DNA from: Mumia xiangluensis
GTDB taxonomy: Bacteria > Actinomycetota > Actinomycetes > Propionibacteriales > Nocardioidaceae
Length of the DNA stretch: 64,000 nt
Assembly: GCF_010994095.1 (NCBI RefSeq)
Contig: NZ_WJYO01000005.1
Span: 310,001 to 374,000, forward strand
Direction: 5' to 3'
This document shows, piece after piece, positions 1 through 64,000 of the stretch. Below the pieces are notes generated by a model. It searched no databases, was not told the DNA's origin, and saw nothing but the letters and a program-made list of their open reading frames with translations. Each line of letters starts with the position of its first letter. Position 1 is the first letter of the stretch. Made by a program: the position numbers and the translations under genes.

Positions 1-615
1 GACGACGACACGAGTGCGTGCGGAGGCGACTTCTACGCGCGCGGTCATCTGCGGGCGATCGCACGCGTCGTCGGAGCCGATCCCGACCCCTGGATCAGCG
101 CGTACGACGCGTCGTACGCTCAGGCACCGATCCCGGCTCGCGCCGTGTTCGAGGCCGAGCGCTCCACCGGTGCACGCACGATCCGCGTCGCCCACGGCGG
201 CCGCAGCTGGGTGGCGCTGACCGTCGTCGTCCTGGTCCTGGCGATCATCTGGGGGATCGGGCAGGTGGTGGTGGGGGGCGAGGACGGTACGGCGCCGGCG
301 ACCGTGCCGACGGAGGCTGCGCCAGCGCCGGCCGACCCGTCCGCGCTCGCGGGCCTCGGCGCTCCCACGACGAACCACCTCGTGGTCCGCGGCAAGGAGA
401 AGAAGCCGACGAAGGTCACCGTCACCGACTCGCGCGGAACCACGATCTGGTCGGGCGACCTGGCGAAGGGCGAGTTCCGGCGCGTCAGCGTCGTCGGCCC
501 CGCAACAGTGACCGCCGGGCGCGGAGATGCCGCCACCGTCGCCGTGAACGGGGACAAAGCACGCCGTCTCGGCGACGACTCAGGGAAGGCCCGCACCACA
601 GTCGGTGATTCTTGA
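1..615 (+). CDS. RodZ-like helix-turn-helix membrane protein, 3' part
   Basis: The gene is cut by the window start, and 204 codons remain in frame 1. The first residues (DDDTSACGGDFYARGHLRA) look like the end of a RodZ/YmfM-type helix-turn-helix domain, in which the phrase FYARGHLR.IA is typical. A single membrane span follows at about residues 70-92 (WVALTVVVLVLAIIWGIGQV). After an Ala/Pro-rich linker comes a beta-rich extracytoplasmic domain of the DUF4115 kind. RodZ-type proteins link the cytoskeleton to the membrane, but the role of the actinobacterial versions is unclear. It lies 80 nt before pgsA, the usual order ftsK - RodZ-like - pgsA - cinA. Only the start codon is missing. Confidence 0.75.
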   Translation, partial: DDDTSACGGDFYARGHLRAIARVVGADPDPWISAYDASYAQAPIPARAVFEAERSTGARTIRVAHGGRSWVALTVVVLVLAIIWGIGQVVVGGEDGTAPATVPTEAAPAPADPSALAGLGAPTTNHLVVRGKEKKPTKVTVTDSRGTTIWSGDLAKGEFRRVSVVGPATVTAGRGDAATVAVNGDKARRLGDDSGKARTTVGDS

Positions 616-695
616 GGGTGGCGATAGGCTGGACGACGGTCCGCGGAGAGGGGCACCGCCCGACCAGATCCCCTTGACCGGCCCGAGGAGACACG

Positions 696-1370
696 ATGAA
701 CGCAGGTCACCCGAACACCGGCCAGGCCAGTGGCGCTACGACGCCCGCGAGCGGCGAGGCTCCCAGCAACTACAACATCGCCAACGCACTGACCGTCCTC
801 CGGATCGCGTTCGTCCCCCTGTTCGGCTGGCTCCTGCTCATCGACGGCGGCGGCGACACGACCCTGCGCCTGGCGGCGTGGGCCGTCTTCGTGGTCGCGA
901 TGGCGACCGACCGCATCGACGGCAACCTCGCTCGCAGTCGGGGCCTGATCACCGACTTCGGCAAGATCGCCGACCCGATCGCCGACAAGGCGCTCACGGG
1001 CATGGCGTTCGTCGGGCTCTCGATCATCGGTGCCCTCCCGTGGTGGGTGACGATCGTGGTGCTGGTCCGCGAGTGGGGCATCACGGTCATGCGGTTCGCG
1101 GTGATCCGCTACGGCGTCATGCCGGCGTCTCGCGGTGGCAAGCTCAAGACGGTGCTGCAGGCCGTCGCGCTCGGTGCGTACATCTTCCCGATCGAGGCGC
1201 TGCTGCCCGACTGGATGATGTGGATCGCCTACCTCTCGATGGGCGCCGCGGTGCTCGTCACGGTCGTGACCGGCTTCGACTACGTCGCCCAGGCGGTCCG
1301 GATGGTCCGCGAGGCCAAGAGTTCGACACCTGCCACCGATGCAGGCGCCGGGCAGCACCCGTTGAGCTGA
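696..1370 (+). CDS. pgsA: CDP-diacylglycerol-glycerol-3-phosphate 3-phosphatidyltransferase
   Basis: This integral membrane enzyme makes phosphatidylglycerophosphate from CDP-diacylglycerol and glycerol-3-phosphate, the first committed step to phosphatidylglycerol and cardiolipin. The 224-residue product has the full CDP-alcohol phosphotransferase signature DxxDGxxAR-x8-GxxxDxxxD, with D72, D75, G76, A79-R80, G89, D93 and D97, in the loop after the second of about five membrane spans. The ATG follows a GAGGAG ribosome site at about 685. A polar N-terminal tail of about 25 residues precedes the first span. cinA starts 3 nt after the stop, so the two are probably translated together. A related CDP-alcohol transferase is possible, but the neighbourhood (cinA, clgR) is that of pgsA. 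Confidence 0.92.
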   Translation: MNAGHPNTGQASGATTPASGEAPSNYNIANALTVLRIAFVPLFGWLLLIDGGGDTTLRLAAWAVFVVAMATDRIDGNLARSRGLITDFGKIADPIADKALTGMAFVGLSIIGALPWWVTIVVLVREWGITVMRFAVIRYGVMPASRGGKLKTVLQAVALGAYIFPIEALLPDWMMWIAYLSMGAAVLVTVVTGFDYVAQAVRMVREAKSSTPATDAGAGQHPLS

Positions 1371-1373
1371 CCG

Positions 1374-1853
1374 GTGACCGGTTCCGCGGATCCGAGCCGC
1401 ATCGTCGCTGCTCTGCGTGACCGGGGGGAGTCGGTCGCCGTGGCGGAGTCGCTGACCGGTGGCGCGGTGTGTGCCCGGCTCGTGGACGTTCCGGGCGCGT
1501 CAGACGTCGTCCGTGGTGGTGTCGTCGCGTACGCGACCGAGCTGAAGGCGACCCTTCTCGGGGTCGACGAGCTGCTGCTCGCAGCCCACGGTGCGGTGGA
1601 CCCCGATGTCGCTGCGGCGATGGCTGTGGGCGTACGCACCCGGCTGGGCGCGGCGTACGGGCTCGCGACCACCGGCGTCGCCGGACCAGGGCCGGCCGAG
1701 GGCAAGCCGGCGGGCACCGTGTACGTCGCCGTCGCCGATTCAGAGGGCGCCGAGTCGCGGCTGCTGACCCTCGACGGAGACCGGGCCTCGATCCGTGCCA
1801 GTACTGTTGACGGAGTCCTGGAGCTGCTCGCCGAGCGCCTCCGGACGCGGTGA
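1374..1853 (+). CDS. cinA: CinA C-terminal domain protein (nicotinamide-nucleotide amidase)
   Basis: This 159-residue protein consists only of the CinA C-terminal domain, which in characterised members deamidates NMN to nicotinate mononucleotide (PncC activity). Family phrases are present: ESLTGGAVCARLVDVPGAS near residue 25, GGVVAYATELKATLLGV, and TTGVAGPGPAEGKPAGTVYVA with the catalytic-region serine/threonine and glycine pattern. The N-terminal MoCF-like domain of full-length CinA is absent, as is usual in actinobacteria. The GTG start is 3 nt behind the pgsA stop. NAD recycling is the likely role. The old name, competence/damage-inducible, says little here. Confidence 0.88.
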   Translation: MTGSADPSRIVAALRDRGESVAVAESLTGGAVCARLVDVPGASDVVRGGVVAYATELKATLLGVDELLLAAHGAVDPDVAAAMAVGVRTRLGAAYGLATTGVAGPGPAEGKPAGTVYVAVADSEGAESRLLTLDGDRASIRASTVDGVLELLAERLRTR

Positions 1854-1977
1854 TCGTTGCTGCGCTCTGACCGCATTCCGGCGGTCCGTTGCCGTTCTGG
1901 CTCCTGGTGCGCCTAGAGTGGTGGGAAGAACGCGGCTCGACGAGGAGTTGTACTACATCCGAGAGCGGAGGTGTGAG

Positions 1978-2271
1978 ATGACGGTGCTTCGACGTCTGAT
2001 CGGAGAGGTCCTGCGTGCCCGACGGATGGCCAAGGGCATGACGCTGCGCGACGTCTCCGCCGCTGCCCGTGTCTCGTTGGGCTACATCTCCGAGGTCGAG
2101 CGTGGTCAGAAGGAGCCCAGCTCGGAGCTTCTCGCCGCGCTCTGCGACGCCCTCGACGTGCCGATGTCGCAGGTTCTGCGTGATGTGAGTGCTCTCCTCG
2201 AGATCCAGGAGCAGTCGACGATCGACGCCTCGATCGCGCTCACGCCGGCTCCTGACTCGGTCGGCGTCTGA
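1978..2271 (+). CDS. clgR: ClgR-type XRE transcriptional regulator
   Basis: This 97-residue DNA-binding protein is almost entirely one XRE helix-turn-helix domain (LRARRMAKGMTLRDVSAAAR, then VSLGYISEVERGQKEPSSE at about residues 34-52). Its size, sequence and position behind pgsA/cinA match ClgR, which in corynebacteria, streptomycetes and mycobacteria activates clp protease genes and stress functions. The ATG was chosen because GGAGG (1967-1971) stands 6 nt before it. An upstream start at 1795 would run back over cinA. The C-terminal tail (IALTPAPDSVGV) resembles the short tails through which ClgR is degraded by ClpP, which is an inference. No pspA-like gene follows, unlike in Mycobacterium. 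Confidence 0.85.
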   Translation: MTVLRRLIGEVLRARRMAKGMTLRDVSAAARVSLGYISEVERGQKEPSSELLAALCDALDVPMSQVLRDVSALLEIQEQSTIDASIALTPAPDSVGV

Positions 2272-2273
2272 GC

Positions 2274-2900
2274 TTGTCGCAGCCGGCACAGCTGGCGTCG
2301 GCGCGCCTTCGGTACGACCGACTCCAGGCAGCTGACGCCGACGACGTCCTCGCCGTCTACGGTGACCCGGCGACCTGGCGGCACCTGCCGGCGGGCCGGT
2401 ACGCGAGCCGTGACCGCGCAGCAGCGATGATCGATCGATCCGAGGCGAGCTGGGAGACCGCCGGTCTGGGGGACTGGGCCGTACGCTCCACAGCCGACCT
2501 CGGCTCGCTCCCGTCGGGCACCTTCCTCGGCACCGTCGGCATGACCTGGACCGACCTCGGAGACGGGCTCTCAGCCTGGAACCTCGGCTACCGCTTCACG
2601 CCTGCGAGCTGGGGTCTCGGTGTGGCGACGGAAGCAGCCCGTACGGCGCTGGCAGCAGTCGCGGCCAGCGGCAGTGAGGATCCGGTGACGGCGCGGGCTC
2701 TGACCGCCAATCCGGCGTCGATCCGCGTCCTGGGCCGCGTCGGCCTCACCCTCGCGTGGCGCGGTGCGACCGCAACGGTGGACGGCTCGGCCCATCCCGC
2801 CCCGGCAACGCTGCCGGCGACGGTCACGACCGAACGCGTCGTGTACGCGGACCGGCCGCTGCCGCCAGACCTGCTCGCGGCGCTGGTCGCCCTCGGCTGA
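2274..2900 (+). CDS. GNAT-family N-acetyltransferase (RimJ/RimL type)
   Basis: The 208-residue product resembles the Acetyltransf_3 (RimJ/RimL-like) group: an N-terminal RLRYDRLQAADADDVLAVYGD, a central GTVGMTW strand, then GYRFTPASWGLGVATEAARTAL, which fits the acetyl-CoA binding motif A (xxWGxGxAxEA). A NPASIRVLGRVGL segment follows, common where an Asn helps hold the acyl donor. The start is TTG at 2274, two bases behind the clgR stop, so it is probably co-transcribed with clgR. The substrate cannot be told. The gene converges on nei2, whose stop lies 13 nt away. Confidence 0.75.
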   Translation: MSQPAQLASARLRYDRLQAADADDVLAVYGDPATWRHLPAGRYASRDRAAAMIDRSEASWETAGLGDWAVRSTADLGSLPSGTFLGTVGMTWTDLGDGLSAWNLGYRFTPASWGLGVATEAARTALAAVAASGSEDPVTARALTANPASIRVLGRVGLTLAWRGATATVDGSAHPAPATLPATVTTERVVYADRPLPPDLLAALVALG

Positions 2901-2913
2901 GGGCCACGCCTCG

Positions 2914-3714
2914 TCATCCGTGCGCCGGCTGGCAGCGCGGGCACCAGTAGGTGACGCGCTCGTCGACGTCTCGGGACTGCGTCACGACCGGCGCTCGCCG
3001 CTCCACGCGCGTGCCGCACCGCCGACACGGCTCGCCGCCCCGGCCGTACACCCAGGTGCGCTCGCCGCGGCGGCGTACGCCGGTGGTGACGATCTCGGCG
3101 AAGTCGCGGTTGACGAGCAGCATCCGGCGCGCGGTCCGGATCGTGCGGGCAGGGTCGGGGTCGTCGGCGACCTGCGAGTCCGGGTGGAGTCCGTGCACGA
3201 ACATGATCTCGTTGCGGTAGACGTTGCCGATCCCCGCGAGGTTGGCCTGGTCGAGCAGCGCGTCGGCGAGCCGGCGCCCGGGGTCGGCCGTCAGCCGCCG
3301 CAGCGCCTCAGCCGCATCGAAGTCGGGATCGAGGAGATCGGGTCCGAGGCGTGCCACGACGGCTTCCTCGTCGGCGCGGCTCAGGACCTCGACGACGCCG
3401 AGGGCGAAACCGACGGCCTGGATCTGCTCGGTCTCGAGGACGATGCGCGCCTCGTGCGCCGGGCGGGTCCAGCGTGCACCGAGGTCGTACACCAGCCACG
3501 CACCCTCCATCTTGAGGTGCGTGTGGATGCTGACGTCCTCGCCGACGTGGGCGAAGAGGTGCTTGCCGCGGCTCACCACCTCGTGCACGGTCTCGCCAGC
3601 GAGATCGACGGTCGCGAACGCGGGCACGCGGAAGTCGCTGCGCACCAGGGTCCTGCCCCCGAGAGCACGGTCGAGACGTCGCGCGGTGCGCCAGACGGCG
3701 TCGCCCTCGGGCAC
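2914..3714 (-). CDS. nei2: Endonuclease VIII-like DNA glycosylase
   Basis: This Fpg/Nei-family enzyme (266 residues) removes oxidised bases and cuts the abasic site. After removal of the first residue the N-terminus is Pro-Glu (PEGDAVW), the catalytic pair of the family. A lysine in VSRGKHLF, the helix-two-turn-helix segment (LLDQANLAGIGNVYRNEIMF) and a C-terminal zinc finger (CRRC ... CPRC) are all visible. The GTG start lies 2 nt after the lhr stop (TGACCGTG), so translation is coupled to lhr. Mycobacterium also pairs lhr with a nei gene. The longer reading frame extending to 4797 is antisense shadow inside lhr. Transcription probably starts at the damage-type promoter in front of lhr. Confidence 0.9.
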   Translation of the reverse strand: MPEGDAVWRTARRLDRALGGRTLVRSDFRVPAFATVDLAGETVHEVVSRGKHLFAHVGEDVSIHTHLKMEGAWLVYDLGARWTRPAHEARIVLETEQIQAVGFALGVVEVLSRADEEAVVARLGPDLLDPDFDAAEALRRLTADPGRRLADALLDQANLAGIGNVYRNEIMFVHGLHPDSQVADDPDPARTIRTARRMLLVNRDFAEIVTTGVRRRGERTWVYGRGGEPCRRCGTRVERRAPVVTQSRDVDERVTYWCPRCQPAHG

Positions 3715-3716
3715 GG

Positions 3717-6700
3717 TCAGCCCCGGATGCGCAGGCCGCGCGGTGTCGCGTGGAACCCTGCCTGCGCGAGAGCGTCGCCGAGAGCGGTGCCGAGCACGGC
3801 CTCGCCGTCGGCCTTCTCGACCGTCAGCCGGCCGAGGGCGCCATCGCGTACGGCGGTGGCGAGTGCGTCGATCGCCGGCTGGAGCCGCGCCGCGCCCTCC
3901 GGGTCGTCGAGGTCGTCGAACGTGAGCAGCGTGCGGCCGCCACGCTCGACGTACAGGGAGAGGGCCCCGTCGACGAGGACGACGAGCGCGCCGGCCTTGC
4001 GCCCCGGGCGGTGGCCGCCCGCCGTGACGGGCCAGCCGAGCGCGGCGCCGTACGGGTTGGCAGGGTCGGTCGCGGCGAGCGTGACGGCGCGGCGCTCGGG
4101 GTCGGAGCCGGGCTCGAGCGAGTAGGAGCGGAGGCGGTCGACCGCGCCGGCCGTCGCGAACTGGGCGGCCCCGAGCCCGTCGACGAAGTAGCCGCGTCGT
4201 GCGCGCCCGGCCTCCTCGAATCCGCTGAGCACCTTGTAGACGGCAGCGAACCCGCCGGTCACGCCCTCGCTCACGGCCGTGCCGCGGGTGACGAGACCGT
4301 GGCGCTCCAGGAGCTGCTCGGCGGTCGCGTGCGCACGGACGGTCGGGTTGTCCTCGGGCCGCGGCACGAGCGCCCACCGGCCGCCGACGGTCGGCGGGCC
4401 CGTACGAGTGGGCATCGAGGGACGCGCGAACGAGGGGGCGCGGCGGCCACGGATGCGCGGCGCGCCGCGCGCGGGGCGGTGCGCCGTCCGGCCGGCGCCG
4501 ACGAGGGTGCGTAGCGGTGCGAGCGTGTCGTTGGTGAGGTATCCGGCCCACACCAGGTCCCACAGGGCATCGGCGAGCTCGGTGTCCGGGACCGTCGGTG
4601 CGTCGCTGCCGGTCGCGACGGCGTCCGCGAGCTGGCGGAAGAAGTAGGCGCCGCCGGACTGGACCACGCCCAGCACGGCCTCCTGGAGGGCGGTGAGCTC
4701 GAGCTCGGAGGGCGGCGCGAGGGTCAGGGGGGCGGTGTCGGCGAGGTGAAGCGAGACCCAGCCGTCGTTGCCGGGGAGCGAACCGACCGCCGACCACACG
4801 ACCTCGCCCGCGGCGGTGAGCTCGTCGAGCATCGCGGGGGAGTAGTCGAGGACGCGGGACCGGAGCACCAGCGGCTCCAGCGCGGACGCGGGAACGGATG
4901 CTCCAGCGAGCTGCTCGACCACCGTGACGAGACCGTCGACCCCGCGCAGCCTGCCGCCCACGTGCTGCCAGGCGGGGAGGAAGCGTCCGAGCGTCTCCGG
5001 CGAGACCGGCTCGACCTCCTTGCGGAGCGCGGCCAGCGACCGGCGGCGCAGCCGGCGGAGCACCTCAGCGTCGCACCACTCGGAGCCGCCCGCGCCGGGC
5101 GTGAACTCGCCCTCGGTGACGCGACCCTGACCTGCGAGCCTGCGCAGCGTCTCCGAGACCACCGCGACGCCGAGCCCGAAGCGCGCGGCGACGTCACCGG
5201 CGACGAACGGGGCGTGCGTACGGGCGAAGCGGGCGACGAGGTCGCCGAGCGGGTCCTCCACAGGAGCGACGAACGCGTCGGGGACGCCCATCGGCACCGG
5301 CACACCGAGCGCGTCGCGCAGGCGCCCCGCGTCCTCGACCGCCACCCACCACTGCGCGTCGGCGAAGCTCACGCGCAGCACGCGCCGCGTCTCGGCCAGC
5401 TCGACCAGCCACGCACCGGACTCCGCCGGCTCGGTGCAGCGCTCGGCGACCTCGTCGGACGTGAGCGGCCCGAGGAGCCGGAGCAGGTCTGCGACACCCT
5501 CGACGCCCCGGGCCCGGCGGTCGGGGTCCAGCCGCTGGAGCTCTGCCTCGGTCTGGGCGATCACGGCGGCGTCGAGAAGGTCGCGCAGCTCGGCGCGTCC
5601 CAGCAGCTCCGACAGCAGCGACGAGTCGAGCGAGAGCGCGGCCGCTCGGCGCTCTGCGAGCGGGCTGTCGCCCTCGTAGAGGAATGCCGCGACGTAGCCG
5701 AAGAGCAGCGACTTCGCGAACGGCGACGGCTCCTGCGTCTGCACGTCGACGACCCGCAGCCGGCGACTCTCCAGGTCGCGCATCATCTGCACCAGCGAGG
5801 GGACGTCGTACACGTCCTGGAGGACCTCGCGGACCGTCTCGAGGACGATCGGGAAGGTCGGATAACGGCGGGCGACCTCGAGCAGCTGCGCCGCGCGCTG
5901 ACGCTGCTGCCAGAGCGGGCTGCGACGGCCGGGGTCGCGGCGGGGGAGCAGCAACGCCCGCGCTGCACACTCGCGGAACCGGGCGGCGAACAGCGCGGAC
6001 CCGCCGACCTCCTCGGTGACCAGGTCCTCGATCTCCTCGGGCGTGAACGCGAACAGCTCTCCGCCCGGAGGCTCGGCGTCGGTCTCCGGCAGGCGTACGA
6101 CGATGCCGTCGTCGCTGGCCATGCTCGCGGAGTCGAGGCCGTAGCGCTCTCGCACGCGAGCGCCGACAGCCAGCGCCCACGGCGCGTGCACGGCGAGCCC
6201 GAGCGGCGAGTGGAGGACGAGGCGCCAGTCGCCGAGCTCGTCGCGGAACCGCTCGACCACCAGGAGGGTGTCGTCGGGCACCCGCCCGGTGGCGGCCCGC
6301 TGCTCGTCGACGAGGGCGAAGAGGTTGTCGATCGCGTACGGGTCGAGGCCGGCCGCCTCGCACCGTGCGCGGGCCTCGTCGCGGTCACCGGTGGCCATCG
6401 CGCGGGTGAACGCCCCCAGGGCCCGGCCGAGCTCGATCGGGCGCCCGGGGTTGTCGCCCCGCCAGAACGGCAGGCGGCCCGGCTGGCCGTACGCGGGTGA
6501 CACGAGCACCCGGTCGTGCGTGATGTCCTCGATCCGCCAGCTCGTCGCCCCGAGCGCGAAGACGTCGCCGACGCGCGACTCGTACACCATCTCCTCGTCG
6601 AGCTCCCCGACCCGGGCGCTCCCGCGGGCGGTGGACTCGGCACCGACGAGATAGACGCCGAAGAGGCCGCGGTCGGGGATCGTCCCGCCGGACGTCACAG

Positions 6701-8300
6701 CGAGCCGCTGCGCGCCCGGGCGGCCGGTGATCGTGTTGGCCACGCGGTCCCAGACGATGCGCGGCCGCAGCTCGGCGAACTCGTCGGACGGGTAGCGCCC
6801 GGCGAGGAGGTCGAGCGTGGCGTCGTAGGCGGAGCGGGGGAGCGTGGCGTACGGCGCGGCGCGGCGGACGGTCTCGTACAGGACGTCGACGTCCCACGCC
6901 TCCAGCGCACAGCCGGCCACGACCTGCTGGGCGAGGACGTCGAGGGGGTTCGTGGGGACCTTCAGCTCCTCGATCGCGCCGCTGACCATCCGCTCGATCG
7001 TCACCGTCGCCTCGAGGAGATCGGTGCGGTGCTTCGGGAAGACGACCCCGCGCGAGACCTCGCCGACCTGGTGGCCGGCGCGGCCCACACGCTGCAGCCC
7101 GCTCGCGACCGACGGCGGTGACTCGACCTGGACGACGAGGTCGACGGCGCCCATGTCGATGCCGAGCTCCAGGCTCGACGTCGCGACCACGCACGGCAGC
7201 CTGCCGGACTTGAGGTCGTCCTCGATCAGGGCCCGCTGCTCCTTGCTGACGGAGCCGTGGTGTGCCCTCGCGAGGAGGGGCGACACCCCGGCGGCGGTGC
7301 CGGACTGGCCGGGCGTCGCGGCCGCGGGAGAGCCGGTGTCGGGGAGCTCGACGCCGAGGCGTCCCGCGTGGATCTCGTTGAGCCGTGCCGTCAGCCGCTC
7401 GGCGAGCCGGCGCGAGTTGGCGAAGACGATCGAGGAGCGGGCCGCCTCGACGAGGTCGACGACACGCTCCTCGACGTGCGGCCAGATGGATGCCTGGTCC
7501 CGCGGGTCCGGGTCGTCGTCGCCACCGTCGGAGCCACGCGTCGGGAGGGCCGTCATGTCCTCGACCGGCACCACGACCGAGAGGTCCCAGCGCTTCTCCG
7601 ACTCCGGCGCCACGACACGGACCGGGGCGGCGCCGCCGAGGAACCGCGCGACCTCGGCGTGCGGGCGTACGGTCGCCGACAGGCCGATGCGCTGCGCTGG
7701 TCGCTCGAGGAGCGCGTCCAGGCGCTCCAGGCTGAGGGCGAGGTGCGCGCCGCGCTTGGTGCCGGCGACCGCGTGCACCTCGTCGACGATCACGGCCTCG
7801 ACGCCGCGCAGGGACTCGCGCGCTGCTGAGGTCAGGACGAGGAAGAGCGACTCGGGGGTGGTGATGAGGATGTCGGGCGGGCGTGTCGACAAGGCCCGGC
7901 GCTCGGCTGGCGTCGTGTCACCGGAGCGCACCCCGACCGTCACGTCGCGGGGCGGCTCGGACTCGCCCGACGCGGCGAGGCGCTTCGCGGTCTGCGTGAT
8001 GCCGACCAGGGGGGAGCGGAGGTTGCGCTCGACGTCCACGGCGAGCGCCTTGAGCGGGGACACGTAGAGGACGCGCGTCCGGCGTTTGGCGTCGTCGGGC
8101 TCGGGACCGGTGGTGAGGCGGTCGAGCGCCCACAGGAAGGCCGACAGCGTCTTGCCGGAGCCGGTCGGCGCGACGACGAGAGCATGGTGGCCGTCAGCGA
8201 TCGCGTCCCACGCCCCGACCTGGGCGGTCGTCGGCGCAGGGAAGGCACCCCGGAACCACGCGGCGGTAGCGGGGGAGAAGCGGTCGAGCACGTCGGGCAC
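3717..8300 (-). CDS. lhr: Large ATP-dependent helicase Lhr
   Basis: This 1527-residue SF2 DNA helicase is of the long Lhr class, a 3'-5' translocase linked to DNA repair. The Walker A motif is APTGSGKT (44-51) and the Walker B box is DEVH (173-176). Helicase motifs VSPLKALAVDVERNL, TTPESLF, SSLELGIDMGAVDLVVQ and QRVGRAGHQ follow in order. About 600 further residues form the winged-helix and C-terminal domains characteristic of the family. The GTG start is preceded by only 6 nt of leader behind a CAGGAT -10 box. nei2 follows at once. The length matches the approximately 1500-residue family, with no break. Confidence 0.95.
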   Translation of the reverse strand: MPDVLDRFSPATAAWFRGAFPAPTTAQVGAWDAIADGHHALVVAPTGSGKTLSAFLWALDRLTTGPEPDDAKRRTRVLYVSPLKALAVDVERNLRSPLVGITQTAKRLAASGESEPPRDVTVGVRSGDTTPAERRALSTRPPDILITTPESLFLVLTSAARESLRGVEAVIVDEVHAVAGTKRGAHLALSLERLDALLERPAQRIGLSATVRPHAEVARFLGGAAPVRVVAPESEKRWDLSVVVPVEDMTALPTRGSDGGDDDPDPRDQASIWPHVEERVVDLVEAARSSIVFANSRRLAERLTARLNEIHAGRLGVELPDTGSPAAATPGQSGTAAGVSPLLARAHHGSVSKEQRALIEDDLKSGRLPCVVATSSLELGIDMGAVDLVVQVESPPSVASGLQRVGRAGHQVGEVSRGVVFPKHRTDLLEATVTIERMVSGAIEELKVPTNPLDVLAQQVVAGCALEAWDVDVLYETVRRAAPYATLPRSAYDATLDLLAGRYPSDEFAELRPRIVWDRVANTITGRPGAQRLAVTSGGTIPDRGLFGVYLVGAESTARGSARVGELDEEMVYESRVGDVFALGATSWRIEDITHDRVLVSPAYGQPGRLPFWRGDNPGRPIELGRALGAFTRAMATGDRDEARARCEAAGLDPYAIDNLFALVDEQRAATGRVPDDTLLVVERFRDELGDWRLVLHSPLGLAVHAPWALAVGARVRERYGLDSASMASDDGIVVRLPETDAEPPGGELFAFTPEEIEDLVTEEVGGSALFAARFRECAARALLLPRRDPGRRSPLWQQRQRAAQLLEVARRYPTFPIVLETVREVLQDVYDVPSLVQMMRDLESRRLRVVDVQTQEPSPFAKSLLFGYVAAFLYEGDSPLAERRAAALSLDSSLLSELLGRAELRDLLDAAVIAQTEAELQRLDPDRRARGVEGVADLLRLLGPLTSDEVAERCTEPAESGAWLVELAETRRVLRVSFADAQWWVAVEDAGRLRDALGVPVPMGVPDAFVAPVEDPLGDLVARFARTHAPFVAGDVAARFGLGVAVVSETLRRLAGQGRVTEGEFTPGAGGSEWCDAEVLRRLRRRSLAALRKEVEPVSPETLGRFLPAWQHVGGRLRGVDGLVTVVEQLAGASVPASALEPLVLRSRVLDYSPAMLDELTAAGEVVWSAVGSLPGNDGWVSLHLADTAPLTLAPPSELELTALQEAVLGVVQSGGAYFFRQLADAVATGSDAPTVPDTELADALWDLVWAGYLTNDTLAPLRTLVGAGRTAHRPARGAPRIRGRRAPSFARPSMPTRTGPPTVGGRWALVPRPEDNPTVRAHATAEQLLERHGLVTRGTAVSEGVTGGFAAVYKVLSGFEEAGRARRGYFVDGLGAAQFATAGAVDRLRSYSLEPGSDPERRAVTLAATDPANPYGAALGWPVTAGGHRPGRKAGALVVLVDGALSLYVERGGRTLLTFDDLDDPEGAARLQPAIDALATAVRDGALGRLTVEKADGEAVLGTALGDALAQAGFHATPRGLRIRG

Positions 8301-8306
8301 CCGTCC

Positions 8307-8328
8307 ATCCTGCCTCGCGGCACCGACA
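8307..8328 (-). promoter_or_regulatory. PafBC-type (RecA-NDp-like) damage promoter of lhr-nei2
   Basis: Read on the minus strand: TGTCGGTG (8328-8321), eight bases, CAGGAT (8312-8307), then six bases to the GTG of lhr. The published mycobacterial LexA-independent damage promoter is TGTCRGTG-N8-TANNNT. The upstream box is exact, the spacing is exact, and the -10 differs only in C for T at its first base. The placement implies a leaderless lhr mRNA. The match is seen in the sequence. That PafBC acts here is inference. Confidence 0.65.
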
Positions 8329-8345
8329 GTTGCGGGCGGAGGCCT

Positions 8346-9002
8346 TCAGCCTCGCTTGACCGACGTCCGGATGCGGTGCCACAGGGGGTCCGCCTCGCTG
8401 AGGCCCGACACGATCCGGAGCACGCCACCCATCTGGCCCAGCCCGCACAGCAGGGCGAGGACGCCGACGGCCGCAGCAGCGAGCGTCACCGTGCTGGTGC
8501 CGGTGACCACGTCTCGGACGGCGACGGAGATGCACGCCACGGCGAGCAGCAGCGCGAGCGTGCTGGTCGTCACCCGGACGAAGATGCGTGCCTCGACGTT
8601 CACGGTCCGCGCCCCGAGCCAGCCGGCAGCGGTCCGTGTCCGGCCACTGACCTCGTACGGGAGACGTGTCCACGCCGCGGCGGCCCGGGTGAGCCGCCGT
8701 CCGCTGCGCCACAGCAGGGCCAGGACCGAAGTCCCGGCCAGCCCGATCCCGCCCGCGACCAGCACGGCGACCACGTCGACCAGGTGGACGCCGACGTCGA
8801 GCGCGTACGCGGTGGAGGCGATGCCGAGGGCGGTGAACAGTCCGAGGATCGCCACGACGAAGGCGAAAAGCCCCAGCGACCAGCGCGACCAGCGCTCGTA
8901 GTCGTCACGCAGCTGCGCCGCGGCGCGATCAGCGTCCGCCGGCGACGGCGAAGCGACGTCCAGCCAGGGCAGCGACTCGGGGCGGATCAGGCGGAAGGGC
9001 AT
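8346..9002 (-). CDS. Uncharacterised four-span membrane protein
   Basis: No family is recognised. The 218-residue protein has an N-terminal cytoplasmic stretch rich in charged residues, then hydrophobic segments at about residues 42-65 and 70-97 (LGLFAFVVAILGLFTALGIA; VVAVLVAGGIGLAGTSVLALLW). A basic loop follows, then two more spans (TTSTLALLLAVACISVAV; VTLAAAAVGVLALLCGLGQM). The ATG at 9002 is chosen because TACCGT stands 7 nt upstream, fitting a leaderless start. A GTG three codons earlier is possible. It lies just upstream of lhr on the same strand, with a damage-type promoter between them, so it may be a separate unit. Confidence 0.6.
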   Translation of the reverse strand: MPFRLIRPESLPWLDVASPSPADADRAAAQLRDDYERWSRWSLGLFAFVVAILGLFTALGIASTAYALDVGVHLVDVVAVLVAGGIGLAGTSVLALLWRSGRRLTRAAAAWTRLPYEVSGRTRTAAGWLGARTVNVEARIFVRVTTSTLALLLAVACISVAVRDVVTGTSTVTLAAAAVGVLALLCGLGQMGGVLRIVSGLSEADPLWHRIRTSVKRG

Positions 9003-9009
9003 CGCCGAC

Positions 9010-9015
9010 ACGGTA
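9010..9015 (-). promoter_or_regulatory. Leaderless -10 box (TACCGT) of the membrane protein gene
   Basis: TACCGT on the minus strand ends 7 nt before the ATG at 9002. It matches the TANNNT -10 consensus at the distance expected when transcription starts at the start codon. Confidence 0.45.
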
Positions 9016-9098
9016 GACCACGCTCCGGGTCGCGATCCCTGCCGGACCGCGGTGCGGCGGCCGCCGTTAACGACAAGACAATCGTCGGCGCACCTCCC

Positions 9099-9104
9099 TA
9101 GGCT
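9099..9104 (+). promoter_or_regulatory. Leaderless -10 box (TAGGCT) of the ABC exporter operon
   Basis: TAGGCT lies 6 nt before the GTG at 9111, and no ribosome-binding sequence is present between them. This supports a leaderless transcript for the three-gene operon. Confidence 0.45.
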
Positions 9105-9110
9105 CGAACA

Positions 9111-10037
9111 GTGAGCCAACCGATGATCGAGGCGCAGGCACTGCGCAAGGCGTACGGCGACTTCGAGGCCGTCAAGGGCATCGACGTGAGTGTCGAGCGC
9201 GGCGAGGCGTTCGGGTTCCTCGGGCCCAACGGCGCAGGCAAGTCGTCGACGATGCGCATGGTCGCCGCGGTGTCGCCGCTGACCGGCGGGAGCCTGCGGA
9301 TCCTCGGCCTCGACCCGGAGTCCGACGGCCCGGCGATCCGCGCCCGGATCGGCGTCTGCCCGCAGGAGGACTCGCTCGACGGCGACCTGACCGTCCGCGA
9401 CAACCTCGTCGTCTACGCGCGCTACTTCGGGATCGGGCGTCGCGATGCCGCCCGCAAGGCCGACGAGCTGCTCGAGTTCGTGAAGCTGACCGAGAAGGCT
9501 CACGGCATGGTCGAGGACCTGTCGGGCGGCATGAAGCGACGACTGACGATCGCACGCTCGCTCGTCAACGAGCCAGAGCTCCTGCTGCTCGACGAGCCGA
9601 CCACCGGGCTCGACCCGCAGGCGCGCCACGTGGTGTGGGACCAGCTCCACCGCCTCAAGCAGACCGGGGTCACGATCGTCCTCACCACGCACTACATGGA
9701 CGAGGCCGAGCAGCTGTGCGACCGGCTGGTCGTGATGGACGGCGGCCTGATCGCGGCGGAGGGGTCACCGCTGTCGCTGATCGCGCGCTACTCGACGCGC
9801 GAGGTCGTCGAGCTCCGCATGGGCGTCGGCGAGAACGAAGCCGCGGCCGAGCGCGTCGAGGACCTCGCCGAGCGCGTCGAGGTTCTCCCGGACCGCGTGC
9901 TGCTCTACGTCGCCGACGGCGAGAAGGTCGTCGAGGAGGCGATGGCGCGCGGGCTCGAACCCCGGAGCACGCTCGTACGCCGCTCGTCCCTGGAGGACGT
10001 GTTCCTCCGGCTGACCGGACGGTCGCTGGACGCATGA
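9111..10037 (+). CDS. ABC exporter ATP-binding protein (DrrA-like)
   Basis: This 308-residue ATPase powers an ABC-2-type exporter. It shows Walker A GPNGAGKSS (about residue 39), the Q-loop VCPQEDSLDGDLTV, signature LSGGMKRRL, Walker B LLLLDEPTTGLDP and the H-loop TTHYMDEAEQL. A C-terminal stretch of about 80 residues (from SLIARYSTREVVELRMG) corresponds to the DUF4162-like tail of DrrA-type subunits. The GTG start is supported by the TAGGCT box just upstream. It overlaps the next gene by ATGA, making an operon with two different permeases. The substrate is unknown. Relatives export antibiotics, lipids or polysaccharide precursors. Confidence 0.88.
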   Translation: MSQPMIEAQALRKAYGDFEAVKGIDVSVERGEAFGFLGPNGAGKSSTMRMVAAVSPLTGGSLRILGLDPESDGPAIRARIGVCPQEDSLDGDLTVRDNLVVYARYFGIGRRDAARKADELLEFVKLTEKAHGMVEDLSGGMKRRLTIARSLVNEPELLLLDEPTTGLDPQARHVVWDQLHRLKQTGVTIVLTTHYMDEAEQLCDRLVVMDGGLIAAEGSPLSLIARYSTREVVELRMGVGENEAAAERVEDLAERVEVLPDRVLLYVADGEKVVEEAMARGLEPRSTLVRRSSLEDVFLRLTGRSLDA

Positions 10038-10888
10038 GCACCGGCACGCAGTCGCCGACAGGCGTCCGAACGCCCGCAGGCGCGCCGACGGTCTGGCAGG
10101 CGCTGGCCCGCCAGGCGCCGTACTACGCGACGGTGCTCCGCCGTACGTGGCGCGGCTCGGCCTTCTCGTACTCCGTCCTTCCCGCGCTCACGCTGGCCTC
10201 CCTCGGGCTCGGGCTCGGGACCTTCGTCGACGACGGCGGCGCCGGCTCCACCGGCGAGGGCACCGCAGCGCTCGGCGGACTCTCGTACCTCGCCTTCATC
10301 GCCCCGGGCATGGTCGCGGTGACGGCGGTGATGGGCGCTGCCGGCGAGAGCACGTTCCCGGTCTACGCGGGGTTCACCTGGACCAAGATCTACTACGCGA
10401 TGCGCGCGACCTCGCTGCGGGTGCGCGACCTCGTCAACGGGGCCACCGCGTACGTGGCGGTCCGGGTGCTGATCGCGGTGGTCCTGCTCTCCGTGGTGGT
10501 CGCGCTGTTCGGCACGATCAGCAGCGTGCTCGGCGGGTTCGCGCTGGTCGGCGCCGCGCTTCTCGTCGGGGTCGCCCACACGACACCGGTCATCGCGTAC
10601 GCGGGGTGGGCGAAGGAGGACACGGCGCTCGGGCTGGTGTTCCGGCTCGGCATCATCCCGATGACGCTGTTCTCCGGCGCCTACTTCCCGGTGGACCAGC
10701 TCCCTGCTGCCGTGGAGGCCCTCGCCAAGGTCCTCCCGGTGTGGCACGGCGTCGAGCTCTGCCGGATGGCCACGACCGGTGAGGTCACGTCCGCGGCGTG
10801 GGTCCACGTCGGCTACCTGGTGCTGGTCACCGCCGTCGGCTGGGTGCTGGCGCAGCGGCAGTTCGCCCGTCGGCTGGGGAGGATCTGA
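10034..10888 (+). CDS. ABC-2 type exporter permease
   Basis: This 284-residue ABC2_membrane permease has six predicted spans, in the order of the first span (FSYSVLPALTLASLGLGLG), SYLAFIAPGMVAVTAVMGA, then the pair around VLIAVVLLSVVVALFGT and FALVGAALLVGVAHTTP. The conserved segment AYFPVDQLPAAVEALAKVLPVWHGVEL follows in the second half, and a last span forms the C-terminus. The start codon lies inside the ATGA overlap with the ATPase gene, so translation is coupled. It should pair with the next permease as a heterodimer. Confidence 0.85.
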   Translation: MSTGTQSPTGVRTPAGAPTVWQALARQAPYYATVLRRTWRGSAFSYSVLPALTLASLGLGLGTFVDDGGAGSTGEGTAALGGLSYLAFIAPGMVAVTAVMGAAGESTFPVYAGFTWTKIYYAMRATSLRVRDLVNGATAYVAVRVLIAVVLLSVVVALFGTISSVLGGFALVGAALLVGVAHTTPVIAYAGWAKEDTALGLVFRLGIIPMTLFSGAYFPVDQLPAAVEALAKVLPVWHGVELCRMATTGEVTSAAWVHVGYLVLVTAVGWVLAQRQFARRLGRI

Positions 10889-11694
10889 TGGCGTCCTCGA
10901 CGGTTCTCCGGGGCACGTCGCGCGGCGCGGCCCACCCCACCGCCTACCCGCTCCTGGAGCGTCACGTCCGCGTCTACAAGCGCGCGCCGGCGGCCTTCGC
11001 GTCGGGATTCCTCGAGCCGCTCTTCTACCTGCTGTCGATCGGTGTGGGGGTCGCCGCGCTGGTCGGCGAGGTCACGCTCGACGACGGGCGCACGATCAGC
11101 TACACGGCCTTCCTCGCCCCGGCGATGCTCGCGACGCAGGCGATGAACGGCGCCCTCTTCGACGCGACGTACGGGTTCTTCTTCCGGCTCAAGTACGAGA
11201 AGCTGTACGACGCGGTGCTCGCGACGCCGTTGCGGCCGGTCGATGCCGCGGTCGGCGAGGTCCTGTGGGCGACCGTCCGCGGCGCCGCGTACGCTGCCGC
11301 GTTCGTCGTGATCATGGCGGCGCTCGGACTGACCTCGTCGTGGTGGACGCTGCTGGCGCTGCCGGCCGCGCTTCTGATCGCGTTCGGCTTCGCGGCTGCC
11401 GGACTGGCGCTCACGACGTGGATGCGCTCGTGGCAGGACTTCGAGTTCATCCAGGTCGCGATCATGCCGATGTTCTTGTTCTCGGCGACCTTCTACCCGC
11501 TGTCGGCCTACCCCGACTGGATGCAGACCATCGTGACCGTGACGCCGCTCTACCAGGCCGTCGACCTCGTGCGTTCGCTCACGACCGGCGCGGTCGGACC
11601 CGAGCTGCTCGTGCCGATCACATACTTCGCCGTGATGGGCGCGTTGGGGCTGCGGGTGGCGGGTCGCCGGGTGGGGGTGCTGATCCTGCGTTGA
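10888..11694 (+). CDS. ABC-2 type exporter permease
   Basis: This is the second permease (268 residues) of the exporter. It has the same fold as its neighbour, with FLEPLFYLLSIGVGVAALVG, YTAFLAPAMLATQAMNGA and the paired spans AFVVIMAALGLTS / LLALPAALLIAFGFAAAGLAL. The family phrase FSATFYPLSAYPDWMQTIVTVTPLYQAVDLVRSL follows as two halves around the fifth span. The ATG shares one base with the previous stop (TGATG). It converges on the next gene with 14 nt between the stops. Two non-identical permeases behind one ATPase is the usual make-up of a DrrA-DrrB-DrrC set. Confidence 0.85.
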   Translation: MASSTVLRGTSRGAAHPTAYPLLERHVRVYKRAPAAFASGFLEPLFYLLSIGVGVAALVGEVTLDDGRTISYTAFLAPAMLATQAMNGALFDATYGFFFRLKYEKLYDAVLATPLRPVDAAVGEVLWATVRGAAYAAAFVVIMAALGLTSSWWTLLALPAALLIAFGFAAAGLALTTWMRSWQDFEFIQVAIMPMFLFSATFYPLSAYPDWMQTIVTVTPLYQAVDLVRSLTTGAVGPELLVPITYFAVMGALGLRVAGRRVGVLILR

Positions 11695-11708
11695 TCGGCG
11701 ACGCCGGG

Positions 11709-12485
11709 CTACCTCTCGAAGAGGCGTGCCCCGAACCAGTCGTGCCGCGGCCGCCAGCCGTGGTTGCGCAGCACCGTGAAGACCGGCACCTTGGCGTCGG
11801 CGGGCTGGATGTGTGCGACGCCGTCCCAGGAGGTGCGCCGAGCATCGCCACCGCCGACGACGACCTGGCCGTCGGCGCCCTCGGAGATCGTGAGGGACTG
11901 CTGGAGCGCGGTCTTGCCCTTCTTCCAGCTCCATGCGCCGCGGGCGGAGACACCGTCGGCGCCGACGGTGGTGCGGGTCGACGCCGTCGCGGAGTGCTCG
12001 GTGAACCGGTAGTGCGCGGTCGACGGGTCGAGGGTCAGGTCCATCCGCCAGGCGTAGGCGACGCTCCCCTTGACGAAGAGGCTCTGCCAGCGCACCTCCT
12101 CGGACTTCCACCGGACCTCGACGTCCACGCCGTCGGGCGAGCGGCTGGCGGTGATCGCGTAGGGCAGCTCGTCGCCGTTGATACCGACGAGATCCCCGAC
12201 GACGCGGTCGACGGCCGACGGGGCATCCGGGGTGGCGATCGGTGCTGCCGGCACCTGCGCCTTCTTTCGTGCCGCCACCACCCGCAGGCCGCGCCGCAGC
12301 GTCCACAGGGCGCGCGCGACGAGCGTCACGAACGCGATGACGACGAGCACGACGCCGAGGGCGGTCTGGTCGGCGATGAACGCCGTGAAGGCCGCCGCCA
12401 CGAGGGCGTACGCGAGGATGACGACTGCCTTCCTGCTGATGACGGCGAAGCGCTCCTCCGGAGTCGGAGACCCACCCGTGCTCAT
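11709..12485 (-). CDS. Uncharacterised membrane-anchored protein
   Basis: No family is recognised. The 258-residue protein starts with a short cytoplasmic stretch, two adjacent membrane spans (about residues 20-60: VVILAYALVAAAFTAFIADQ, GVVLVVIAFVTLVARALW), a basic linker and then a domain of about 170 residues rich in Trp and beta-strand patterns. Several D-x-x-x-R/W turns and a GGGDARRTSWDGV loop are visible. The C-terminus ends with a DWFGARLFER motif. It may be co-transcribed with the upstream TetR gene (63 nt gap, same strand). Confidence 0.55.
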   Translation of the reverse strand: MSTGGSPTPEERFAVISRKAVVILAYALVAAAFTAFIADQTALGVVLVVIAFVTLVARALWTLRRGLRVVAARKKAQVPAAPIATPDAPSAVDRVVGDLVGINGDELPYAITASRSPDGVDVEVRWKSEEVRWQSLFVKGSVAYAWRMDLTLDPSTAHYRFTEHSATASTRTTVGADGVSARGAWSWKKGKTALQQSLTISEGADGQVVVGGGDARRTSWDGVAHIQPADAKVPVFTVLRNHGWRPRHDWFGARLFER

Positions 12486-12548
12486 GCCTGCTCGCTCTCG
12501 CTCTCGCGGTCGTCGTGACGGTGCGGCAAGCGTGCCACGTCGTCGGTG

Positions 12549-13370
12549 TCAGCCGGCGAGCACCTCGGCGACGACCTTCTGAAGGTCGTCGCGGCGTGAC
12601 TGGAGGCCGAGCAGCTCGCCGCAGTCGGTCATGGTGTCGCGGAAGAGGGCGCCGTTGGCGACGACCTGGGCGTCGATGTGCCCGAACACCTCGAGCGCCG
12701 TCGTCCCGTACAACCGCGCCCACGACCGCATGAACGCCCACGACGCCTCGTCGGGAACCTCCTGGCCGGTCTTCTCGGTGAGCGCGTCGCCGAGGTCCGC
12801 CTCGTCCGGGGGAGGGACCGTCCCGGCCTCCGGGTAGCCCTCGCGCTCCCAGACCTCCATGACGAGTCCGCCGAAGAAGCTGCCGAAGCGGTGGGCCGCG
12901 GCGGCGCAGTCGGCGCCGAGCACGGCGGGGGAGGGCTGCGGGGTGGACGGGGGTTCGCCGTGCAGGTCGGCGGGGAGGTCGGCCGTCTTCACCATGCTCG
13001 TGATCGGGTTGGCGAACGTCAGCCCGAACTCTTCGCGGTGCGCCAGCGACCACTGCCGGAAGGCAGCCGCGCCGGCGACGAGCTGCGCGGCGGGGTCTCC
13101 GGCGTACGGCGCCGCCGTGGCCTCGAGCGTCTCGAGCAGGTCGTCGTACACGCGGGCTGCGACGCGCAGCGTCAGGTCCTCGAGGCTGCTGACGTAGCGG
13201 TAGAGCGCGGGTGCGGTCATGCCCATCCCGTTGGCGACGGCGCGCAGCGAGATCTCGTGGGTCTCGACGAGCTGGGAGCGGGCGGTGCGCACGATCTCGT
13301 CGAGAGTCGCCAGGCGCTGCTGGTCGCGCCGCGTCGGCTTCTCGGTGGCCTGCTCGCCCTGCGTCGTCAT
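12549..13370 (-). CDS. TetR-family repressor, likely of the adjacent MMPL gene
   Basis: This 273-residue regulator has an N-terminal TetR helix-turn-helix (EIVRTARSQLVETHEISLRA, VANGMGMTAPALYRYVSS). The C-terminal ligand domain resembles the WHG/TetR_C_13 class (FRQWSLAHREEFGLTFANPI). The ATG at 13370 sits behind AGGGA and is preferred to a GTG 60 nt upstream. It is transcribed away from the MMPL gene at 13513, and inverted repeats lie in the 142-nt gap. A TetR protein next to an MMPL pump usually represses the pump and itself and is released by a lipid or drug. Confidence 0.82.
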   Translation of the reverse strand: MTTQGEQATEKPTRRDQQRLATLDEIVRTARSQLVETHEISLRAVANGMGMTAPALYRYVSSLEDLTLRVAARVYDDLLETLEATAAPYAGDPAAQLVAGAAAFRQWSLAHREEFGLTFANPITSMVKTADLPADLHGEPPSTPQPSPAVLGADCAAAAHRFGSFFGGLVMEVWEREGYPEAGTVPPPDEADLGDALTEKTGQEVPDEASWAFMRSWARLYGTTALEVFGHIDAQVVANGALFRDTMTDCGELLGLQSRRDDLQKVVAEVLAG

Positions 13371-13413
13371 GGTCCCTACCTTGACAGGCCCGGACGTGGA
13401 TGTCCCGGACCCC

Positions 13414-13472
13414 TTGACATCGGTTATCACTGTTCAGCATAGTAAACACCGTTAGCGGTGAACAGTGTTAAC
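13414..13472 (+). promoter_or_regulatory. MMPL promoter with candidate TetR operators
   Basis: A TTGACA (13414-13419) and CATAGT (13438-13443), 18 bp apart, form a plausible sigma-70-type promoter for the MMPL gene. Overlapping it, CACTGTTCA (13428-13436) and its exact inverse TGAACAGTG (13459-13467) form a 9-bp inverted repeat. The second arm lies in a 15-bp near-palindrome, GTGAACAGTGTTAAC (13458-13472), with one mismatch. A short CACCG/CGGTG hairpin (13447-13460) lies between. The arrangement fits occupation by the divergent TetR protein. The binding itself is inferred. Confidence 0.55.
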
Positions 13473-13512
13473 ACCTGTGAACGGCATTCACTCACATGAC
13501 GGGGGAAGAACG

Positions 13513-15747
13513 ATGGAACGCTGGGGACGCTTCGTCGCACGACGCGCACGATGGGTGCTCTCGCTGGGGCTGCTGGTCGTCCTGGCTGCCGGGGCGTACG
13601 GGACGGGTGTCTTCGGCGCCCTGAGCGACGGAGGCTTCGACGACCCGGGCAGCGAGTCGTACGCTGCCTCGCAGCTCATCGAGGACAACGTCGGCCGGCA
13701 CGGCGCGGACGTGATCGCGGTGTACGAGAGCAAGGACATGACCGTCGACGACGCGCCGTTCCGCGCCGCTGTCGCCGAGGTCGTCGCAGGGCTGCCGGCC
13801 GATGCGGTGGAGCACGTCGTCGCCTACGGCCCGCCCGGCACCGAGTCGCTGGTCTCCGCCGACCGGCACGCCACGAGCGTCGTGATCACGCTCGCCGGCG
13901 ACGGCCAGGACGCCCAGATGGAGGCGTACGACGAGGTGCGGCCGACGCTCGACACCGCGGCCGTCGAGGACGGGACCGTCGACGTCGACGTGGCAGGGCA
14001 GTGGGCGGTCTTCGACGACGTCAACACCAACGTGTCCGAGGACATCGCGCGCGCCGAGATGCTGTCGATGCCTCTTGTGCTGCTGCTGAGCCTGGTGGTG
14101 TTCGGGTCCGTGGTCGCTGCCCTCATGCCGGTCGGTATCGGGGTCGTCGCCGTGCTCGGAGCCCTGGCCGTGGTGAGGCTGCTCACCACCGTCACCGACG
14201 TGTCGGTGTTCGCGATCAACATCATCACGCTGCTCGGTCTCGGGCTCGCGATCGACTACGCGCTGTTCGTGGTGAGCAGGTTCCGTGACGAGCTGGCCGT
14301 CCGCGGCGACGACCGCGACAGCGTCCGCGAGGCCGTCGCGGCCACGATGCGGACCGCAGGCCGTACGGTCCTCTTCTCCGGCATCACCGTCGCCGTCGCG
14401 CTCTCCGCGATGCTCGTCTTCCCGCAGTCGTTCCTGCGATCCATGGCGTACGGCGGGGTGGCGGCCGTGCTCGTCGCCATGGTGGCGGCGCTGACCGTCC
14501 TCCCGGCGACGCTCGCGGTTCTCGGCCGCCGCATCGAGGCCGGCGCGATGCCGTGGCGGCGCCGTGCCCGTCGTCCGTCCCAGGGATGGGCGCGGTTCGC
14601 GCACGCCGTGATGGCACGTCCGGTCGTGAGCCTGGTGCTCGTCACCGGCGTCCTGCTCGGGCTGGCCAGCCCGTTCCTCAACGTCGCGTGGGGCGGGGTC
14701 GACCACCGGGTCCTGCCGGCGGACGCGCCGTCGCGGGTGGCGACCGAGAAGCTCGAGTCCGACTTCGGGGGAGCGACGTCGCAGGCCGAGGTGTTCCTCG
14801 CGACCGAGGACGAGGCGGACGTCGCCTCGTACGTGGCCGCCCTGAGCAACGTCGACGGTGTGACCCAGGTGCAGCCGGTCGCGAGCACCAGCGACGGGGC
14901 GGGCTCGGCGGCCGACGGGGGTGCCGCCGAGCCCGGCACGTTGATCGACGTGGTGTGGGACGGGTCCGCCCAGAGCGGGGAGTCGCGAGACCTGGTGCGC
15001 GACCTGCGCGCCGTGGACGCACCCGCCGACGCCTACATCGGGGGCACCTCGGCGGAGACGGTCGACATGCTCGACACGATCGCCGACCGGTTGCCGCTGA
15101 TGGTCGGGCTGATCGTGGTGGCGATGCTGGTCCTGCTGTTCGTCGCCTTCGGCTCGGTCGTGCTGCCGATCAAGGCGGTGCTCGTCAACATCGTCTCGAT
15201 CACCGCCGCATTCGGCGTCGTGACCTGGATCTTCGCCGACGGACACCTCGAGGGCCTGCTCGGGTTCACCTCGCTCGGCTACCTCGACGGGACGCAGCCG
15301 ATCCTGATGTTCGCGATCCTCTTCGGGCTGTCCATGGACTACGAGGTGTTCCTGCTGTCGCGGATCCGTGAGCAGTGGGACGCTACGGGCGACAACGAGG
15401 TCGCGGTCGCCACCGGGGTCCAGAAGACCGGGCGCATCATCACGAGCGCCGCACTGCTGCTGGCCGTCGTGATCGGTGCGTTCGCGACGTCGGGGATCGT
15501 CTTCATGAAGATGCTCGGCGTCGGGATGCTCGTCGCGCTGCTCCTCGACGCCACGCTGGTCCGACTGGTGATGGTGCCGTCGACGATGAAGCTGCTCGGC
15601 CGCTGGAACTGGTGGGCGCCGGGGCCGATGCGCCGGTGGTGGGAGCGGTACGGCGTGCGCGAGGGCGCCTCTGAGCCGGCTGCCGTCGTCAGCGGCGACG
15701 GTGCCGAGGGCGGCGACGAGGAGCGCTCCCGCATACTGGCCCGGTGA
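13513..15747 (+). CDS. MMPL/RND-type membrane transporter
   Basis: This 744-residue member of the MMPL (RND superfamily) exporters has the classical double layout: one N-terminal span, a large extracytoplasmic loop, five spans, then a repeat of the same. The proton-relay signatures are GLGLAIDYALFVVSRFRDE in the first half and FGLSMDYEVFLLSRIREQW in the second. The protein ends with a short charged tail. The ATG at 13513 follows GGGGGAAG and is preferred to an upstream in-frame ATG at 13465 that lies within the operator region. MMPL pumps export lipids, siderophores or drugs. The cargo is not evident, and no biosynthetic genes are adjacent. Confidence 0.88.
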   Translation: MERWGRFVARRARWVLSLGLLVVLAAGAYGTGVFGALSDGGFDDPGSESYAASQLIEDNVGRHGADVIAVYESKDMTVDDAPFRAAVAEVVAGLPADAVEHVVAYGPPGTESLVSADRHATSVVITLAGDGQDAQMEAYDEVRPTLDTAAVEDGTVDVDVAGQWAVFDDVNTNVSEDIARAEMLSMPLVLLLSLVVFGSVVAALMPVGIGVVAVLGALAVVRLLTTVTDVSVFAINIITLLGLGLAIDYALFVVSRFRDELAVRGDDRDSVREAVAATMRTAGRTVLFSGITVAVALSAMLVFPQSFLRSMAYGGVAAVLVAMVAALTVLPATLAVLGRRIEAGAMPWRRRARRPSQGWARFAHAVMARPVVSLVLVTGVLLGLASPFLNVAWGGVDHRVLPADAPSRVATEKLESDFGGATSQAEVFLATEDEADVASYVAALSNVDGVTQVQPVASTSDGAGSAADGGAAEPGTLIDVVWDGSAQSGESRDLVRDLRAVDAPADAYIGGTSAETVDMLDTIADRLPLMVGLIVVAMLVLLFVAFGSVVLPIKAVLVNIVSITAAFGVVTWIFADGHLEGLLGFTSLGYLDGTQPILMFAILFGLSMDYEVFLLSRIREQWDATGDNEVAVATGVQKTGRIITSAALLLAVVIGAFATSGIVFMKMLGVGMLVALLLDATLVRLVMVPSTMKLLGRWNWWAPGPMRRWWERYGVREGASEPAAVVSGDGAEGGDEERSRILAR

Positions 15748-15938
15748 GGCACAGCGAGCTCTGGGAGCGCATGGACCAGCACCTCGGCGCGGGATACGCG
15801 CCGGTGTGGGCCGATCAGCAGGTCCTGAGCGAGCTCGACGGCCGCACGGTCTCCGAGGCGCTGGACGCCGGAGAGGCCCCGAAGACGGTGTGGCGCGCGG
15901 TGTGGGAGGCGCTCGACCTGCCGCAGTCCGAGCGCTGA
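15744..15938 (+). CDS. DUF3046 family small protein
   Basis: This 64-residue acidic protein matches the actinobacteria-only DUF3046 family by the pattern LWERMDQHLGAGYAPVWADQ - VLSELDGRTVSEALDAGE - K.VWRAVWEALDLP. These small proteins of unknown function are usually found a little upstream of recA-recX, as here. The GTG overlaps the MMPL stop (GTGA), implying translational coupling. A 16-bp perfect inverted repeat begins six bases after its stop. Confidence 0.8.
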   Translation: MRHSELWERMDQHLGAGYAPVWADQQVLSELDGRTVSEALDAGEAPKTVWRAVWEALDLPQSER

Positions 15939-15943
15939 CGCGG

Positions 15944-15981
15944 CGGCGCTCATGCTGGCAGACTCGCCAGCATGAGCGCCG
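15944..15981 (+). repeat. 16-bp perfect inverted repeat enclosing the mtnP start codon
   Basis: The arms 15944-15959 and 15966-15981 (core GGCGCTCATGCTGGC) are exact inverse complements with a 6-nt loop (AGACTC). The ATG at 15972-15974 lies inside the right arm. The repeat could end transcription after DUF3046, hide the phosphorylase start codon in RNA, or be a protein site. CAGACT at 15959-15964, in the loop, lies 7 nt before the ATG and could be a weak -10 box, in which case the mRNA would begin at ATG and not form the stem. Confidence 0.7.
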
Positions 15982-16787
15982 TACAGTCCACGCCCGAGGT
16001 CGCCGTCATCGGCGGGACCGGCTTCTACACCTTCCTCGACGACGTCCGTGAGGTCGAGGTCGACACCCCGTACGGCCCGCCGTCCGCGCCCGTCGCGGTC
16101 GGCACGGTGCCGACGGAGGACGGTCCCCGGGCGGTGGCGTTCCTCCCGCGGCACGGGCAGGGCCACCGCTTCCCGGCACACTCCGTCCCGTACCGCGCCA
16201 ACCTGTGGGCGCTGCGGAGCCTCGGCGTACGCCAGGTGCTGGCGCCGTGCGCGGTCGGCGGGCTGCAGCCCGAGCTCGGCCCCGGGACGCTCGTGGTCCC
16301 GGACCAGCTGGTCGACCGGACGACCACGCGCACGCAGACCTACTACGACCACGGCGCAGTGCACGTCTCGTTCGCCGACCCGTACTGCCCCCGCCTGCGC
16401 TCGGCACTGATCGACGGTGCACCCGGCGAGGCCGTCGACGGCGGCACGCTCGTCGTCATCGACGGGCCACGGTTCTCGACCCGTGCAGAGTCGCAGTGGT
16501 ACTCCCGCGAGGGTTGGTCAGTGATCGGCATGACCGGTCACCCGGAGGCGATCCTCGCCCGCGAGCTCGCGCTCTGCTACGCCACGGTCGCCCTCGTGAC
16601 CGACCTCGACGCCGGCGTGGAGGCGGCCGAGGCCGTCAGCCACCAGGAGGTGCTGCGCGTGTTCGCCGAGCACCTCGGCGGGCTCCGCGACGCGCTGCGG
16701 GACGTCGTCGGCACCCTCGGCACCGACCGCGCCTGCGACTGCCCGCACGCGCTCGACGGTCTTGACCTGCCGTTCGCGCTGCCGTAG
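15972..16787 (+). CDS. mtnP: S-methyl-5'-thioadenosine / purine nucleoside phosphorylase
   Basis: The enzyme (271 residues) splits methylthioadenosine with phosphate to adenine and methylthioribose-1-phosphate, part of methionine and polyamine salvage. Family motifs are present: GGTGFY at residues 14-19, FLPRHGQGHRFPAHSVPYRANLWAL (phosphate and ribose binding), the APCAVGGL segment, and IDGPRFSTRAES followed by GMTGHPEAILARE with the Met-Thr-x-x-Pro-Glu base pocket. The sequence GMTGHPE is the class-typical site. Purine nucleoside phosphorylases of the same family cannot be excluded. The start codon lies in a perfect hairpin. Confidence 0.85.
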   Translation: MSAVQSTPEVAVIGGTGFYTFLDDVREVEVDTPYGPPSAPVAVGTVPTEDGPRAVAFLPRHGQGHRFPAHSVPYRANLWALRSLGVRQVLAPCAVGGLQPELGPGTLVVPDQLVDRTTTRTQTYYDHGAVHVSFADPYCPRLRSALIDGAPGEAVDGGTLVVIDGPRFSTRAESQWYSREGWSVIGMTGHPEAILARELALCYATVALVTDLDAGVEAAEAVSHQEVLRVFAEHLGGLRDALRDVVGTLGTDRACDCPHALDGLDLPFALP

Positions 16788-16833
16788 GGAGCACCCGCGC
16801 GCAAACAGCGCCCGAGCGGCCCGCTCCCGCCGC

Positions 16834-16839
16834 TACGCT
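16834..16839 (+). promoter_or_regulatory. Leaderless -10 box (TACGCT)
   Basis: TACGCT ends 8 nt before the ATG of the secreted FnIII protein. No Shine-Dalgarno sequence is present in the short gap. Confidence 0.4.
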
Positions 16840-16847
16840 CGCCGCTC

Positions 16848-18080
16848 ATGACGACGTCTTCGAAGTCGATCGCGCTCGCGGCCGTGGCGACCGTGGTTGC
16901 GGCGCTCCTCGCGGTGGTGCCTGCGGGTCCCGCAGCTGCGGACCCCCTCCCCACCACGGACCTCCCACGGTGCGGGTCTCCCGGCGCGGGCCGGCCCTGC
17001 CTCGGAGCCGTCACGCGCAACGGGGTCGTCGTCCCGGTGGGGGACCCGACGTGGCAGATCTCGGCGAAACGGGCCGAGATCGAGGGCGCACACGTGCTCA
17101 TGCTGCACGCGCTTCGCGCAGGGAGCTTCGACCTCGGTGCCCCGGCGCTCGCCGACCGGTGGACGGTGACGCTCGAGACCGGCGCGATCGTGCCACGGTC
17201 TGTCGCGGGGTACGCCCGCGATGCAGTGGTGAGCCGGAGCGTGACCGGCACGGGTCACCGCATCACGGTGTCGCTGCGGCCGGTCACGATCTCCGGCCAG
17301 TGCGACATGTCCGCCTGGCCGTGGAGGTGCCCGGAGTGGGCTGCCGACCCCGACCCGATCGACAACCACGAGTGGGACGCGGCCTGGTCGCTGGACCTGT
17401 CGGACTTCGGCCAGTGGACCGACCCGGTGCAACGGGCGGCCGCGTACGGGATGGACTTCTTCACCAACGCCGCCGCTGCCAGCATGCCTCCCGCCGTGGT
17501 CGTCGACCCGAGCACCGGCGCCGACATGCTGCGCATCGACCTCGCCAACCGCCACTACCGGGAGGACGGCGTGACAGTGGTGCGGGGGCGCACCGAGCTG
17601 AGCATCCCGCACGCGTTCCTGCGGGCGGCGTACGGAGTCCCTGACCCGGCGACGCTGACTCCGGCCGGCGTGACGGTCAGCGGCGCCGCCGGCGCGACGA
17701 CCACGGTGGCGCACGTCGGCGGCCGGTTGCGGATCGTGATCGACGGCATGACGTTCTCGCACCGACGCCTGTTCGTGCGGCGCGGGACGATCACGCCGAC
17801 ACGCCCGACGAAGGTGAGGGCAGCGCGTACGACGTCGCGCAAGGCCGTCGTGCGCTTCCGGAAGGCGACGGCCCGTGGAGCGGCGGTGCGAGGCTACCGG
17901 GTCACCTGCAAGGCGACCCGTGGTGCACACGTGCGTCGCGCCAAGGTCGGGCCGGCCAAGCGCCGCGTCGTCGTGACCAGGCTCAAGCCGGGTCGCGCGT
18001 ACTCGTGTCGCGTGGTCGCCCTCTCCAAGGCCGGGACGGGCGCACCCAGCAAGGCGGTCAGGGTCAAGGCGCGCCGCTGA
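16848..18080 (+). CDS. Secreted protein with C-terminal fibronectin type III domain
   Basis: This 410-residue exported protein has a Sec signal peptide (hydrophobic core LAAVATVVAALLAVVPAG, cleavage near AAA-DPL). The central 270 residues match no family I know. They carry two cysteine pairs near the start (CGSPGAGRPC) and around CDMSAWPWRCPEW, which may form disulfides. The last 90 residues form a basic fibronectin type III domain (PTKVRAARTTSRKAVVRF ... YSCRVVALSKAGTGAPSKAV). Such basic FnIII tails recur in other secreted proteins of this window, notably at 60.8-63.4 kb, and may bind cell-wall polymers. Function unknown. Confidence 0.65.
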   Translation: MTTSSKSIALAAVATVVAALLAVVPAGPAAADPLPTTDLPRCGSPGAGRPCLGAVTRNGVVVPVGDPTWQISAKRAEIEGAHVLMLHALRAGSFDLGAPALADRWTVTLETGAIVPRSVAGYARDAVVSRSVTGTGHRITVSLRPVTISGQCDMSAWPWRCPEWAADPDPIDNHEWDAAWSLDLSDFGQWTDPVQRAAAYGMDFFTNAAAASMPPAVVVDPSTGADMLRIDLANRHYREDGVTVVRGRTELSIPHAFLRAAYGVPDPATLTPAGVTVSGAAGATTTVAHVGGRLRIVIDGMTFSHRRLFVRRGTITPTRPTKVRAARTTSRKAVVRFRKATARGAAVRGYRVTCKATRGAHVRRAKVGPAKRRVVVTRLKPGRAYSCRVVALSKAGTGAPSKAVRVKARR

Positions 18081-18191
18081 CGGGTGCTCGGAGTTCCAAT
18101 TGTCGGCAGTCGGCCGCGTGCTCGCGCGGCAGAGGGGTACCTGACAGTACGTGCGACAAGGCACGAGCCCCCTGACGACCGAAGGAACGAC

Positions 18192-20456
18192 ATGGATCTC
18201 AAGCAGCTCGCCAAAGAGACCTTCGACCGGATCGTGAATGGTCTTGCCAGTGCCGACGAGCCCCCGATCCCCGGCGCGCCGGGCCCGGAGCCCGTGAGCC
18301 TCGACGAGCCGACCGAGCCGCGCGAGCCGTTGCCGCCCAAGCGCGACCAGAGCGCGCCGGCCACCCGCACCGCCACCGGCGTGGAGACCGGTGCGCCGGT
18401 GAGCGCCCGGGCGCAGAAGGAGACCTACCTGACGACCTCGAGCGGGGTACGGCTTCGCGACACCGACCACTCGCTCAAGGCCGGAGAGCGCGGCCCGACG
18501 CTGCTCCAGGACCACCACCTCCGCGAGAAGATCACCCACTTCGACCACGAGCGCATCCCGGAGCGCGTCGTTCACGCACGGGGCGCCGGTGCGCACGGCG
18601 TGTTCGTCGGCTACGGCACCGCGGACCCGGTCTGCCGGGCGGCGTTCCTGCGCGAGGGCGCCGAGACGCCGACCTTCGTCCGCTTCTCGACCGTCCTGGG
18701 GTCGCGCGGCTCGGCGGACACCGTGCGGGACACCCGCGGATTCGCGACCAAGTTCTACACCGACGACGGCAACTTCGACCTCGTCGGCAACAACATCCCG
18801 GTGTTCTTCATCCAGGACGGCATCAAGTTCCCCGACGTCATCCACGCCGGAAAGCCGCACCCGGACCGCGAGATCCCACAGGCGCAGAGCGCTCACGACA
18901 CGTTCTGGGACTTCGTGTCCCTGCACACCGAGGCGCAGCACCACACGATGTGGAACATGTCCGACCGGGGGATCCCGCGGTCCTACCGGATGATGGAGGG
19001 GTTCGGCGTCCACACGTTCCGCGTCGAGAATGCGGCGGGGGAGACCTCCCTGGTGAAGTTCCACTGGAAGCCGCAGCTCGGCGTCCACTCCGTGACCTGG
19101 GAGGAGGCACAGCTGATCAGCGGGGTCGACCCGGACTTCCACCGCCGCGACCTGTACGACGCGATCGAGGCGGGCGCCTACCCCGCGTGGGAGCTGGGTC
19201 TGCAGGTCTTCCCGGACAACCCGGAGCAGATGTTCGAGGGCATCGACCTGCTCGACCCGACGAAGATGGTGCCGGAAGAGCTGGCGCCGGTGCAGCCAGT
19301 GGGCCTGATGGTGCTCACCGCGAACCCGACCAACTTCTTCGCGGAGGTCGAGCAGATCGCCTTCCACGTGGGCCATCTCGTACCCGGGATCGACGCCACC
19401 GACGACCCGCTGGTCCAGGCGCGCCTCTTCTCCTACGTCGACACGCAGCTGACCAGGCTCGGTGGCCCGAACTTCAACCAGCTGCCCGTCAACCGGCCGC
19501 ACACCGAGGTCAACGACATGCTCCGCGACGGCTTCCACCAGCACGCGGTGCACGCCGGCGTGGCGCCGTACCGTCCGAACTCGCTCGACGGCGGGTGCCC
19601 GTTCCACGCCGGTGCCGACGTCGACGGATCCTTCGAGCACCTCGCCGTACGGGTCGCCGAAGGCACGAAGGTACGCGCGCAACCCGCGTCGTACGACGAC
19701 CACTTCAGCCAGGCGAGGCTGTTCTGGCTGAGCATGTCGGGAGTGGAGCAGGAGCACATCGTCCGTGCGTACACCTTCGAGCTGGGCAAGTGCTACGAGC
19801 AGGTGATCAAGGAGCGCCAGCTCCAGTGCCTCGCGAACATCGACCCCGTGCTCTGCGAGGAGGTCGCCACGGGCCTCGGCCTGCCGGTGCCGGCGCCGAC
19901 GATCGCGCTGGTCGATCCCGAGCCCAGCCCTGCCTTGTCGCAGGTCGGCGAGGCGTGGCCGCCCGACGGTCGTACGGTCGGCATCGTCGTCGATCCTGAC
20001 GGGGACCTCTCCGATGTGGAGGACGTCCGTACGGCGGTCTTGGCGGCGGGGATGGTGCCGCTCGTGATCGCCCCGCACGGTGGGACGGTGGGTGAGGGCA
20101 TCACCGTGCAGCGCACGTTCGCGACTGCTCGGTCGGTGGAGTTCGACGTCCTCCTGGTCGCCGGGTGCCCGGTCCCGGCGCCGGACGCGCTCCCGCTGCG
20201 CGACGCGAAGGCCGGCGCAGCAGACGCGACCGAGCTCGACCCGCGGGTGGTGCTGTTGATCGAGGAGTGCTTCCGGCACGCCAAGGTCATCGGTGCCTGG
20301 GACGACGGTGGTGCCGCCCTCGACGCCGCTGGTTGCAGCGGTGGCCTCGGGATCGTCCGCGGCGATGACGGTGCCGCGGTGCTCGCTCAGGTGCAGGAGG
20401 AGATGGCGCTGCACCGGGTGTGGGACCGGTTCGGTGGGGATCCCGTCTCTTCGTGA
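18192..20456 (+). CDS. katE: Large-subunit (HPII-type) monofunctional catalase
   Basis: This haem catalase (754 residues) splits hydrogen peroxide to water and oxygen. It is the large clade-2 form with an N-terminal arm and a C-terminal flavodoxin/GATase-like domain. The distal histidine is His128 (ERVVHARG), the asparagine is Asn201 (VGNNIPVFF), and the haem tyrosine is Tyr415 (RLFSYVDTQ). These numbers equal those of E. coli HPII, which supports the ATG at 18192 (GAAGGAA 5 nt upstream) over the longer frame from 18084. The C-terminal domain begins near residue 595 (GRTVGIVVDPDGDL). It stands between a secreted-protein gene and recA. An oxidative-stress role is expected, but no OxyR/Fur box was identified. 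Confidence 0.95.
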   Translation: MDLKQLAKETFDRIVNGLASADEPPIPGAPGPEPVSLDEPTEPREPLPPKRDQSAPATRTATGVETGAPVSARAQKETYLTTSSGVRLRDTDHSLKAGERGPTLLQDHHLREKITHFDHERIPERVVHARGAGAHGVFVGYGTADPVCRAAFLREGAETPTFVRFSTVLGSRGSADTVRDTRGFATKFYTDDGNFDLVGNNIPVFFIQDGIKFPDVIHAGKPHPDREIPQAQSAHDTFWDFVSLHTEAQHHTMWNMSDRGIPRSYRMMEGFGVHTFRVENAAGETSLVKFHWKPQLGVHSVTWEEAQLISGVDPDFHRRDLYDAIEAGAYPAWELGLQVFPDNPEQMFEGIDLLDPTKMVPEELAPVQPVGLMVLTANPTNFFAEVEQIAFHVGHLVPGIDATDDPLVQARLFSYVDTQLTRLGGPNFNQLPVNRPHTEVNDMLRDGFHQHAVHAGVAPYRPNSLDGGCPFHAGADVDGSFEHLAVRVAEGTKVRAQPASYDDHFSQARLFWLSMSGVEQEHIVRAYTFELGKCYEQVIKERQLQCLANIDPVLCEEVATGLGLPVPAPTIALVDPEPSPALSQVGEAWPPDGRTVGIVVDPDGDLSDVEDVRTAVLAAGMVPLVIAPHGGTVGEGITVQRTFATARSVEFDVLLVAGCPVPAPDALPLRDAKAGAADATELDPRVVLLIEECFRHAKVIGAWDDGGAALDAAGCSGGLGIVRGDDGAAVLAQVQEEMALHRVWDRFGGDPVSS

Positions 20457-20502
20457 CCCTCCTCGACGCATTCCTACGACACGCGGCGTGTCGGTAGTCG
20501 CA

Positions 20503-20518
20503 TCGAACACGTGTTCGG
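20503..20518 (+). promoter_or_regulatory. LexA (SOS) box of recA
   Basis: TCGAACACGTGTTCGG matches the actinobacterial SOS box TCGAAC-N4-GTTCGA at all but the last base. The inner 14 bases (20504-20517) are a perfect palindrome. It stands 133 nt before recA, the usual place of the LexA-controlled promoter. Confidence 0.88.
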
Positions 20519-20585
20519 ACTAGTGTCATCCCCAGGTCGACGGACGGGCCCGGTTTCCCCAGCACCTCGCGCCACGCGCACGAAG

Positions 20586-20607
20586 TGTCGGTGCCGGTCC
20601 CTACCGT
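20586..20607 (+). promoter_or_regulatory. PafBC-type LexA-independent promoter of recA
   Basis: TGTCGGTG (20586-20593), exactly eight bases, then TACCGT (20602-20607) fits the RecA-NDp consensus TGTCRGTG-N8-TANNNT in full. It lies between the SOS box and recA, the same dual arrangement described for Mycobacterium tuberculosis recA. Confidence 0.75.
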
Positions 20608-20651
20608 CGTAGACGACCGGCGGACACAAGAGATGTGAAGGGACCACGCTG

Positions 20652-21758
20652 ATGGCTGCTGACCCGGGCAAGGGCGCACCGAAGGACCGCGACAAGGCAC
20701 TCGACGCCGCGATGGCGCAGATCGAGCGTTCGCACGGCAAGGGATCGGTGATGCGCCTCGGTGAGCGCGGCAAGATCCCGATCGAGGTCATCCCCACCGG
20801 GGCGACCTCGCTGGACATCGCTCTCGGCATCGGCGGGCTCCCGCGTGGCCGCATCGTCGAGATCTACGGGCCGGAGTCCTCCGGCAAGACGACGGTCGCC
20901 CTGCACGCGGTGGCCAACGCCCAGCGCGCCGGCGGCATCGCGGCGTTCATCGACGCCGAGCACGCGCTGGACCCTGAGTACGCGAAGGCCCTCGGCGTCG
21001 ACACCGACGCGCTCCTCGTGTCGCAGCCGGACTCCGGTGAGCAGGCGCTGGAGATCGCCGACATGCTGATCCGGTCGGGCGCGCTCGACATCATCGTCAT
21101 CGACTCCGTCGCGGCGCTCGTGCCCCGCGCCGAGATCGAGGGCGAGATGGGCGACAGCCACGTCGGTCTGCAGGCGCGCCTCATGAGCCAGGCGCTGCGC
21201 AAGCTCACCGGTGCGCTCCACGGCGCAGGCACGACCGCGATCTTCATCAACCAGCTCCGCGAGAAGATCGGCGTCATGTTCGGCTCGCCGGAGACCACGA
21301 CCGGCGGCAAGGCGCTCAAGTTCTACGCCTCGGTCCGTCTCGACGTCCGCCGCATCGAGACGCTCAAGGACGGCACCGACATGGTCGGCAACCGCACCCG
21401 CTGCAAGGTCGTCAAGAACAAGATGGCCCCGCCGTTCAAGCAGGCCGAGTTCGACATCATGTACGGCCAGGGCATCAGCCGCGAGGGCAGCCTCCTCGAC
21501 GTCGGCGTCGATGCGGGCTTCGTCCGCAAGGCCGGCGCCTGGTACACGTACGAGGGCGACCAGCTCGGCCAGGGCAAGGAGAACGCCCGCAACTTCCTGC
21601 GCGACAACCCCGACCTCGCCAACGAGCTCGAGAAGCGCATCATGGAGCACCTCGGCATCGGTGCCGCGGTCGACGAGCCGGCTGAGCCTGCGGTGACGCC
21701 CGCGGCTGCTGGAGCGGCCAAGGGCGCCAAGGCCGAGAAGGCCACGGTCGACTTCTGA
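20652..21758 (+). CDS. recA: Recombinase RecA
   Basis: This is the central strand-exchange protein of homologous recombination, and it also triggers LexA self-cleavage. The 368-residue product has Walker A GPESSGKT (73-80), Walker [13 protein letters not shown], loop L1 [10 protein letters not shown], loop L2 [25 protein letters not shown] and the usual acidic/alanine-rich C-tail. No intein is present, unlike M. tuberculosis RecA. recX starts 2 nt after the stop. Two control signals precede it, an SOS box and a PafBC-type promoter. The ATG follows GAAGGGA at about 20638. Confidence 0.98.
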
Positions 21759-21760
21759 GG

Positions 21761-22342
21761 ATGGCTCGCACGCAGCGCTCGGGATCCTGGCGACGCCGGG
21801 ATCCCGAGCCCGACGCGGAGCGCGACCTCGGTCCGGAGCCGGACCACGAGGCCGTTGCCCGCAAGATCCTCCTCGACCGTCTGGCCGAGCAGCCTCGCTC
21901 ACGCGCCGAGCTCGCAGCTCAGCTCGCCCGCCGCAACGTTCCTGACGAGATCGCCGAGCAGATGCTCGACCGGTTCGAAGCGGTAGGTCTCGTCGATGAC
22001 GAGGAGTTCGCGCAGCTCTGGGTGCGTTCCCGGCAGCAGACGCGCGGCCTCGCCGGTCGCGCCCTCGCACTCGAGCTCCGTCGCAAGGGCATCGACGACG
22101 AGATCGTGCGCGACACGATCGACACCATCGACCCGGAGTCGGAGGAGGCGGCGGCTCGGGCCGTCGTCCGCAAGAAGCTGCGGGCGATGCGCAACGTCGA
22201 CGAGCAGGTGAAGATCCGCCGGCTCGTCGGCGCGCTGGGACGCAAGGGATACGGGCCGGGCCTTGCCTACCGGATCGTCCGCGAGGAGGTCGGCGCCGCC
22301 GAGGATCCGTTCGACGCGGACGACTGGGACGACGACGCCTGA
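21761..22342 (+). CDS. recX: RecA regulator RecX
   Basis: RecX binds and restrains RecA filaments. The 193-residue protein shows the three-helix RecX repeats: ARKILLDRLAEQPRSRAELA (residues 33-52), LARRNVPDEIAEQMLDRFEAVGLVDDEEFAQLWV, then LALELRRKGIDDEIVRDTI and a last repeat ending in KGYGPGLAYRIVREEVG. The N-terminus is Arg-rich and the C-terminus very acidic (DPFDADDWDDDA). The start 2 nt behind recA indicates coupled translation, keeping RecX below RecA. Confidence 0.93.
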   Translation: MARTQRSGSWRRRDPEPDAERDLGPEPDHEAVARKILLDRLAEQPRSRAELAAQLARRNVPDEIAEQMLDRFEAVGLVDDEEFAQLWVRSRQQTRGLAGRALALELRRKGIDDEIVRDTIDTIDPESEEAAARAVVRKKLRAMRNVDEQVKIRRLVGALGRKGYGPGLAYRIVREEVGAAEDPFDADDWDDDA

Positions 22343-22374
22343 CGCCCTCGTCCCACGCGTGCCAGCATGGGGGA

Positions 22375-23583
22375 GTGCACGGAGTCCTCGCCGGTGTCTC
22401 GTGCCTGCTCCTCCTGAGTGCGTGCAGCGGGAGCGGGCCTCAGGGTGAGCCGACCTCGGCCGGGCCGGCCCCGGCGACGTCCGCGGAGAGCGCTACGAGC
22501 GGCGGCGCTCCGACGAGCGGCGGCGCTCCAGGGTCCGTCGCACCCGAGGACACAGCAACGCCGGGTGAGCCCGGCACCGGTGCTCCCGCGACCGACCCGC
22601 CGAAGCCCGAGGCTCCGGCCGCCGACGTCGTCGCAATGCGGGCTGCCGTACGCCACCTCGCGGGCGTGATCGGACCGCGCCTGGCCACGGCACCGGCGTA
22701 TGGCGAGGCCGCGGCGTGGTTCGGCGACGAGATGCGCGGCTTGGGCTACACCGTGTCGCAGGAGGCGTTCCGTGTCCCGGGTGGGGACTCGTGGGGAGTG
22801 CCCGTTCGCGCCGGACGGTCGATGAACGTGATCGCGGATCCGCCGGAATTCGACCCGTCTCGCCCACACCTCGTCGTCGGCGCGCATCTGGACACGGTGG
22901 CCGTGTCGCCGGGGGCTGAGGACAACGCGTCGGGAGTCGCGGTGGTCCGGGAGCTGGGGCGGTTGGCGGCGTCGTACGGGACGCGGTTGCCGGTGCGCTT
23001 CATTGCGTTCGGCGCGGAGGAGCCACGTGGTCCGGGCGACGACCTTCACCACTTCGGCTCGCAGCACCGGGTGGCGGAGATGTCAGCTGCCGAGCGCCGG
23101 GCGCTCCGGGCCATGGTGTCGCTCGACCGGGTCGGCGTACGCGGCTCGTCGGTGCCAGTGTGCGACGGCGGCACGAGCGACGGGCAGGTGGTCCGCGAGC
23201 TGGTCGCGGCCGCCGGCGGGATCCCCACGACGACATGCGAGAACCGCGCCAGCGACCACTGGTCGTACGAGAAGGCGGACGTTCCTGCGGCGCGGCTGGG
23301 GAGCATCCCGTACGCGGGCTACCACTCCGCGGCCGATCGGCCTCGCGTCGTCGATGATCGGCAGCTCCGCTGGGTCGCCACCGTCACCTGGCGCTGGCTG
23401 CAGCAGCCCCCGCTTCGTCCCCGATTTGTGGACTTTGACAAGGAATCAGGCGCCCGATTCTTTGTCAAAGTCCACAAGTCGGGGACGGGGCGGGTCAGGG
23501 AATCGCGTACGGGCCCCGGCTGGTCTCCCACGCAGTGGCGAGGACGCGTTGGGCTCGACCTGCCCGCGCCGGTCGTGGCGTGA
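22375..23583 (+). CDS. M28-family aminopeptidase lipoprotein with extended C-terminus
   Basis: This putative surface zinc peptidase (402 residues) has a lipoprotein signal peptide (LLLLSAC, lipidated Cys17). A Gly/Pro/Thr/Ser linker of about 60 residues leads to an M28 domain whose zinc ligands are all present: His171 (GAHLDTV), Asp183 (AEDNASG), Glu215-Glu216 (GAEE), Asp251 (SLDRVG) and His317 (YAGYHSAAD). The domain seems complete by about residue 345. From residue 346 on, the frame runs through a 39-bp inverted repeat and then 89 nt antisense into capA, giving an odd basic tail (KVHKSGTGRVRESRTG). The tail probably results from loss of the original stop. A GTG start behind GGGGGA is assumed. 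Confidence 0.82.
   Translation: MHGVLAGVSCLLLLSACSGSGPQGEPTSAGPAPATSAESATSGGAPTSGGAPGSVAPEDTATPGEPGTGAPATDPPKPEAPAADVVAMRAAVRHLAGVIGPRLATAPAYGEAAAWFGDEMRGLGYTVSQEAFRVPGGDSWGVPVRAGRSMNVIADPPEFDPSRPHLVVGAHLDTVAVSPGAEDNASGVAVVRELGRLAASYGTRLPVRFIAFGAEEPRGPGDDLHHFGSQHRVAEMSAAERRALRAMVSLDRVGVRGSSVPVCDGGTSDGQVVRELVAAAGGIPTTTCENRASDHWSYEKADVPAARLGSIPYAGYHSAADRPRVVDDRQLRWVATVTWRWLQQPPLRPRFVDFDKESGARFFVKVHKSGTGRVRESRTGPGWSPTQWRGRVGLDLPAPVVA
23409..23494 (+). repeat. Long hairpin (39-bp stem, 8-nt loop) between M28 peptidase and capA
   Basis: Bases 23409-23447 pair with 23456-23494. In the plus-strand RNA every position pairs (35 Watson-Crick, 4 G-U), and in the minus-strand RNA the four become A-C mismatches. 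The inner part (TTGTGGACTTTGACAA) is more AT-rich than its surroundings. The right arm ends on the base next to the capA stop codon, so it may act as the capA terminator, yet it is translated as part of the M28 frame. Stem length and sequence suggest an inserted palindromic element rather than a simple terminator. Confidence 0.85.
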
Positions 23584-24928
23584 AGCGGTCGTCGATCACG
23601 TACGGGACCAGTCGCGCGGCCTTCACCACGCCGTCCCACAGCACGAGTTCCAGTACGGCCCCCTCCCGCGTCCGTTGCTGGAAGTCCATGTCGAAGACGA
23701 AGTTGCCGAGCGAGTGCACGACGAGCGTGTCCCCGACCTGCTCGAGCCCCTGCAGCCAGTGCGGGTGGCCGCCGACCACGACATCGGCTCCGGCTCGGGC
23801 GACGACCCGCGCCACCCGACGCTGGGACGCCTCCGGCACGTTCGTGTACTGCGTGCCCCAGTGCGTCATCACCACCACCGTGTCGACCTCCGCGGCGAGC
23901 TCCCGCACCTGCTGCTCGAGCCGCGCCAACCGTGCTTCGTCCATCGGGCCCGTGCGCGGAGGCATGTCGAGCCGGTTCGTCCCCGGCGTCGAGGCGGAAG
24001 CCGCCGGTGTCTCCCCGATGGAGTCCACCGCGATGAACCCGACCGTCGTGTCGCCGCGGGTCACGACGAGCGGGCGCTCGGCCTCCGCGCGGTCGAGCCC
24101 TGCGCCGACGTACGGCAGCCCACCGGCGCGCAGGCGCGCGAACGTGTCGCGCATCGCTCGTGGGCCGAAGTCGCCCAGGTGGTTGTTCGCGAGTCCGATG
24201 ACGTCGAAGCCTGCGGCGCGCAGCCCGCGCCTCACCGACGGGTCAGCACCGAACGAGTCACCGCCCTGTGTCGGCGAGCCGCGCTGCGAGAGCGTCGACT
24301 CGAGATTGCCGACGGCGATGTCGGCACCAGCAAGACGTTCGGCGAACCCACGGAACACTGCGGTCGGGTCACCGACTCTGTCTAGGTACGCACCGACCCG
24401 GCGGCCGAGCATGATGTCGCCGGTGATCGCGAGCGTCACGATGTCCGGCTCAGGCACAGGTGCGGCGGAGCGCAGCGGATACGCCGCCGGGTTGCGCATG
24501 GGGTCGATGCTGCCCACCCGGACGGCGCGGACCGTCTCGTCGACGGCCGCCGCGGGCACGTACCCGATCAGATCAGGGTCGCGTCCCACACGTGCGATGA
24601 CTGCCTGGGCATCGGCGAGGCGTTCGGCGGACGGGACGTCGGAGCGGTCGGTGACCAGGCGCAGCCCGGACAGCGATCCCGACCCGAGGAGCCGTACGGC
24701 GCCGTCTGTCGAGAGGACCCGCAAGGGGGAGTGGTGGTGGGTGACGAGGACGCGAGCGGTCTCGTCGGCCGGGGTCTCGGCAGGCTCGACGGGCGCTGAC
24801 GGCTCGGTCGACGGCGAGGCCGCAGGCGAGGTCGGCTCGCCCGGCGAGGCGGGGTCGGCCGGCGAGGACGGAGACGTGCAGCCGGCGAGGAGGATGCCGG
24901 CGGCAAGAAGGAGCGCGGTGCGTCCCAT
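23495..24928 (-). CDS. CapA-family lipoprotein (metallophosphatase fold)
   Basis: The 477-residue lipoprotein (LLAGC, Cys17) belongs to the CapA/PgsA group first known from poly-gamma-glutamate capsule synthesis. After a Pro/Glu/Ser-rich linker and an N-terminal domain of about 100 residues, the CapA domain begins at ITGDIMLGRRV. It continues with VGNLESTLS, GLANNHLGDFG and MTHWGTQY ... GGHPHWLQGLE, the metal-site motifs of calcineurin-like folds, and SLGNFVFD. No capB/capC gene is nearby, so capsule synthesis is not supported. A -10-like TAACCT stands 6 nt before the ATG (leaderless). It converges on the M28 gene and overlaps it by 89 nt. Confidence 0.83.
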   Translation of the reverse strand: MGRTALLLAAGILLAGCTSPSSPADPASPGEPTSPAASPSTEPSAPVEPAETPADETARVLVTHHHSPLRVLSTDGAVRLLGSGSLSGLRLVTDRSDVPSAERLADAQAVIARVGRDPDLIGYVPAAAVDETVRAVRVGSIDPMRNPAAYPLRSAAPVPEPDIVTLAITGDIMLGRRVGAYLDRVGDPTAVFRGFAERLAGADIAVGNLESTLSQRGSPTQGGDSFGADPSVRRGLRAAGFDVIGLANNHLGDFGPRAMRDTFARLRAGGLPYVGAGLDRAEAERPLVVTRGDTTVGFIAVDSIGETPAASASTPGTNRLDMPPRTGPMDEARLARLEQQVRELAAEVDTVVVMTHWGTQYTNVPEASQRRVARVVARAGADVVVGGHPHWLQGLEQVGDTLVVHSLGNFVFDMDFQQRTREGAVLELVLWDGVVKAARLVPYVIDDRFTPRPARAGRAQRVLATAWETSRGPYAIP

Positions 24929-24934
24929 CTCTTG

Positions 24935-24973
24935 AGGTTAGACGCGACCCGGGCGCAGGCACGCGGTTAGCCT
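24935..24973. promoter_or_regulatory. Divergent leaderless promoters of capA and the acetyltransferase gene
   Basis: TAACCT on the minus strand (24940-24935) ends 6 nt before the capA ATG. TAGCCT on the plus strand (24968-24973) ends 6 nt before the ATG at 24980. Both fit TANNNT, and neither gene has a ribosome site, so both mRNAs probably start at the start codon. The whole intergenic region is only 51 bp. Confidence 0.5.
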
Positions 24974-24979
24974 CTGGCC

Positions 24980-25540
24980 ATGACGATGAGGGGAGACGAC
25001 TCGATCGCGTTCCGCCTGATGCGCGAGGACGATCTCGGGCTGCTCGTCGCGTGGCGCCACGAGCCGCACGTCCTGACGTGGTTTCGCGACCCACCGGTCG
25101 ATGTCGCGGACGCACGAGCGCGGTACGGCGCACGCTTGCGAGGCGGCGATCCGACCCGGATGTGGGTGGTCGAGGTCGACGGCCGACTGGTCGGCTCGCT
25201 CCAGGACTACCCGGTCGACTCCGACGACGACCTGGCCGTGCGCGTGCAGCTGCCCGGTGCTGTCGGGTTCGACTACCTGATCGGCGATCCGAGCGAGGTC
25301 GGGCGCGGGCTCGGCACGCGGATGCTGGCCGCGTACCTTCGCGACGTCGTACTCCCCGCGCATCCCGACGCGCCGTGGTTCGTGGCCTGTCCCGACGCTC
25401 GGAACGCGGCGTCGCTGCGGGTGCTCGACAAGCTCGGGTTCGAGCAGCGGCAGTGGATCCAGATGCCGGGGGAGGAGTACGCCGAGATCGTGTGCCGGGC
25501 TTCTCGAGATCACCTCGAGACCACGGTTACCCATGAGTAA
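24980..25540 (+). CDS. GNAT acetyltransferase (AAC(6')-like)
   Basis: The 186-residue protein looks like the GNAT subgroup that holds aminoglycoside 6'-N-acetyltransferases and siderophore-type acyltransferases. It has FRLMREDDLGLLVAWRHEPH at the N-terminus, WVVEVDGRLVGSLQDYPVD in the centre, GFDYLIGDPSEVGRGLGTRML with the acetyl-CoA loop RGLGT, and FVACPDARNAASLRVLDKLGF. Antibiotic resistance cannot be concluded from this, because many chromosomal members have other substrates. The ATG is leaderless. The stop overlaps an ATG of the next frame, but a better start for that gene lies 30 nt on. Confidence 0.78.
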   Translation: MTMRGDDSIAFRLMREDDLGLLVAWRHEPHVLTWFRDPPVDVADARARYGARLRGGDPTRMWVVEVDGRLVGSLQDYPVDSDDDLAVRVQLPGAVGFDYLIGDPSEVGRGLGTRMLAAYLRDVVLPAHPDAPWFVACPDARNAASLRVLDKLGFEQRQWIQMPGEEYAEIVCRASRDHLETTVTHE

Positions 25541-25549
25541 CAAACCTGC

Positions 25550-25555
25550 TAGTGT
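25550..25555 (+). promoter_or_regulatory. Leaderless -10 box (TAGTGT)
   Basis: TAGTGT ends 7 nt before the ATG at 25563 and decides that start over the in-frame ATG at 25533, which overlaps the previous gene. Confidence 0.45.
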
Positions 25556-25562
25556 CCCGTCC

Positions 25563-26027
25563 ATGAACCAGACGCTCGCCCTGTACAAGCGCATCTCGGC
25601 CCTGCCACTGGGCGACCGGCTCTTCGGTCTCGCCTTCTCGCTCAAGGCTCCCTACTTCCGTACGGTGCGCCCGCGGGTCCGCGAGATGCGTCCGCACCGG
25701 GCCGAGCTCGTCCTCCCCAAGCGGTGGGGCGTCCAGAACCACATCGGCACCGTGCACGCGATCGCGGTCTGCAACGGCCTCGAGGCCGCGATGGGGCTGC
25801 TCGCCGAGGCGACCGTCCCGAAGGGCTACCGCTGGCTCCCGAAGGGCATGGACGTCGCCTACCTCGCGAAGTCGACCAGCGACCTCGTCTGTGTCGCGGA
25901 GACCACCGAGGCCGACTGGGCCAACGCGCCGGAGGTCGACGTCACGGTCCATGCGACGCGCGACGACGGCACTCGCGTGGTCGAAGGTGTCATCCACCTG
26001 TGGGTCACGCCCGTTCCCAGCCGCTGA
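25563..26027 (+). CDS. DUF4442 hotdog-fold protein (thioesterase-like)
   Basis: This 154-residue single-domain protein matches the DUF4442 branch of the hotdog superfamily. An N-terminal helix region (LYKRISALPLGDRLFGLAFS) is followed by VRPRVREMRPHRAELVLPKR and the hotdog helix NHIGTVHAIAVCNGLEAAMGLL. The segment IGTVHA ... NG.EAA corresponds to the usual active-site helix of acyl-CoA thioesterases. Two closing strands are VTVHATRDDG and GVIHLWVTPV. The likely activity is hydrolysis of an acyl-thioester of unknown chain. It appears to be monocistronic. Confidence 0.75.
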   Translation: MNQTLALYKRISALPLGDRLFGLAFSLKAPYFRTVRPRVREMRPHRAELVLPKRWGVQNHIGTVHAIAVCNGLEAAMGLLAEATVPKGYRWLPKGMDVAYLAKSTSDLVCVAETTEADWANAPEVDVTVHATRDDGTRVVEGVIHLWVTPVPSR

Positions 26028-26030
26028 TCG

Positions 26031-26065
26031 GGGTTTCGACTCGCTTCGCTCGCTCAACCAGCGGA
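26031..26065 (-). repeat. REP-like palindromic element, variant B
   Basis: Read on the minus strand this 35-nt stretch starts CCGCTGGTTGAGCGAGCG and ends AGTCGAAACCCC. It closely resembles the element at 48373-48405 (CCCCGCTGGTCGAGGCGCG...), and both look like one dispersed family with a GGT(C/T)GAG...CGA(A/G)ACC frame. It abuts the 25-bp tandem array. Confidence 0.6.
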
Positions 26066-26257
26066 GGGTACGACGCTTGCCCGCAGCGGAGGGTACGACG
26101 CTTGCCCGCGGCGGAGGGTACGACGCTTGCCCGCGGCGGAGGGTACGACGCTTGCCCGCGGCGGAGGATGCGACGCTTGCCCGCGGCGGAGGATGCGACG
26201 CTCAACCACCGGAGGATGCGACGCTTGCCGCAGCAGAGGATGCGACACTTGCCCGCG
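26061..26257 (+). repeat. 25-bp tandem repeat array (8 units)
   Basis: Units start at 26061, 26086, 26111, 26136, 26161, 26186, 26209 and 26233. The consensus begins GCGGAGG(G/A)T and ends GACGCTTGCCCGCG. Units 1-4 carry GGGTACG, units 5-8 GGATGCG. Units 6 and 7 are shortened (23 and 24 bp), and unit 6 ends CTCAACCA like the REP-like element next to the array. The period is not a multiple of 3, so it is not a protein repeat. The last unit runs into the GTG start at 26257. Confidence 0.85.
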
Positions 26258-26577
26258 TGACCAGCACTGTGCCCGTGACCAGCGACGCCAACGCCTACTG
26301 CACCCTATCCGTACGCCGCGTCGGCGGCAGCCGCGACGTGCACGACTACGCACGGATCCTCGGGGTGCGCGACGGCTTCCTCTTCCTCGAGGACGGCATG
26401 CTCACCGATCGCTCGGGCAACGGCATCCGTACGGCGCAGGTGCACGCGATCCCGCTGGCTGAGATCGCCGCCGTCGACGTGGAGACCCACGCCGACGACG
26501 ACGAGAACAGCGAGACCACCATCGGGCTGGAGTCGGCGGGGATGCTCAACTTCGACGGCAGCGTCTACGTGCGCTGA
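26257..26577 (+). CDS. Hypothetical 106-residue protein
   Basis: No family is recognised. The product starts VTSTVPVTSDANAYCTLSVR and is predicted to be mostly beta-strand, with a repeated strand-turn pattern (FLFLEDGMLTDRSG, VHAIPLAEIAAVDVETH, TTIGLESAGMLNFDGSVYVR) and an acidic loop DDDENSE. The fold could be a small PH-like or Tudor-like barrel, which is a guess. The GTG is the first start after the tandem array. The last array unit supplies GAGG and a GACACT box 7 nt upstream. The frame also runs open back through the array, so an N-terminal extension cannot be ruled out. It converges on the glutamate importer genes. Confidence 0.55.
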   Translation: MTSTVPVTSDANAYCTLSVRRVGGSRDVHDYARILGVRDGFLFLEDGMLTDRSGNGIRTAQVHAIPLAEIAAVDVETHADDDENSETTIGLESAGMLNFDGSVYVR

Positions 26578-26590
26578 GGGAGCGACCGGA

Positions 26591-27484
26591 CTAGTACACG
26601 CCGCCGCCCTGTCCGCTGTGTGTCGTCCGGACACGCTCGGCCGAGATCTCCTCCTCGGTCTCGCCGAGGACACCGACAGCAGTGAGGTTCAACTTGTGCC
26701 CGCCACTGAACTTCTTCTGCGCCCAGCGTGCGAGCACCTCGAGGATCAGGTTCACGACGAGGTAGAGCATCAGCAGCACGAGTGTCGCCGGAAGCTGGTT
26801 CTGGAACGTTAGCCAGATGCTCTTCATCTCCGTGGTGAGTCCCGGGGCGAGGATCGTGTAGCCGAGCGACGTGTCTTTCAGCGCGACGATGCACTGACTG
26901 ATGATCGACGGCAACATGATCTTGACCGCTTGGGGGAGCAGGACCGACGTCATCACCTGGTACTTGCGCATACCGAGTGCGTACGCCGCCTCAGACTGCC
27001 CCTTCGGAAGCGCGTTGATGCCAGCGCGGAAGACCTCGGCGAGCACCGATCCGTTGTAGAGCACGAGGCCGATGACCAGTGACTGGAACGACTTGTCGAG
27101 CTGCAGCCCATTCAGTGTCCAGATGAAGATGATGAGCATCAGCAGCGGCACGGCACGGAAGAACTCGACAACCAGCCAGGACGGCCATCGGATCCACGCA
27201 TGCTCCGAGAGCTTGCCGATGCCGAAGATCACGCCGAAGACAACCGCGCCCGCGATCGCGAAGGCCGCGGCCTTCAAGGTCTCGAGGAGCGCGCGTCCGA
27301 TCAGCTCCATGTAGGTCGGTGTGACGAACGGCTCCCACAGATCGCCCTCCAGCTGGCCGTTCTGGTTCAGCAGCCGGATTGTCCAGAAGATCCCGACGAG
27401 CACCAGCAGCACTGTGACGATGCCGACGATGCGATTGACGAAGCGTGCGCGTGGCCCCGGGTTGTCATACAGGACGGTGCTCAT
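26591..27484 (-). CDS. gluD: Glutamate-type ABC importer permease, second subunit
   Basis: This 297-residue permease of the polar amino-acid (HisM) family has a first span VGIVTVLLVLVGIFWTI. A module follows with LKAAAFAIAGAVVFGVIFG and EFFRAVPLLMLIIFIW, then the EAA loop (EAAYALGMRKYQVMTSVLLPQA) that contacts the ATPase. The C-terminal cytoplasmic tail of about 40 residues (KKFSGGHKLNLTAVGV) is like that of corynebacterial GluD. The ATG overlaps the gluC stop (ATGA). The reading frame extending upstream to 28087 is not real. Confidence 0.88.
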   Translation of the reverse strand: MSTVLYDNPGPRARFVNRIVGIVTVLLVLVGIFWTIRLLNQNGQLEGDLWEPFVTPTYMELIGRALLETLKAAAFAIAGAVVFGVIFGIGKLSEHAWIRWPSWLVVEFFRAVPLLMLIIFIWTLNGLQLDKSFQSLVIGLVLYNGSVLAEVFRAGINALPKGQSEAAYALGMRKYQVMTSVLLPQAVKIMLPSIISQCIVALKDTSLGYTILAPGLTTEMKSIWLTFQNQLPATLVLLMLYLVVNLILEVLARWAQKKFSGGHKLNLTAVGVLGETEEEISAERVRTTHSGQGGGVY

Positions 27485-28134
27485 CGCTCTGCCCTCCAGC
27501 GGCGCTCGAGCATGGCAGCGCCGAACGAGATGAACTCGACGATCACGATGTAGCAGATGGCGATCGCGACGAAGATGATGATGCGGTCGGTGGCGTACTC
27601 GTTGAGTAGCTGCTTCGACCGGAAGGTGAGTTCGAGGCTGCCGAACGCCATCGCGATCGAGGTGTTCTTCGTAAGGGCGATCAAGACGCTTGCCAGCGGC
27701 GGGACCACGTTGCGAAACGCCTGGGGGAGCACGACTTGCGTCATGGTCTGCCCGAACCCGAAGCCGAGCGAGCGGGCCGCTTCGGCCTGCCCTAAGGGGA
27801 TGCCGTTGATTCCCGACCGGAGGCTCTCGGCGACGAAGGCCGCGGTGTAGAGCCCCATGGTGCTGACAGTCTTGATGAAGATGTCGTTGTTGAACGTGAT
27901 CCCGATCTGCGGGAGGCCGAAGAACGTGATCAGCAACAGGACCAGGAGCGGCGAGTTGCGGAAGATCGTCACGTAGACGGCTGCAATGCTTCGCAGCACC
28001 GGCACGGGACTGACGCGGAAGACGGCGATGATCGTGCCGACGATCAAGGCGATCACCGCGCTTGCGGCGAGAAGTCGAAGGGTCCATCCGAATCCAGAGA
28101 GGATGAGGTCCCAGTTCTCGGTCAAGGCATCCAC
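27481..28134 (-). CDS. gluC: Glutamate-type ABC importer permease, first subunit
   Basis: This 217-residue permease is the partner of GluD. It carries SGFGWTLRLLAASAVIALIVG (span 1), IFRNSPLLVLLLITFFGLP, and the EAA motif EAARSLGFGFGQTMTQVVLPQA. The start at 28134 (GTG) is chosen because GAGGAGG (28147-28141) stands 6 nt before it. The in-frame GTG at 28140 would touch the ribosome site. A hairpin separates it from gluB. Confidence 0.88.
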   Translation of the reverse strand: MDALTENWDLILSGFGWTLRLLAASAVIALIVGTIIAVFRVSPVPVLRSIAAVYVTIFRNSPLLVLLLITFFGLPQIGITFNNDIFIKTVSTMGLYTAAFVAESLRSGINGIPLGQAEAARSLGFGFGQTMTQVVLPQAFRNVVPPLASVLIALTKNTSIAMAFGSLELTFRSKQLLNEYATDRIIIFVAIAICYIVIVEFISFGAAMLERRWRAER

Positions 28135-28175
28135 GTGCACCTCCTCACAGGGGTCGTAGTTGAACAGGCCCGTCA

Positions 28176-28205
28176 GACGGGGCCGACCCGTAGGCCGACC
28201 CCGTC
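28176..28205 (-). promoter_or_regulatory. Intercistronic hairpin gluB-gluC
   Basis: The 13-bp arms 28176-28188 and 28193-28205 pair around a 4-nt loop, with two G-U pairs in RNA. The hairpin starts 13 nt after the gluB stop and ends 42 nt before gluC. Such stems often stabilise the binding-protein mRNA or stop part of transcription, giving more binding protein than permease. No U-run follows. Confidence 0.6.
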
Positions 28206-28217
28206 AGTGGTGATGGG

Positions 28218-29132
28218 TCAGGGGCAGGGATCGACCGTCGGCTGGTCCGGCGTGTCGATGCCGGACTTGCCGAGCGTGTCGTCGAATGCGGCCTCCCAGT
28301 CGCCGTCCTCGAACGCGCCCTCGAGCGTGTCGTTGATGAACTCGCAGAGCTCGGCCGAGTCCTTGTTGTAGCCGATGCCGTAGCGCTCCTCGGAGAACGG
28401 ATCGCCCACGACCTTCGTCGTGCCCGGGTCCTGCGCCGCGTAGCCCGCAAGGATCGCGCCGTCGGTGGTGACGGCATCCACCGAGCCGGTCTTGAGCTGA
28501 TCGACGCACTGCGAGTAGGTGTCGAAGCCGGCCGGGGTTGCGCCGTACTTCTCCTCGACGGTGGCGATCGACGTCGAGCCAGTCACCGAGCAGACCTTCT
28601 TGCCCGCGAGGTCGTCCGGGCCGTTGATGTCAGTGTTCGACTCCTGCACGAGCAACTGCTGGCCCGTGACGTAGTAAGGCCCAGCCTGGCCGACAACCTG
28701 GCGACGCTCGTCGGTGATCGAGTACGAGGCGATCACGAAGTCGACGGTGCTGTTCTGGAGGAACGGCTCGCGGTTGTCGGAGATGGTCTCGACCCACTCG
28801 ATCTTGTCGGGTGCGATGCCGAGCTTCGCGGCGAGGATCTGGCCCATGTTCGGGTCGAAGCCCTCGGGAGCGTCCGCCCCGGCGGCCTTGAAGCCGATGC
28901 CAGGCTGATCGAACTTCACGCCGATCTTGACGGTGCCCGCCTCGGCGATCTCCTTCATCCGGGTGCCGTCGTCGAACTCGTCGGCGGCGTTCTCCACGAC
29001 CTCGGGGCTGAAGCCGCCGCCGCCGCCGTCGCCGTCACCGCCGTCGTCGTCGCTGCCCGCATCGCCACATCCGGCGAGCGCGAGGGCTGCCGCCGCGGCG
29101 ACGACAGCGATCTTGGTCCTTCGGATCTTCAT
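28218..29132 (-). CDS. gluB: Glutamate-type ABC importer substrate-binding lipoprotein
   Basis: This periplasmic-binding-protein class lipoprotein (304 residues) captures the amino acid outside the membrane. The signal peptide ends in LALAGC (Cys22). An Asp/Gly-rich linker precedes the SBP_bac_3 domain: VKIGVKFDQPGIGFK, GFDPNMGQILAAKLGI, VDFVIASYSITDERRQVVGQ, GKKVCSVTGSTSIATVE and VDAVTTDGAILAGYAAQ. The Arg in DERR normally binds the alpha-carboxylate. The ATG at 29132 follows GGGAGAAG. An upstream ATG (29153) gives only a short extra tail. Glutamate is inferred from the gluABCD order, and glutamine or aspartate is possible. Confidence 0.88.
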   Translation of the reverse strand: MKIRRTKIAVVAAAAALALAGCGDAGSDDDGGDGDGGGGGFSPEVVENAADEFDDGTRMKEIAEAGTVKIGVKFDQPGIGFKAAGADAPEGFDPNMGQILAAKLGIAPDKIEWVETISDNREPFLQNSTVDFVIASYSITDERRQVVGQAGPYYVTGQQLLVQESNTDINGPDDLAGKKVCSVTGSTSIATVEEKYGATPAGFDTYSQCVDQLKTGSVDAVTTDGAILAGYAAQDPGTTKVVGDPFSEERYGIGYNKDSAELCEFINDTLEGAFEDGDWEAAFDDTLGKSGIDTPDQPTVDPCP

Positions 29133-29227
29133 GACTTCTCCCTTTGCCTTCACGAGCGCCGCGGGTGCGGCTCCGCCATCGGTTTGGATCGGTGCTGCGT
29201 TCGGTGGTGCAGAGGTGGTGCGAGGGG

Positions 29228-30031
<804 letters not shown>

Positions 30032-30038
30032 GTGAAAA

Positions 30039-30044
30039 AACCTA
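30039..30044 (-). promoter_or_regulatory. Leaderless -10 box (TAGGTT) of the gluABCD operon
   Basis: TAGGTT on the minus strand ends 7 nt before the gluA ATG, with an intervening T-run and no ribosome site. A CTGACA-like -35 lies farther up and would belong to another start, if it is used. Confidence 0.45.
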
Positions 30045-30205
30045 AGGGGAACGACACTCCGGTGCTAGCCAGGCACGCACTCGCCCGGGGGTTGTTGTCA
30101 GAACGTGACCGCGCGATTGGTTGCGGCCCAGAAGGCTCCGGTGTCGGTATCGGGCCTCGCTGACCCCGGTGTGTGGGATGTTTCCGGCACCAGAACCGAG
30201 GTTCC

Positions 30206-30228
30206 GCCACAAGCACGGGCTTGGTGGC
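30206..30228 (+). promoter_or_regulatory. Small hairpin upstream of the secreted-protein gene
   Basis: GCCACAAGC (30206-30214) pairs with GCTTGGTGGC (30219-30228) around ACGG with one bulged base. The rest of the 224-nt gap between gluA and this gene shows nothing else I can name. The hairpin could be a 5' leader structure or a remnant terminator. Confidence 0.35.
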
Positions 30229-30255
30229 TCGAACCCCACCCGAATTGGAGGACAC

Positions 30256-30831
30256 GTGGAACGCCACATCTCAGTCCGAATAGCAGTCATGCTGGCAGCG
30301 GTCGTAGGTCTCCTCGCGCTGCCGTTCCGGGCGGAAGCCGCCCCGGCATGGGAGGTCAACTACGCCGTCAAGCAGGATTCGAGCGAAAGCCCAACGTTGG
30401 CGAGATGCGCCTTGGGTTTGAGTGCATGGCACGGGGGCCTCAACGAATGGGAGGCACACGCGACGGCGTGCTTCATCCTTGCTGGTGATTACATGGCCGT
30501 GGCGGACGGTAAGGCCGACGGGCACGCTGTCGTGATGAAATGGGAATTTCGCCCCAGTGAGGGAGCGGCGGTATCGCGCCGAGGGATCTGCATCTATACC
30601 GGCGGCAGCAAGGTCCCCTACAGGACCGGGACCTGTAACAAGGACCTTCCGGAGAAGGGGCTTTTGCGGATCTCAGCAGGAATCCGCATGGTCTCGGGGT
30701 CGGAAAGTCTTTCTGACATGCGCTTCGGGAACCAGGTCTGCCTGGCGCTCAACGGTTCCTCCGCCATTGGATTCAACGGCGAAGGGTGCGACTTGATCTG
30801 GTCCGGCCAGTACCCGTGGCCATGGAGCTGA
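30256..30831 (+). CDS. Small secreted protein of unknown function
   Basis: This 191-residue exported protein has a Sec signal peptide (RIAVMLAAVVGLLALPFRAEA, cleavage after AEA). The mature part of about 165 residues has six cysteines (in ARCALGL, TACFILA, RGICIY, TGTCNK, NQVCLAL, GEGCDLI) that could form three disulfides. I do not recognise the family. The GTG follows TTGGAGG at 5-6 nt. Codon use is clearly more relaxed than in its neighbours (AAA, TTG, GTA, GGA, ATT are common), so base composition is lower in GC. This suggests recent acquisition. Confidence 0.65.
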   Translation: MERHISVRIAVMLAAVVGLLALPFRAEAAPAWEVNYAVKQDSSESPTLARCALGLSAWHGGLNEWEAHATACFILAGDYMAVADGKADGHAVVMKWEFRPSEGAAVSRRGICIYTGGSKVPYRTGTCNKDLPEKGLLRISAGIRMVSGSESLSDMRFGNQVCLALNGSSAIGFNGEGCDLIWSGQYPWPWS

Positions 30832-30955
30832 CGACTCCCGCTGGCCGTCGTCCGCGCGCTTGATTTCGCAGTTGCGCCAGTCATGCTCCTCGGTGATCGG
30901 AGCCTCCTCCGGTCGCCGGGGGGCACGACCTGGCGCACCCCGAGCGTGTCGGCCG

Positions 30956-31432
30956 TCAGACGTGGCCTTGGTCGGTGATCCGCCACGGATCGTCGGGGGA
31001 CGACCGTACGAGGAGGTATCCCCAGTCGTTCGCGCCTTCAGGCATGGACCCGTCGCTCCCGAACGCCCGCCAGTCGAGTGTGAAGGTGACGTCCACCCAG
31101 GCGACCTGGTCCCCGGGGTCGTGGCCCGAGTCTGCCGGAGACTCCAGGGAGTGGTCCTGGATCTCGATGCTGTCCAACGGGGCGACGTCGCCGCACCACG
31201 ACGGCTCACCACCGTCGGCCGTCTCGGTCGCCCACAGCGCGGCTGCGGTGTCGCAGTCCCTAGCGTCGAGCGCGTCGAGGAACGCGGCGACGACCTGCTC
31301 GGGTGTGGCGTCGTCGGGCGGCACGGCGACGTCGGCGGTCTGGCGGCCGGCGAACGCGTAGGTCGCGGCGGCGACGAGGACGAGCGCGATGACGCCGGAA
31401 AGGACCACCGCAGTTCGGCGGATGCGAGGCAC
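30956..31432 (-). CDS. Membrane-anchored NTF2-like hypothetical protein
   Basis: The 158-residue protein has one N-terminal membrane anchor (TAVVLSGVIALVLVAAATYAF) and an extracytoplasmic domain. Its opening DDATPEQVVAAFLDALDARDCDTAAALWATE is typical of small NTF2-like/DUF4878-like domains, and it ends VDVTFTLDWRAFGSD ... YLLVRSSPDDPWRITDQGHV. Two cysteines (RDCDTA, PSWCGD) may be joined. Probably a surface protein; no partner is evident. The GTG start is used, with no clear ribosome site. The 136 nt up to the divergent HAD gene hold no motif I can name. Confidence 0.6.
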   Translation of the reverse strand: MPRIRRTAVVLSGVIALVLVAAATYAFAGRQTADVAVPPDDATPEQVVAAFLDALDARDCDTAAALWATETADGGEPSWCGDVAPLDSIEIQDHSLESPADSGHDPGDQVAWVDVTFTLDWRAFGSDGSMPEGANDWGYLLVRSSPDDPWRITDQGHV

Positions 31433-31568
31433 GACGCATTCTTGCGCAGTCCCGTCGCTCCCGGATGTGGATCACGGCGGGTGGAGGGGAGGCGGCGGTC
31501 GGGGTAGTCGTGAGAACTTGGCAGCGCCGGCCCTGGGGATCGGGTCCGACCGATCGACAGGGGAGTGC

Positions 31569-32264
31569 ATGAGCGAGATCCGTGACATCGACGCGGTGGT
31601 CTTCGACGTCCTCGGGACGCTGGTCGACGAACCCAGCGGCCTCCGTACGGGGATCAGCGAGGCGGTGCCCGAGGCGGACGCGGCGGCCGTCGAGGAGCTG
31701 CTCGGTGTCTGGCAGGACCACGTGGAGCACGCGCAGCAGCGCATCACGGACGGCCTCCGCCCGTACGCGAGCACCGCGATCGTCGACGGTGAGGCAGCTC
31801 GACGTGTGGCCGACCGTGCCGGGCTCACCGACCCTTCGGCCATCGCGCGATTGGCGACAGCGAGTCAGCGCCTGCCCGCGTGGCCCGACTCCGTCGCCGG
31901 CCTCGACCGACTCTCCCGGCACCTCCCCGTGATCGGACTCTCCAACGCGAGCCGTACCGCGCTCCTGCGGCTCAACGCTCACGCGGGACTCCGGTGGCAC
32001 CAGGCGCTGTCCGCCGAGGCGGTCGACGCGTACAAACCCGCCCGAGAGGTCTACCAGCTCGCCATCGACACCGCCGGATGTCCGCCGGAGCGCATCCTCA
32101 TGGTGGCCGCGCACGCCTGGGATCTCAGGGGAGCGCAGGCGACCGGCATGCGTACGGCGTACGTCCGCCGCCCGGTCGGCGACCCGCCGTCCAGCGCGGA
32201 TGTCTTCGACGGGCAGTTCGACGGGCTCGACGGTCTCATCGCCGCGCTCACGACGAGCGAGTGA
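31569..32264 (+). CDS. HAD-superfamily hydrolase (2-haloacid dehalogenase-like)
   Basis: The 231-residue HAD hydrolase has motif [13 protein letters not shown] (nucleophile Asp13), a helical cap, motif [10 protein letters not shown], the lysine in [14 protein letters not shown], and the last motif [22 protein letters not shown]. This LGTL/SNAS/AYKP/AHxWDxxGA set is that of type II haloacid dehalogenases. Motif I has D-V-L instead of D-A-Y, and the second Asp of phosphatases is missing, so dehalogenase chemistry or a related ester hydrolysis is more likely than phosphatase activity. The ATG follows GGGGAG at 7 nt. miaB begins 44 nt downstream. Confidence 0.8.
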
Positions 32265-32308
32265 CACGGATTCACGCCGTCCAACCCGCCCCGTACCCTG
32301 GGAGGGCT

Positions 32309-33808
32309 ATGACGAAGACGACTGTGCCGAAGACGTACGAAGTGCGCACCTACGGCTGCCAGATGAACGTGCACGACTCCGAGCGCCTGTCGGGCCTGCT
32401 CGAGGACGCCGGCTATGTCGCCGCACCGGCCAAGACCGAGAAGCCCGCCGACGTGGTCGTGTTCAACACGTGCGCCGTCCGCGAGAACGCCGACAACCGC
32501 CTGTACGGCACGCTCGGCCACATCGCCAGCATCAAGCGCGAGAATCCCGGCATGCAGATCGCCGTCGGCGGCTGCCTCGCCCAGAAGGACCGCGACACGA
32601 TCACCAAGCGCGCCCCGTACGTCGACGTCGTCTTCGGCACCCACAACATCGGCTCCCTGCCAGCCCTGCTCGACCGCGCGCGGGTGCAGGAGGAGAGCCA
32701 GGTCGAGATCCTCGAGTCGCTCGAGGTGTTCCCGTCGACCCTCCCGACCAAGCGCGAGTCGGCGTTCGCCGCCTGGGTCTCCATCAGCGTCGGCTGCAAC
32801 AACACCTGCACGTTCTGCATCGTCCCGAGCCTGCGCGGCAAGGAGAAGGACCGCCGCCCCGGCGAGATCCTCGCCGAGATCGAGGCGCTGGTCGCCGAGG
32901 GCGTCGTCGAGGTCACGCTGCTCGGCCAGAACGTCAACTCGTACGGCGTCGAGTTCGGCGACAAGTACGCGTTCGGCAAGCTCCTAAGGGCGTGCGGGGA
33001 GATCGAGGGGCTGGAGCGGGTCCGGTTCACCTCGCCGCACCCGGCCGCGTTCTCCGACGACGTCATCGCCGCCATGGCCGAGACGCCGAACGTGATGCCC
33101 CAGCTGCACATGCCGCTGCAGTCCGGGTCCGATCGCGTGCTGAAGGCGATGCGCCGGTCGTACCGCAAGGACCGCTACCTCGGCATCATCGACCGCGTCC
33201 GCGTCGCGATGCCTGACGCCGCGATCACGACCGACATCATCATCGGCTTCCCCGGCGAGACCGAGGAGGACTTCCTCGAGACGATGGACGTCGTACGCCA
33301 GGCGCGCTTCACGTCGGCGTACACCTTCCAGTACTCACCCCGCCCCGGCACGCCTGCGGCCACGTACGACGAGCAGCTGCCGAAGGCGGTCGTCCAGGAC
33401 CGGTACGACCGCCTGGTCGCGCTCGTCAACCAGATCGCGTGGGACGAGAACCAGGCCCTCGTCGGCTCCACGGTCGAGCTCCTCGTCGCCGACGGCCGCG
33501 GTGGCAAGAAGGACGAGGCCACGCACCGCCTCACCGGACGTGCGCGCGACAACCGCCTCGTGCACTTCGCGCGCCCTGAGGGCATCGACGTCCGCCCCGG
33601 CGACATGGTCACGACCGTGGTCACCACGGCCGCGCCGCACCACCTGATGGCCGACGGCCAGCCGCTCGCGGTCCGGCGTACGCGCGCGGGCGACGCGTGG
33701 GAGGTACGCAACGCCGCGCCCGCGCCGGTCGGGGTGGGGCTCGGCATGCCGAGCGTCGGAGCGCCGGCGCCGCTCCCGGTCACCGACGGGCCCGCCTGCG
33801 CCTGCTGA
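32309..33808 (+). CDS. miaB: tRNA-2-methylthio-N6-isopentenyladenosine37 synthase
   Basis: MiaB (499 residues) methylthiolates i6A37 of tRNAs reading UNN codons, after MiaA has added the isopentenyl group. The UPF0004 domain carries the first cluster cysteines (YGCQMN, NTCAVR, GGCLAQ). The radical-SAM motif is CNNTCTFC in VSIGCNN-type context (here [18 protein letters not shown]), and a C-terminal TRAM domain follows ([15 protein letters not shown]). The last 50 residues are an Ala/Pro-rich tail ending in CAC. The ATG at 32309 follows GGGAGGG. miaA lies 9 kb away on the same strand. Confidence 0.96.
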
Positions 33809-33815
33809 GGGGGTG

Positions 33816-36242
33816 CTACGTGGGGCTGATCATCCCGTGCTGGGCTGCCCAGACGACGGCCTCGGTGCGGCCACGGACGCCGAGTGCCTGGTAGATCGCC
33901 GCGCAGTGATGCATCGTCGTCTTCTCGGCGATGAACAGCCGCGCCGAGATCTCCTTGTTGGAGAGCCCGGTCGCGAGGAGCAGCAGCACCTCCATCTGCC
34001 GCTCGGTGAGAGGGTCGGCTGAGTGGAGTCGGTGCTGAGGAGCCTTCCGCTCCCGTCCGGGTGCAGCGAGCGCGGAGAGCGCGATCTGGACTGCGTTCTC
34101 GAGCATGAGGTGCGAGCCGGCTGCCGTGGCGGCACCTGCCTCGGGGCCAAGCTCGGCGCGGCAGCGTTCCATCGTCGAGGCGTGCCGTTCAGCGCGCTCC
34201 CGCGAGGAGTTCGCGATGACGACGCTGCGGAACGGCTCGACGGCCGCGTCGAGCATGAGCGCAAGCTCTGGTTCCCCGGCGGCCGCAGCAACTTCAGAGG
34301 CGGCGACCAACGCGTACCCGACGAGCGTGGGCGTGCCTGAGCCACGAACCAGCGTGAGCGCCTCGATCAGGGACTCCCGGGCGGAGTCGAGCTCCCCGGC
34401 ATCGAGCGCCTCGAGTGCGATGATCGGCGGCAGTGCCAGCTCGTACCAGGGCAGCTCGATCTCCCGTGCGAGCACGAGGTCCTCCGCGGTCGAGCGCAGG
34501 CCCACCCCGAGCTCTGGGTGGCTCAGCGCCATCGGGCGCAGGATCGCTCCGCCCGCGACGAGGGCCGCACCGTAGCCCGTACGTTTCGCGCGGGCGTACG
34601 CGCTAGTGGCCAGAGCGATCGCCTGCTCGTCATCGCCGGCGAGCCGGTTGCCGGCAGCGGCGAGGAGCTCGAAGCGCGCGATCCAGTGGTCGTTGCCCGT
34701 CCGCATCGCCAGCGGGAGCCCCTCCGACACGGCCCGCATGACGCCGGGGAAGTCGCCGGTGAGCGGGCTGGTCAGCGCTCGCGAGCTGTGCGCCTCCAGG
34801 ACCGCGTTGTCGTCGGTCACCGCACGGCCGGAGTCCTCCGCCTCGTCGAGGAGTGCCTTGATGCGGGGGGCGACCGTCGGATCGCCGGCGTGGAAGAGCA
34901 TGAGGGCATGGAGCGCCGTCAGCCGTGACCGGGCGCCGGTACGGAGATCGGCGGCCTCGCGCAGCACGTCGCCCAGCAGTCGTTGGTGAGAGTGGTGGTA
35001 GCCCGCGTGCGCCCACCGCAATGCCGCCGCAAGGGTGATGTCGACAGCATCGGCGACCGCGCCGAGCGCGAGTGCCGTGCGGGCACCCTGGACGAGAGTC
35101 TCGGTGGCCGCGCCGATCTCCTTGAGGGTTGCGGCCTCGTCGAGCGTGGTCGCTTCGACGACCTTGTCCCGTGCCCAACGACCGAGCCACGCGACGTAGG
35201 CCGCGACGGCTTCGTCGTGCTCGTCATGGGCGCGCAGCTCGGCGAGGGCGAAGGCGCGGATCGAGGACGGAAGGGCGTACCGGGCGGGAGCGGTGCCGCG
35301 GACCAGGTCGGCGAGGTGGTAGTCGACCAGTGCGGACAGCTCGTCGATCGCTGTCTCGCCGTCGGAGTCCGCGAGAGCCTCGACGTCCTCGATGGTCACG
35401 GTCGTCGGAGCCACGGAGATGCGTCGCAACAGCCGCTGCTGCGACGAGGTCAGGCGGTCGTAGGTCCACGCGATCGCGCTGTGCAGGCCGCGATGGCGTT
35501 CGGCGACGTCGACCCGGCGGCTCGCGAGGACGTCCAGCGGGCGGTCCTGGAAGAGGCGCAGCAGCTCGGCGGCGGGAAGCGCAGCACTGCGTGCCGCTGC
35601 CAGCTCGATCGCGAGCGGCAGACCCTCGAGGGCATCGCACAACGTCGCGACCGACTCGGGATCGTCCAGCGTGAACCTGCTGTCGATCGCGGCGGCACGC
35701 GCGGCGTACAGGTCCACGCAGGCGTCGGCGGGCAGCGGTCGCACGACCAGCACCTTCTCGGCATCCAACCGGGTCGAGGTCTGGCTGGTGGCGAGCACCG
35801 ACAGCGCGGGGACGTGGTCGAGCAGGCGAGCGATGTCGGCCGTGGCAGGCAGCACGTGCTCCAGGTTGTCGAGCACTAGGAGCCCGCCCGTGTCGCCGAT
35901 GCGCGCCACGATCGCCTCGGTGAGGTCCGTCCGGGGAAGCCCCACCACATCGAGGGCGACTGCTATCTCGAGGAGCACGCGCTCCGGCGCGACGACCTCG
36001 GCCAGGTGGACGACGGCGACGGTCCCGCCGGGATCCTCGGCGAGGGTGTCGGCGACTCGGTACGCGAGATGCGTCTTGCCGACCCCCGCGCGCCCGGTCA
36101 GCGTGACCAGCCGCGTGCCCGCACGCACGAGGGCGACGACGGCGTCGACGTCATCGTCGCGGCCGAAGCTGGTCGCCGCCTGCGGGTTGCGCGCCCGGTG
36201 CGCCTTCACACCCGAATCCAACCATCGCCGTCTGTCCGGCAT
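33816..36242 (-). CDS. LuxR-family regulator with NB-ARC-type ATPase domain
   Basis: This 808-residue signal-integrating regulator has an AAA/NB-ARC ATPase at the N-terminus (Walker A GRAGVGKT at 50-57; Walker B GGLLVLDNLEHVL; sensor LATSQTSTRL) and a long helical TPR-like middle. A LuxR helix-turn-helix closes it (LTERQMEVLLLLATGLSNKE, ISARLFIAEKTTMHHCAAIY). The order resembles LAL/AfsR-like ATPase regulators, but the N-terminal SARP DNA-binding domain is absent. The ATG at 36242 is taken, and the upstream extension is not supported. It is divergent from the 1505-residue secreted protein gene, with only 86 nt between, so it may control that gene. Its ligand is unknown. Confidence 0.85.
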   Translation of the reverse strand: MPDRRRWLDSGVKAHRARNPQAATSFGRDDDVDAVVALVRAGTRLVTLTGRAGVGKTHLAYRVADTLAEDPGGTVAVVHLAEVVAPERVLLEIAVALDVVGLPRTDLTEAIVARIGDTGGLLVLDNLEHVLPATADIARLLDHVPALSVLATSQTSTRLDAEKVLVVRPLPADACVDLYAARAAAIDSRFTLDDPESVATLCDALEGLPLAIELAAARSAALPAAELLRLFQDRPLDVLASRRVDVAERHRGLHSAIAWTYDRLTSSQQRLLRRISVAPTTVTIEDVEALADSDGETAIDELSALVDYHLADLVRGTAPARYALPSSIRAFALAELRAHDEHDEAVAAYVAWLGRWARDKVVEATTLDEAATLKEIGAATETLVQGARTALALGAVADAVDITLAAALRWAHAGYHHSHQRLLGDVLREAADLRTGARSRLTALHALMLFHAGDPTVAPRIKALLDEAEDSGRAVTDDNAVLEAHSSRALTSPLTGDFPGVMRAVSEGLPLAMRTGNDHWIARFELLAAAGNRLAGDDEQAIALATSAYARAKRTGYGAALVAGGAILRPMALSHPELGVGLRSTAEDLVLAREIELPWYELALPPIIALEALDAGELDSARESLIEALTLVRGSGTPTLVGYALVAASEVAAAAGEPELALMLDAAVEPFRSVVIANSSRERAERHASTMERCRAELGPEAGAATAAGSHLMLENAVQIALSALAAPGRERKAPQHRLHSADPLTERQMEVLLLLATGLSNKEISARLFIAEKTTMHHCAAIYQALGVRGRTEAVVWAAQHGMISPT

Positions 36243-36328
36243 AGGTGATTTGCCCGATGCACCTCCGTCGTGCGCAGACCTAGCGTGGCCGCAGGCAGCA
36301 GTCTGTCGAGGGAAACTGAGGTCGGGCC

Positions 36329-39300
36329 ATGTCACGTCGACGCTTCTGCGGCTTGGCCGCAATCGGCCTTCTCGCGCCACTTCTGACGATCCCCCTGGCG
36401 ACCACCCAGCCCGCGACCGCGGCGCCGCTTCCGCCCGGCGTGCAGGTGCCTGCGGACACGAACCCGGCGATCGCGGGGACCCAGGTCAAGGCGAGCATCC
36501 CCACGCAGCCCACCTTCCAGCTCACCGCCGGGAACAACAACTGGCGCGTCTCCAACTCCTCGCTCGGCACGGTGGCCTACGGCTACGGCCACGAGGAGCT
36601 CGCCGCGACGTCGACCCTGCAGACGACGGCACGCATGCCCGACTACTACGCCTCGTGGGCGTACGGAGAATCGACGCCGTCGCGCGTGCTCCTCGATTCG
36701 GCCGTCGTGGCGGCTGACCCGGCGCGTGGCCGCTCCGCGTCGTGGACGGTCTCCCGCTACTCGGACGGCTCGGTCGACGTGAAGAGCATCGGGCAGAGCC
36801 CACCGCTTCGCTTCACGCTGGGCCCCCGCAACGGAGTGACCTTCGTCGGCGGCGTGGTCACGACGGACGGCGGCGGGAACGCGCCGACGATCGCCCTGGT
36901 CACCGGCGCCGGCACAATCGTCAGGTTCCTGGGCCGGGCAGGGTCGTTGCAGGCGATCGCGGGCGCCCTCAACATCGGCAAGGCTGCGGTCGCCGCCGTG
37001 CCCCGCAGCTACAGCAACCCGGCGCGCAGCCCGATCTCCGTACGGGTTGCAGGCGCCGCGCCCGAGTATCACGTGAACGACCACTACGACGCCTTGAGGC
37101 CGAACACCCAGCTGATGGTGCTCGCCGCCGACGGCGACCTGGTTCCTTTCACCGTCGGAAGCACGGAGTCGACAAACGGATTCACAGGTGTAAGGCAGTT
37201 CCCCGCGCTGTCGACGTTGTCGGCGCAGACCCCGACGTTGAAAGTTTCCGGGCCGCCGCCGGCGAGCACGGCCCTGCTCGACTTCGACTGGAGCTGCGTC
37301 ACGACCACCGACAGTGTGGACGCATCGGACAACCCCATGGGAACGTACGCCAGCGCTGCCGTGTCGCTCGGCTGCAAGCCCGGCATCCCCCGGACGGGTG
37401 TCGACCTGCTCTCGTTGGGACGGATCTCGGTCGCGGTCGCCGACCGCTCCGTGACGCCGGGCATCGTCAGGGTCTACACGGCCGGCGACTACGACGACGA
37501 CGCCGACGGCAACGGGGTCTGGAACACCACGGCCGAGGTCCGCGCCGAGACTGGCTGCACGGCGGACGCGGGCTCAATCACCCCGGGCAGCTTCGACCTT
37601 CGCACCGTCTCGGGCGTGACGCACCTGGCGTGCGTCTTCAAGGAAGGCGTCAACTCGTCCGGCCTGAAGGTGGCGAACTACAGCTTCCCGACGAGCGGAT
37701 CGGCGCAGCAGGGGAGCGGACCCAACTGGCCTGCACGGGCCTCGGGGATCACCACCGAGCAGCTGAACAACACCCTCGTCAACGTCGAGCCGGACACCAG
37801 CGACCCGGGCCCCGGTGTCCCCGTCCCCGACTCGGGGATGAAGCGGACGTACTACTACCCGGTGAACTACCAGGTGCCGTTCTCGCCGACGATCCAGCTG
37901 CAGTTCCCGTGCGCTGAGCTGCTCAGCCAGAAGCTCGGCGAAGGACAGGCGGTCGACGACTGCGACATCTCCACGGGCTACACCCCGGGCGCGAAGGACG
38001 GCGCCGGGAGGACTCAGATCGAGCCGCCGACGAACTGGATGAGCTACACGATCGCCGGATACGCGATGACGGGCGTGCGCAGGCAGCTGGTCGTGATGAC
38101 CGCTCCGGCGACCGTGGCCCCGGCGGACCGGACGAAGCGCGCGACCGGCACACCGCCTGCCATCCCCGAGGACTACACGGTCGACAATCTCAGCACCTTC
38201 GCCCCCGTGTCGATCTACTACGCCGACGACCTCACTCGCCTCAGCACCGGCCAGGACGTCGACGTCGACACCTTCAGGCGCTACACGGCCGACACCAGTC
38301 AGCCGGTCTTCCTGTCCCAGGTTCCGCAGCCGTCGTCGTACGAGGTCGAGCTGACCGTCGACACCGAGAACTGGGAGCACAAGACCGATCCGACCGGCTT
38401 CCCGGTCGCGGTGCTGCAGGCACCGCCGCACGTCGGCGGCCTCGGTCAGGACACGCTCTTCACTCCGGCGATGCAGCTGAGGTACGAACAGGAGGAGGAG
38501 AAGTCGACGAGCGCCGCCTTCAGCCAGGGCTGGCACCAGAGCGTCTCGGTGGCTGCCGGCTCGAGCTTCACCGCGGTGAAGGTCAAGGGCTCCATCGAGC
38601 AGGAGACCCACGGCGAGTACGAGGCCGAGCGGGAGCTGGGCAAGTCGGTGGGCGTCAGCAAGTCGGTCGGCTTCGGCGGCGCCTTCGACGACACCACCGT
38701 CGTCCTGCGCGCGTTCGACGTCTACCGCTTCCCCGGCAGGGTCACCAAGGATCCGACCGGCCTCGCGCTCGGCGCGTCGGTGCCGTATGACGTGCTCCGT
38801 ACGGATGCTGCAGGCAACGGCCTCGTGAAGCAGGTGAACAAGAAGCTCGGCGACCTCGCCGAGGAGCACCCGCAGATCTACGGCGAGCGAGGCATCTTCC
38901 GCAACTCCATCGATCGGATGCTCAACGGCTACGCGATCGGCGACCCGAGCACCTACTTCCAAGGCGGCACCGCGAGTCCCGCGAGCATCCTGCAGCGGAA
39001 CGGGGGGCCGTGCAAGGGAGGCTATGAAGGCATCGGCCAACCTGACACCTACTTCAAGGCGCTCAACGTGGTCCGGCGGGAAAATCCGTTCCTCTCCGAC
39101 CCGCCCGCGGCGCCGTCCGGGCCGAGCGTCCTGGTGAGCGAGCCGCTGTCCGTCGAGACGGGCGACGACCTCGCCACGACGATCGACCTCGGCAAGTCGA
39201 TCGGCTCGAGCTCGTCACTGAGCACCTCGAGCTCGTTCGGGTTCGGCATCACCGTCGGCGCGAGCTTCGAGTTCGAGGCCGGCCTCGACATCGAGGTGGA

Positions 39301-40846
39301 GGCCAAGGCAGGCTTCGACCTCGGCTGGAGCACCGGCCGAGGCACGTCGACCAGCATGACTCAGGAGACCAGCTTCCAGGTCATCAACACCAACATCCCG
39401 TTCAAGGCGTCCGAGGTCGGCAGCTGGATCAGCAACGAGGGTTACAACTACCAGATGTTCGCCTGCAAGGCGCCGCTCGGCTCGTCGCCTGTCGGCAACG
39501 ACGTCTGGCTGATGGGCTACCTCACCGACAGCTACTCCCCGACCGCGACCGGGGGGATCGCGGACCTGTCCGATGTGACGGCGGTGTCCCCGAGGAGCGG
39601 TGCTCCGGTCGCCTCGATCCCCGGTGGCGACACGTCGGGGTGGGAGAGCGGGGAGAGCCAGGGCACGGCCAGGATCTGCGACAACGCCGACCCGGATCAG
39701 ATCCAGCTGAAGTGGTCGCAGGACGAAGGCACCGTGAAGCAGTACGCGGTTCAGGTCGAGGACATCACCTCCGGCCCGTACAACGGACGGAAACGGACCT
39801 ACACGATGCCCGCCGGCTTCAGCTGGGCGACCCCGCAGGCATCCATCGCCGAAGCGAGCCGACCCTCGTGCGTGGCGATCCCTGCCTCCGAGCTGATCCA
39901 TGGCCACAACTACCAGTGGAACGTCACCGTCGACGGGTTCGTCCTCAACAAGGTCAACCTGACCAACGCCGCCACCGGCAATCCCGAGTGGGCGAAGTTC
40001 AATGCCCGTGCCACGCCTGCGAACGCCCAGCTGACCTTGCGCACGCCGCGAGTCAACTCGGATGGTTCGCTACAGGTCGACATCATCGACCCCGAGGGTT
40101 TCGGCACCCTCCGGCACGACGTCACGGTCTTCGACGCAACCGGCGCGAAGCTGCTCGACACCGTGCTGGGCGGAGGGGCCTCGGTGCGCACCGCGCGGCT
40201 CGGAGTGGGGGAGTACGTCGTGCGCGTCCGGGCCCACAACGGCAGCCGCGACAGCCAGGGACGCCTGATCTACAGCCCGGAGGTCACGGCTCGGGTCCGC
40301 GTGCCGGGGTTCCAGATCACGGTGCCTCCGACGATGCTCCGACCGTCCAAGGCGGGTGCGCCTTTCACGGCCAGGCCAGGAATCGTCACTCCGCTCCCGT
40401 CCTCGACGAGCTACCAGTGGTTCCGTGACGGCAAGCCGATCGCGGGCGCCACGAGGTCGGCCTATCGACCAGTCGTCGCCGACTTCGGCCGCGCGCTCAG
40501 TGTGGGGGTGATCTACCGCCGCAGCGGCTACGTCACGAAGACGCTCATCACCAAGGGCGTGAAGGTCCCGCTGGGTTCGTTCACGATCGCGAAGAAGCCG
40601 CGGATTGCCGGTGCCGCGAAGGTCGGCAAGAAGCTGAAGGTGAAGCCAGCGGTGATCGTGCCACGGCCGTCGCGGGTCACCTACCAGTGGCTGCGCAACG
40701 GGAAGGCGATCAAGCGAGCCACAGCCGCGACGTACCAGGTGGCGAAGGCCGACCGGCGGAAGAAGATCAGCGTGCAGGTGACGTACCGCCGCTCGGGCTA
40801 CCTGTCGAAGACCGTCACCACCAGGCCGGTCAAGGTGCGGAGGTGA
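36329..40846 (+). CDS. Very large secreted protein with amphipathic beta region and C-terminal Ig-like repeats
   Basis: This 1505-residue exported protein has a signal peptide with a twin-arginine-like start (MSRRRFCGLAAIGLL) and cleavage near TAA-APL. Residues 1-700 match no family I know. About 717-800 and 954-1040 contain Ser/Gly-rich stretches. In the second, hydrophobic and small/polar residues alternate for about 30 positions (GFGITVGASFEFEAGLDIEV), as in amphipathic beta-hairpins of pore-forming toxins. The end carries two related Ig-like domains (about 1330-1415 and 1418-1503), each with YQW(F/L)R(D/N)GK.I..AT and YRRSGY(V/L)(T/S)KT. The role is open: surface structure, adhesin or secreted toxin. 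It is divergent from the LuxR/ATPase gene. Confidence 0.7.
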   Translation: MSRRRFCGLAAIGLLAPLLTIPLATTQPATAAPLPPGVQVPADTNPAIAGTQVKASIPTQPTFQLTAGNNNWRVSNSSLGTVAYGYGHEELAATSTLQTTARMPDYYASWAYGESTPSRVLLDSAVVAADPARGRSASWTVSRYSDGSVDVKSIGQSPPLRFTLGPRNGVTFVGGVVTTDGGGNAPTIALVTGAGTIVRFLGRAGSLQAIAGALNIGKAAVAAVPRSYSNPARSPISVRVAGAAPEYHVNDHYDALRPNTQLMVLAADGDLVPFTVGSTESTNGFTGVRQFPALSTLSAQTPTLKVSGPPPASTALLDFDWSCVTTTDSVDASDNPMGTYASAAVSLGCKPGIPRTGVDLLSLGRISVAVADRSVTPGIVRVYTAGDYDDDADGNGVWNTTAEVRAETGCTADAGSITPGSFDLRTVSGVTHLACVFKEGVNSSGLKVANYSFPTSGSAQQGSGPNWPARASGITTEQLNNTLVNVEPDTSDPGPGVPVPDSGMKRTYYYPVNYQVPFSPTIQLQFPCAELLSQKLGEGQAVDDCDISTGYTPGAKDGAGRTQIEPPTNWMSYTIAGYAMTGVRRQLVVMTAPATVAPADRTKRATGTPPAIPEDYTVDNLSTFAPVSIYYADDLTRLSTGQDVDVDTFRRYTADTSQPVFLSQVPQPSSYEVELTVDTENWEHKTDPTGFPVAVLQAPPHVGGLGQDTLFTPAMQLRYEQEEEKSTSAAFSQGWHQSVSVAAGSSFTAVKVKGSIEQETHGEYEAERELGKSVGVSKSVGFGGAFDDTTVVLRAFDVYRFPGRVTKDPTGLALGASVPYDVLRTDAAGNGLVKQVNKKLGDLAEEHPQIYGERGIFRNSIDRMLNGYAIGDPSTYFQGGTASPASILQRNGGPCKGGYEGIGQPDTYFKALNVVRRENPFLSDPPAAPSGPSVLVSEPLSVETGDDLATTIDLGKSIGSSSSLSTSSSFGFGITVGASFEFEAGLDIEVEAKAGFDLGWSTGRGTSTSMTQETSFQVINTNIPFKASEVGSWISNEGYNYQMFACKAPLGSSPVGNDVWLMGYLTDSYSPTATGGIADLSDVTAVSPRSGAPVASIPGGDTSGWESGESQGTARICDNADPDQIQLKWSQDEGTVKQYAVQVEDITSGPYNGRKRTYTMPAGFSWATPQASIAEASRPSCVAIPASELIHGHNYQWNVTVDGFVLNKVNLTNAATGNPEWAKFNARATPANAQLTLRTPRVNSDGSLQVDIIDPEGFGTLRHDVTVFDATGAKLLDTVLGGGASVRTARLGVGEYVVRVRAHNGSRDSQGRLIYSPEVTARVRVPGFQITVPPTMLRPSKAGAPFTARPGIVTPLPSSTSYQWFRDGKPIAGATRSAYRPVVADFGRALSVGVIYRRSGYVTKTLITKGVKVPLGSFTIAKKPRIAGAAKVGKKLKVKPAVIVPRPSRVTYQWLRNGKAIKRATAATYQVAKADRRKKISVQVTYRRSGYLSKTVTTRPVKVRR

Positions 40847-40852
40847 GAGTAC

Positions 40853-41074
40853 TCAGGGCCTGGGGTCTCCGGCGGGCGGTTCGCCGTCGAGCTTGTCGAT
40901 GCCGTCCTTCGCAGCGTCGACACCCTTCTGGATGTGCGTGTCGTACTTGCCGCCGGTCTTGTCGCTGGCGATGTCGGCAGCCTTGTCGATGCCTCCGGCG
41001 ATCTTGTCGCCGTGCTCGCGGGCAAGATCCTGCACCTTGTCCTTGTGCCCCTTGAACTTGTCGAACAGTCCCAT
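40853..41074 (-). CDS. MT0933-type antitoxin-like small protein
   Basis: The 73-residue lysine/aspartate-rich helical protein has the pattern of the MT0933 (Rv0909) antitoxin family: FDKFKGHKDKVQDLAREHGD, KIAGGIDKAADIASDKTGGK and YDTHIQKGVDAAKDGIDKLD. The ATG follows GGGGGAA. In mycobacteria the antitoxin is followed by an SRPBCC toxin (Rv0910). Here no such gene is adjacent on the same strand, although an SRPBCC gene lies 3 kb away at 44017. A paralogue is at 42759. Stand-alone members are common and may not be antitoxins at all. Confidence 0.7.
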   Translation of the reverse strand: MGLFDKFKGHKDKVQDLAREHGDKIAGGIDKAADIASDKTGGKYDTHIQKGVDAAKDGIDKLDGEPPAGDPRP

Positions 41075-41119
41075 GGTTCCCCCGTGCGTCGTCTGACGTG
41101 ACGTGGCCAAACTATGCGG

Positions 41120-41590
41120 TCACGCGGACACGTGCGAGGTCAGCGTCATGATCGCGGGCACAGCGCCGCGCAGGTAGGCCTCGATGACGGCCTCCTCCTG
41201 CGGTACGGCGGGCTGCGGGAGGTCGCGCAGCGAGAACCAGCGCTGGTCGGCCGACTTCTCCGGCTCGACGATCCGCGGCTCCCCGTCCCAATCGCGCGCG
41301 ATCCAGAAGAAGTCCACGCGCTGCTCGACCGCCGGCCCGCCCTCGACCCAGCGGTGGAGGGTCGTCAGGGGCTCGAGGGAGGCCGGGTCGATCGTCACCC
41401 CGACCTCCTCGGACGCCTCGCGGGCGGCGGCCGTACGCGCCGACTCGTCCGCGTCGACGTGTCCGGCGACGAGTGCCCAGTGACCGTCCCTGTAGCCCGT
41501 GTTCTGGCGCAGGTGCATCAGCACCTCTTCCTCACCGAGCGCGCCGCGGAGGAGCAGGACGTACGAGGCGGGGACGAGAGTGTGGCTCAT
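41120..41590 (-). CDS. Nudix hydrolase
   Basis: The 156-residue protein has a complete Nudix box Gx5Ex7REUxEExGU at residues 43-65 (GHVDADESARTAAAREASEEVGV), with the metal-binding glutamates in place. The phrase LLLRGALGEEEVLMHLRQNTGY-DGHWALVAGH is usual for small house-cleaning pyrophosphatases of the MutT/ADP-ribose pyrophosphatase type. The substrate cannot be deduced. TAGAGT ends 7 nt before the ATG, so it has its own leaderless promoter. Confidence 0.85.
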   Translation of the reverse strand: MSHTLVPASYVLLLRGALGEEEVLMHLRQNTGYRDGHWALVAGHVDADESARTAAAREASEEVGVTIDPASLEPLTTLHRWVEGGPAVEQRVDFFWIARDWDGEPRIVEPEKSADQRWFSLRDLPQPAVPQEEAVIEAYLRGAVPAIMTLTSHVSA

Positions 41591-41597
41591 GGCGAGC

Positions 41598-41603
41598 ACT
41601 CTA
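41598..41603 (-). promoter_or_regulatory. Leaderless -10 box (TAGAGT) of the Nudix gene
   Basis: TAGAGT on the minus strand ends 7 nt before the ATG at 41590. It lies in the 32-nt gap behind the methyltransferase stop. Confidence 0.45.
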
Positions 41604-41622
41604 GGACGGCGGGTTCGCCGCG

Positions 41623-42714
41623 CTAGTGCGCCGGGGTCAGGAGCCGGTACGCCCGGAACACCTCGTTCTCGATCGGCAGCACCTCGATGTCGGCGAAACC
41701 CGCCTCCTGCGCATATGCCCGCAGGACCTCGGGTCGCATCACCGTCCCCGTGGCACGGGTCGGCTGGTGCGACATGCCGTCGGGAAGGCACACCAGCACT
41801 GAGTAGCCGTACATCAGCTGCTCCACCGGGTCGCCCGACCCGGTGAACGTCTCCGGAACGCGCTCGTCGACCACGACGACCCACCCGTCGGGCTCGGCCA
41901 TCGACCGCATCGTCGCGAGCACCGAGACCGGGTCGGGCATGTCGTGGACGCACTCGAAGGCCGTCACCAGGCCGTACCCGTGGGCGTCGTCCACCGTCGC
42001 GGCATCGACGCACCGGAACGTCGTACGGTCCGCGACGCCGTGGTCGGCGGCGTTCACGTGCGCCGCCGCGACCGAGTCGGGATCGAGGTCGAAGCCGTCG
42101 ACGGTGCTGGCGGGGTAGCCGGACGCGATGCCGATCGACGACCACCCGTCGCCGCAGCCCACGTCCGCGACGCGTGTCCCCTCGGTCAGGCGTTCGTGCA
42201 GGGCAGGGACGGCGGGGAGCCACACCTCGGGGAGCGACGTCAGGAACAGGGCACGGTTGGCGTCGGCCTGGCCGCGCCGCATCCGAGGACCGTACGAGGC
42301 CCAGCCGACGCCACCGCCCGTGCGGTACGCGGTCTCCAGCGCGTCCAGCTGGGCCCCGGCCGCGGCCAGGACCTGCGTGAGCGGGGTGAGGTACGACTCG
42401 AGCGAGCGGTCGCAGAGCACGGCGCGCTGGGCGTCGTTCACGCCGTACTGGCGGCTTTCACCGCTGTCGGCCGGTCGGGCGACGTCGACGAGGCCCGCGA
42501 CGGCCTGCTGCTCGAGCCACTCGCGGGCGTACCGTGCGTCGATCTCCGCGTGCCGCGACAGCTCCTCAGCGGTGAGCGGACCGTGCTCGGCCAGGGCGTC
42601 GTACAGGCCGAGCCGGTCGCCGAGCGCGATCGTGAGGCAGTCCATCGCGCCGAGGACGGACGAAAAGATCCGTTCCGCGAAGGCGTCGGTGCTGGTGTTC
42701 GTGAGGTCCTCCAT
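41623..42714 (-). CDS. SAM-dependent methyltransferase with N-terminal winged helix (Rv2258c-like)
   Basis: The 363-residue protein has an N-terminal winged-helix domain (LGDRLGLYDALAEHGPLTAEELSRHA ... YAREWLEQQAVAGLV, split here), used for dimer formation in this family. A class I methyltransferase domain follows: motif I VADVGCGDGWSSIGIA, acidic VDGFDLDPDSVAAA, motif II-like VTAFECVHDMPDPVSVL and DGWVVVVDE. The arrangement matches the Rv2258c-like actinobacterial group, whose substrate is not established. No clear promoter box was seen directly before it, and it may be transcribed with the small helical-protein gene just upstream. Confidence 0.8.
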   Translation of the reverse strand: MEDLTNTSTDAFAERIFSSVLGAMDCLTIALGDRLGLYDALAEHGPLTAEELSRHAEIDARYAREWLEQQAVAGLVDVARPADSGESRQYGVNDAQRAVLCDRSLESYLTPLTQVLAAAGAQLDALETAYRTGGGVGWASYGPRMRRGQADANRALFLTSLPEVWLPAVPALHERLTEGTRVADVGCGDGWSSIGIASGYPASTVDGFDLDPDSVAAAHVNAADHGVADRTTFRCVDAATVDDAHGYGLVTAFECVHDMPDPVSVLATMRSMAEPDGWVVVVDERVPETFTGSGDPVEQLMYGYSVLVCLPDGMSHQPTRATGTVMRPEVLRAYAQEAGFADIEVLPIENEVFRAYRLLTPAH

Positions 42715-42758
42715 GGCTCAGGGTCCGCCGCGGGAGGGTCGCGGTCAACGCACTTTGC

Positions 42759-43046
42759 TCAGGGCGCCGGGGGAGTAGTGGGGGGCTCGCCCGGCCCCGT
42801 GCCCTTGTCGAGCTTGTGGATCTGCTGCTTCGCGGCGGCGTGGGCCTTGTCGATCTTGTCGTCGTACTTGCCCTTGCTCAGCTCTTTCGCCTTGTCGCGG
42901 ACCTTCTCGAGCGCGTCGTCGATCTTGTCGCCGTTCTCGGTGACGAGAACGCTCGCGCGCTCCTTCAGCTCGTGGGCCATGTCCTCGGTCGAGTCCTTGA
43001 CCTTGTCAAAGACCTCGTCGAACTTCTTCGGGTCGAACGCGGCCAT
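42759..43046 (-). CDS. MT0933-type antitoxin-like small protein, paralogue
   Basis: The 95-residue protein is almost all charged helix: FDPKKFDEVFDKVKDSTEDM, AHELKERASVLVTENGDKID, DALEKVRDKAKELSKGKYDD and KIDKAHAAAKQQIHKLDKGTG. It shares the K(Y)D..I.KA...A...I.KLD.G core with the 73-residue protein at 40853 and the proline-rich end, so the two are paralogues 1.7 kb apart. The ATG follows AAGGAG at 7 nt. Function unknown; the antitoxin label is by family resemblance only. Confidence 0.65.
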   Translation of the reverse strand: MAAFDPKKFDEVFDKVKDSTEDMAHELKERASVLVTENGDKIDDALEKVRDKAKELSKGKYDDKIDKAHAAAKQQIHKLDKGTGPGEPPTTPPAP

Positions 43047-43112
43047 GCGACGCTCCTTCTGACCTCTTGGGTCGTTGTCCGCTGTGCTGGGTGTTCTCGA
43101 ATCTACGTCAGA

Positions 43113-44045
43113 ATGGACGCCGTGAACCAACCTGTCGTCGCCGTCGTCGGCCCCACCGCTGCCGGCAAGTCGGACCTGGCGGTGGCCCTCGCGCAACGGA
43201 TCGGCGGGGAGATCGTCAACGTCGACGCCTACCAGATCTATCGCGGCATGGACGTGGGTACGGCGAAGCTGCCCGAGGACGAGCGCGGGGGAGTGCCGCA
43301 TCACCTGCTGGATGTCCTCGACGTGTCCGACTCGGCGACGGTCGCGGAGTTCCAGGGGTGGGCCCGCGCGGCGATCGACGACATCCGCGGGCGCGACGCC
43401 GTACCCGTGCTGGTCGGCGGATCAGCACTGTACGTGCGGGCGGTCGTCGACGCGTTCGAGTTCCCCGGGACCGATCCCGAGGTCCGGTCGCGGCTCGAGG
43501 AGGAGCTGCGGACCCTGGGCCCGGAGGCGTTGCACCGGCGTCTCGCCGAGCAGGACCCGCAGGCGGCTGCGTCGATCCTGGTGTCGAACGGCCGCCGGAT
43601 CGTGCGGGCGCTCGAGGTCGTCGAGATCACCGGCCGCCCGTTCGCGGCGTCGCTGCCGGCGCACACGGCGTTCTACGACGACGTACGGATGATCGGCGTC
43701 GACGTCCCGCGCGACGTGCTCGACGACCGGATCACGCGCAGGGTCGACCGCATGTGGGAGGCCGGGCTGGTGGACGAGGTGCGCGCACTCGGCAGCGGGC
43801 TCGCCACGAGCCGGACCGCGAGCCGTGCTCTCGGATACTCCCAGGTGCTCGCGTTCCTCGCCGGCACGATGTCGGAGGACGAGGCGAAGGACGCGACCGT
43901 GCGCGGCACGCGGAAGTTCGCGCGCCGACAGGACTCGTGGTTCCGGAAGGACCCGCGGATCGTGTGGTTGCCGTACGACGCGCCGGACCTGGTCGAGCAG
44001 GCCGTGGAGGTCTCGCTCACTCGAGGTTGCGGCGCAGGCGGGTGA
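43113..44045 (+). CDS. miaA: tRNA dimethylallyltransferase
   Basis: MiaA (310 residues) transfers the dimethylallyl group to A37 of tRNAs, and MiaB then modifies the product. It has the P-loop GPTAAGKS (13-20), the DMAPP-site segment VNVDAYQIYRGMDVGTAKL, HHLLDVLD, VLVGGSALYVRA, NGRRIVRALEV and the C-terminal AIGYKE-like segment here ALGYSQVLAFLAG, then RKFARRQDSWFRKDPRI. A GTG three codons later (43122) is an equal start candidate. The 3' end overlaps the convergent SRPBCC gene by 29 nt. Confidence 0.95.
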   Translation: MDAVNQPVVAVVGPTAAGKSDLAVALAQRIGGEIVNVDAYQIYRGMDVGTAKLPEDERGGVPHHLLDVLDVSDSATVAEFQGWARAAIDDIRGRDAVPVLVGGSALYVRAVVDAFEFPGTDPEVRSRLEEELRTLGPEALHRRLAEQDPQAAASILVSNGRRIVRALEVVEITGRPFAASLPAHTAFYDDVRMIGVDVPRDVLDDRITRRVDRMWEAGLVDEVRALGSGLATSRTASRALGYSQVLAFLAGTMSEDEAKDATVRGTRKFARRQDSWFRKDPRIVWLPYDAPDLVEQAVEVSLTRGCGAGG

Positions 44046-44463
44046 GCGCGACGGCGTACCCGAGCCGGATCCCCGGTGCAGCCACGCGCCACAGCAGACC
44101 GGCTATCGGTCCGCCCGGGACGCGGACCCGCTCCTCCCAGCCGAAGACCGTACGCCCGCCGTCTGCCGGCGTGCACGTGAAGACGCCGGTGCCTGACACG
44201 ACGCTGCCGGTGTGCGCGACCTCGCAGAGATGAGGTGGTTCGGATCGCACGACGTGCATGACGTCGTCGAATCCGATCGGCCCGATACCCGTCCGCGCGA
44301 TCATCTCGTCGCCCACGACGCGTACGGAGGTTGCCGGGATCCACTCCCGCTGGCGCTCCCAGTCGGTGACGTAGTCCCACACGACGGCCGGCGGCGCACC
44401 GATCACGACCTCGCCGGTGACGACCCCGAGCTCGGGCGTCGCGACTGCTGGGCGGGAGGTCAT
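44017..44463 (-). CDS. SRPBCC-family (polyketide cyclase/dehydrase-like) protein
   Basis: The 148-residue protein has the START/SRPBCC outline: GEVVIGAPPAVVWDYVTDWERQREWIP, a middle strand region VVRSEPPHLCEVAHTGSVVSG, RTVFGWEERVRVPGG and a long C-terminal helix. Such proteins bind hydrophobic ligands. In mycobacteria some are called toxins of the Rv0909-Rv0910 pair, and two Rv0909-like genes lie within 3.2 kb here, though in other transcription units. It overlaps the miaA end and lies 19 nt downstream of a TetR gene on the same strand, so it is probably co-transcribed with it. Confidence 0.7.
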   Translation of the reverse strand: MTSRPAVATPELGVVTGEVVIGAPPAVVWDYVTDWERQREWIPATSVRVVGDEMIARTGIGPIGFDDVMHVVRSEPPHLCEVAHTGSVVSGTGVFTCTPADGGRTVFGWEERVRVPGGPIAGLLWRVAAPGIRLGYAVALTRLRRNLE

Positions 44464-44482
44464 CGCGGTCAGCGCTCCAACA

Positions 44483-45160
44483 TCAGCGGAGCGTCTCGTC
44501 GGAGCGCCACCCGGCGTAGCCGAGCACGATCAGGCGCATCTGCCGGCGCGCCTCGGTCTCGATCTGCTCCAGCACCTCGGGCCGGTCGGGCGACTCGATG
44601 ATCTGCTCGGCGGTGGAGACCATGATGTTGACGAACAGCCGTGACGCCGTCAGGACGTCCTCGCTGCGCCATGTCTCGAGGTGCGGGAAGGTCCGCAGGT
44701 CGACGGCGAGCTCGCTGACGTACAGGCGGAGCTCGTCGCGGATCCGGCGGCGGACGGCGGGCACACCACCGAATCGCTCGCGCGCGACGAACGCGAAGTG
44801 CGACCTGTGCGACCGCACCTGGATCGCGATGATCGCGGCGGATGCGGCGATCACGTCCTTGTACGTCCGGGGGTCCTGGCGAGCCTCGCGCAGCATGCCC
44901 CGCAGCGTGTCGAACGACTGGTCGACCAGCGCGAGCCCGAGCTCCTCCATGCTGGCGAAGTGGCGGTAGAACGCGGTCGGGACCACCCCGGCGCGGCGCG
45001 TCACCTGCCGGAGGCTGATGCCGGCGAACCCGTGCTCGTCGGTGAGCTCGAGCGCCGCATCCAGCAGAGCCTGGCGGGTGCGCTCCTTCTGCTCGTGGCG
45101 CGACAGGCCGTCGTCCGTTGCCGTGGGGTCGGCGGTCTCCGCCGTGTCGCGCTCGTGCAC
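44483..45160 (-). CDS. TetR-family transcriptional regulator
   Basis: The 225-residue TetR protein has a helix-turn-helix at about residues 35-70 (ALELTDEHGFAGISLRQVTRR - AGVVPTAFYRHFASMEELG) and an all-helical ligand domain. The segment RTYKDVIAASAAIIAIQVRSH-HFAFVARERFGG recalls TetR proteins of fatty-acid desaturation or stress control (DesT/BetI-like C-terminal domain). The GTG is supported by TATGGT 6 nt upstream. The SRPBCC gene follows closely. Target genes are not evident. Confidence 0.82.
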   Translation of the reverse strand: MHERDTAETADPTATDDGLSRHEQKERTRQALLDAALELTDEHGFAGISLRQVTRRAGVVPTAFYRHFASMEELGLALVDQSFDTLRGMLREARQDPRTYKDVIAASAAIIAIQVRSHRSHFAFVARERFGGVPAVRRRIRDELRLYVSELAVDLRTFPHLETWRSEDVLTASRLFVNIMVSTAEQIIESPDRPEVLEQIETEARRQMRLIVLGYAGWRSDETLR

Positions 45161-45166
45161 TCGCGC

Positions 45167-45172
45167 ACCATA
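45167..45172 (-). promoter_or_regulatory. Leaderless -10 box (TATGGT) of a TetR gene
   Basis: TATGGT on the minus strand ends 6 nt before the GTG at 45160. It lies in the 23-nt gap between two TetR genes, so the downstream TetR gene has its own start. Confidence 0.4.
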
Positions 45173-45183
45173 CCGCTGGTGGC

Positions 45184-45768
45184 TCACGTCAGGACGACCT
45201 GACGGGCCGCGTGGAGAACGATCCGGTCGACCGTGTCGTCGTTCACGCCGACGTCGTCTGCCAGGAGGAGGAGGCGGAGGCCGACCGCCAGCGCGAGCAC
45301 GAACGTGCTGACGTCGTCGATCGAGAGATCCGTCCTGAGCCGGCCGGCTCGCTTGAACCACCCGAGGACGATCCGCAGGTCGGTTCGTACGTCTCCGTAC
45401 TCGCGGCCGAGAGTGGTCTGGTTCCACACGTCCTCGGCCGGTCCGAGCGCCGACGCGTGTCGCACCAGCCATGCCACGAGTGCGGCGCGGTCGGTCTCCT
45501 TCAATGGCACGATCGCGCGCACGAACGCGAGGAGCGCCTCCTCCGCGGGCGCGTCCGGTTCGATCGCTGAGACGTCGAGACGCCAGTCGTCGACCAGCGC
45601 GCGCGCCAGAGTCTCGTGGAGCTCGGCCTGGGTCGGGAAGTGGTGGCGCAGGGTGCCCACGGCGACCTCGGCCCGCGCGGCGACCGCGCGGACGGTGACA
45701 GCCTTCCAACCGCGCTCGTACGCGAGCTGGCGCGCCGCCTGAAGGATCGCGGGGCGGACTCCAGACAT
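45184..45768 (-). CDS. TetR-family transcriptional regulator
   Basis: The 194-residue TetR protein has a helix-turn-helix (LAYERGWKAVTVRAVAARAE - VAVGTLRHHFPTQAELHETL) and a C-terminal domain with FVRAIVPLKETDRAALVAWL. It is not similar to the TetR protein next to it apart from the fold. The ATG is taken at 45768. The 141-nt gap to dapF on the other strand contains short direct and inverted CGTACG words but no clear long operator. Confidence 0.8.
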   Translation of the reverse strand: MSGVRPAILQAARQLAYERGWKAVTVRAVAARAEVAVGTLRHHFPTQAELHETLARALVDDWRLDVSAIEPDAPAEEALLAFVRAIVPLKETDRAALVAWLVRHASALGPAEDVWNQTTLGREYGDVRTDLRIVLGWFKRAGRLRTDLSIDDVSTFVLALAVGLRLLLLADDVGVNDDTVDRIVLHAARQVVLT

Positions 45769-45897
45769 CGGTGCCTCCCGGGGCGGATTCTGGGAGACGG
45801 GTTCGTTCCCAGATCGTGGTACGGCGTACGCGTACAACGTACGGTTTTCCGGGACAAGGTCCCGAGCCTTCTCCACAGGGCCCGCTGGCCGCCCGCG

Positions 45898-45903
45898 TAG
45901 ACT
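45898..45903 (+). promoter_or_regulatory. Leaderless -10 box (TAGACT) of dapF
   Basis: TAGACT ends 6 nt before the GTG start of dapF, with no room for a ribosome site. Confidence 0.45.
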
Positions 45904-45909
45904 TGTGGA

Positions 45910-46752
45910 GTGACGAGCTTCGCGTGGCTGAAGGGCCACGGCACCGAGAACGACTTCGTGCTCCTCCCAGATCCGGACGGGACGGTGCACGGCGCGCTCG
46001 CCCCCGCCTTCGTGGCCGCGCTGTGCGACCGGCGCCGCGGGATCGGCGCCGACGGGGTGCTGCGGGTCGTGCGTTCGACGCATGACGGCCCCGCCGAGTG
46101 GTTCATGGACTACCGCAATGCTGACGGCTCGATCGCCGAGATGTGCGGCAACGGCGTACGCGTCTTCGCCCGCTACCTCGCCGATGAGGGGCTCGTGGAC
46201 ACGTCGAGCCCGGTCCCCGTGGCCACTCGTGACGGGATCAAGGTCGTGACGTACGTGCCTGCCTCGTCGGACGAGCCAGTCGAGACCATCGCGATAGACA
46301 TGGGCGTCCCGGCACTGCTGGGGGAGTCCAAGGTCGTCGTCGAGGGCCGGTCGTACGCCGCTCGCCACGTCGACGTCGGCAACCCGCACGCGGTGGCGTT
46401 CGTGGACGACCTGGCCGATGCAGGCACGCTGCTGGTCGAGCCCCAGTACGACGCCGAGGTCTATCCGGCCGGTGTCAACATCGAGTTCGTCGAGCGCCGC
46501 GGGCCTCGGCACGTCGCTATGCGCGTCCACGAGCGCGGTGCGGGGGAGACACGCTCCTGCGGGACCGGATCCGTCGCGGTCGCCCTGGCGGCTGCGGAAG
46601 CCGACGGCGTCGACCCCTCCGAAGGCGACGTCACCTATCGCGTCGACGTGCTCGGCGGCACGCTCCACATCACCCGGCGCGCCGACGGCCACGCCGTCCT
46701 GGCAGGTCCTGCCGAGATAATTGCTCGCGGTGACATGACATGGCTGGGATGA
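45910..46752 (+). CDS. dapF: Diaminopimelate epimerase
   Basis: DapF turns LL-diaminopimelate into meso-diaminopimelate for lysine and peptidoglycan. The 280-residue protein has the pair of catalytic cysteines Cys79 (AEMCGNGVR) and Cys217 (TRSCGTGS), the start motif KGHGTENDFV, and RRRGIGADGV, VGNPHAV and NIEFVE. The GTG start is supported by the TAGACT box. The hflX gene follows after 31 nt, so dapF and hflX are probably one unit, a common actinobacterial order (miaA-dapF-hflX), here interrupted by three minus-strand genes. Confidence 0.96.
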   Translation: MTSFAWLKGHGTENDFVLLPDPDGTVHGALAPAFVAALCDRRRGIGADGVLRVVRSTHDGPAEWFMDYRNADGSIAEMCGNGVRVFARYLADEGLVDTSSPVPVATRDGIKVVTYVPASSDEPVETIAIDMGVPALLGESKVVVEGRSYAARHVDVGNPHAVAFVDDLADAGTLLVEPQYDAEVYPAGVNIEFVERRGPRHVAMRVHERGAGETRSCGTGSVAVALAAAEADGVDPSEGDVTYRVDVLGGTLHITRRADGHAVLAGPAEIIARGDMTWLG

Positions 46753-46783
46753 TCGACGGCACCGCCGACGTTGCAAGGATCAG

Positions 46784-48343
46784 ATGACTGCGCACAACGA
46801 ACCCACGTACGAGACCGACCCGTCCACCCTGGTCGACGAGGTCGACCCCTTCGCGCCGGTCGCCCCGCCGGTCGACGAGGTCGACTCCGCCCCGCCGGTC
46901 GACGAGGTCGACTCCGCCCCGCCGGTCGAGGCGCGAAGCGATCGAGACCTGACCGATCGAGACCTGACCGACCAGGACCGCGACGGCGACCAGCTGGACC
47001 TCGCCGAGCGCAACTCGCTCCGCCGTGTCGCGGGGCTGTCGACCGAGCTCGAGGACATCAGCGAGGTCGAGTACCGCCAGCTGCGCCTCGAGCGCGTCGT
47101 GCTCGTCGGCGTCTGGACCGAAGGGTCCGCGACCGACGCGGAGAACTCGCTCGCCGAGCTGAAGGCACTGGCCGAGACTGCCGGTTCCGAGGTGCTCGAC
47201 GGCCTGATCCAGCGCCGGCAGCGCCCCGACCCCGCGACGTACATCGGCCGCGGCAAGGTCGAGGAGCTCGCCGAGATCGTCCAGGCGACCGGCGCCGACA
47301 CCGTCATCTGCGACGGTGAGCTCGCTCCGAGCCAGCTCCGCAACCTGGAGGACCGCACCAAGGTCAAGGTCGTCGACCGTACGGCGCTGATCCTCGACAT
47401 CTTCGCCCAGCACGCGAAGTCCCGCGAGGGTCGCGCCCAGGTCGAGCTGGCGCAGCTTCAGTACATGAAGCAGCGCCTGCGCGGATGGGGCGGCAACCTG
47501 TCGCGCCAGGCCGGCGGCCGGGTCGGTGGCGACGGCGGTGGCATCGGCTCGCGTGGTCCTGGTGAGACCAAGATCGAGACCGACCGGCGCCGGATCAACG
47601 ACCGGATCGCCAAGCTGCGTCGTGAGCTCAAGGACATGCGGCGGACCCGCGAGACCAAGCGGGCGAACCGTCAGCGCAACCGGGTGCCCGCCGTCGTCAT
47701 CGCCGGCTACACCAACGCAGGCAAGTCCAGCCTCCTCAACCGGCTCACGCGGGCCGGGGTCCTGGTCGAGGACGCGTTGTTCGCGACGCTGGATCCGACC
47801 ACCCGGCGCACGGAGACCTCCGACGGCCGCGAATACACGCTGTCGGACACGGTCGGGTTCGTCCGTCACCTCCCGCACCAGCTGATCGAGGCGTTCCGCT
47901 CGACGCTGGAGGAGGTCGCCGACGCCGACCTGGTGCTCCACGTCGTCGACGGCTCGCACCCCGATCCTGAGGGGCAGATCAACGCGGTCCGCGAGGTCTT
48001 CGCGGACATCGACGCGCTGGGCGTTCCCGAGATCATCGTCGTCAACAAGGCCGACGCTGCTGATCCGCTGGTGCTGTCGCGGCTGCTCGCACGTGAGCCG
48101 CACGCCGTCGTCGTGTCCGCACGGACCGGCGAGGGGATCGACGAGCTGCTCGGTGCCGTCGAGGCCGACCTGCCCATGCCGGCGGTCAAGATCGACGTCG
48201 TCCTCCCGTACTCGCGGGGTGATCTGCTCAACCAGATCCACCTCCACGGCGAGATCGACACGCTCGAGCACACGCCGGACGGCACGCACGTGATCGCCCG
48301 CGTGCACGACGGCCTCGCCGGCGCCCTCGCGCAGTACGCCTGA
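46784..48343 (+). CDS. hflX: GTPase HflX (ribosome-splitting factor)
   Basis: HflX (519 residues) binds the 50S subunit and rescues stalled ribosomes under stress. The N-terminal HflX domain includes VLVGVWTEGSATDAENSLAE, YIGRGKVEELAE and ICDGELAPSQLRNLED, then the glycine-rich loop GGGIGSRGPGETKIETDRR. The GTPase motifs are GYTNAGKSS (G1), DTVGFVRHLP (G3) and NKADAAD (G4). The first 70 or so residues are an acidic, repetitive extension outside the family domain. It contains a duplicated 27-bp unit, a dispersed REP-like element read in frame, and a duplicated 15-bp unit (DRDLT twice). The rest is typical. Confidence 0.93.
   Translation: MTAHNEPTYETDPSTLVDEVDPFAPVAPPVDEVDSAPPVDEVDSAPPVEARSDRDLTDRDLTDQDRDGDQLDLAERNSLRRVAGLSTELEDISEVEYRQLRLERVVLVGVWTEGSATDAENSLAELKALAETAGSEVLDGLIQRRQRPDPATYIGRGKVEELAEIVQATGADTVICDGELAPSQLRNLEDRTKVKVVDRTALILDIFAQHAKSREGRAQVELAQLQYMKQRLRGWGGNLSRQAGGRVGGDGGGIGSRGPGETKIETDRRRINDRIAKLRRELKDMRRTRETKRANRQRNRVPAVVIAGYTNAGKSSLLNRLTRAGVLVEDALFATLDPTTRRTETSDGREYTLSDTVGFVRHLPHQLIEAFRSTLEEVADADLVLHVVDGSHPDPEGQINAVREVFADIDALGVPEIIVVNKADAADPLVLSRLLAREPHAVVVSARTGEGIDELLGAVEADLPMPAVKIDVVLPYSRGDLLNQIHLHGEIDTLEHTPDGTHVIARVHDGLAGALAQYA
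46871..46969 (+). repeat. Nested repeats and REP-like element inside hflX
   Basis: Exact 27-bp tandem copies lie at 46871-46897 and 46898-46924 (encoding VDEVDSAPP twice). Next, 46917-46949 matches 48373-48405 downstream of the gene at 32 of 33 bases, with 26 in a row. Then 15-bp tandem copies lie at 46940-46954 and 46955-46969 (GATCGAGACCTGACC). All are in frame and lengthen the acidic N-terminus. Confidence 0.85.
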
Positions 48344-48349
48344 CGCCCG

Positions 48350-48492
48350 CCCCGCTGGTCGAGGCGCCCCTGCCCCGCTGGTCGAGGCGCGAAGCGATCG
48401 AGACCCAGGTCTCGATCCTCCGCTGGCGCTCCGGCCTCGACAAGCGACGTCTGGCGCTCGCGACGGCTGGCGCTCCCGACGTCTGGCGCTCA
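48350..48492. repeat. REP-like repeat cluster downstream of hflX
   Basis: CCCCGCTGGTCGAGGCG occurs at 48350-48366 and again at 48373-48389, where it continues through the full 33-nt element to 48405. GATCGAGACC (48396-48405) and GGTCTCGATC (48408-48417) form a 20-base palindrome around CA. Four CTGGCGCTC words follow between about 48424 and 48492. This fills the hflX-livJ gap up to the terminator. Confidence 0.75.
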
Positions 48493-48494
48493 GG

Positions 48495-48555
48495 GCATAC
48501 AAAAGACCGTGCGCCGGGCGCCGCGTCCCCTCCAGGAACGGCACCCGGCGCACGG
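48495..48555 (-). terminator. Rho-independent terminator of the liv operon
   Basis: The 12-bp arms CCGTGCGCCGGG (48507-48518) and CCCGGCGCACGG (48544-48555) are exact inverse complements. On the minus strand the stem is followed by TCTTTTGTATG, a usable U-tract. It stands 27 nt after the livJ stop. Confidence 0.8.
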
Positions 48556-48581
48556 CCGGCTTCGCAGGGAGCTGCCCCGAC

Positions 48582-49907
48582 TCAGTCGCTCGGGATGCCC
48601 GACTCCGGCGGGGTGTTCGCCGAATCCGTGAACTCCTCGATCTCGGCGTCGCCGACGTCGGTCTTGAGGACCGGCGTCTTGTCAGCGGTGGTGCCGTCGG
48701 CCTGGAGCTGGACGACCTTCATGCCGCCGATGCCGGCGTGACGGTCCTCCGAGTAGCGGAACGGCACGTAGTTCGGGCCGGTGAAGTCTCCGCCGTCCTG
48801 CTCGAACGTGTCGACGATCGACTCGCGCGACATGTCCTCGCCGGACTTCATCATCGCCTCGACGATCGTGTAGGCCTCGGCCATGCCGTACACCTTGTAG
48901 TTGGTCAGCGGCGAGCCGTCTCCGTACTCGTCCCAGACCTTCTGCCACAGCTGGATCCACGGGTCGTCGGCTTCGGTCGACTGCGGCATGTACGCGGTGG
49001 TGTACAGGCCGGTGAGCGGGCTGCTGCCCTTGACCGCACCCTCGGAGAACTTCTCCAGCAGCGAGCCGACGAGCCCGGCGTCGGACCCGACGTTGGAGAC
49101 CAGCCACTCGGGCTTGTAGTTCAGCTTCAGTGACACGAGCTGCGACAGCGCCGTGTAGGAGGGGACGTTGAAGCCGACGACGACGTCGGCGCCGGACTTC
49201 TGGAGCTCGGCGATCTGCGGGCCGATGTCGGTGTTGCCGGGGACGTACGTGACCTCGGCGACGATCTGGTCCTCGACGTACTGCTTGAGGCCCTTCGCGC
49301 CGTCCTCACCGAGCTCGTCGTCCTGGCCGAAGATGCCGACCTTGGCGTCGGGCATGTTCTCGGCGATGTACTGGCCGAGGATCTTGCCCTCCGACTCGTA
49401 GTCGGGCTGCCAGCCGAACGTCATCGGCAGCTCCTCGGGGTTGTCCCAGAGGATCGAGCCGGACGAGACCGTCAGGTCGGGGACGCCCTCGGAGTTGAGG
49501 AAGTTCGTCACGGCCTGGTGGGTCGGCGTGCCGAGGCCGCCGACGATCGCGAAGACCTCGTCCTTGAGGACGAGCTCGTTGACGACCTCGGTCGTCTTGG
49601 CCGGGTTGTAGCCGTCGTCCTTCGCGATGAACTCGATCTCGCGATCGTGGACGCCGCCGTTGGCGTTGACGAAGTCGTAGTACGCCTTGTGGCCGAGCGG
49701 GATCTCGCTGTAGCCGGGCGCTGCCACACCCGTCAGCGGGAAGTGGCCGCCGATCTTGATGGATTCGTCAGTGATGCCGGGATCGCTCCCGCCACCGCCG
49801 TCGCCGTCACCGCCGCCGCACGCGGCGACGACCAGAGCGGAGGCTGCCAGTGCGGCCCCGAGTGCGAGCCGGCGACTCCTGCGCGCCGGCGTGGGCTGAT
49901 GAGCCAT
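48582..49907 (-). CDS. livJ: Branched-chain amino-acid ABC importer, substrate-binding lipoprotein
   Basis: This type I periplasmic-binding protein (441 residues) is lipidated at Cys30 (LVVAAC), with a Gly/Asp linker. Family segments are IKIGGHFPLTGVAAPGYSEI, GGVHDREIEFIAKDDGYNP, FAIVGGLGTPTHQAV, and TFGWQPDYESEGKILGQYI. The ATG at 49907 is 9 nt behind AAGAAGGG. The ATG at 49916 overlaps the livM stop (ATGA) and is the alternative. It is the last gene of livG-livF-livH-livM-livJ, an order that differs from E. coli. Ligand may be branched-chain amino acids, amides or urea. Confidence 0.85.
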   Translation of the reverse strand: MAHQPTPARRSRRLALGAALAASALVVAACGGGDGDGGGGSDPGITDESIKIGGHFPLTGVAAPGYSEIPLGHKAYYDFVNANGGVHDREIEFIAKDDGYNPAKTTEVVNELVLKDEVFAIVGGLGTPTHQAVTNFLNSEGVPDLTVSSGSILWDNPEELPMTFGWQPDYESEGKILGQYIAENMPDAKVGIFGQDDELGEDGAKGLKQYVEDQIVAEVTYVPGNTDIGPQIAELQKSGADVVVGFNVPSYTALSQLVSLKLNYKPEWLVSNVGSDAGLVGSLLEKFSEGAVKGSSPLTGLYTTAYMPQSTEADDPWIQLWQKVWDEYGDGSPLTNYKVYGMAEAYTIVEAMMKSGEDMSRESIVDTFEQDGGDFTGPNYVPFRYSEDRHAGIGGMKVVQLQADGTTADKTPVLKTDVGDAEIEEFTDSANTPPESGIPSD

Positions 49908-49912
49908 GGATC

Positions 49913-51025
49913 TCATCCCTTCTTGGTGGGTGTTGCGGTGAGTTGACGACGGGCGCGCCTACGGCGCCATGCCATCGAGAGGGTCCCCATCACGCCACCA
50001 GGTGCGAGCAGCATGACGAGGACGAGGACGATCCCGTAGATCAGCGGTGACATCTGCGCCGCCTGGGTGTCGGACAGTTTGGCGTCGGTCGAGAGGTCGG
50101 TCACCAACGGGGGAAGGAAGACCAGCACCGCGGAGCCGATGAAGGCGCCGGTGATGCTGCCGAGACCGCCGATGACCACGGCGGTCAGCAGCGAGAGGGA
50201 CAGGACGAGCGTGAAGACGGTGGGCGCCGCGAGGCGGACGACCATCGCCATGACGGCGCCGGCGAGCCCGGCGTACGCGGCACTGATGACGAACGCCTGC
50301 ACCCGCGTACGGCCGAGGTTGATGCCGGCGATCTCCGCGGCGACCTCCTGGTCGCGGACGGCACGCCAGTGGCGACCGATCTTGGAGCGACCGAGGTTGA
50401 GGGCGAAGAACAGGGCGATCACGAGGCAGAACAGCCCGAGGTACGCGACGTACTTCGACGACGTCGCGAACTCGCCCGACACCGCGTCGATGAACGAGAC
50501 GAACCACTCCGGGGGACGCGGCGAGATGACGGTCAGCCCGGCCTCGCCGTTGAAGGTGCCCTTGAAGTAGAGCGCCACGCTGGGCAGCGCCACCGCGAAC
50601 GCGAGGGTCGCGCCGGCGAGGTACGGGCCGTGGAGCCGGGCGGCGCCGATGCCGACGACGAACCCGACCAGCGAGGTCATGACGATCGCGGCCAGCGCGA
50701 TCACCGGGAAGGGCAGCGGGCTGTCGGTGTCGAGCATGAGCGCGGTCGTGTACGCGCCGACCGCCATCAGGGCGCCGTGGCCGAGGGAGATCTGACCGTT
50801 CAGGCCGGTCAGGGCCGTGAGGCCGATCGCGGCGATCGTGAAGTAGGTCAGCGACGACAGCTGCGTGTTGGTGTACGCGTCGGTGGACTCGAGCAGGAGG
50901 ACGCCGACGACGAGGACACCCAAGGACACCAGCAGGCTGCGTACGAGGTTGAGGCCGAGCAGTCGCTGCATCGCCGAAGGACCGGCCGGTGGGGCGGGTA
51001 CGGCGGTGGTGATGTCGGTCGACAT
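49913..51025 (-). CDS. livM: Branched-chain amino-acid ABC importer permease LivM
   Basis: This 370-residue permease has about ten spans. Family markers are YFTIAAIGLTALTGLNGQISLGHGALMAVGAY (in two parts across two spans), LHGPYLAGATLAFAVALPSV, the cytoplasmic loop GRHWRAVRDQEVAAEIAGIN that binds the ATPase, and TVFTLVLSLSLLTAVVIGGL. It starts within the livH stop (TGATG) and ends overlapping the possible livJ start. Confidence 0.88.
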   Translation of the reverse strand: MSTDITTAVPAPPAGPSAMQRLLGLNLVRSLLVSLGVLVVGVLLLESTDAYTNTQLSSLTYFTIAAIGLTALTGLNGQISLGHGALMAVGAYTTALMLDTDSPLPFPVIALAAIVMTSLVGFVVGIGAARLHGPYLAGATLAFAVALPSVALYFKGTFNGEAGLTVISPRPPEWFVSFIDAVSGEFATSSKYVAYLGLFCLVIALFFALNLGRSKIGRHWRAVRDQEVAAEIAGINLGRTRVQAFVISAAYAGLAGAVMAMVVRLAAPTVFTLVLSLSLLTAVVIGGLGSITGAFIGSAVLVFLPPLVTDLSTDAKLSDTQAAQMSPLIYGIVLVLVMLLAPGGVMGTLSMAWRRRRARRQLTATPTKKG

Positions 51026-51903
51026 CAGACCCTCCTTGCCTGGGTGCTGGAGAAGAGACCGCCGGGCTTGAGCAGCAGCACGGCGATGAGGACGACGAAG
51101 GCGCCGATCGTGACCAGGCCCGGGGCGAGGTAGCCCGAGACCAGCGAGTTCACGATGCCGAGGATGAGTCCGCCGACGACCGCACCGATCGGGCTGTCGA
51201 GCCCGCCGATCACGGCGGCGATGAACCCGAAGGCGATGAGCGACTCCATGTAGCTCGGGTAGATGAACGACCCGGTCGCGACGAGGATGCCGGCGACCGA
51301 GCCGACCAGGCCGGCGAGCGCCCAGCCGAAGGTCAGCAGGTGCGAGACCCGCACGCCGAGGATCCGGGAGACCTCGCCGTCGAACGCCGCGGCACGCATC
51401 GTGAGGCCGAGCTGGGTCTTCTGGAAGAGCAGCGTGAGACCGACCACGACGACGCCGACGGTGCAGATGACGAAGATGCTCGTCGGCGTGAGCGCGAGGT
51501 TGAGGTCGCCGACCTGGAAGCCCTGCACCCCCACCGGCGACGAGAACGACTTGTAGTCGGAGCCGAACAGGATCGCCGCGAGCGCCTGGATGGCGACGTA
51601 CAGACCGAGGGTCGCGATGACGATGTTGAGCTCCATGCCGCCCTCGAGGGGACGGATCACGACGCGCTCGAGGACCGCGCCGATGATGAAGCCCGCGGCG
51701 AGCGCGCCGAGGAAGGCCACCCAGTAGGGGAAGTCGTTGTTCATCAGGGTCAGCGCGATGTAGGTGGTGAACATGGCCTGCGAGCCCTGCGCGAAGTTGA
51801 CGATGCGCGTCGAGCGGAAGATCAGCACCAGCGCCAGTGCGAAGGCCGCGATGACGATGCCTTGGGTGATCCCGTTGAGCAGGACGTTGATGAAGTGCTG
51901 CAC
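51025..51903 (-). CDS. livH: Branched-chain amino-acid ABC importer permease LivH
   Basis: This 292-residue permease has NVLLNGITQGIVIAAFALAL at the N-terminus, IVNFAQGSQAMFTTYIALTL, the ATPase-contact loop QLGLTMRAAAFDGEVSRILG and GFIAAVIGGLDSPIGAVVGG near the C-terminus, all standard for LivH. The GTG start lies 10 nt after the livF stop. It pairs with LivM. Confidence 0.88.
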   Translation of the reverse strand: MQHFINVLLNGITQGIVIAAFALALVLIFRSTRIVNFAQGSQAMFTTYIALTLMNNDFPYWVAFLGALAAGFIIGAVLERVVIRPLEGGMELNIVIATLGLYVAIQALAAILFGSDYKSFSSPVGVQGFQVGDLNLALTPTSIFVICTVGVVVVGLTLLFQKTQLGLTMRAAAFDGEVSRILGVRVSHLLTFGWALAGLVGSVAGILVATGSFIYPSYMESLIAFGFIAAVIGGLDSPIGAVVGGLILGIVNSLVSGYLAPGLVTIGAFVVLIAVLLLKPGGLFSSTQARRV

Positions 51904-51913
51904 GGTGTCCTCC

Positions 51914-52639
51914 TCAGAACCCGAGGTACGAGTGGCGCAGGGTGGCGTCGTTCTGGAGGACCTCGGCGGACTCGGTCACGACGACCTTGCCGAGGTTCAG
52001 GACGACACCTGTGTGCGCGATGGACAGGGCGCTGCGGGCGTTCTGCTCGACGAGGAGCACGGTGAGCCCGGAGTCGTTCACGAGCGCGCGGACCAGGTTG
52101 AAGATCTGCGCGACGATCCGGGGGGCCAGACCGAGCGACGGCTCGTCGAGGAGCAGCAGGGTCGGCCGGGCCAGGAGCGCCCGTGCGATCACCAGCATCT
52201 GCCGCTCGCCACCCGACAGGGTGTGTGCCTGCGCGTTGCGACGGTCGCCGAGCACTGGGAACAGCTGGTAGGCGTCGTCGAGCGTACGGACCGGGGCGGG
52301 CGTGTCGGTCGGACGCTTGGCCGCCCCGCGCATGCCGAGGCGGAGGTTCTCCTCGATGGTGAGCTCGGCGATCACGCCGCGCCCTTCCGGGACGTGCGCC
52401 ATGCCGCGGTGGACCATCGACTCGGTCGGCTTGCCGGTGATGTCGGTCCCGTCGAGCGTGATCGTGCCGGCGGTCGGCTTCACGAGGCCCGAGACGGTCC
52501 GCAGGAGGGACGTCTTGCCGGCGCCGTTCGCACCGAGGACCGCCGTGATCTGACCGGTCTCGACGGCGACGTCGACGGAGTCGAGCGCCTTCACGGGGCC
52601 GTACGTCGTGGTGAGGTTCTTGATCTCGAGCACGCTCAT
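51914..52639 (-). CDS. livF: Branched-chain amino-acid ABC importer ATPase LivF
   Basis: This 241-residue ATPase has Walker A GANGAGKTS, the LivF-typical MAHVPEGRGVIAELTIEENL after the Q-loop region, signature LSGGERQMLVIARAL, Walker B LLLLDEPSLGLAP and the switch LVEQNA. The ATG overlaps the livG stop (ATGA). It forms the heterodimer with LivG. Confidence 0.9.
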   Translation of the reverse strand: MSVLEIKNLTTTYGPVKALDSVDVAVETGQITAVLGANGAGKTSLLRTVSGLVKPTAGTITLDGTDITGKPTESMVHRGMAHVPEGRGVIAELTIEENLRLGMRGAAKRPTDTPAPVRTLDDAYQLFPVLGDRRNAQAHTLSGGERQMLVIARALLARPTLLLLDEPSLGLAPRIVAQIFNLVRALVNDSGLTVLLVEQNARSALSIAHTGVVLNLGKVVVTESAEVLQNDATLRHSYLGF

Positions 52640-53535
52640 GCCCCCTTCGTCGTGGTGCCGTGCGACTCGAGGACCGCGGTGTCGATCTCCTCGCCGGCGG
52701 ACACCTCGGCGCCCAGGTAGGCCGCGATGACCTTCGGGTCGTCACGCACCTCGGCGGGTGTGCCCCGGGCGATGACCTGGCCGAAGTCGAGGACCGTGAT
52801 CTGGTCGCAGATCCGCATGACCAGGTCCATGTGGTGCTCGACGATGAGCACGGACATGCGCGACGTCAGCTGCTGGACGAGGTCCCCCAGCTCGTCCATC
52901 TCGCCCTCGGACAGTCCGGCGGCGGGCTCGTCGAGCAGCAGCAGCCGCGGCTCCGAGACGAGAGCACGCGCGAGCGCGACCTTCTTCTGGTCGGGGTAGG
53001 GCAGCATCCCGGGGTAGCGGGGTGCGAGGTGTGCGGCGCCGAGGTCCGAGAGCGTCTGCATCGCTCGCTCTTGCAGGGCCTGCTCGTCGCGCCGGGCGCG
53101 GGGGAGCCCGAACGCGGCCGAGACGAAGCCGCTGGTCGATCGGACCCCGGCGCCCGTCATCACGTTCTCCAGGGCGCTCATGCCGGGGAAGAGCCCGACG
53201 CCCTGGAGAGTGCGTGCGATGCCGAGGCCGGCGAGGTCGTGGGCGTGGAGATTGTTGAGCTCGCGCTCGTCCCAGGTGAGGCTGCCGGCGTTGGGCTTGA
53301 CGAAGCCGCAGCACACGTTGAACAGGGTCGTCTTGCCGGCGCCGTTGGGTCCGATGACGCCGTGGACCTGGCCGGGCTCGACGGCCAGGCTGACGTCGTC
53401 GAGGGCGACGAGGCCGCCGAATCGTACGGTGACGCCCTGCGCGAGGTAGCGGCTCGCAGGCCGTCCTGGGTCGTGCGGTCTTGGCTCGCCACCCGAGGGG
53501 GAGGGCTGAGGATCGGGCTCGATGGGAGGGGTCAC
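52636..53535 (-). CDS. livG: Branched-chain amino-acid ABC importer ATPase LivG
   Basis: This 299-residue ATPase has Walker A GPNGAGKTT, LAGLGIARTLQGVGLFPGMS after the Q-loop (LivG usually has RTFQ, and here RTLQ, a mild variation), Walker B LLLLDEPAAGLSEGE and the H-loop VEHHMDLVM. The signature region reads LPYPDQKKVALARAL instead of LSYGQQRRLEIARAL, so the ABC signature is degenerate. The GTG at 53535 follows GGAAGGA at 5 nt. The first 30 residues (Pro-rich) are extra. First gene of the operon. Confidence 0.86.
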   Translation of the reverse strand: MTPPIEPDPQPSPSGGEPRPHDPGRPASRYLAQGVTVRFGGLVALDDVSLAVEPGQVHGVIGPNGAGKTTLFNVCCGFVKPNAGSLTWDERELNNLHAHDLAGLGIARTLQGVGLFPGMSALENVMTGAGVRSTSGFVSAAFGLPRARRDEQALQERAMQTLSDLGAAHLAPRYPGMLPYPDQKKVALARALVSEPRLLLLDEPAAGLSEGEMDELGDLVQQLTSRMSVLIVEHHMDLVMRICDQITVLDFGQVIARGTPAEVRDDPKVIAAYLGAEVSAGEEIDTAVLESHGTTTKGA

Positions 53536-53625
53536 GCGAGTCCTTCCGGATTGTCGTGTAGCCGGGCTGTGTGATCCCGGCCACATGGCAGCGTTGCCCG
53601 CCGAACGCTACCGATCTCTGGCAGG

Positions 53626-53639
53626 TAAGCAAGCGCTTA
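53626..53639. promoter_or_regulatory. Candidate TetR-type operator upstream of the liv operon
   Basis: TAAGCAAGCGCTTA consists of TAAGC and its inverse GCTTA around AAGC, and contains the palindrome AAGCGCTT. Such AAGC-GCTT sites are typical of TetR-family repressors of lipid and amino-acid catabolism. It stands 91 nt before livG in the 285-nt livG-dinG gap. The rest of that gap is locally AT-richer but has no other motif I can name, apart from the dinG -10 box. Confidence 0.4.
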
Positions 53640-53808
53640 GTCGCTGAGGGCGTCGAATCGTTACCGGAGCGTGACGCGGGCGGAGGGGCAATTCCTTGTT
53701 TGCCGTCAGGACAGTTGCTAGCCGCGACTAAATGCGCGTACGGTGCCGCCGCGCGGAGGGTGCCCGACACCCTGTGGGTCGCAAGCACCGAGGGCGGCCG
53801 GCGGTCGC

Positions 53809-53814
53809 TAGGCT
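53809..53814 (+). promoter_or_regulatory. Leaderless -10 box (TAGGCT) of dinG
   Basis: TAGGCT ends 6 nt before the GTG start of dinG. No SOS box was found upstream, so here dinG is probably not LexA-controlled. Confidence 0.45.
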
Positions 53815-53820
53815 TCGGCG

Positions 53821-55902
53821 GTGACCTCGTCGATCTCGGACCAGCCTGACGTGAGCGCCGACGCCTCCCGGGTCGAGCGCGTACGCGCCGTGCTGCACGC
53901 CGCGGTCGGAGCGGTCGGCGGACTCGAACGCCCAGGTCAGGTGCAGATGGCGGAAGCGGTGTCGGAGGCATTCGCCACCGGCGAGCACCTCCTCGTCCAG
54001 GCGGGGACGGGCACCGGCAAGTCGCTCGGCTACCTCGTGCCGAGCCTGCTTCACGACCGACGCGTGGTCGTGGCGACAGCCACGCTCAACCTCCAGCACC
54101 AGCTCGTCGAGCGCGACATCCCGGCGTTGCTCGAGGGGGCCGTCACGGTGCTCGGCCGCAAGCCGCACGCCGCCGTCGTGAAGGGTCGGGGCAACTACGC
54201 CTGCCTGCACCGCATCCGCGAGGGTGCCCCCGACGAGCAGGGAGTGCTGATCGAGGCCCCGTCCGGCTCGCTCGGCGAAGAGGTCGTGACGCTCCGCGCG
54301 TGGGCGGAGGAGGAGTCCGACCGCGGTGGCATCGGCGACCGCGACTCCGCGCCCTCGCACACCGAGCGCGCCTGGCGGCAGGTGAGCGTCCACGCCCGGG
54401 AGTGCCTGGGGGCGACGCGCTGCCCGTACGCCGCCGAGTGCTTCGCCGAGGCGGCGAAGGACCACGCTGCCGACGCGGACCTGGTCGTCACGAACCACGC
54501 ACTCCTCGCGATCGACGCGATCGACGGGGTCCCGATGCTCCCGGAGTACGACACCGTGGTCGTCGACGAGGCCCACGAGCTCGTTGCGCGGGTCACCCAG
54601 GCCTCGACCGCCGAGCTGGCGCCGCCGATGGTGGAGCGGGCGGCACGGCGTGCGCGCACCTTCGTCCGGGGGCGCGAGGCCGACGACCTCGAGGACGCCT
54701 CCGACGCGCTGCGCGATGCGCTCGAGGCGACCGGTCCCGGCCGGATCGGCTCCCCGTCCGACCAGCTCGCCGACGCGCTCTCGCTCGTCCGCGACGCCGC
54801 CCGCGACTGCCACTCGGCGATGCCGAAGGAGCCGAAGGAGTCCGGGGACGGCGACGCCGCACGGCAGCAGGCGAAGGCGATGGTCGACGACGTCCGCAAG
54901 GTGGCCGAGCGCATGGCTGCCGCGTCCGAGGCGGACGTGCTGTGGCTCGCCGAGCGCGACGGCTCGCGCGGCGGCAACGAGCTCCGGATCGCGCCGATCG
55001 ACGTCGCCCTGACCCTCCGGGACAAGCTGTTCGGCGAGAACACGGTCGTCATGACGAGTGCCACGCTGAAGCTCGGCGGTGGGTTCGACCCGGTCGCGCG
55101 GACCGTCGGGCTGTGGGCGTCGGACAAGGTCGAGGGTTCCGACGCGGGTGCCGGCGCGGGTGCGAGCGGCGGCGGGGGCGCGCGCGACAGCGAGGCTGGA
55201 CCGGACGCCGACGGCGACGGTGGTTTCGCCTGGCGGGCGATCGACGTCGGCTCGCCGTTCGACTACGCGAAGCAGGGCATGCTGTACGTCGCACGCCACC
55301 TGCCACCGCCGGGGCGCGACGGAATGAGCGACGCGACGACCACCGAGATCGTCGACCTCGTACGCGCGGCCGGCGGGCGCACCTTGGGGCTGTTCTCGTC
55401 GCGCCGCGGAGCCGAGGCGGCTACGGAGGCGGTCCGCGAGCGGATGCCGGAGCTCGAGGTGCTCTGTCAGGGCGACGCGCAGCTGCCGGAGCTGGCGCGC
55501 CGGTTCGTCGAGGATCCGCGGACGTGCCTGTTCGGGACGCTGAGCCTGTGGCAGGGCGTCGACCTGCCGGGGGACACGTGCCAGCTGGTGATCATCGACC
55601 GCATCCCGTTCCCGCGGCCTGACGACCCGTTGATGAGTGCCCGTCAGCGGCTGGTCGAGCGCAACGGCGGCAACGGCTTCATGCAGGTGGCGGCGACGCA
55701 CGCCGCGCTGCTGCTCGCTCAGGGCGCGGGTCGGCTGATCCGTCGCGCCGACGACCGTGGGGTCGTCGCGGTGCTGGACTCGCGGTTGGCGACGGCGCGG
55801 TACGGCGGGTTCCTGGCGTCCTCGATGCCGCCGATGTGGCGCACGGTCGACCGCGCAGTCGCGCTGTCGGCACTTCAGCGGTTGGATGCCGCTGCGTCCT
55901 GA
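53821..55902 (+). CDS. dinG: DinG-family ATP-dependent DNA helicase
   Basis: This XPD/DinG-type SF2 helicase (693 residues) moves 5'-3' and resolves unusual DNA structures. It shows Walker A AGTGTGKS (61-68), TATLNLQHQLVERDIP (motif Ia), VVTNHALLAID, the DEAH box VVVDEAHELV, MTSATLKLGGGF (motif III), FGTLSLWQGVDLPGDTCQLV and the motif VI region AQGAGRLIRRADDRGVVAVLDSR. Cysteines YACLHRI, ECLGATRC and AECFAEA are placed like the iron-sulfur ligands of the family. A Gly/Ala/Ser-rich insert (GAGAGASGGGGARDSEAG) after motif III is unusual. Confidence 0.92.
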   Translation: MTSSISDQPDVSADASRVERVRAVLHAAVGAVGGLERPGQVQMAEAVSEAFATGEHLLVQAGTGTGKSLGYLVPSLLHDRRVVVATATLNLQHQLVERDIPALLEGAVTVLGRKPHAAVVKGRGNYACLHRIREGAPDEQGVLIEAPSGSLGEEVVTLRAWAEEESDRGGIGDRDSAPSHTERAWRQVSVHARECLGATRCPYAAECFAEAAKDHAADADLVVTNHALLAIDAIDGVPMLPEYDTVVVDEAHELVARVTQASTAELAPPMVERAARRARTFVRGREADDLEDASDALRDALEATGPGRIGSPSDQLADALSLVRDAARDCHSAMPKEPKESGDGDAARQQAKAMVDDVRKVAERMAAASEADVLWLAERDGSRGGNELRIAPIDVALTLRDKLFGENTVVMTSATLKLGGGFDPVARTVGLWASDKVEGSDAGAGAGASGGGGARDSEAGPDADGDGGFAWRAIDVGSPFDYAKQGMLYVARHLPPPGRDGMSDATTTEIVDLVRAAGGRTLGLFSSRRGAEAATEAVRERMPELEVLCQGDAQLPELARRFVEDPRTCLFGTLSLWQGVDLPGDTCQLVIIDRIPFPRPDDPLMSARQRLVERNGGNGFMQVAATHAALLLAQGAGRLIRRADDRGVVAVLDSRLATARYGGFLASSMPPMWRTVDRAVALSALQRLDAAAS

Positions 55903-55940
55903 CCGGCCGCCTGCTTCCCGTAGGCACCCGGGACGCGAGA

Positions 55941-55969
55941 GGGCGCGGGACCGAGGGGATCCCGCGCCC
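55941..55969. terminator. Hairpin terminator between dinG and lexA
   Basis: GGGCGCGGGA (55941-55950) and TCCCGCGCCC (55960-55969) pair fully around nine bases. The site lies between the convergent stops of dinG and lexA and can serve both strands. No U-run follows on either side. Confidence 0.6.
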
Positions 55970-55988
55970 ACGCACACGACGCGCGGGG

Positions 55989-56702
55989 TCAGACGCGCCG
56001 CATGACCGTGGTGACCTTGCCGAGGATCGTGGCATCGGTGCCGTCGATGGGCTCGTACGCCGGGTTGTGCGGCAGCAGCCAGATCTTGCCGTCCTTGCGC
56101 TGGAGGGTCTTGACCGTCGCCTCGCCGTCGATCAGGGCGGCGACGATCTCGCCGTTCTCGGCGGTCGGCTGCTGACGGATGACCACGTAGTCGCCGTCGC
56201 AGATCGCGGCCTCCACCATCGAGTCTCCGCGCACCTCGAGCATGAAGAGCGTGCCGTCGCCGACCAGCGTGCGGGGGAGCGGCATGACCTCCTCGACACG
56301 CTCCTCGGCGAGGATCGGCCCGCCGGCGGCGATGCGGCCGACCATCGGGACGTACGCGGGGGCAGGTCGTGCGTCACCCGCGCCGGTGTCGTCGAACCCG
56401 AAGTCGAGCGCGTCGCCGATCGAGCGGCGGGCGGCGAGCACGTCCGGAAGGAAGACCTCGATCGCGCGCGGACGGTTGGGATCGCGGCGCACGAAGCCGT
56501 TGCGCTCGAGGACCTTGAGCTGGTGGGCAACAGAGGAGACGCTGGCCAGACCGACCGCGGCGCCGATCTCGCGCATGCTCGGCGGATAGCCGCGCTGCTC
56601 GATCGACTCGCGGATGATCTCGAGGACTCGGCGCTGGCGCGGTGTCAGGCCACTCGCGTCCGGCGGTCCGTCGGGGAGCTCGGAAACCTCGGCTTTGGTC
56701 AT
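55989..56702 (-). CDS. lexA: SOS repressor LexA
   Basis: LexA (237 residues) represses the SOS regulon and cuts itself when RecA filaments form. It has a winged-helix DNA-binding domain (residues 20-85: [40 protein letters not shown]), cleavage site Ala126-Gly127 (VGRIAAGGP), nucleophile Ser161 (VRGDSMVEA) and Lys198 (GEATVKTLQ). The ATG at 56702 is chosen because TAATGT ends 7 nt upstream. The longer frame to 56801 would run through the first SOS box. It is divergent from the LysM gene with four SOS boxes between. Confidence 0.97.
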
Positions 56703-56709
56703 GGGCCTG

Positions 56710-56715
56710 ACATTA
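56710..56715 (-). promoter_or_regulatory. Leaderless lexA promoter (-10 TAATGT)
   Basis: TAATGT on the minus strand ends 7 nt before the lexA ATG. The first SOS box (56735-56750) then covers the position of the -35 region, as expected for auto-repression. Confidence 0.55.
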
Positions 56716-56734
56716 GACCTCGCGAGCGACACGA

Positions 56735-56857
56735 TCAAACATATGTTCGATCCGCGTGTCGGACGCGACGCGTCGAAAGAATGTTCGAACGGGTCCTTCA
56801 AAAGTGTCAGCGGATGTGGTTATGTTCGTACGCATGTTCGATCGAACGCGTGTTCGG
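56735..56857. promoter_or_regulatory. Cluster of four LexA (SOS) boxes
   Basis: The boxes are TCAAACATATGTTCGA (56735-56750), TCGAAAGAATGTTCGA (56773-56788), TCGTACGCATGTTCGA (56826-56841) and TCGAACGCGTGTTCGG (56842-56857). Each differs from TCGAAC-N4-GTTCGA at one base. The last two touch end to end. The first controls lexA, the others most likely the LysM gene. Confidence 0.82.
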
Positions 56858-56938
56858 CTCAGGCTCCGGCTCCACGAGCTGATCGCAACCCTCGCTTCGG
56901 TCGGGCAGGCCCCACGAGTCCGAGACACGGAGGACACG

Positions 56939-57478
56939 ATGAGCACCGTCCGCACCACGCTTGATGGCACGACCCTTGACCGCGCCGCGCACAACCGCAC
57001 GGCTCACGACCGCAGGGCCCACGACCGCAGGGTGGTCGTGCTCGACACGCCGCTCATGCGCGCTGTCGAGCGACACCCTGCCGGGCGTGCACTCGTCGAC
57101 GGACCCCGTACGGCGCCGCGACAGACCGCATCGCAGCGGCCCGCGGCGTCCCGCACGGCACCTGCGCGGCCCGCGGCGCGACCGACCTACCGGTTGACCC
57201 GACGCGGCCGGATCGCAGTCTTCGTCGCGGCGCTGCTGGCCGTGGGCGGGCTGACGGTCGGCCTCGGGACGCAGGTGATCGCGACCTCCGATGCCGGCGA
57301 CCCGGTGCCGAGCCGTGCCGTCGAGGTGCAGCCCGGACAGACCGTGTGGGACCTTGCGCGCTCTGCGAACCCCGGCGGCGACATCCGCGAGACCGTGCAC
57401 GACATCGCCGAGCTCAACGCGCTCGAGACCGCGGGTCAGGTGGCGGCGGGTTCGACGATCTACATCCCGCTCTACTGA
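56939..57478 (+). CDS. LysM-domain membrane protein, SOS-induced division regulator type
   Basis: The 179-residue protein has a long basic, Arg/Ala-rich cytoplasmic part (about 100 residues), one membrane span (RIAVFVAALLAVGGLTVGLG) and a C-terminal LysM domain outside (VEVQPGQTVWDLARSANPGG ... AAGSTIYIPLY) that should bind peptidoglycan. Position and layout match the lexA-divergent proteins that delay division during SOS (YneA in Bacillus, DivS in Corynebacterium, ChiZ/Rv2719c in Mycobacterium). Sequence outside the LysM part is not conserved in that class. The ATG at 56939 has GGAGG 5 nt before it. The upstream frame from 56756 crosses the SOS boxes and is rejected. Confidence 0.85.
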   Translation: MSTVRTTLDGTTLDRAAHNRTAHDRRAHDRRVVVLDTPLMRAVERHPAGRALVDGPRTAPRQTASQRPAASRTAPARPAARPTYRLTRRGRIAVFVAALLAVGGLTVGLGTQVIATSDAGDPVPSRAVEVQPGQTVWDLARSANPGGDIRETVHDIAELNALETAGQVAAGSTIYIPLY

Positions 57479-57550
57479 GCCGGACGCCGTGCTCGGTTCC
57501 GCGTCGCCGAGCAGGCTGTCCAGAGGCGCGCTCGCCTCAGCGGCGTCGCC

Positions 57551-58378
57551 TCAGGGGGACGTCGCCCCACCCTCGACGATGCGTCGCATCCACGTGCCGA
57601 CCGCCGCCATGTCGGAGAGGACGCCGTCCCGCACGGATGCGTCGGCCCCGTCGTCCCACTCGGCCACCACCGCGTACGCGAGAGTGCGAGCTGGTCCGGA
57701 CACCAGCCCGACGTCGCCGCGCACGGTGGAGATGGTGCCCGTCTTGTTCCACAGGACGATGCCGCGGTCCGGTTCGGAGTGGGCGAGCGGGTCAAGGCCG
57801 AACGCGCTCGCGACCATCGACAGATCGGTGTTCGCGGCCAGCCATCCCGTGACCTGCTCACTGACGGCTTCCGACACGACCTCGCGGCGGTGCAGTCGGG
57901 CGCACAGGCCGGCGAGGTCGCCGGCGCATCCGACGGAGAGCGTCGGCGGGTGCGAGGGGCCGCGGTCGTCTCGGACGCGGTCGAGCAGCCGACTGCGTGA
58001 CATCCCGATCCGCGTGGCAGTCTCCGTCACCGCGTCGATGCCGACCCTGCGCAGGAGCACGTTCGTCGCGAGGTTGTCGCTGAGGGCACCGACCAGCGCG
58101 CACACGTCGACGACAGGCAAGGCGTCCGTCGCCAGGAGGTGCCACAGTCCTGAGTCGGCGACCCAGTCCTCCTCGGTACGCAGCAGCGGCTCCGCCGCGT
58201 CCAGCGATCCGTCGGCGATCTGACGTGCGGCCTCCACGAGCAGCACGAGCTTGCCGATGCTCGCCGTCCGCAGCACGAGGTCGGGTTCGACGGATGCGAG
58301 CACGACGTCGGCGTCCACGTCACGCACCTCGATGGTCCAGCGCACGTCGTCGCGCAGCCGGGGGAGCGGCGCGGTCAT
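57551..58378 (-). CDS. Class A beta-lactamase-like serine hydrolase (no signal peptide)
   Basis: The 275-residue protein shows the three penicillin-recognising motifs: SxxK as TASIGK (Ser40, Lys43), SDN as LSDN (100-102) and KTG as WNKTGT (212-214). The domain order and the short spacing fit class A beta-lactamases. No signal peptide or lipobox is present, so the product looks cytoplasmic, and a role in antibiotic resistance is doubtful. Arg, Asp and Glu residues near the active-site loop (HRREVVSEAVSEQVTGWL) do not clearly include the class A Glu166. The start overlaps the stop of the SelW-like gene (ATGA). Confidence 0.75.
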   Translation of the reverse strand: MTAPLPRLRDDVRWTIEVRDVDADVVLASVEPDLVLRTASIGKLVLLVEAARQIADGSLDAAEPLLRTEEDWVADSGLWHLLATDALPVVDVCALVGALSDNLATNVLLRRVGIDAVTETATRIGMSRSRLLDRVRDDRGPSHPPTLSVGCAGDLAGLCARLHRREVVSEAVSEQVTGWLAANTDLSMVASAFGLDPLAHSEPDRGIVLWNKTGTISTVRGDVGLVSGPARTLAYAVVAEWDDGADASVRDGVLSDMAAVGTWMRRIVEGGATSP

Positions 58379-58680
58379 GCGTCGGCGCCCGGCGACGTCG
58401 TACGGTCGGCGTGGCCGAGGTCCCGGTCGGGGTCGATCCGGTCGCGGACGCGGCGCTTGAGCTCGGCGGCGTCCGGGAACCCGCCGTCCGTCTTCCGGTC
58501 CCAGACGACCTCGTCGTCGACGGTGATCCGGAAGACTCCACCGGTCGTGGGCACCAGGGTGACCGCGCCGAGCTCGGTGCCGAACGTGCTCAGCAGCTCC
58601 TGGGCCATCCATCCGGCCCGCAGCAGCCACTGGCACATCGTGCAGTAGGTGATCTGGACGTGGGGGAGGGCGGGGGTCAT
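58375..58680 (-). CDS. SelT/SelW/SelH-family (Rdx) thioredoxin-like protein
   Basis: The 101-residue protein has the family start HVQITYCTMCQWLLRAGWMA with CxxC at residues 13-16, followed by ELLSTFGTELGAVTLVPTTG, a G-G-V-F-R-I strand and DGGFPDAAELKRRVRD. Bacterial members use Cys for the Sec of animal SelW and are thought to have a redox role that is not defined. It lies between a threonine aldolase gene and a beta-lactamase-like gene, overlapping both by ATGA, so the three are one translationally coupled operon. Confidence 0.85.
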   Translation of the reverse strand: MTPALPHVQITYCTMCQWLLRAGWMAQELLSTFGTELGAVTLVPTTGGVFRITVDDEVVWDRKTDGGFPDAAELKRRVRDRIDPDRDLGHADRTTSPGADA

Positions 58681-59762
58681 CCGAAGGCCTTCCGGAGGCT
58701 CGACAGGAACGCTTCCACGTCGTCGGCCGTCGTGTCCCACGAGCACATCCAGCGGGACTCGACCAGGTCGGGGTGCACGCCCGGGCGCCAGTCGTAGAAC
58801 CGGTGCTCGGCGCGTACGGCGTCGGCGACCGAGCGCGGCAGCGTCGGGAACACGACGTTGGCCTGCGTCGGGCGCTCGACGTGCAGCAGCGGCGCGCCGG
58901 AGTCGTGGACGCGGCCGTCGGCTGCGAGCTCCGCGGCGAGAGCGTCGACCCCGGAGCGCAGCTGCGCGGCGCGGGCGTTGGAGGCCGTCGCGTTGTGCAG
59001 CCAGAGGTCGTGCTCCGGGTCGAGGAGCGCGGCGAGCTGCGCGGAGACGTACCGCATCTTGGAGGCGAGCTGCATCGACGTCTTGCGCATGAACTCGAGC
59101 CCGGTGACCGCGTCGGGCGAGAGGACGACGACCGCTTCGCCGAGCAGGATGCCGTTCTTGGTGCCGCCGAACGAGACAGCATCGATGCCCAGCTCGGTCG
59201 TGAGGGCACCGAGTCCGACGCCGAGGTACGCCGCTGCGTTCGCGATGCGGGAGCCGTCGATGTGGACGCGCATACCGTACGCGTGCGCGGCATCGGCGAT
59301 CTGGCGGATCTCGTCGAGCGAGTAGACCGTGCCGAGCTCGGTCGACTGCGTCAGCGACACCGCGAGCGCCTGAGCGCGGTGCGGGTCGCCGAGGTTCGCG
59401 GCGTACCGGTCGAGGGCGGCCGTCGTCAGCTTGCCGTCCGGTGCGTCGACCGGGAGCAGCTTGATGCCGGCGACTCGCTCAGGGGCGGCGTTCTCGTCGG
59501 TGTTCAGGTGGGCGACGTCACTGACGATCGCCGATCCCCAGCGGGGAAGCAGCGCGCCGAGGGAGACGACGTTGGCGCCGGTGCCGTTGAACACCGGGTA
59601 CGCCTGGGCCTGGTCGCCGAAGTGGTGCCGTACGACCTCGCCGAGGTGCGCGGTCCAGCGGTCGTCGCCATACGAGACGGCATGCCCGGTGTTGGCCGCG
59701 GCCACGGCGTCGAGGATCGCCGGATGGGCGGGGGCGTAGTTGTCGGATGCGAATGCTGCCAC
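58677..59762 (-). CDS. ltaE: Low-specificity threonine aldolase
   Basis: This 361-residue PLP enzyme (fold type I) cleaves L-threonine or allo-threonine into glycine and acetaldehyde. It has FASDNYAPAHPAIL at the N-terminus, the PLP-phosphate segment VFNGTGANVVSL, the DG.R motif VHIDGSRIAN (Asp169 binds pyridine N) and Lys202 in FGGTKNG, the Schiff-base lysine. The GTG is supported by TAGGCT 7 nt upstream. First gene of the three-gene operon. Confidence 0.88.
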   Translation of the reverse strand: MAAFASDNYAPAHPAILDAVAAANTGHAVSYGDDRWTAHLGEVVRHHFGDQAQAYPVFNGTGANVVSLGALLPRWGSAIVSDVAHLNTDENAAPERVAGIKLLPVDAPDGKLTTAALDRYAANLGDPHRAQALAVSLTQSTELGTVYSLDEIRQIADAAHAYGMRVHIDGSRIANAAAYLGVGLGALTTELGIDAVSFGGTKNGILLGEAVVVLSPDAVTGLEFMRKTSMQLASKMRYVSAQLAALLDPEHDLWLHNATASNARAAQLRSGVDALAAELAADGRVHDSGAPLLHVERPTQANVVFPTLPRSVADAVRAEHRFYDWRPGVHPDLVESRWMCSWDTTADDVEAFLSSLRKAFG

Positions 59763-59769
59763 GCCCGCC

Positions 59770-59775
59770 AGCCTA
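59770..59775 (-). promoter_or_regulatory. Leaderless -10 box (TAGGCT) of the threonine aldolase operon
   Basis: TAGGCT on the minus strand ends 7 nt before the GTG at 59762. Confidence 0.45.
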
Positions 59776-59837
59776 TTCGGCGGGCGGGCGGACAGGCTGC
59801 GGCGGCAGCGGTCAGGCAGTGTCGTCAGGCTGCGACG

Positions 59838-60314
59838 TCACGAGTCGGCGAGCAGCTTGTCGAGGCGGACGAACCCCTCCTCCATGCCGCCCTCCATCCC
59901 GGACTGCACCATGCCGTCACGGTCCTCGACGGACGCGAACGCGCTGGTGACGTCGATGCGCGTCGTGCCGTTGCCGAGGTCGGTGAAGCGGAGCGTCTCC
60001 AGGGAGACGTGGCCGGGCACGCCCTCGTACTCGAAGGTGCGCGTGATGCCGTTCTCCACCGACGGGTCGCCGTGGTAGACGCCACGGAAGCCGTGCGTGT
60101 TGCCGTCGTCGTCGCGCTGGGTCCAGCGCCAGCGGCCGCCGTCGCGGACCTCGTTGATGGGGACCTCGGTCTTGTAGATGTCAGGACCGAGCCACTTCTT
60201 CTGCCACTCGTCGTCGACGTTGGCGTGGAAGAGCCGCTCGGGCGTGGTGGCGAAGGTGCGGCTGATCTCGATGGTGCTCGTGCCGGGTGTTGCGGTGACC
60301 TTGAGGTCGGACAT
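59838..60314 (-). CDS. SRPBCC (AHSA1-type) protein
   Basis: The 158-residue protein is of the AHSA1/START type: IEISRTFATTPERLFHANVD, WLGPDIYKTEVPINEVRDGG, WRWTQRDDDGNTHGFRGVYH and TFEYEGVPGHVSLETLRFTD, closing with GMVQSGMEGGMEEGFVRLDKL. Such genes are very often second in an operon after an ArsR-type repressor, as here (29 nt apart). The ligand is unknown. The much longer frame extending to 63764 is antisense shadow. Confidence 0.83.
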   Translation of the reverse strand: MSDLKVTATPGTSTIEISRTFATTPERLFHANVDDEWQKKWLGPDIYKTEVPINEVRDGGRWRWTQRDDDGNTHGFRGVYHGDPSVENGITRTFEYEGVPGHVSLETLRFTDLGNGTTRIDVTSAFASVEDRDGMVQSGMEGGMEEGFVRLDKLLADS

Positions 60315-60343
60315 GGTTCCCCCTCGGGAGCTCGGTGATCGGG

Positions 60344-60688
60344 TCAGGACGGGTCGGGTGGACCGGACGGGTCGATGTCTGCGAGCAGAGCGTCGAGCCG
60401 GGCGTAGCTGGCCTCCCAGTACGCGCGGTAGTCCGCGAGCCAGTCGGTGGCTTCCCTCAGGGCTCCGGCCTCGAGGTGGCTGAGCCGCATCGTGCCCTGC
60501 TGCGAGCGGGACACGAGCCCCGCGCGCTCGAGGACCTTGAGGTGTCGTGACACCGCCGGCTGCGACATCGCGAAGAGGCCGGTGAGCTCGTTGACGCTGG
60601 CGTCGCCCTGGGCCAGCCTGGCCAGGATCGCGCGCCTCGTCGGGTCCGCGAGGGCCCCGAACACGAGATCGAGCTCGTCGTCCGTCAT
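60344..60688 (-). CDS. ArsR-family transcriptional repressor
   Basis: The 114-residue winged-helix protein reads LVFGALADPTRRAILARLAQGD, NELTGLFAMSQPAVSRHLKV, LERAGLVSRSQQGTMRLSHL, the standard ArsR/SmtB fold, but without metal-binding cysteines. This subgroup (with an SRPBCC partner) is not metal-responsive as far as known. The ATG at 60688 starts behind a short leader. An inverted repeat covers its promoter. It probably represses itself and the SRPBCC gene. Confidence 0.88.
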   Translation of the reverse strand: MTDDELDLVFGALADPTRRAILARLAQGDASVNELTGLFAMSQPAVSRHLKVLERAGLVSRSQQGTMRLSHLEAGALREATDWLADYRAYWEASYARLDALLADIDPSGPPDPS

Positions 60689-60695
60689 CGTCCAT

Positions 60696-60723
60696 AACCA
60701 ATCTATTGTATAACGTGATGGTT
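60696..60723 (-). promoter_or_regulatory. ArsR promoter and candidate operator
   Basis: AACCA (60696-60700) and TGGTT (60719-60723) form inverted ends around 18 bases that contain, on the minus strand, a TACAAT -10 box (60710-60705) about 16 nt before the ATG. The local sequence is strikingly AT-rich. Binding by the ArsR protein is inferred. Confidence 0.4.
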
Positions 60724-60857
60724 CTAGAGTGCAGCGGATCTCCGGCGCTGTCAACCCCGCGTGGCGAACGCGCTCGTACGGCGTTCTCGTGCCAGACAAA
60801 TCGGACAAGCCGTGACCCCCGGCGCGCGCACGGTTGAGTCCGAAGGGGGAGATTTCC

Positions 60858-62063
60858 ATGAAGAGAACCATTCGCGCCGTAGGCACCGTTGCCGTGAGCG
60901 CACTTGTTGCCGGCGTCCTCGTCGGAGCGCCGCCGGCGTCCGCCGACGATGTCGATGTGGCACCTGCACGCAAGATCACGGGTGCAACCACGAGTCCGTT
61001 CGGCCTCGCGAAAGACGCTGCCGGTCGCATCTACGTATCGAACTTCAGTCAGAACAATGTCGTCGTCTATGCAGCGGGGGCCAACGGCGCCGCTGCACCC
61101 ACCCGCACGATGAACAGCGGGGTCAACAGTCCTCGTGGTGTGGACGTGGACTCGAACGGGTTCACGTACGTAGCCAACGGCAACGGTCTGGTCTCGGTGT
61201 TCGCACCGACCGCCGACCTCGGCGATCCGCCGGTGAAGACCTTCGGGACGGGCGCGGGTGCCGCACTCGGCCTCGACGTCGGTCCGACGGGAAGCATCTT
61301 CGTCCGGAAGTCGACGACGGTGAACGTCTACTCTCCGGCCGCGGCAGGCAACCCTGCCCCGACCACCCGCCAGATCACGGGCCTGCCGAACGGCAACGGG
61401 GTCCATGTCGCGCAGAACGGTACGACCTGGGCTGACGCCGGCGCGGCACTGCGGGCGTACGCACCGAACGCCAACGGGGCTGCGATCCCGCTGAGGACGA
61501 TCTCCGGCGCCAAGACCGGGCTCACCGCTCCGGTCGTCGGCCTGGGGACGGACGCCGCGGGCCGCATCTACGCGACGAACTTCAACGTCGTCAGCACCGC
61601 GGTCGTGTTCGCTGCCGACGCGCAGGACAACGTCGCTCCGCTGAAGGTGCTGGGTGGTCCGGCGTCCCAGCTGAACGACCCGTCCCACATCGCCGTGTCC
61701 GGCAGTGGCCGCCTGACGGTGGCGAACTTCGGGGCCCAGTCGGTCCTGGAGTTCGCGACGCTGTTCGTCAAGGCGCCCAGCAAGCCGCGGGCGCTGAAGG
61801 TGAAGGGCAAGAAGCGGGCGAAGAAGCGCACCATCACCTGGAAGGCGCCGGCTGACAACGGCGGCGCGCAGATCACGGGCTACCGGCTGGTGATCAAGAA
61901 GGGCAGCAAGGTCCTGGTCAAGAAGAACTTCGGTCCTGGGAAGCGGTCGTTCAAGGTCAAGCGCGCCAAGCTGCGCAACGGCAAGAACGTCGTCTTCATC
62001 AAGGCGAAGAACAGCCAGGGGTTCGGCAAGAACGCGAAGAAGGCGTTCCGGGTCCGCAAGTAA
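60858..62063 (+). CDS. Secreted NHL-type beta-propeller protein with FnIII tail, paralogue 1
   Basis: The 401-residue exported protein has a Sec signal (VAVSALVAGVLVGAPPASA). Residues 30-300 hold repeats of about 45-50 residues with GLAKDAAGRIYVSNFSQNNV, VDVDSNGFTYVANGNG and GTDAAGRIYATNFNVVST, the NHL/SMP-30 propeller pattern, separated by NGAAAPTRTM- or NVAPLKVLGG-type linkers. The last 95 residues form a lysine-rich FnIII domain (PSKPRALKVKG ... KNAKKAFRVRK). It is the first of three tandem copies and may act outside the cell in binding polymers. The ATG follows GGGGGAGA. Confidence 0.72.
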   Translation: MKRTIRAVGTVAVSALVAGVLVGAPPASADDVDVAPARKITGATTSPFGLAKDAAGRIYVSNFSQNNVVVYAAGANGAAAPTRTMNSGVNSPRGVDVDSNGFTYVANGNGLVSVFAPTADLGDPPVKTFGTGAGAALGLDVGPTGSIFVRKSTTVNVYSPAAAGNPAPTTRQITGLPNGNGVHVAQNGTTWADAGAALRAYAPNANGAAIPLRTISGAKTGLTAPVVGLGTDAAGRIYATNFNVVSTAVVFAADAQDNVAPLKVLGGPASQLNDPSHIAVSGSGRLTVANFGAQSVLEFATLFVKAPSKPRALKVKGKKRAKKRTITWKAPADNGGAQITGYRLVIKKGSKVLVKKNFGPGKRSFKVKRAKLRNGKNVVFIKAKNSQGFGKNAKKAFRVRK

Positions 62064-62064
62064 G
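61780..62064 (+). repeat. Direct repeat (FnIII-coding), copy 1
   Basis: The 3' ends of paralogues 1 and 2 share long identical runs (for example around 61954-61982 and 63316-63344, and CTGGTGATCAAGAAGGGCAG at 61888 and 63250). The second copy is 63139-63426. Similarity is highest here and fades toward the 5' ends, suggesting recent exchange between the copies. Confidence 0.75.
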
Positions 62065-62092
62065 GGCGTACGGCTCGGGTCGTACGAGATCG

Positions 62093-62124
62093 GTCGGGGT
62101 CGGCTCTCGGGAGCCGGCCCCGAC
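62093..62124 (+). terminator. Hairpin terminator after paralogue 1
   Basis: The 14-bp arms (62093-62106, 62111-62124), closed by TCGG, pair fully if one G-U is allowed. It lies 30 nt after the stop at 62063, with no U-run. Confidence 0.6.
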
Positions 62125-62198
62125 TCGTGCGCTGACCGTGCAAAGTACGCCCGTTGCAGCACTGGGCTACGGCACCGTGGACGGCAGGGGGTACTGCC

Positions 62199-63425
62199 AT
62201 GAACCGAACGATCCACGCGATCGGCCTGCTCGCCTCCGCTGCGCTCGTCGGGGGCACGCTCGTTGCCGCGACGCCTGCGTCCGCGGACAACGTCAACGTC
62301 GCACCGGTCCGGCGAGTGACTGGGCTCTCGACACCCGAAGGCATCGCGCGTGACGCCGCGGGCAACGTGTACGTCGCAGACCTGTCCTCGAACAGCGTGA
62401 AGGTCTACGCGCCGAACGCGAACGGCGCTGCCGCACCACTGCGTACCCTCGTCGGCACGCCGGGGCTCGTGTCGCCGTACGGGCTGGACATCGACGCTAA
62501 CGGGTACCTGTTCGTCGGGTGCTCTGACGGCACGGTCCGTGTGTTCGCACCCGGGGCGAAGGACGCCGATCCGCCGGTGCAGACGATCCCGACCGGCGCC
62601 GGCGACGTCCGCGGGATCGACGTGTCCGCGACCGACCAGCTGTACGTCCGCAAGCCGAGCGAGATCAAGGTCTACGGGCCGACGGGTGCGATCCAACGGA
62701 CCGTCACCGGCGTTCCGTCGGGATATCCGATCGCCGTCGCGTCCGACGGTGTCACCTGGACGGGAGGCGCCGGACGTCTGCTGGCGTACGGGCCGCAGGC
62801 GAACGGGGCAGCCGCGCCGCTGCGCGACGTGCAGGGAAGCAACACGGGGATTCCGGCCGGAAACTATCCGGAGGGGCTGGCGTTCGACCGGCAGGGGCGC
62901 CTCTACGCGACGGTCTATCCGGCTGACGTGCTGCTGGTGTTCAGCGGGCAGGTCAACGGCAACGTCGCTCCGCTGCGGACCCTCTCGGGGGTCGCGGCCC
63001 AGCTCACCGGTCCCACGGGCATCACGGTCGGACGGGACAATCGCATCTTCGTCTCGCTCGCACAGGGGTCGGACGCGTGGGCCGAGTACAGGGCGCTGTT
63101 CGCACCGCCTGCGCCGCCGAAGCCGGCGGTGAAGGTGCCGGGCAAGCCGCGGGCGCTGAAGGTCGCGGGTGCGCGGGCGGCGAAGAAGCGGACGATCCGT
63201 TGGCGGGTGCCGGCGAGCAACGGCGGCGTGAAGATCACCGGGTATCGGCTGGTGATCAAGAAGGGCAGCCGGACGCTGCTGGTGAAGAACCTCGCGGCCG
63301 GGAAGCGGTCGTACAAGGTCAAGCGCGCCAAGCTGCGCAACGGCAAGCACGTCGTCCTCGTCAAGGCGAAGAACAGCAAGGGGTACGGGAAGAACGCGAA
63401 GAAGGCGTTCAGAGTTCGCAAGTAG
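62199..63425 (+). CDS. Secreted NHL-type beta-propeller protein with FnIII tail, paralogue 2
   Basis: This 408-residue protein is built like paralogue 1: signal peptide (IGLLASAALVGGTLVAATPA), propeller repeats (EGIARDAAGNVYVADLSSNS, YGLDIDANGYLFVGCSDG, EGLAFDRQGRLYATVYPADV, TGITVGRDNRIFVSLAQGSD), then a proline-rich hinge (APPAPPKPAVKVPGKPRAL) and the basic FnIII tail. The propeller part of paralogue 1 and this one are clearly homologous but much more diverged than the tails. The upstream gap of 135 nt holds a terminator and TGCAA/TTGCA inverted words (62139-62158). Confidence 0.72.
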   Translation: MNRTIHAIGLLASAALVGGTLVAATPASADNVNVAPVRRVTGLSTPEGIARDAAGNVYVADLSSNSVKVYAPNANGAAAPLRTLVGTPGLVSPYGLDIDANGYLFVGCSDGTVRVFAPGAKDADPPVQTIPTGAGDVRGIDVSATDQLYVRKPSEIKVYGPTGAIQRTVTGVPSGYPIAVASDGVTWTGGAGRLLAYGPQANGAAAPLRDVQGSNTGIPAGNYPEGLAFDRQGRLYATVYPADVLLVFSGQVNGNVAPLRTLSGVAAQLTGPTGITVGRDNRIFVSLAQGSDAWAEYRALFAPPAPPKPAVKVPGKPRALKVAGARAAKKRTIRWRVPASNGGVKITGYRLVIKKGSRTLLVKNLAAGKRSYKVKRAKLRNGKHVVLVKAKNSKGYGKNAKKAFRVRK

Positions 63426-63492
63426 GCCGAGCCTTCGCGCCGAACACAGCGTGGTGCAAAAAGAGGTGCAATGCACCCATCGAGGGAGAAAC

Positions 63493-64000
63493 ATGGCCGG
63501 GATGACGAACAGAGCACTGAACAGGACCAGGACCATGCGCCATCTCGCCGGCGCCATCGCCGTCACCTGTACCGCTCTGGTCGGAGGGGCGCTCGTCGCC
63601 GTGCCGGCCGCTGCGGCTGGTGCGGCAGACCCGGTCGAGGTGCGACCTGAACGCACCGTGCGGCCTGCTGGGGTCCAGAATCCGCAGCACATCCATCTCA
63701 CCTCGTCGGGGCGCCTGTTCGTCCTCCACGACAAGCGCGCCCAGGTTCTGGTGTACGGCGCCAATGCCCGTCGTACGTCTCGACCGATCTACCGCATCGC
63801 GGGCCGTCGCACGGGGCTCGCACGCCCCACCGGCATCGCCCGCGACGCAGACGGTCGCCTGTACGTCGGCAGCGGTTCACGCGTCCTCGTGTTCGGCAAG
63901 AAAGCGCGCGGCAACGTGCGACCGATCCGTGTCCTCCGCCTCGGCATGAAGCTCGGGACAGCAGCGATGCCCGGCACGGTCAGAGTGCACGGCAACAAGC
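63493..64000 (+). CDS. Secreted NHL-type protein, paralogue 3, 5' part
   Basis: Open to the window end (169 codons). After MAGMTNRALNRTRTMRHLA and a signal core (GAIAVTCTALVGGALVAVPA), the mature part begins with DPVEVRPERTVRPAGVQNPQ. NHL-like repeats follow (HIHLTSSGRLFVLHDKRAQV, TGIARDADGRLYVGSGSRVL) with linkers such as VYGANARRTSRPIYRIAGRR. It is more basic (Arg-rich) than the first two. The ATG at 63493 follows GAGGGAGAA. An ATG at 63502 is also possible. GTGCAA and GTGCAATGCAC words precede it. Confidence 0.68.
   Translation, partial: MAGMTNRALNRTRTMRHLAGAIAVTCTALVGGALVAVPAAAAGAADPVEVRPERTVRPAGVQNPQHIHLTSSGRLFVLHDKRAQVLVYGANARRTSRPIYRIAGRRTGLARPTGIARDADGRLYVGSGSRVLVFGKKARGNVRPIRVLRLGMKLGTAAMPGTVRVHGNK

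Follow-up and report, generated by a model that had tools for sequence, protein, structure and literature searches.

The gene pair lhr-nei2 of Mumia xiangluensis is preceded by a box, a spacing and a leaderless geometry that are conserved before lhr far beyond chance, and the element formed by them is, with high probability as judged from the sequence comparisons, a PafBC-dependent promoter of the RecA-NDp type that would drive a leaderless lhr-nei2 mRNA. The site lies on the reverse strand of the 64,000-nucleotide stretch of DNA that was analysed (the window) and consists of the PafBC-type box (-26 element) TGTCGGTG at 8321..8328, which is an exact match to TGTCRGTG, followed by an 8-nt spacer, CCGCGAGG, at 8313..8320, the -10 element CAGGAT at 8307..8312 and a gap of 6 nt, GGACGG, at 8301..8306, the spacer and the -10 element being read directly from the DNA. 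The predicted transcription start (+1) is then the G of the GTG codon at 8300. The first-pass annotation had described the box, eight bases, CAGGAT, six bases and the GTG of lhr in this order, and its description proved exact on re-reading; both the box and the 8-nt spacing of the RecA-NDp/PafBC consensus that it invoked are present, and the TANNNT form of the -10 element is absent at lhr, its place being taken by CAGGAT. If leaderless transcripts are recognized by a -10 element ending 6-7 nt before the start codon, then lhr, with its 6 nt, has the arrangement of such a transcript.

The gene lhr (3717..8300, reverse strand, GTG start) encodes an Lhr helicase of 1527 aa, as identified by Pfam (DEAD, Helicase_C, DEAD_assoc, WH_Lhr and other domains) and NCBIfam (NF007284, 1804.9 bits). 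Its frame has an in-frame stop 45 nt 5' of the GTG at 8300, and there is no alternative ATG or GTG codon between this stop and that GTG. The start codon of nei2 (2914..3714, reverse strand; GTG at 3714) lies 2 nt past the lhr stop, and its product, which begins VPEGD, is assigned by Pfam and NCBIfam as an endonuclease VIII of the Nei2-like type; it has the domains H2TH, Fapy_DNA_glyco and zf-FPG, and its best NCBIfam match is NF040775 (Nei2) with 327 bits, below the 400-bit cut-off of that family, for a scanned stretch that lacked the first codon.

The conservation of the site was examined in three sets of lhr loci, which overlap and each of which contains related species. For the class set, an even draw of 118 genomes, 97 showed an lhr match at E 1e-45 or better and 96 loci were read, one match that began at a contig end being left out, whereas a locus cut before its upstream region (in G098) was scored as a miss. 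The complete arrangement, viz. a box that deviates at no more than one position, N8, NANNNT, 6 or 7 nt and a start codon, is present in 60 of these 96 loci, and the number of loci is 40 for a perfect box, 60 with up to one mismatch and 72 with up to two; the TGTC core is in place in 77. Permuted boxes that were placed in the same geometry, with one mismatch allowed, gave a mean of 0.19 loci and a maximum of 8, the four highest-scoring permutations all beginning with TGT. With two mismatches the permuted mean is 3.59 and permutations near to the real box reach 70/96, and because of this no weight is given to the counts with two mismatches. When the spacer was varied from 4 to 12 nt over the 96 loci, the site was found 60 times at N8, once at N7 and at no other length. 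The gap between the -10 element and the start codon is 6 nt in 47 and 7 nt in 13 of the 60 sites, and even NANNNT alone, scored over all 96 loci for gaps of 0-15, occurs in 71 of them with a gap of 6 and in 21 with a gap of 7, compared with 2-9 for any other gap in this range. In loci that encode an Lhr with an extended N-terminus, the site is shifted upstream together with the start codon.

Similar results were obtained with the other two sets. For the order-level set, 58 genomes were searched and the best 30 loci were taken; of these, 23 combine the 6/7-nt gap with a box in which no more than one base deviates, and 28 have the TGTC core; in the set of named relatives (the best 80 loci of at least 592) the corresponding numbers are 54 for the box and 63 for the core. 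The latter set includes 24 Streptomyces lhr loci, of which 23 carry the box, and no record in it is labelled S. venezuelae. Of the class loci, 36 of 96 fail the one-mismatch test and 19 of 96 are without the TGTC core in place; the failing loci include near misses (a gap of 8 or 9, a spacer of 7 or a change in the first T), ambiguous starts and the one locus cut by a contig end. Further, three loci belonging to a single genus (L134, L155 and L175; g43) have a TGTCAC variant of the box upstream of lhr at the same spacing, and a variant of the box resembling this one has been reported for M. tuberculosis (PMC8151990, accessible part).

According to the first-pass annotation, the first base of the -10 element was the sole difference from the consensus. 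As a comparison of CAGGAT with TANNNT this is correct; however, it should not be interpreted as a defect of the site, as a base other than T is the conserved state at this position. In the 60 class sites the first base is C in 44, G in 12, A in 4 and T in none, while position 2 is A and position 6 is T in all 60 and position 5 is either A or C, the variants found including CACGAT, CACCAT, GATGAT and CAGACT. The same type of pattern is seen before a ligB-like gene for an ATP-dependent DNA ligase, where the site (L157, G000:C2:189222-189243) has the leaderless PafBC-type layout of lhr: in 20 of 30 ligB loci (37 genomes with a match out of 44 searched) the box is present at gap 6 or 7, and the -10 element of these 20 sites begins with C in 13, G in 5, A in 2 and T in none. 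Since T is found at 0/60 lhr and 0/20 ligB sites, lhr departs as a rule from the TA at -10 that is printed in the M. tuberculosis forms of the motif (PMC8151990, as far as its text is accessible). The lhr site would thus act like a PafBC promoter and in all probability is one, with a -10 element of variant form.

The conserved CAGGAT, and the AGGA within it, could instead be read as the Shine-Dalgarno site of a leadered mRNA, as AGGA lies 7 nt before the GTG in the window and one of the words AGGA, GGAG or GAGG is present at -16..-5 in 22/60 class loci, in comparison to 3/60 in a control region 28-40 nt above the box. However, in the remaining 38 of the 60 loci no such 4-mer is present, the TGTC box stands at a constant distance of 8 nt, and the columns are conserved in a different manner, with the A of position 2 and the T of position 6 invariant, an A or C at position 5, and the four variants noted above occurring in place of an AGGA-containing hexamer. 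Based on this column conservation, the Shine-Dalgarno reading was rejected and is considered highly improbable.

With CAGGAT taken as a -10 element, the sequences around it fit the PafBC mechanism, as a -35 hexamer and an SOS box are both lacking: a TTGACA match with at most 2 mismatches at spacers of 16-18 is present in just 1 of the 60 class lhr loci (the other 59 have at least 3 mismatches), and GAACN4GTTC is present within -250..+60 of the box in 0 of 60. In the window, the best match to an SOS box in 8291-8600 has 2 mismatches and is about 250 nt from the box. The description of the promoter as LexA-independent in the earlier annotation is therefore upheld, and control of lhr by LexA was rejected. 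Work on mycobacteria has indicated that PafBC is activated by ssDNA, that PafB binds the -26 motif with its HTH and that PafC uses its own HTH to contact SigA at domain 4 (PMC11804915, accessible part). By analogy with that work, on which the ssDNA sensing, the sigma adaptation and the damage induction postulated for this genome all depend, DNA damage would give rise to ssDNA, which would activate the PafB/PafC pair encoded elsewhere in the genome, and PafBC may then enable the housekeeping RNA polymerase to use the TGTCGGTG box instead of a -35 element. The polymerase would next open the weak CAGGAT element and begin transcription at the predicted start, so that the lhr-nei2 mRNA would be leaderless, its first base being that of the GTG codon of lhr, and nei2 would be closely coupled. 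The identification of the element as a PafBC-type promoter, already made in the first-pass annotation, is upheld by the excess of class loci (60/96 against a permuted mean of 0.19), by the presence of a PafB/PafC pair in the genome, and by the reported induction of lhr-nei2 by PafBC in mycobacteria (PMC11323726, accessible part).

Another explanation is that lhr is transcribed mainly by read-through from an upstream gene, with the PafBC site being minor or a relic. An ORF on the same strand (8346-9692) does end 45 nt before lhr; however, it has no Pfam match and its GC3 is 0.81 versus 0.94 for lhr, due to which it may not be a gene, and the promoter before lhr is conserved across the class. 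Read-through as the main source of lhr mRNA is therefore regarded as very unlikely.

The regulator required by the PafBC reading is encoded in this genome within a run of genes of one orientation, viz. pafA, an FKBP-like gene, pafB, pafC, tatA, tatC and a helicase gene, and the PafB and PafC proteins match the chains of the solved PafBC entries 7p5x, 9fnd and 6sj9, with best E values of 2.7e-60 and 7.8e-47. Among the class genomes, 109 of 118 have a PafB match, whereas the same query found none in the family of G085, for which 8 genomes were searched, 5 with a completeness of 90% or more, and where a search for PafC gave two weak matches only (E about 5e-5, 26-29% identity). An lhr match is present in 6 of these 8 genomes and the placed box is absent before all 6 loci, two stray octamers with one mismatch being located 272 and 324 nt upstream of lhr without the geometry; in 4 of the 6 (L270-L273), CACCAT is present 6/7 nt before the lhr start and the box is gone. 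This pattern is consistent with a loss of PafBC in which the core promoter was retained, as read from the sequences of one family and thus representing a single evolutionary loss. In two other genomes, G124 (91% complete) and G072 (78%), there is no PafB match, yet the box is present with 1 and 2 mismatches, respectively, and 17 of the 19 class genomes that are without the placed TGTC core do have a PafB match. It could also be proposed that the box is read not by PafBC but by a ClgR/ClpR-like factor, whose action on the RecA-independent P1 promoter has been discussed, with citation of another paper (accessible part of PMC5656591). However, a cryo-EM complex places PafB on the -26 motif (PMC11804915, in the part available), and the placed box before lhr is absent in the one PafB-less family described here, so that recognition by a ClgR-like factor appears very improbable.

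The claim of the first-pass annotation that the motif occurs twice in 64 kb, both times before repair genes, requires correction. The pattern TGTCRGTG-N8-YANNNT is found three times in the window, in comparison to 0.03 matches expected from shuffled sequences, and the third match (14201..14222, forward strand), besides those at lhr and recA, is within an ORF for an MMPL-family transporter (13465-15747) and is probably due to chance, so that the argument against chance is weaker than had been stated. The genome-wide scan that was suggested in the same annotation gave 25 matches, 5 of the TANNNT and 20 of the CANNNT form, and is favourable for the first form and less so for the second. With TANNNT, 6 matches were obtained over spacers of 1-16, 5 of them at N8 and 1 across the 15 other spacers, and this form is thus specific for N8. 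With CANNNT, there are 20 matches at N8, against an average of 9.0 for the spacers that share its codon phase, an enrichment of about 2-fold, and perhaps half of the CANNNT matches are hence background; many of the intragenic ones are likely to be due to chance. As the variable-gap CANNNT search returned 18 of the 20 known N8 matches, missing 2, its counts at other spacers may run slightly low.

These numbers also bear on the possibility that the lhr site itself has arisen by chance, TGTCGGTG being common in GC-rich coding DNA and a relaxed -10 element making matches easier. The genome-wide count (20 compared with about 9 expected) and the intragenic match in the window are consistent with this, and due to the approximately 2-fold enrichment the lhr site considered by itself is weak evidence. 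However, the site is secured by its conservation and by its fixed distance from the start codon, and the permutation result for the class set (60/96 versus a mean of 0.19) is decisive for lhr; chance was rejected as its origin and can be regarded as a negligible prospect.

The importance of the position is also seen in the genome as a whole, where 8 of the 25 sites are exactly 6 nt (5 sites) or 7 nt (3 sites) before the start of an ORF when ORFs that encode 100 aa or more and have a GC3 of at least 0.80 are considered and gaps of 0-15 are scanned. The remaining gaps in this range account for 3 matches in total, 2 of which are second starts of genes already counted. The 8 sites precede lhr, the ligB-like ligase gene, and genes for a sigma-70-family factor, a DUF222 protein, a rhodanese, an EamA transporter, a SnoaL-like protein and one protein without a Pfam match, several of these starts being uncertain as the frame stays open upstream. 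Before the sigma-70-family factor (L165, G000:C3:231027-231048), TGTCAGTG-N8-CAGGAT is located 6 nt before the ATG, and the protein has a SnoaL-like tail, for which the domain score is just under the cut-off. Longer distances between the -10 element and the start codon are found for recA (44 nt), a glyoxalase-like gene (30 nt) and a glycosyltransferase gene (71 nt), the latter enzyme being one that we take to be MshA. The other 14 of the 25 sites are mostly within ORFs.

The recA gene (20652..21758, forward strand; TIGR02012, 565.9 bits) has the second PafBC-type site of the window, TGTCGGTG-N8-TACCGT at 20586..20607 (forward strand), 44 nt before recA, and a SOS (LexA-type) box, GAACACGTGTTC, at 20505..20516 (forward strand) further upstream. 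It had been claimed that lhr-nei2 is under the same control as recA, and this is correct in so far as a PafBC-type site is present at both; however, the recA region additionally has the SOS box and its start is 44 nt past the -10 element, and since lhr is without a SOS box, its control is not identical to that of recA. Among the 30 best recA loci from 108 genomes with a match, GAACN4GTTC is upstream of recA in 28, and the PafBC-type box with at most one mismatch is present in 20, the -10 element beginning with T in all 20. In 23 of these 30 loci lhr is within 13 kb of recA on the same contig, as is the case in the window. An in-frame ATG or GTG is found 8 nt past the -10 element, upstream of the usual RecA start, at 11 of the 20 recA sites (L241, L244-L249, L253, L256, L266 and L269). 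Two further SOS-like GAACN4GTTC palindromes are present in the window, at 30193-30204 and 56844-56855, the second of them among several GTTCG/CGAAC words.

The differences between these sites could be interpreted as indicating two grades of PafBC promoters. If a -10 element beginning with a base other than T is poorly used by itself and is locked to the start codon, then strict dependence on PafBC and leaderless translation would both follow. In such a scheme, a TANNNT grade shared with LexA (recA) would be distinguished from a grade with a non-T -10 element 6-7 nt from the start (lhr and ligB), which would be strictly PafBC-dependent and leaderless, also during damage, and whose start codon and promoter would move together in evolution. 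This proposal is tentative, and we consider it somewhat more apt to be wrong than right. The contrast in leaders with recA is less clear than that in the -10 elements because of the in-frame starts at 11 of the 20 recA sites, and three leaderless-looking sites in this genome (L001, L158 and L169) have TA at -10, which counts against it. If it is true, then motif searches that require TA would miss the non-T grade, and this could explain why the M. smegmatis motif seemed, in an initial search, to lack conservation in S. venezuelae (PMC9380542, accessible part). The fixed geometry and the non-T -10 element also offer a testable idea of what makes a promoter strictly dependent on PafBC and its mRNA leaderlessly translated.

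Irrespective of this proposal, the results presented here link lhr-nei2, an operon for crosslink repair, to the damage response that is independent of LexA well beyond mycobacteria, including Streptomyces, and the fixed leaderless geometry together with the non-T -10 element constitutes a sharper search pattern for this regulon. The control of lhr-nei2 by PafBC is already published for mycobacteria. No description of a leaderless, non-T geometry at lhr across the class came to light in a search to which subscription journals were mostly inaccessible, and this geometry is apparently unreported. Relative to the mycobacterial lhr-nei2, the present genome belongs to the family Nocardioidaceae and its -10 element begins with C, and the accessible text of PMC11323726 makes no mention of a leaderless geometry for lhr. 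The RecA-NDp promoter is said to occur in other actinobacteria as well (PMC8223512, accessible part) and such promoters are described in Streptomyces (PMC5087735 and PMC2375139, accessible parts). The recA P1 promoter (RecA-NDp) of S. rimosus, which is quoted as TTGTCAGTGGCN6TAGggT (PMC2375139, as accessible), and that of mycobacteria are of the same class as the lhr site in their box and spacing; however, recA P1 has a T at the start of the -10 element (20/20), a SOS box (28/30) and, in the window, a start 44 nt away, and the lhr site differs from it in all three respects. Lastly, the Streptomyces macrodomain gene SCO6735 has a RecA-NDp promoter and is induced by UV (PMC5087735, accessible part), and it thus provides a non-mycobacterial example of the promoter type proposed for lhr, although the gene under its control is a different one.
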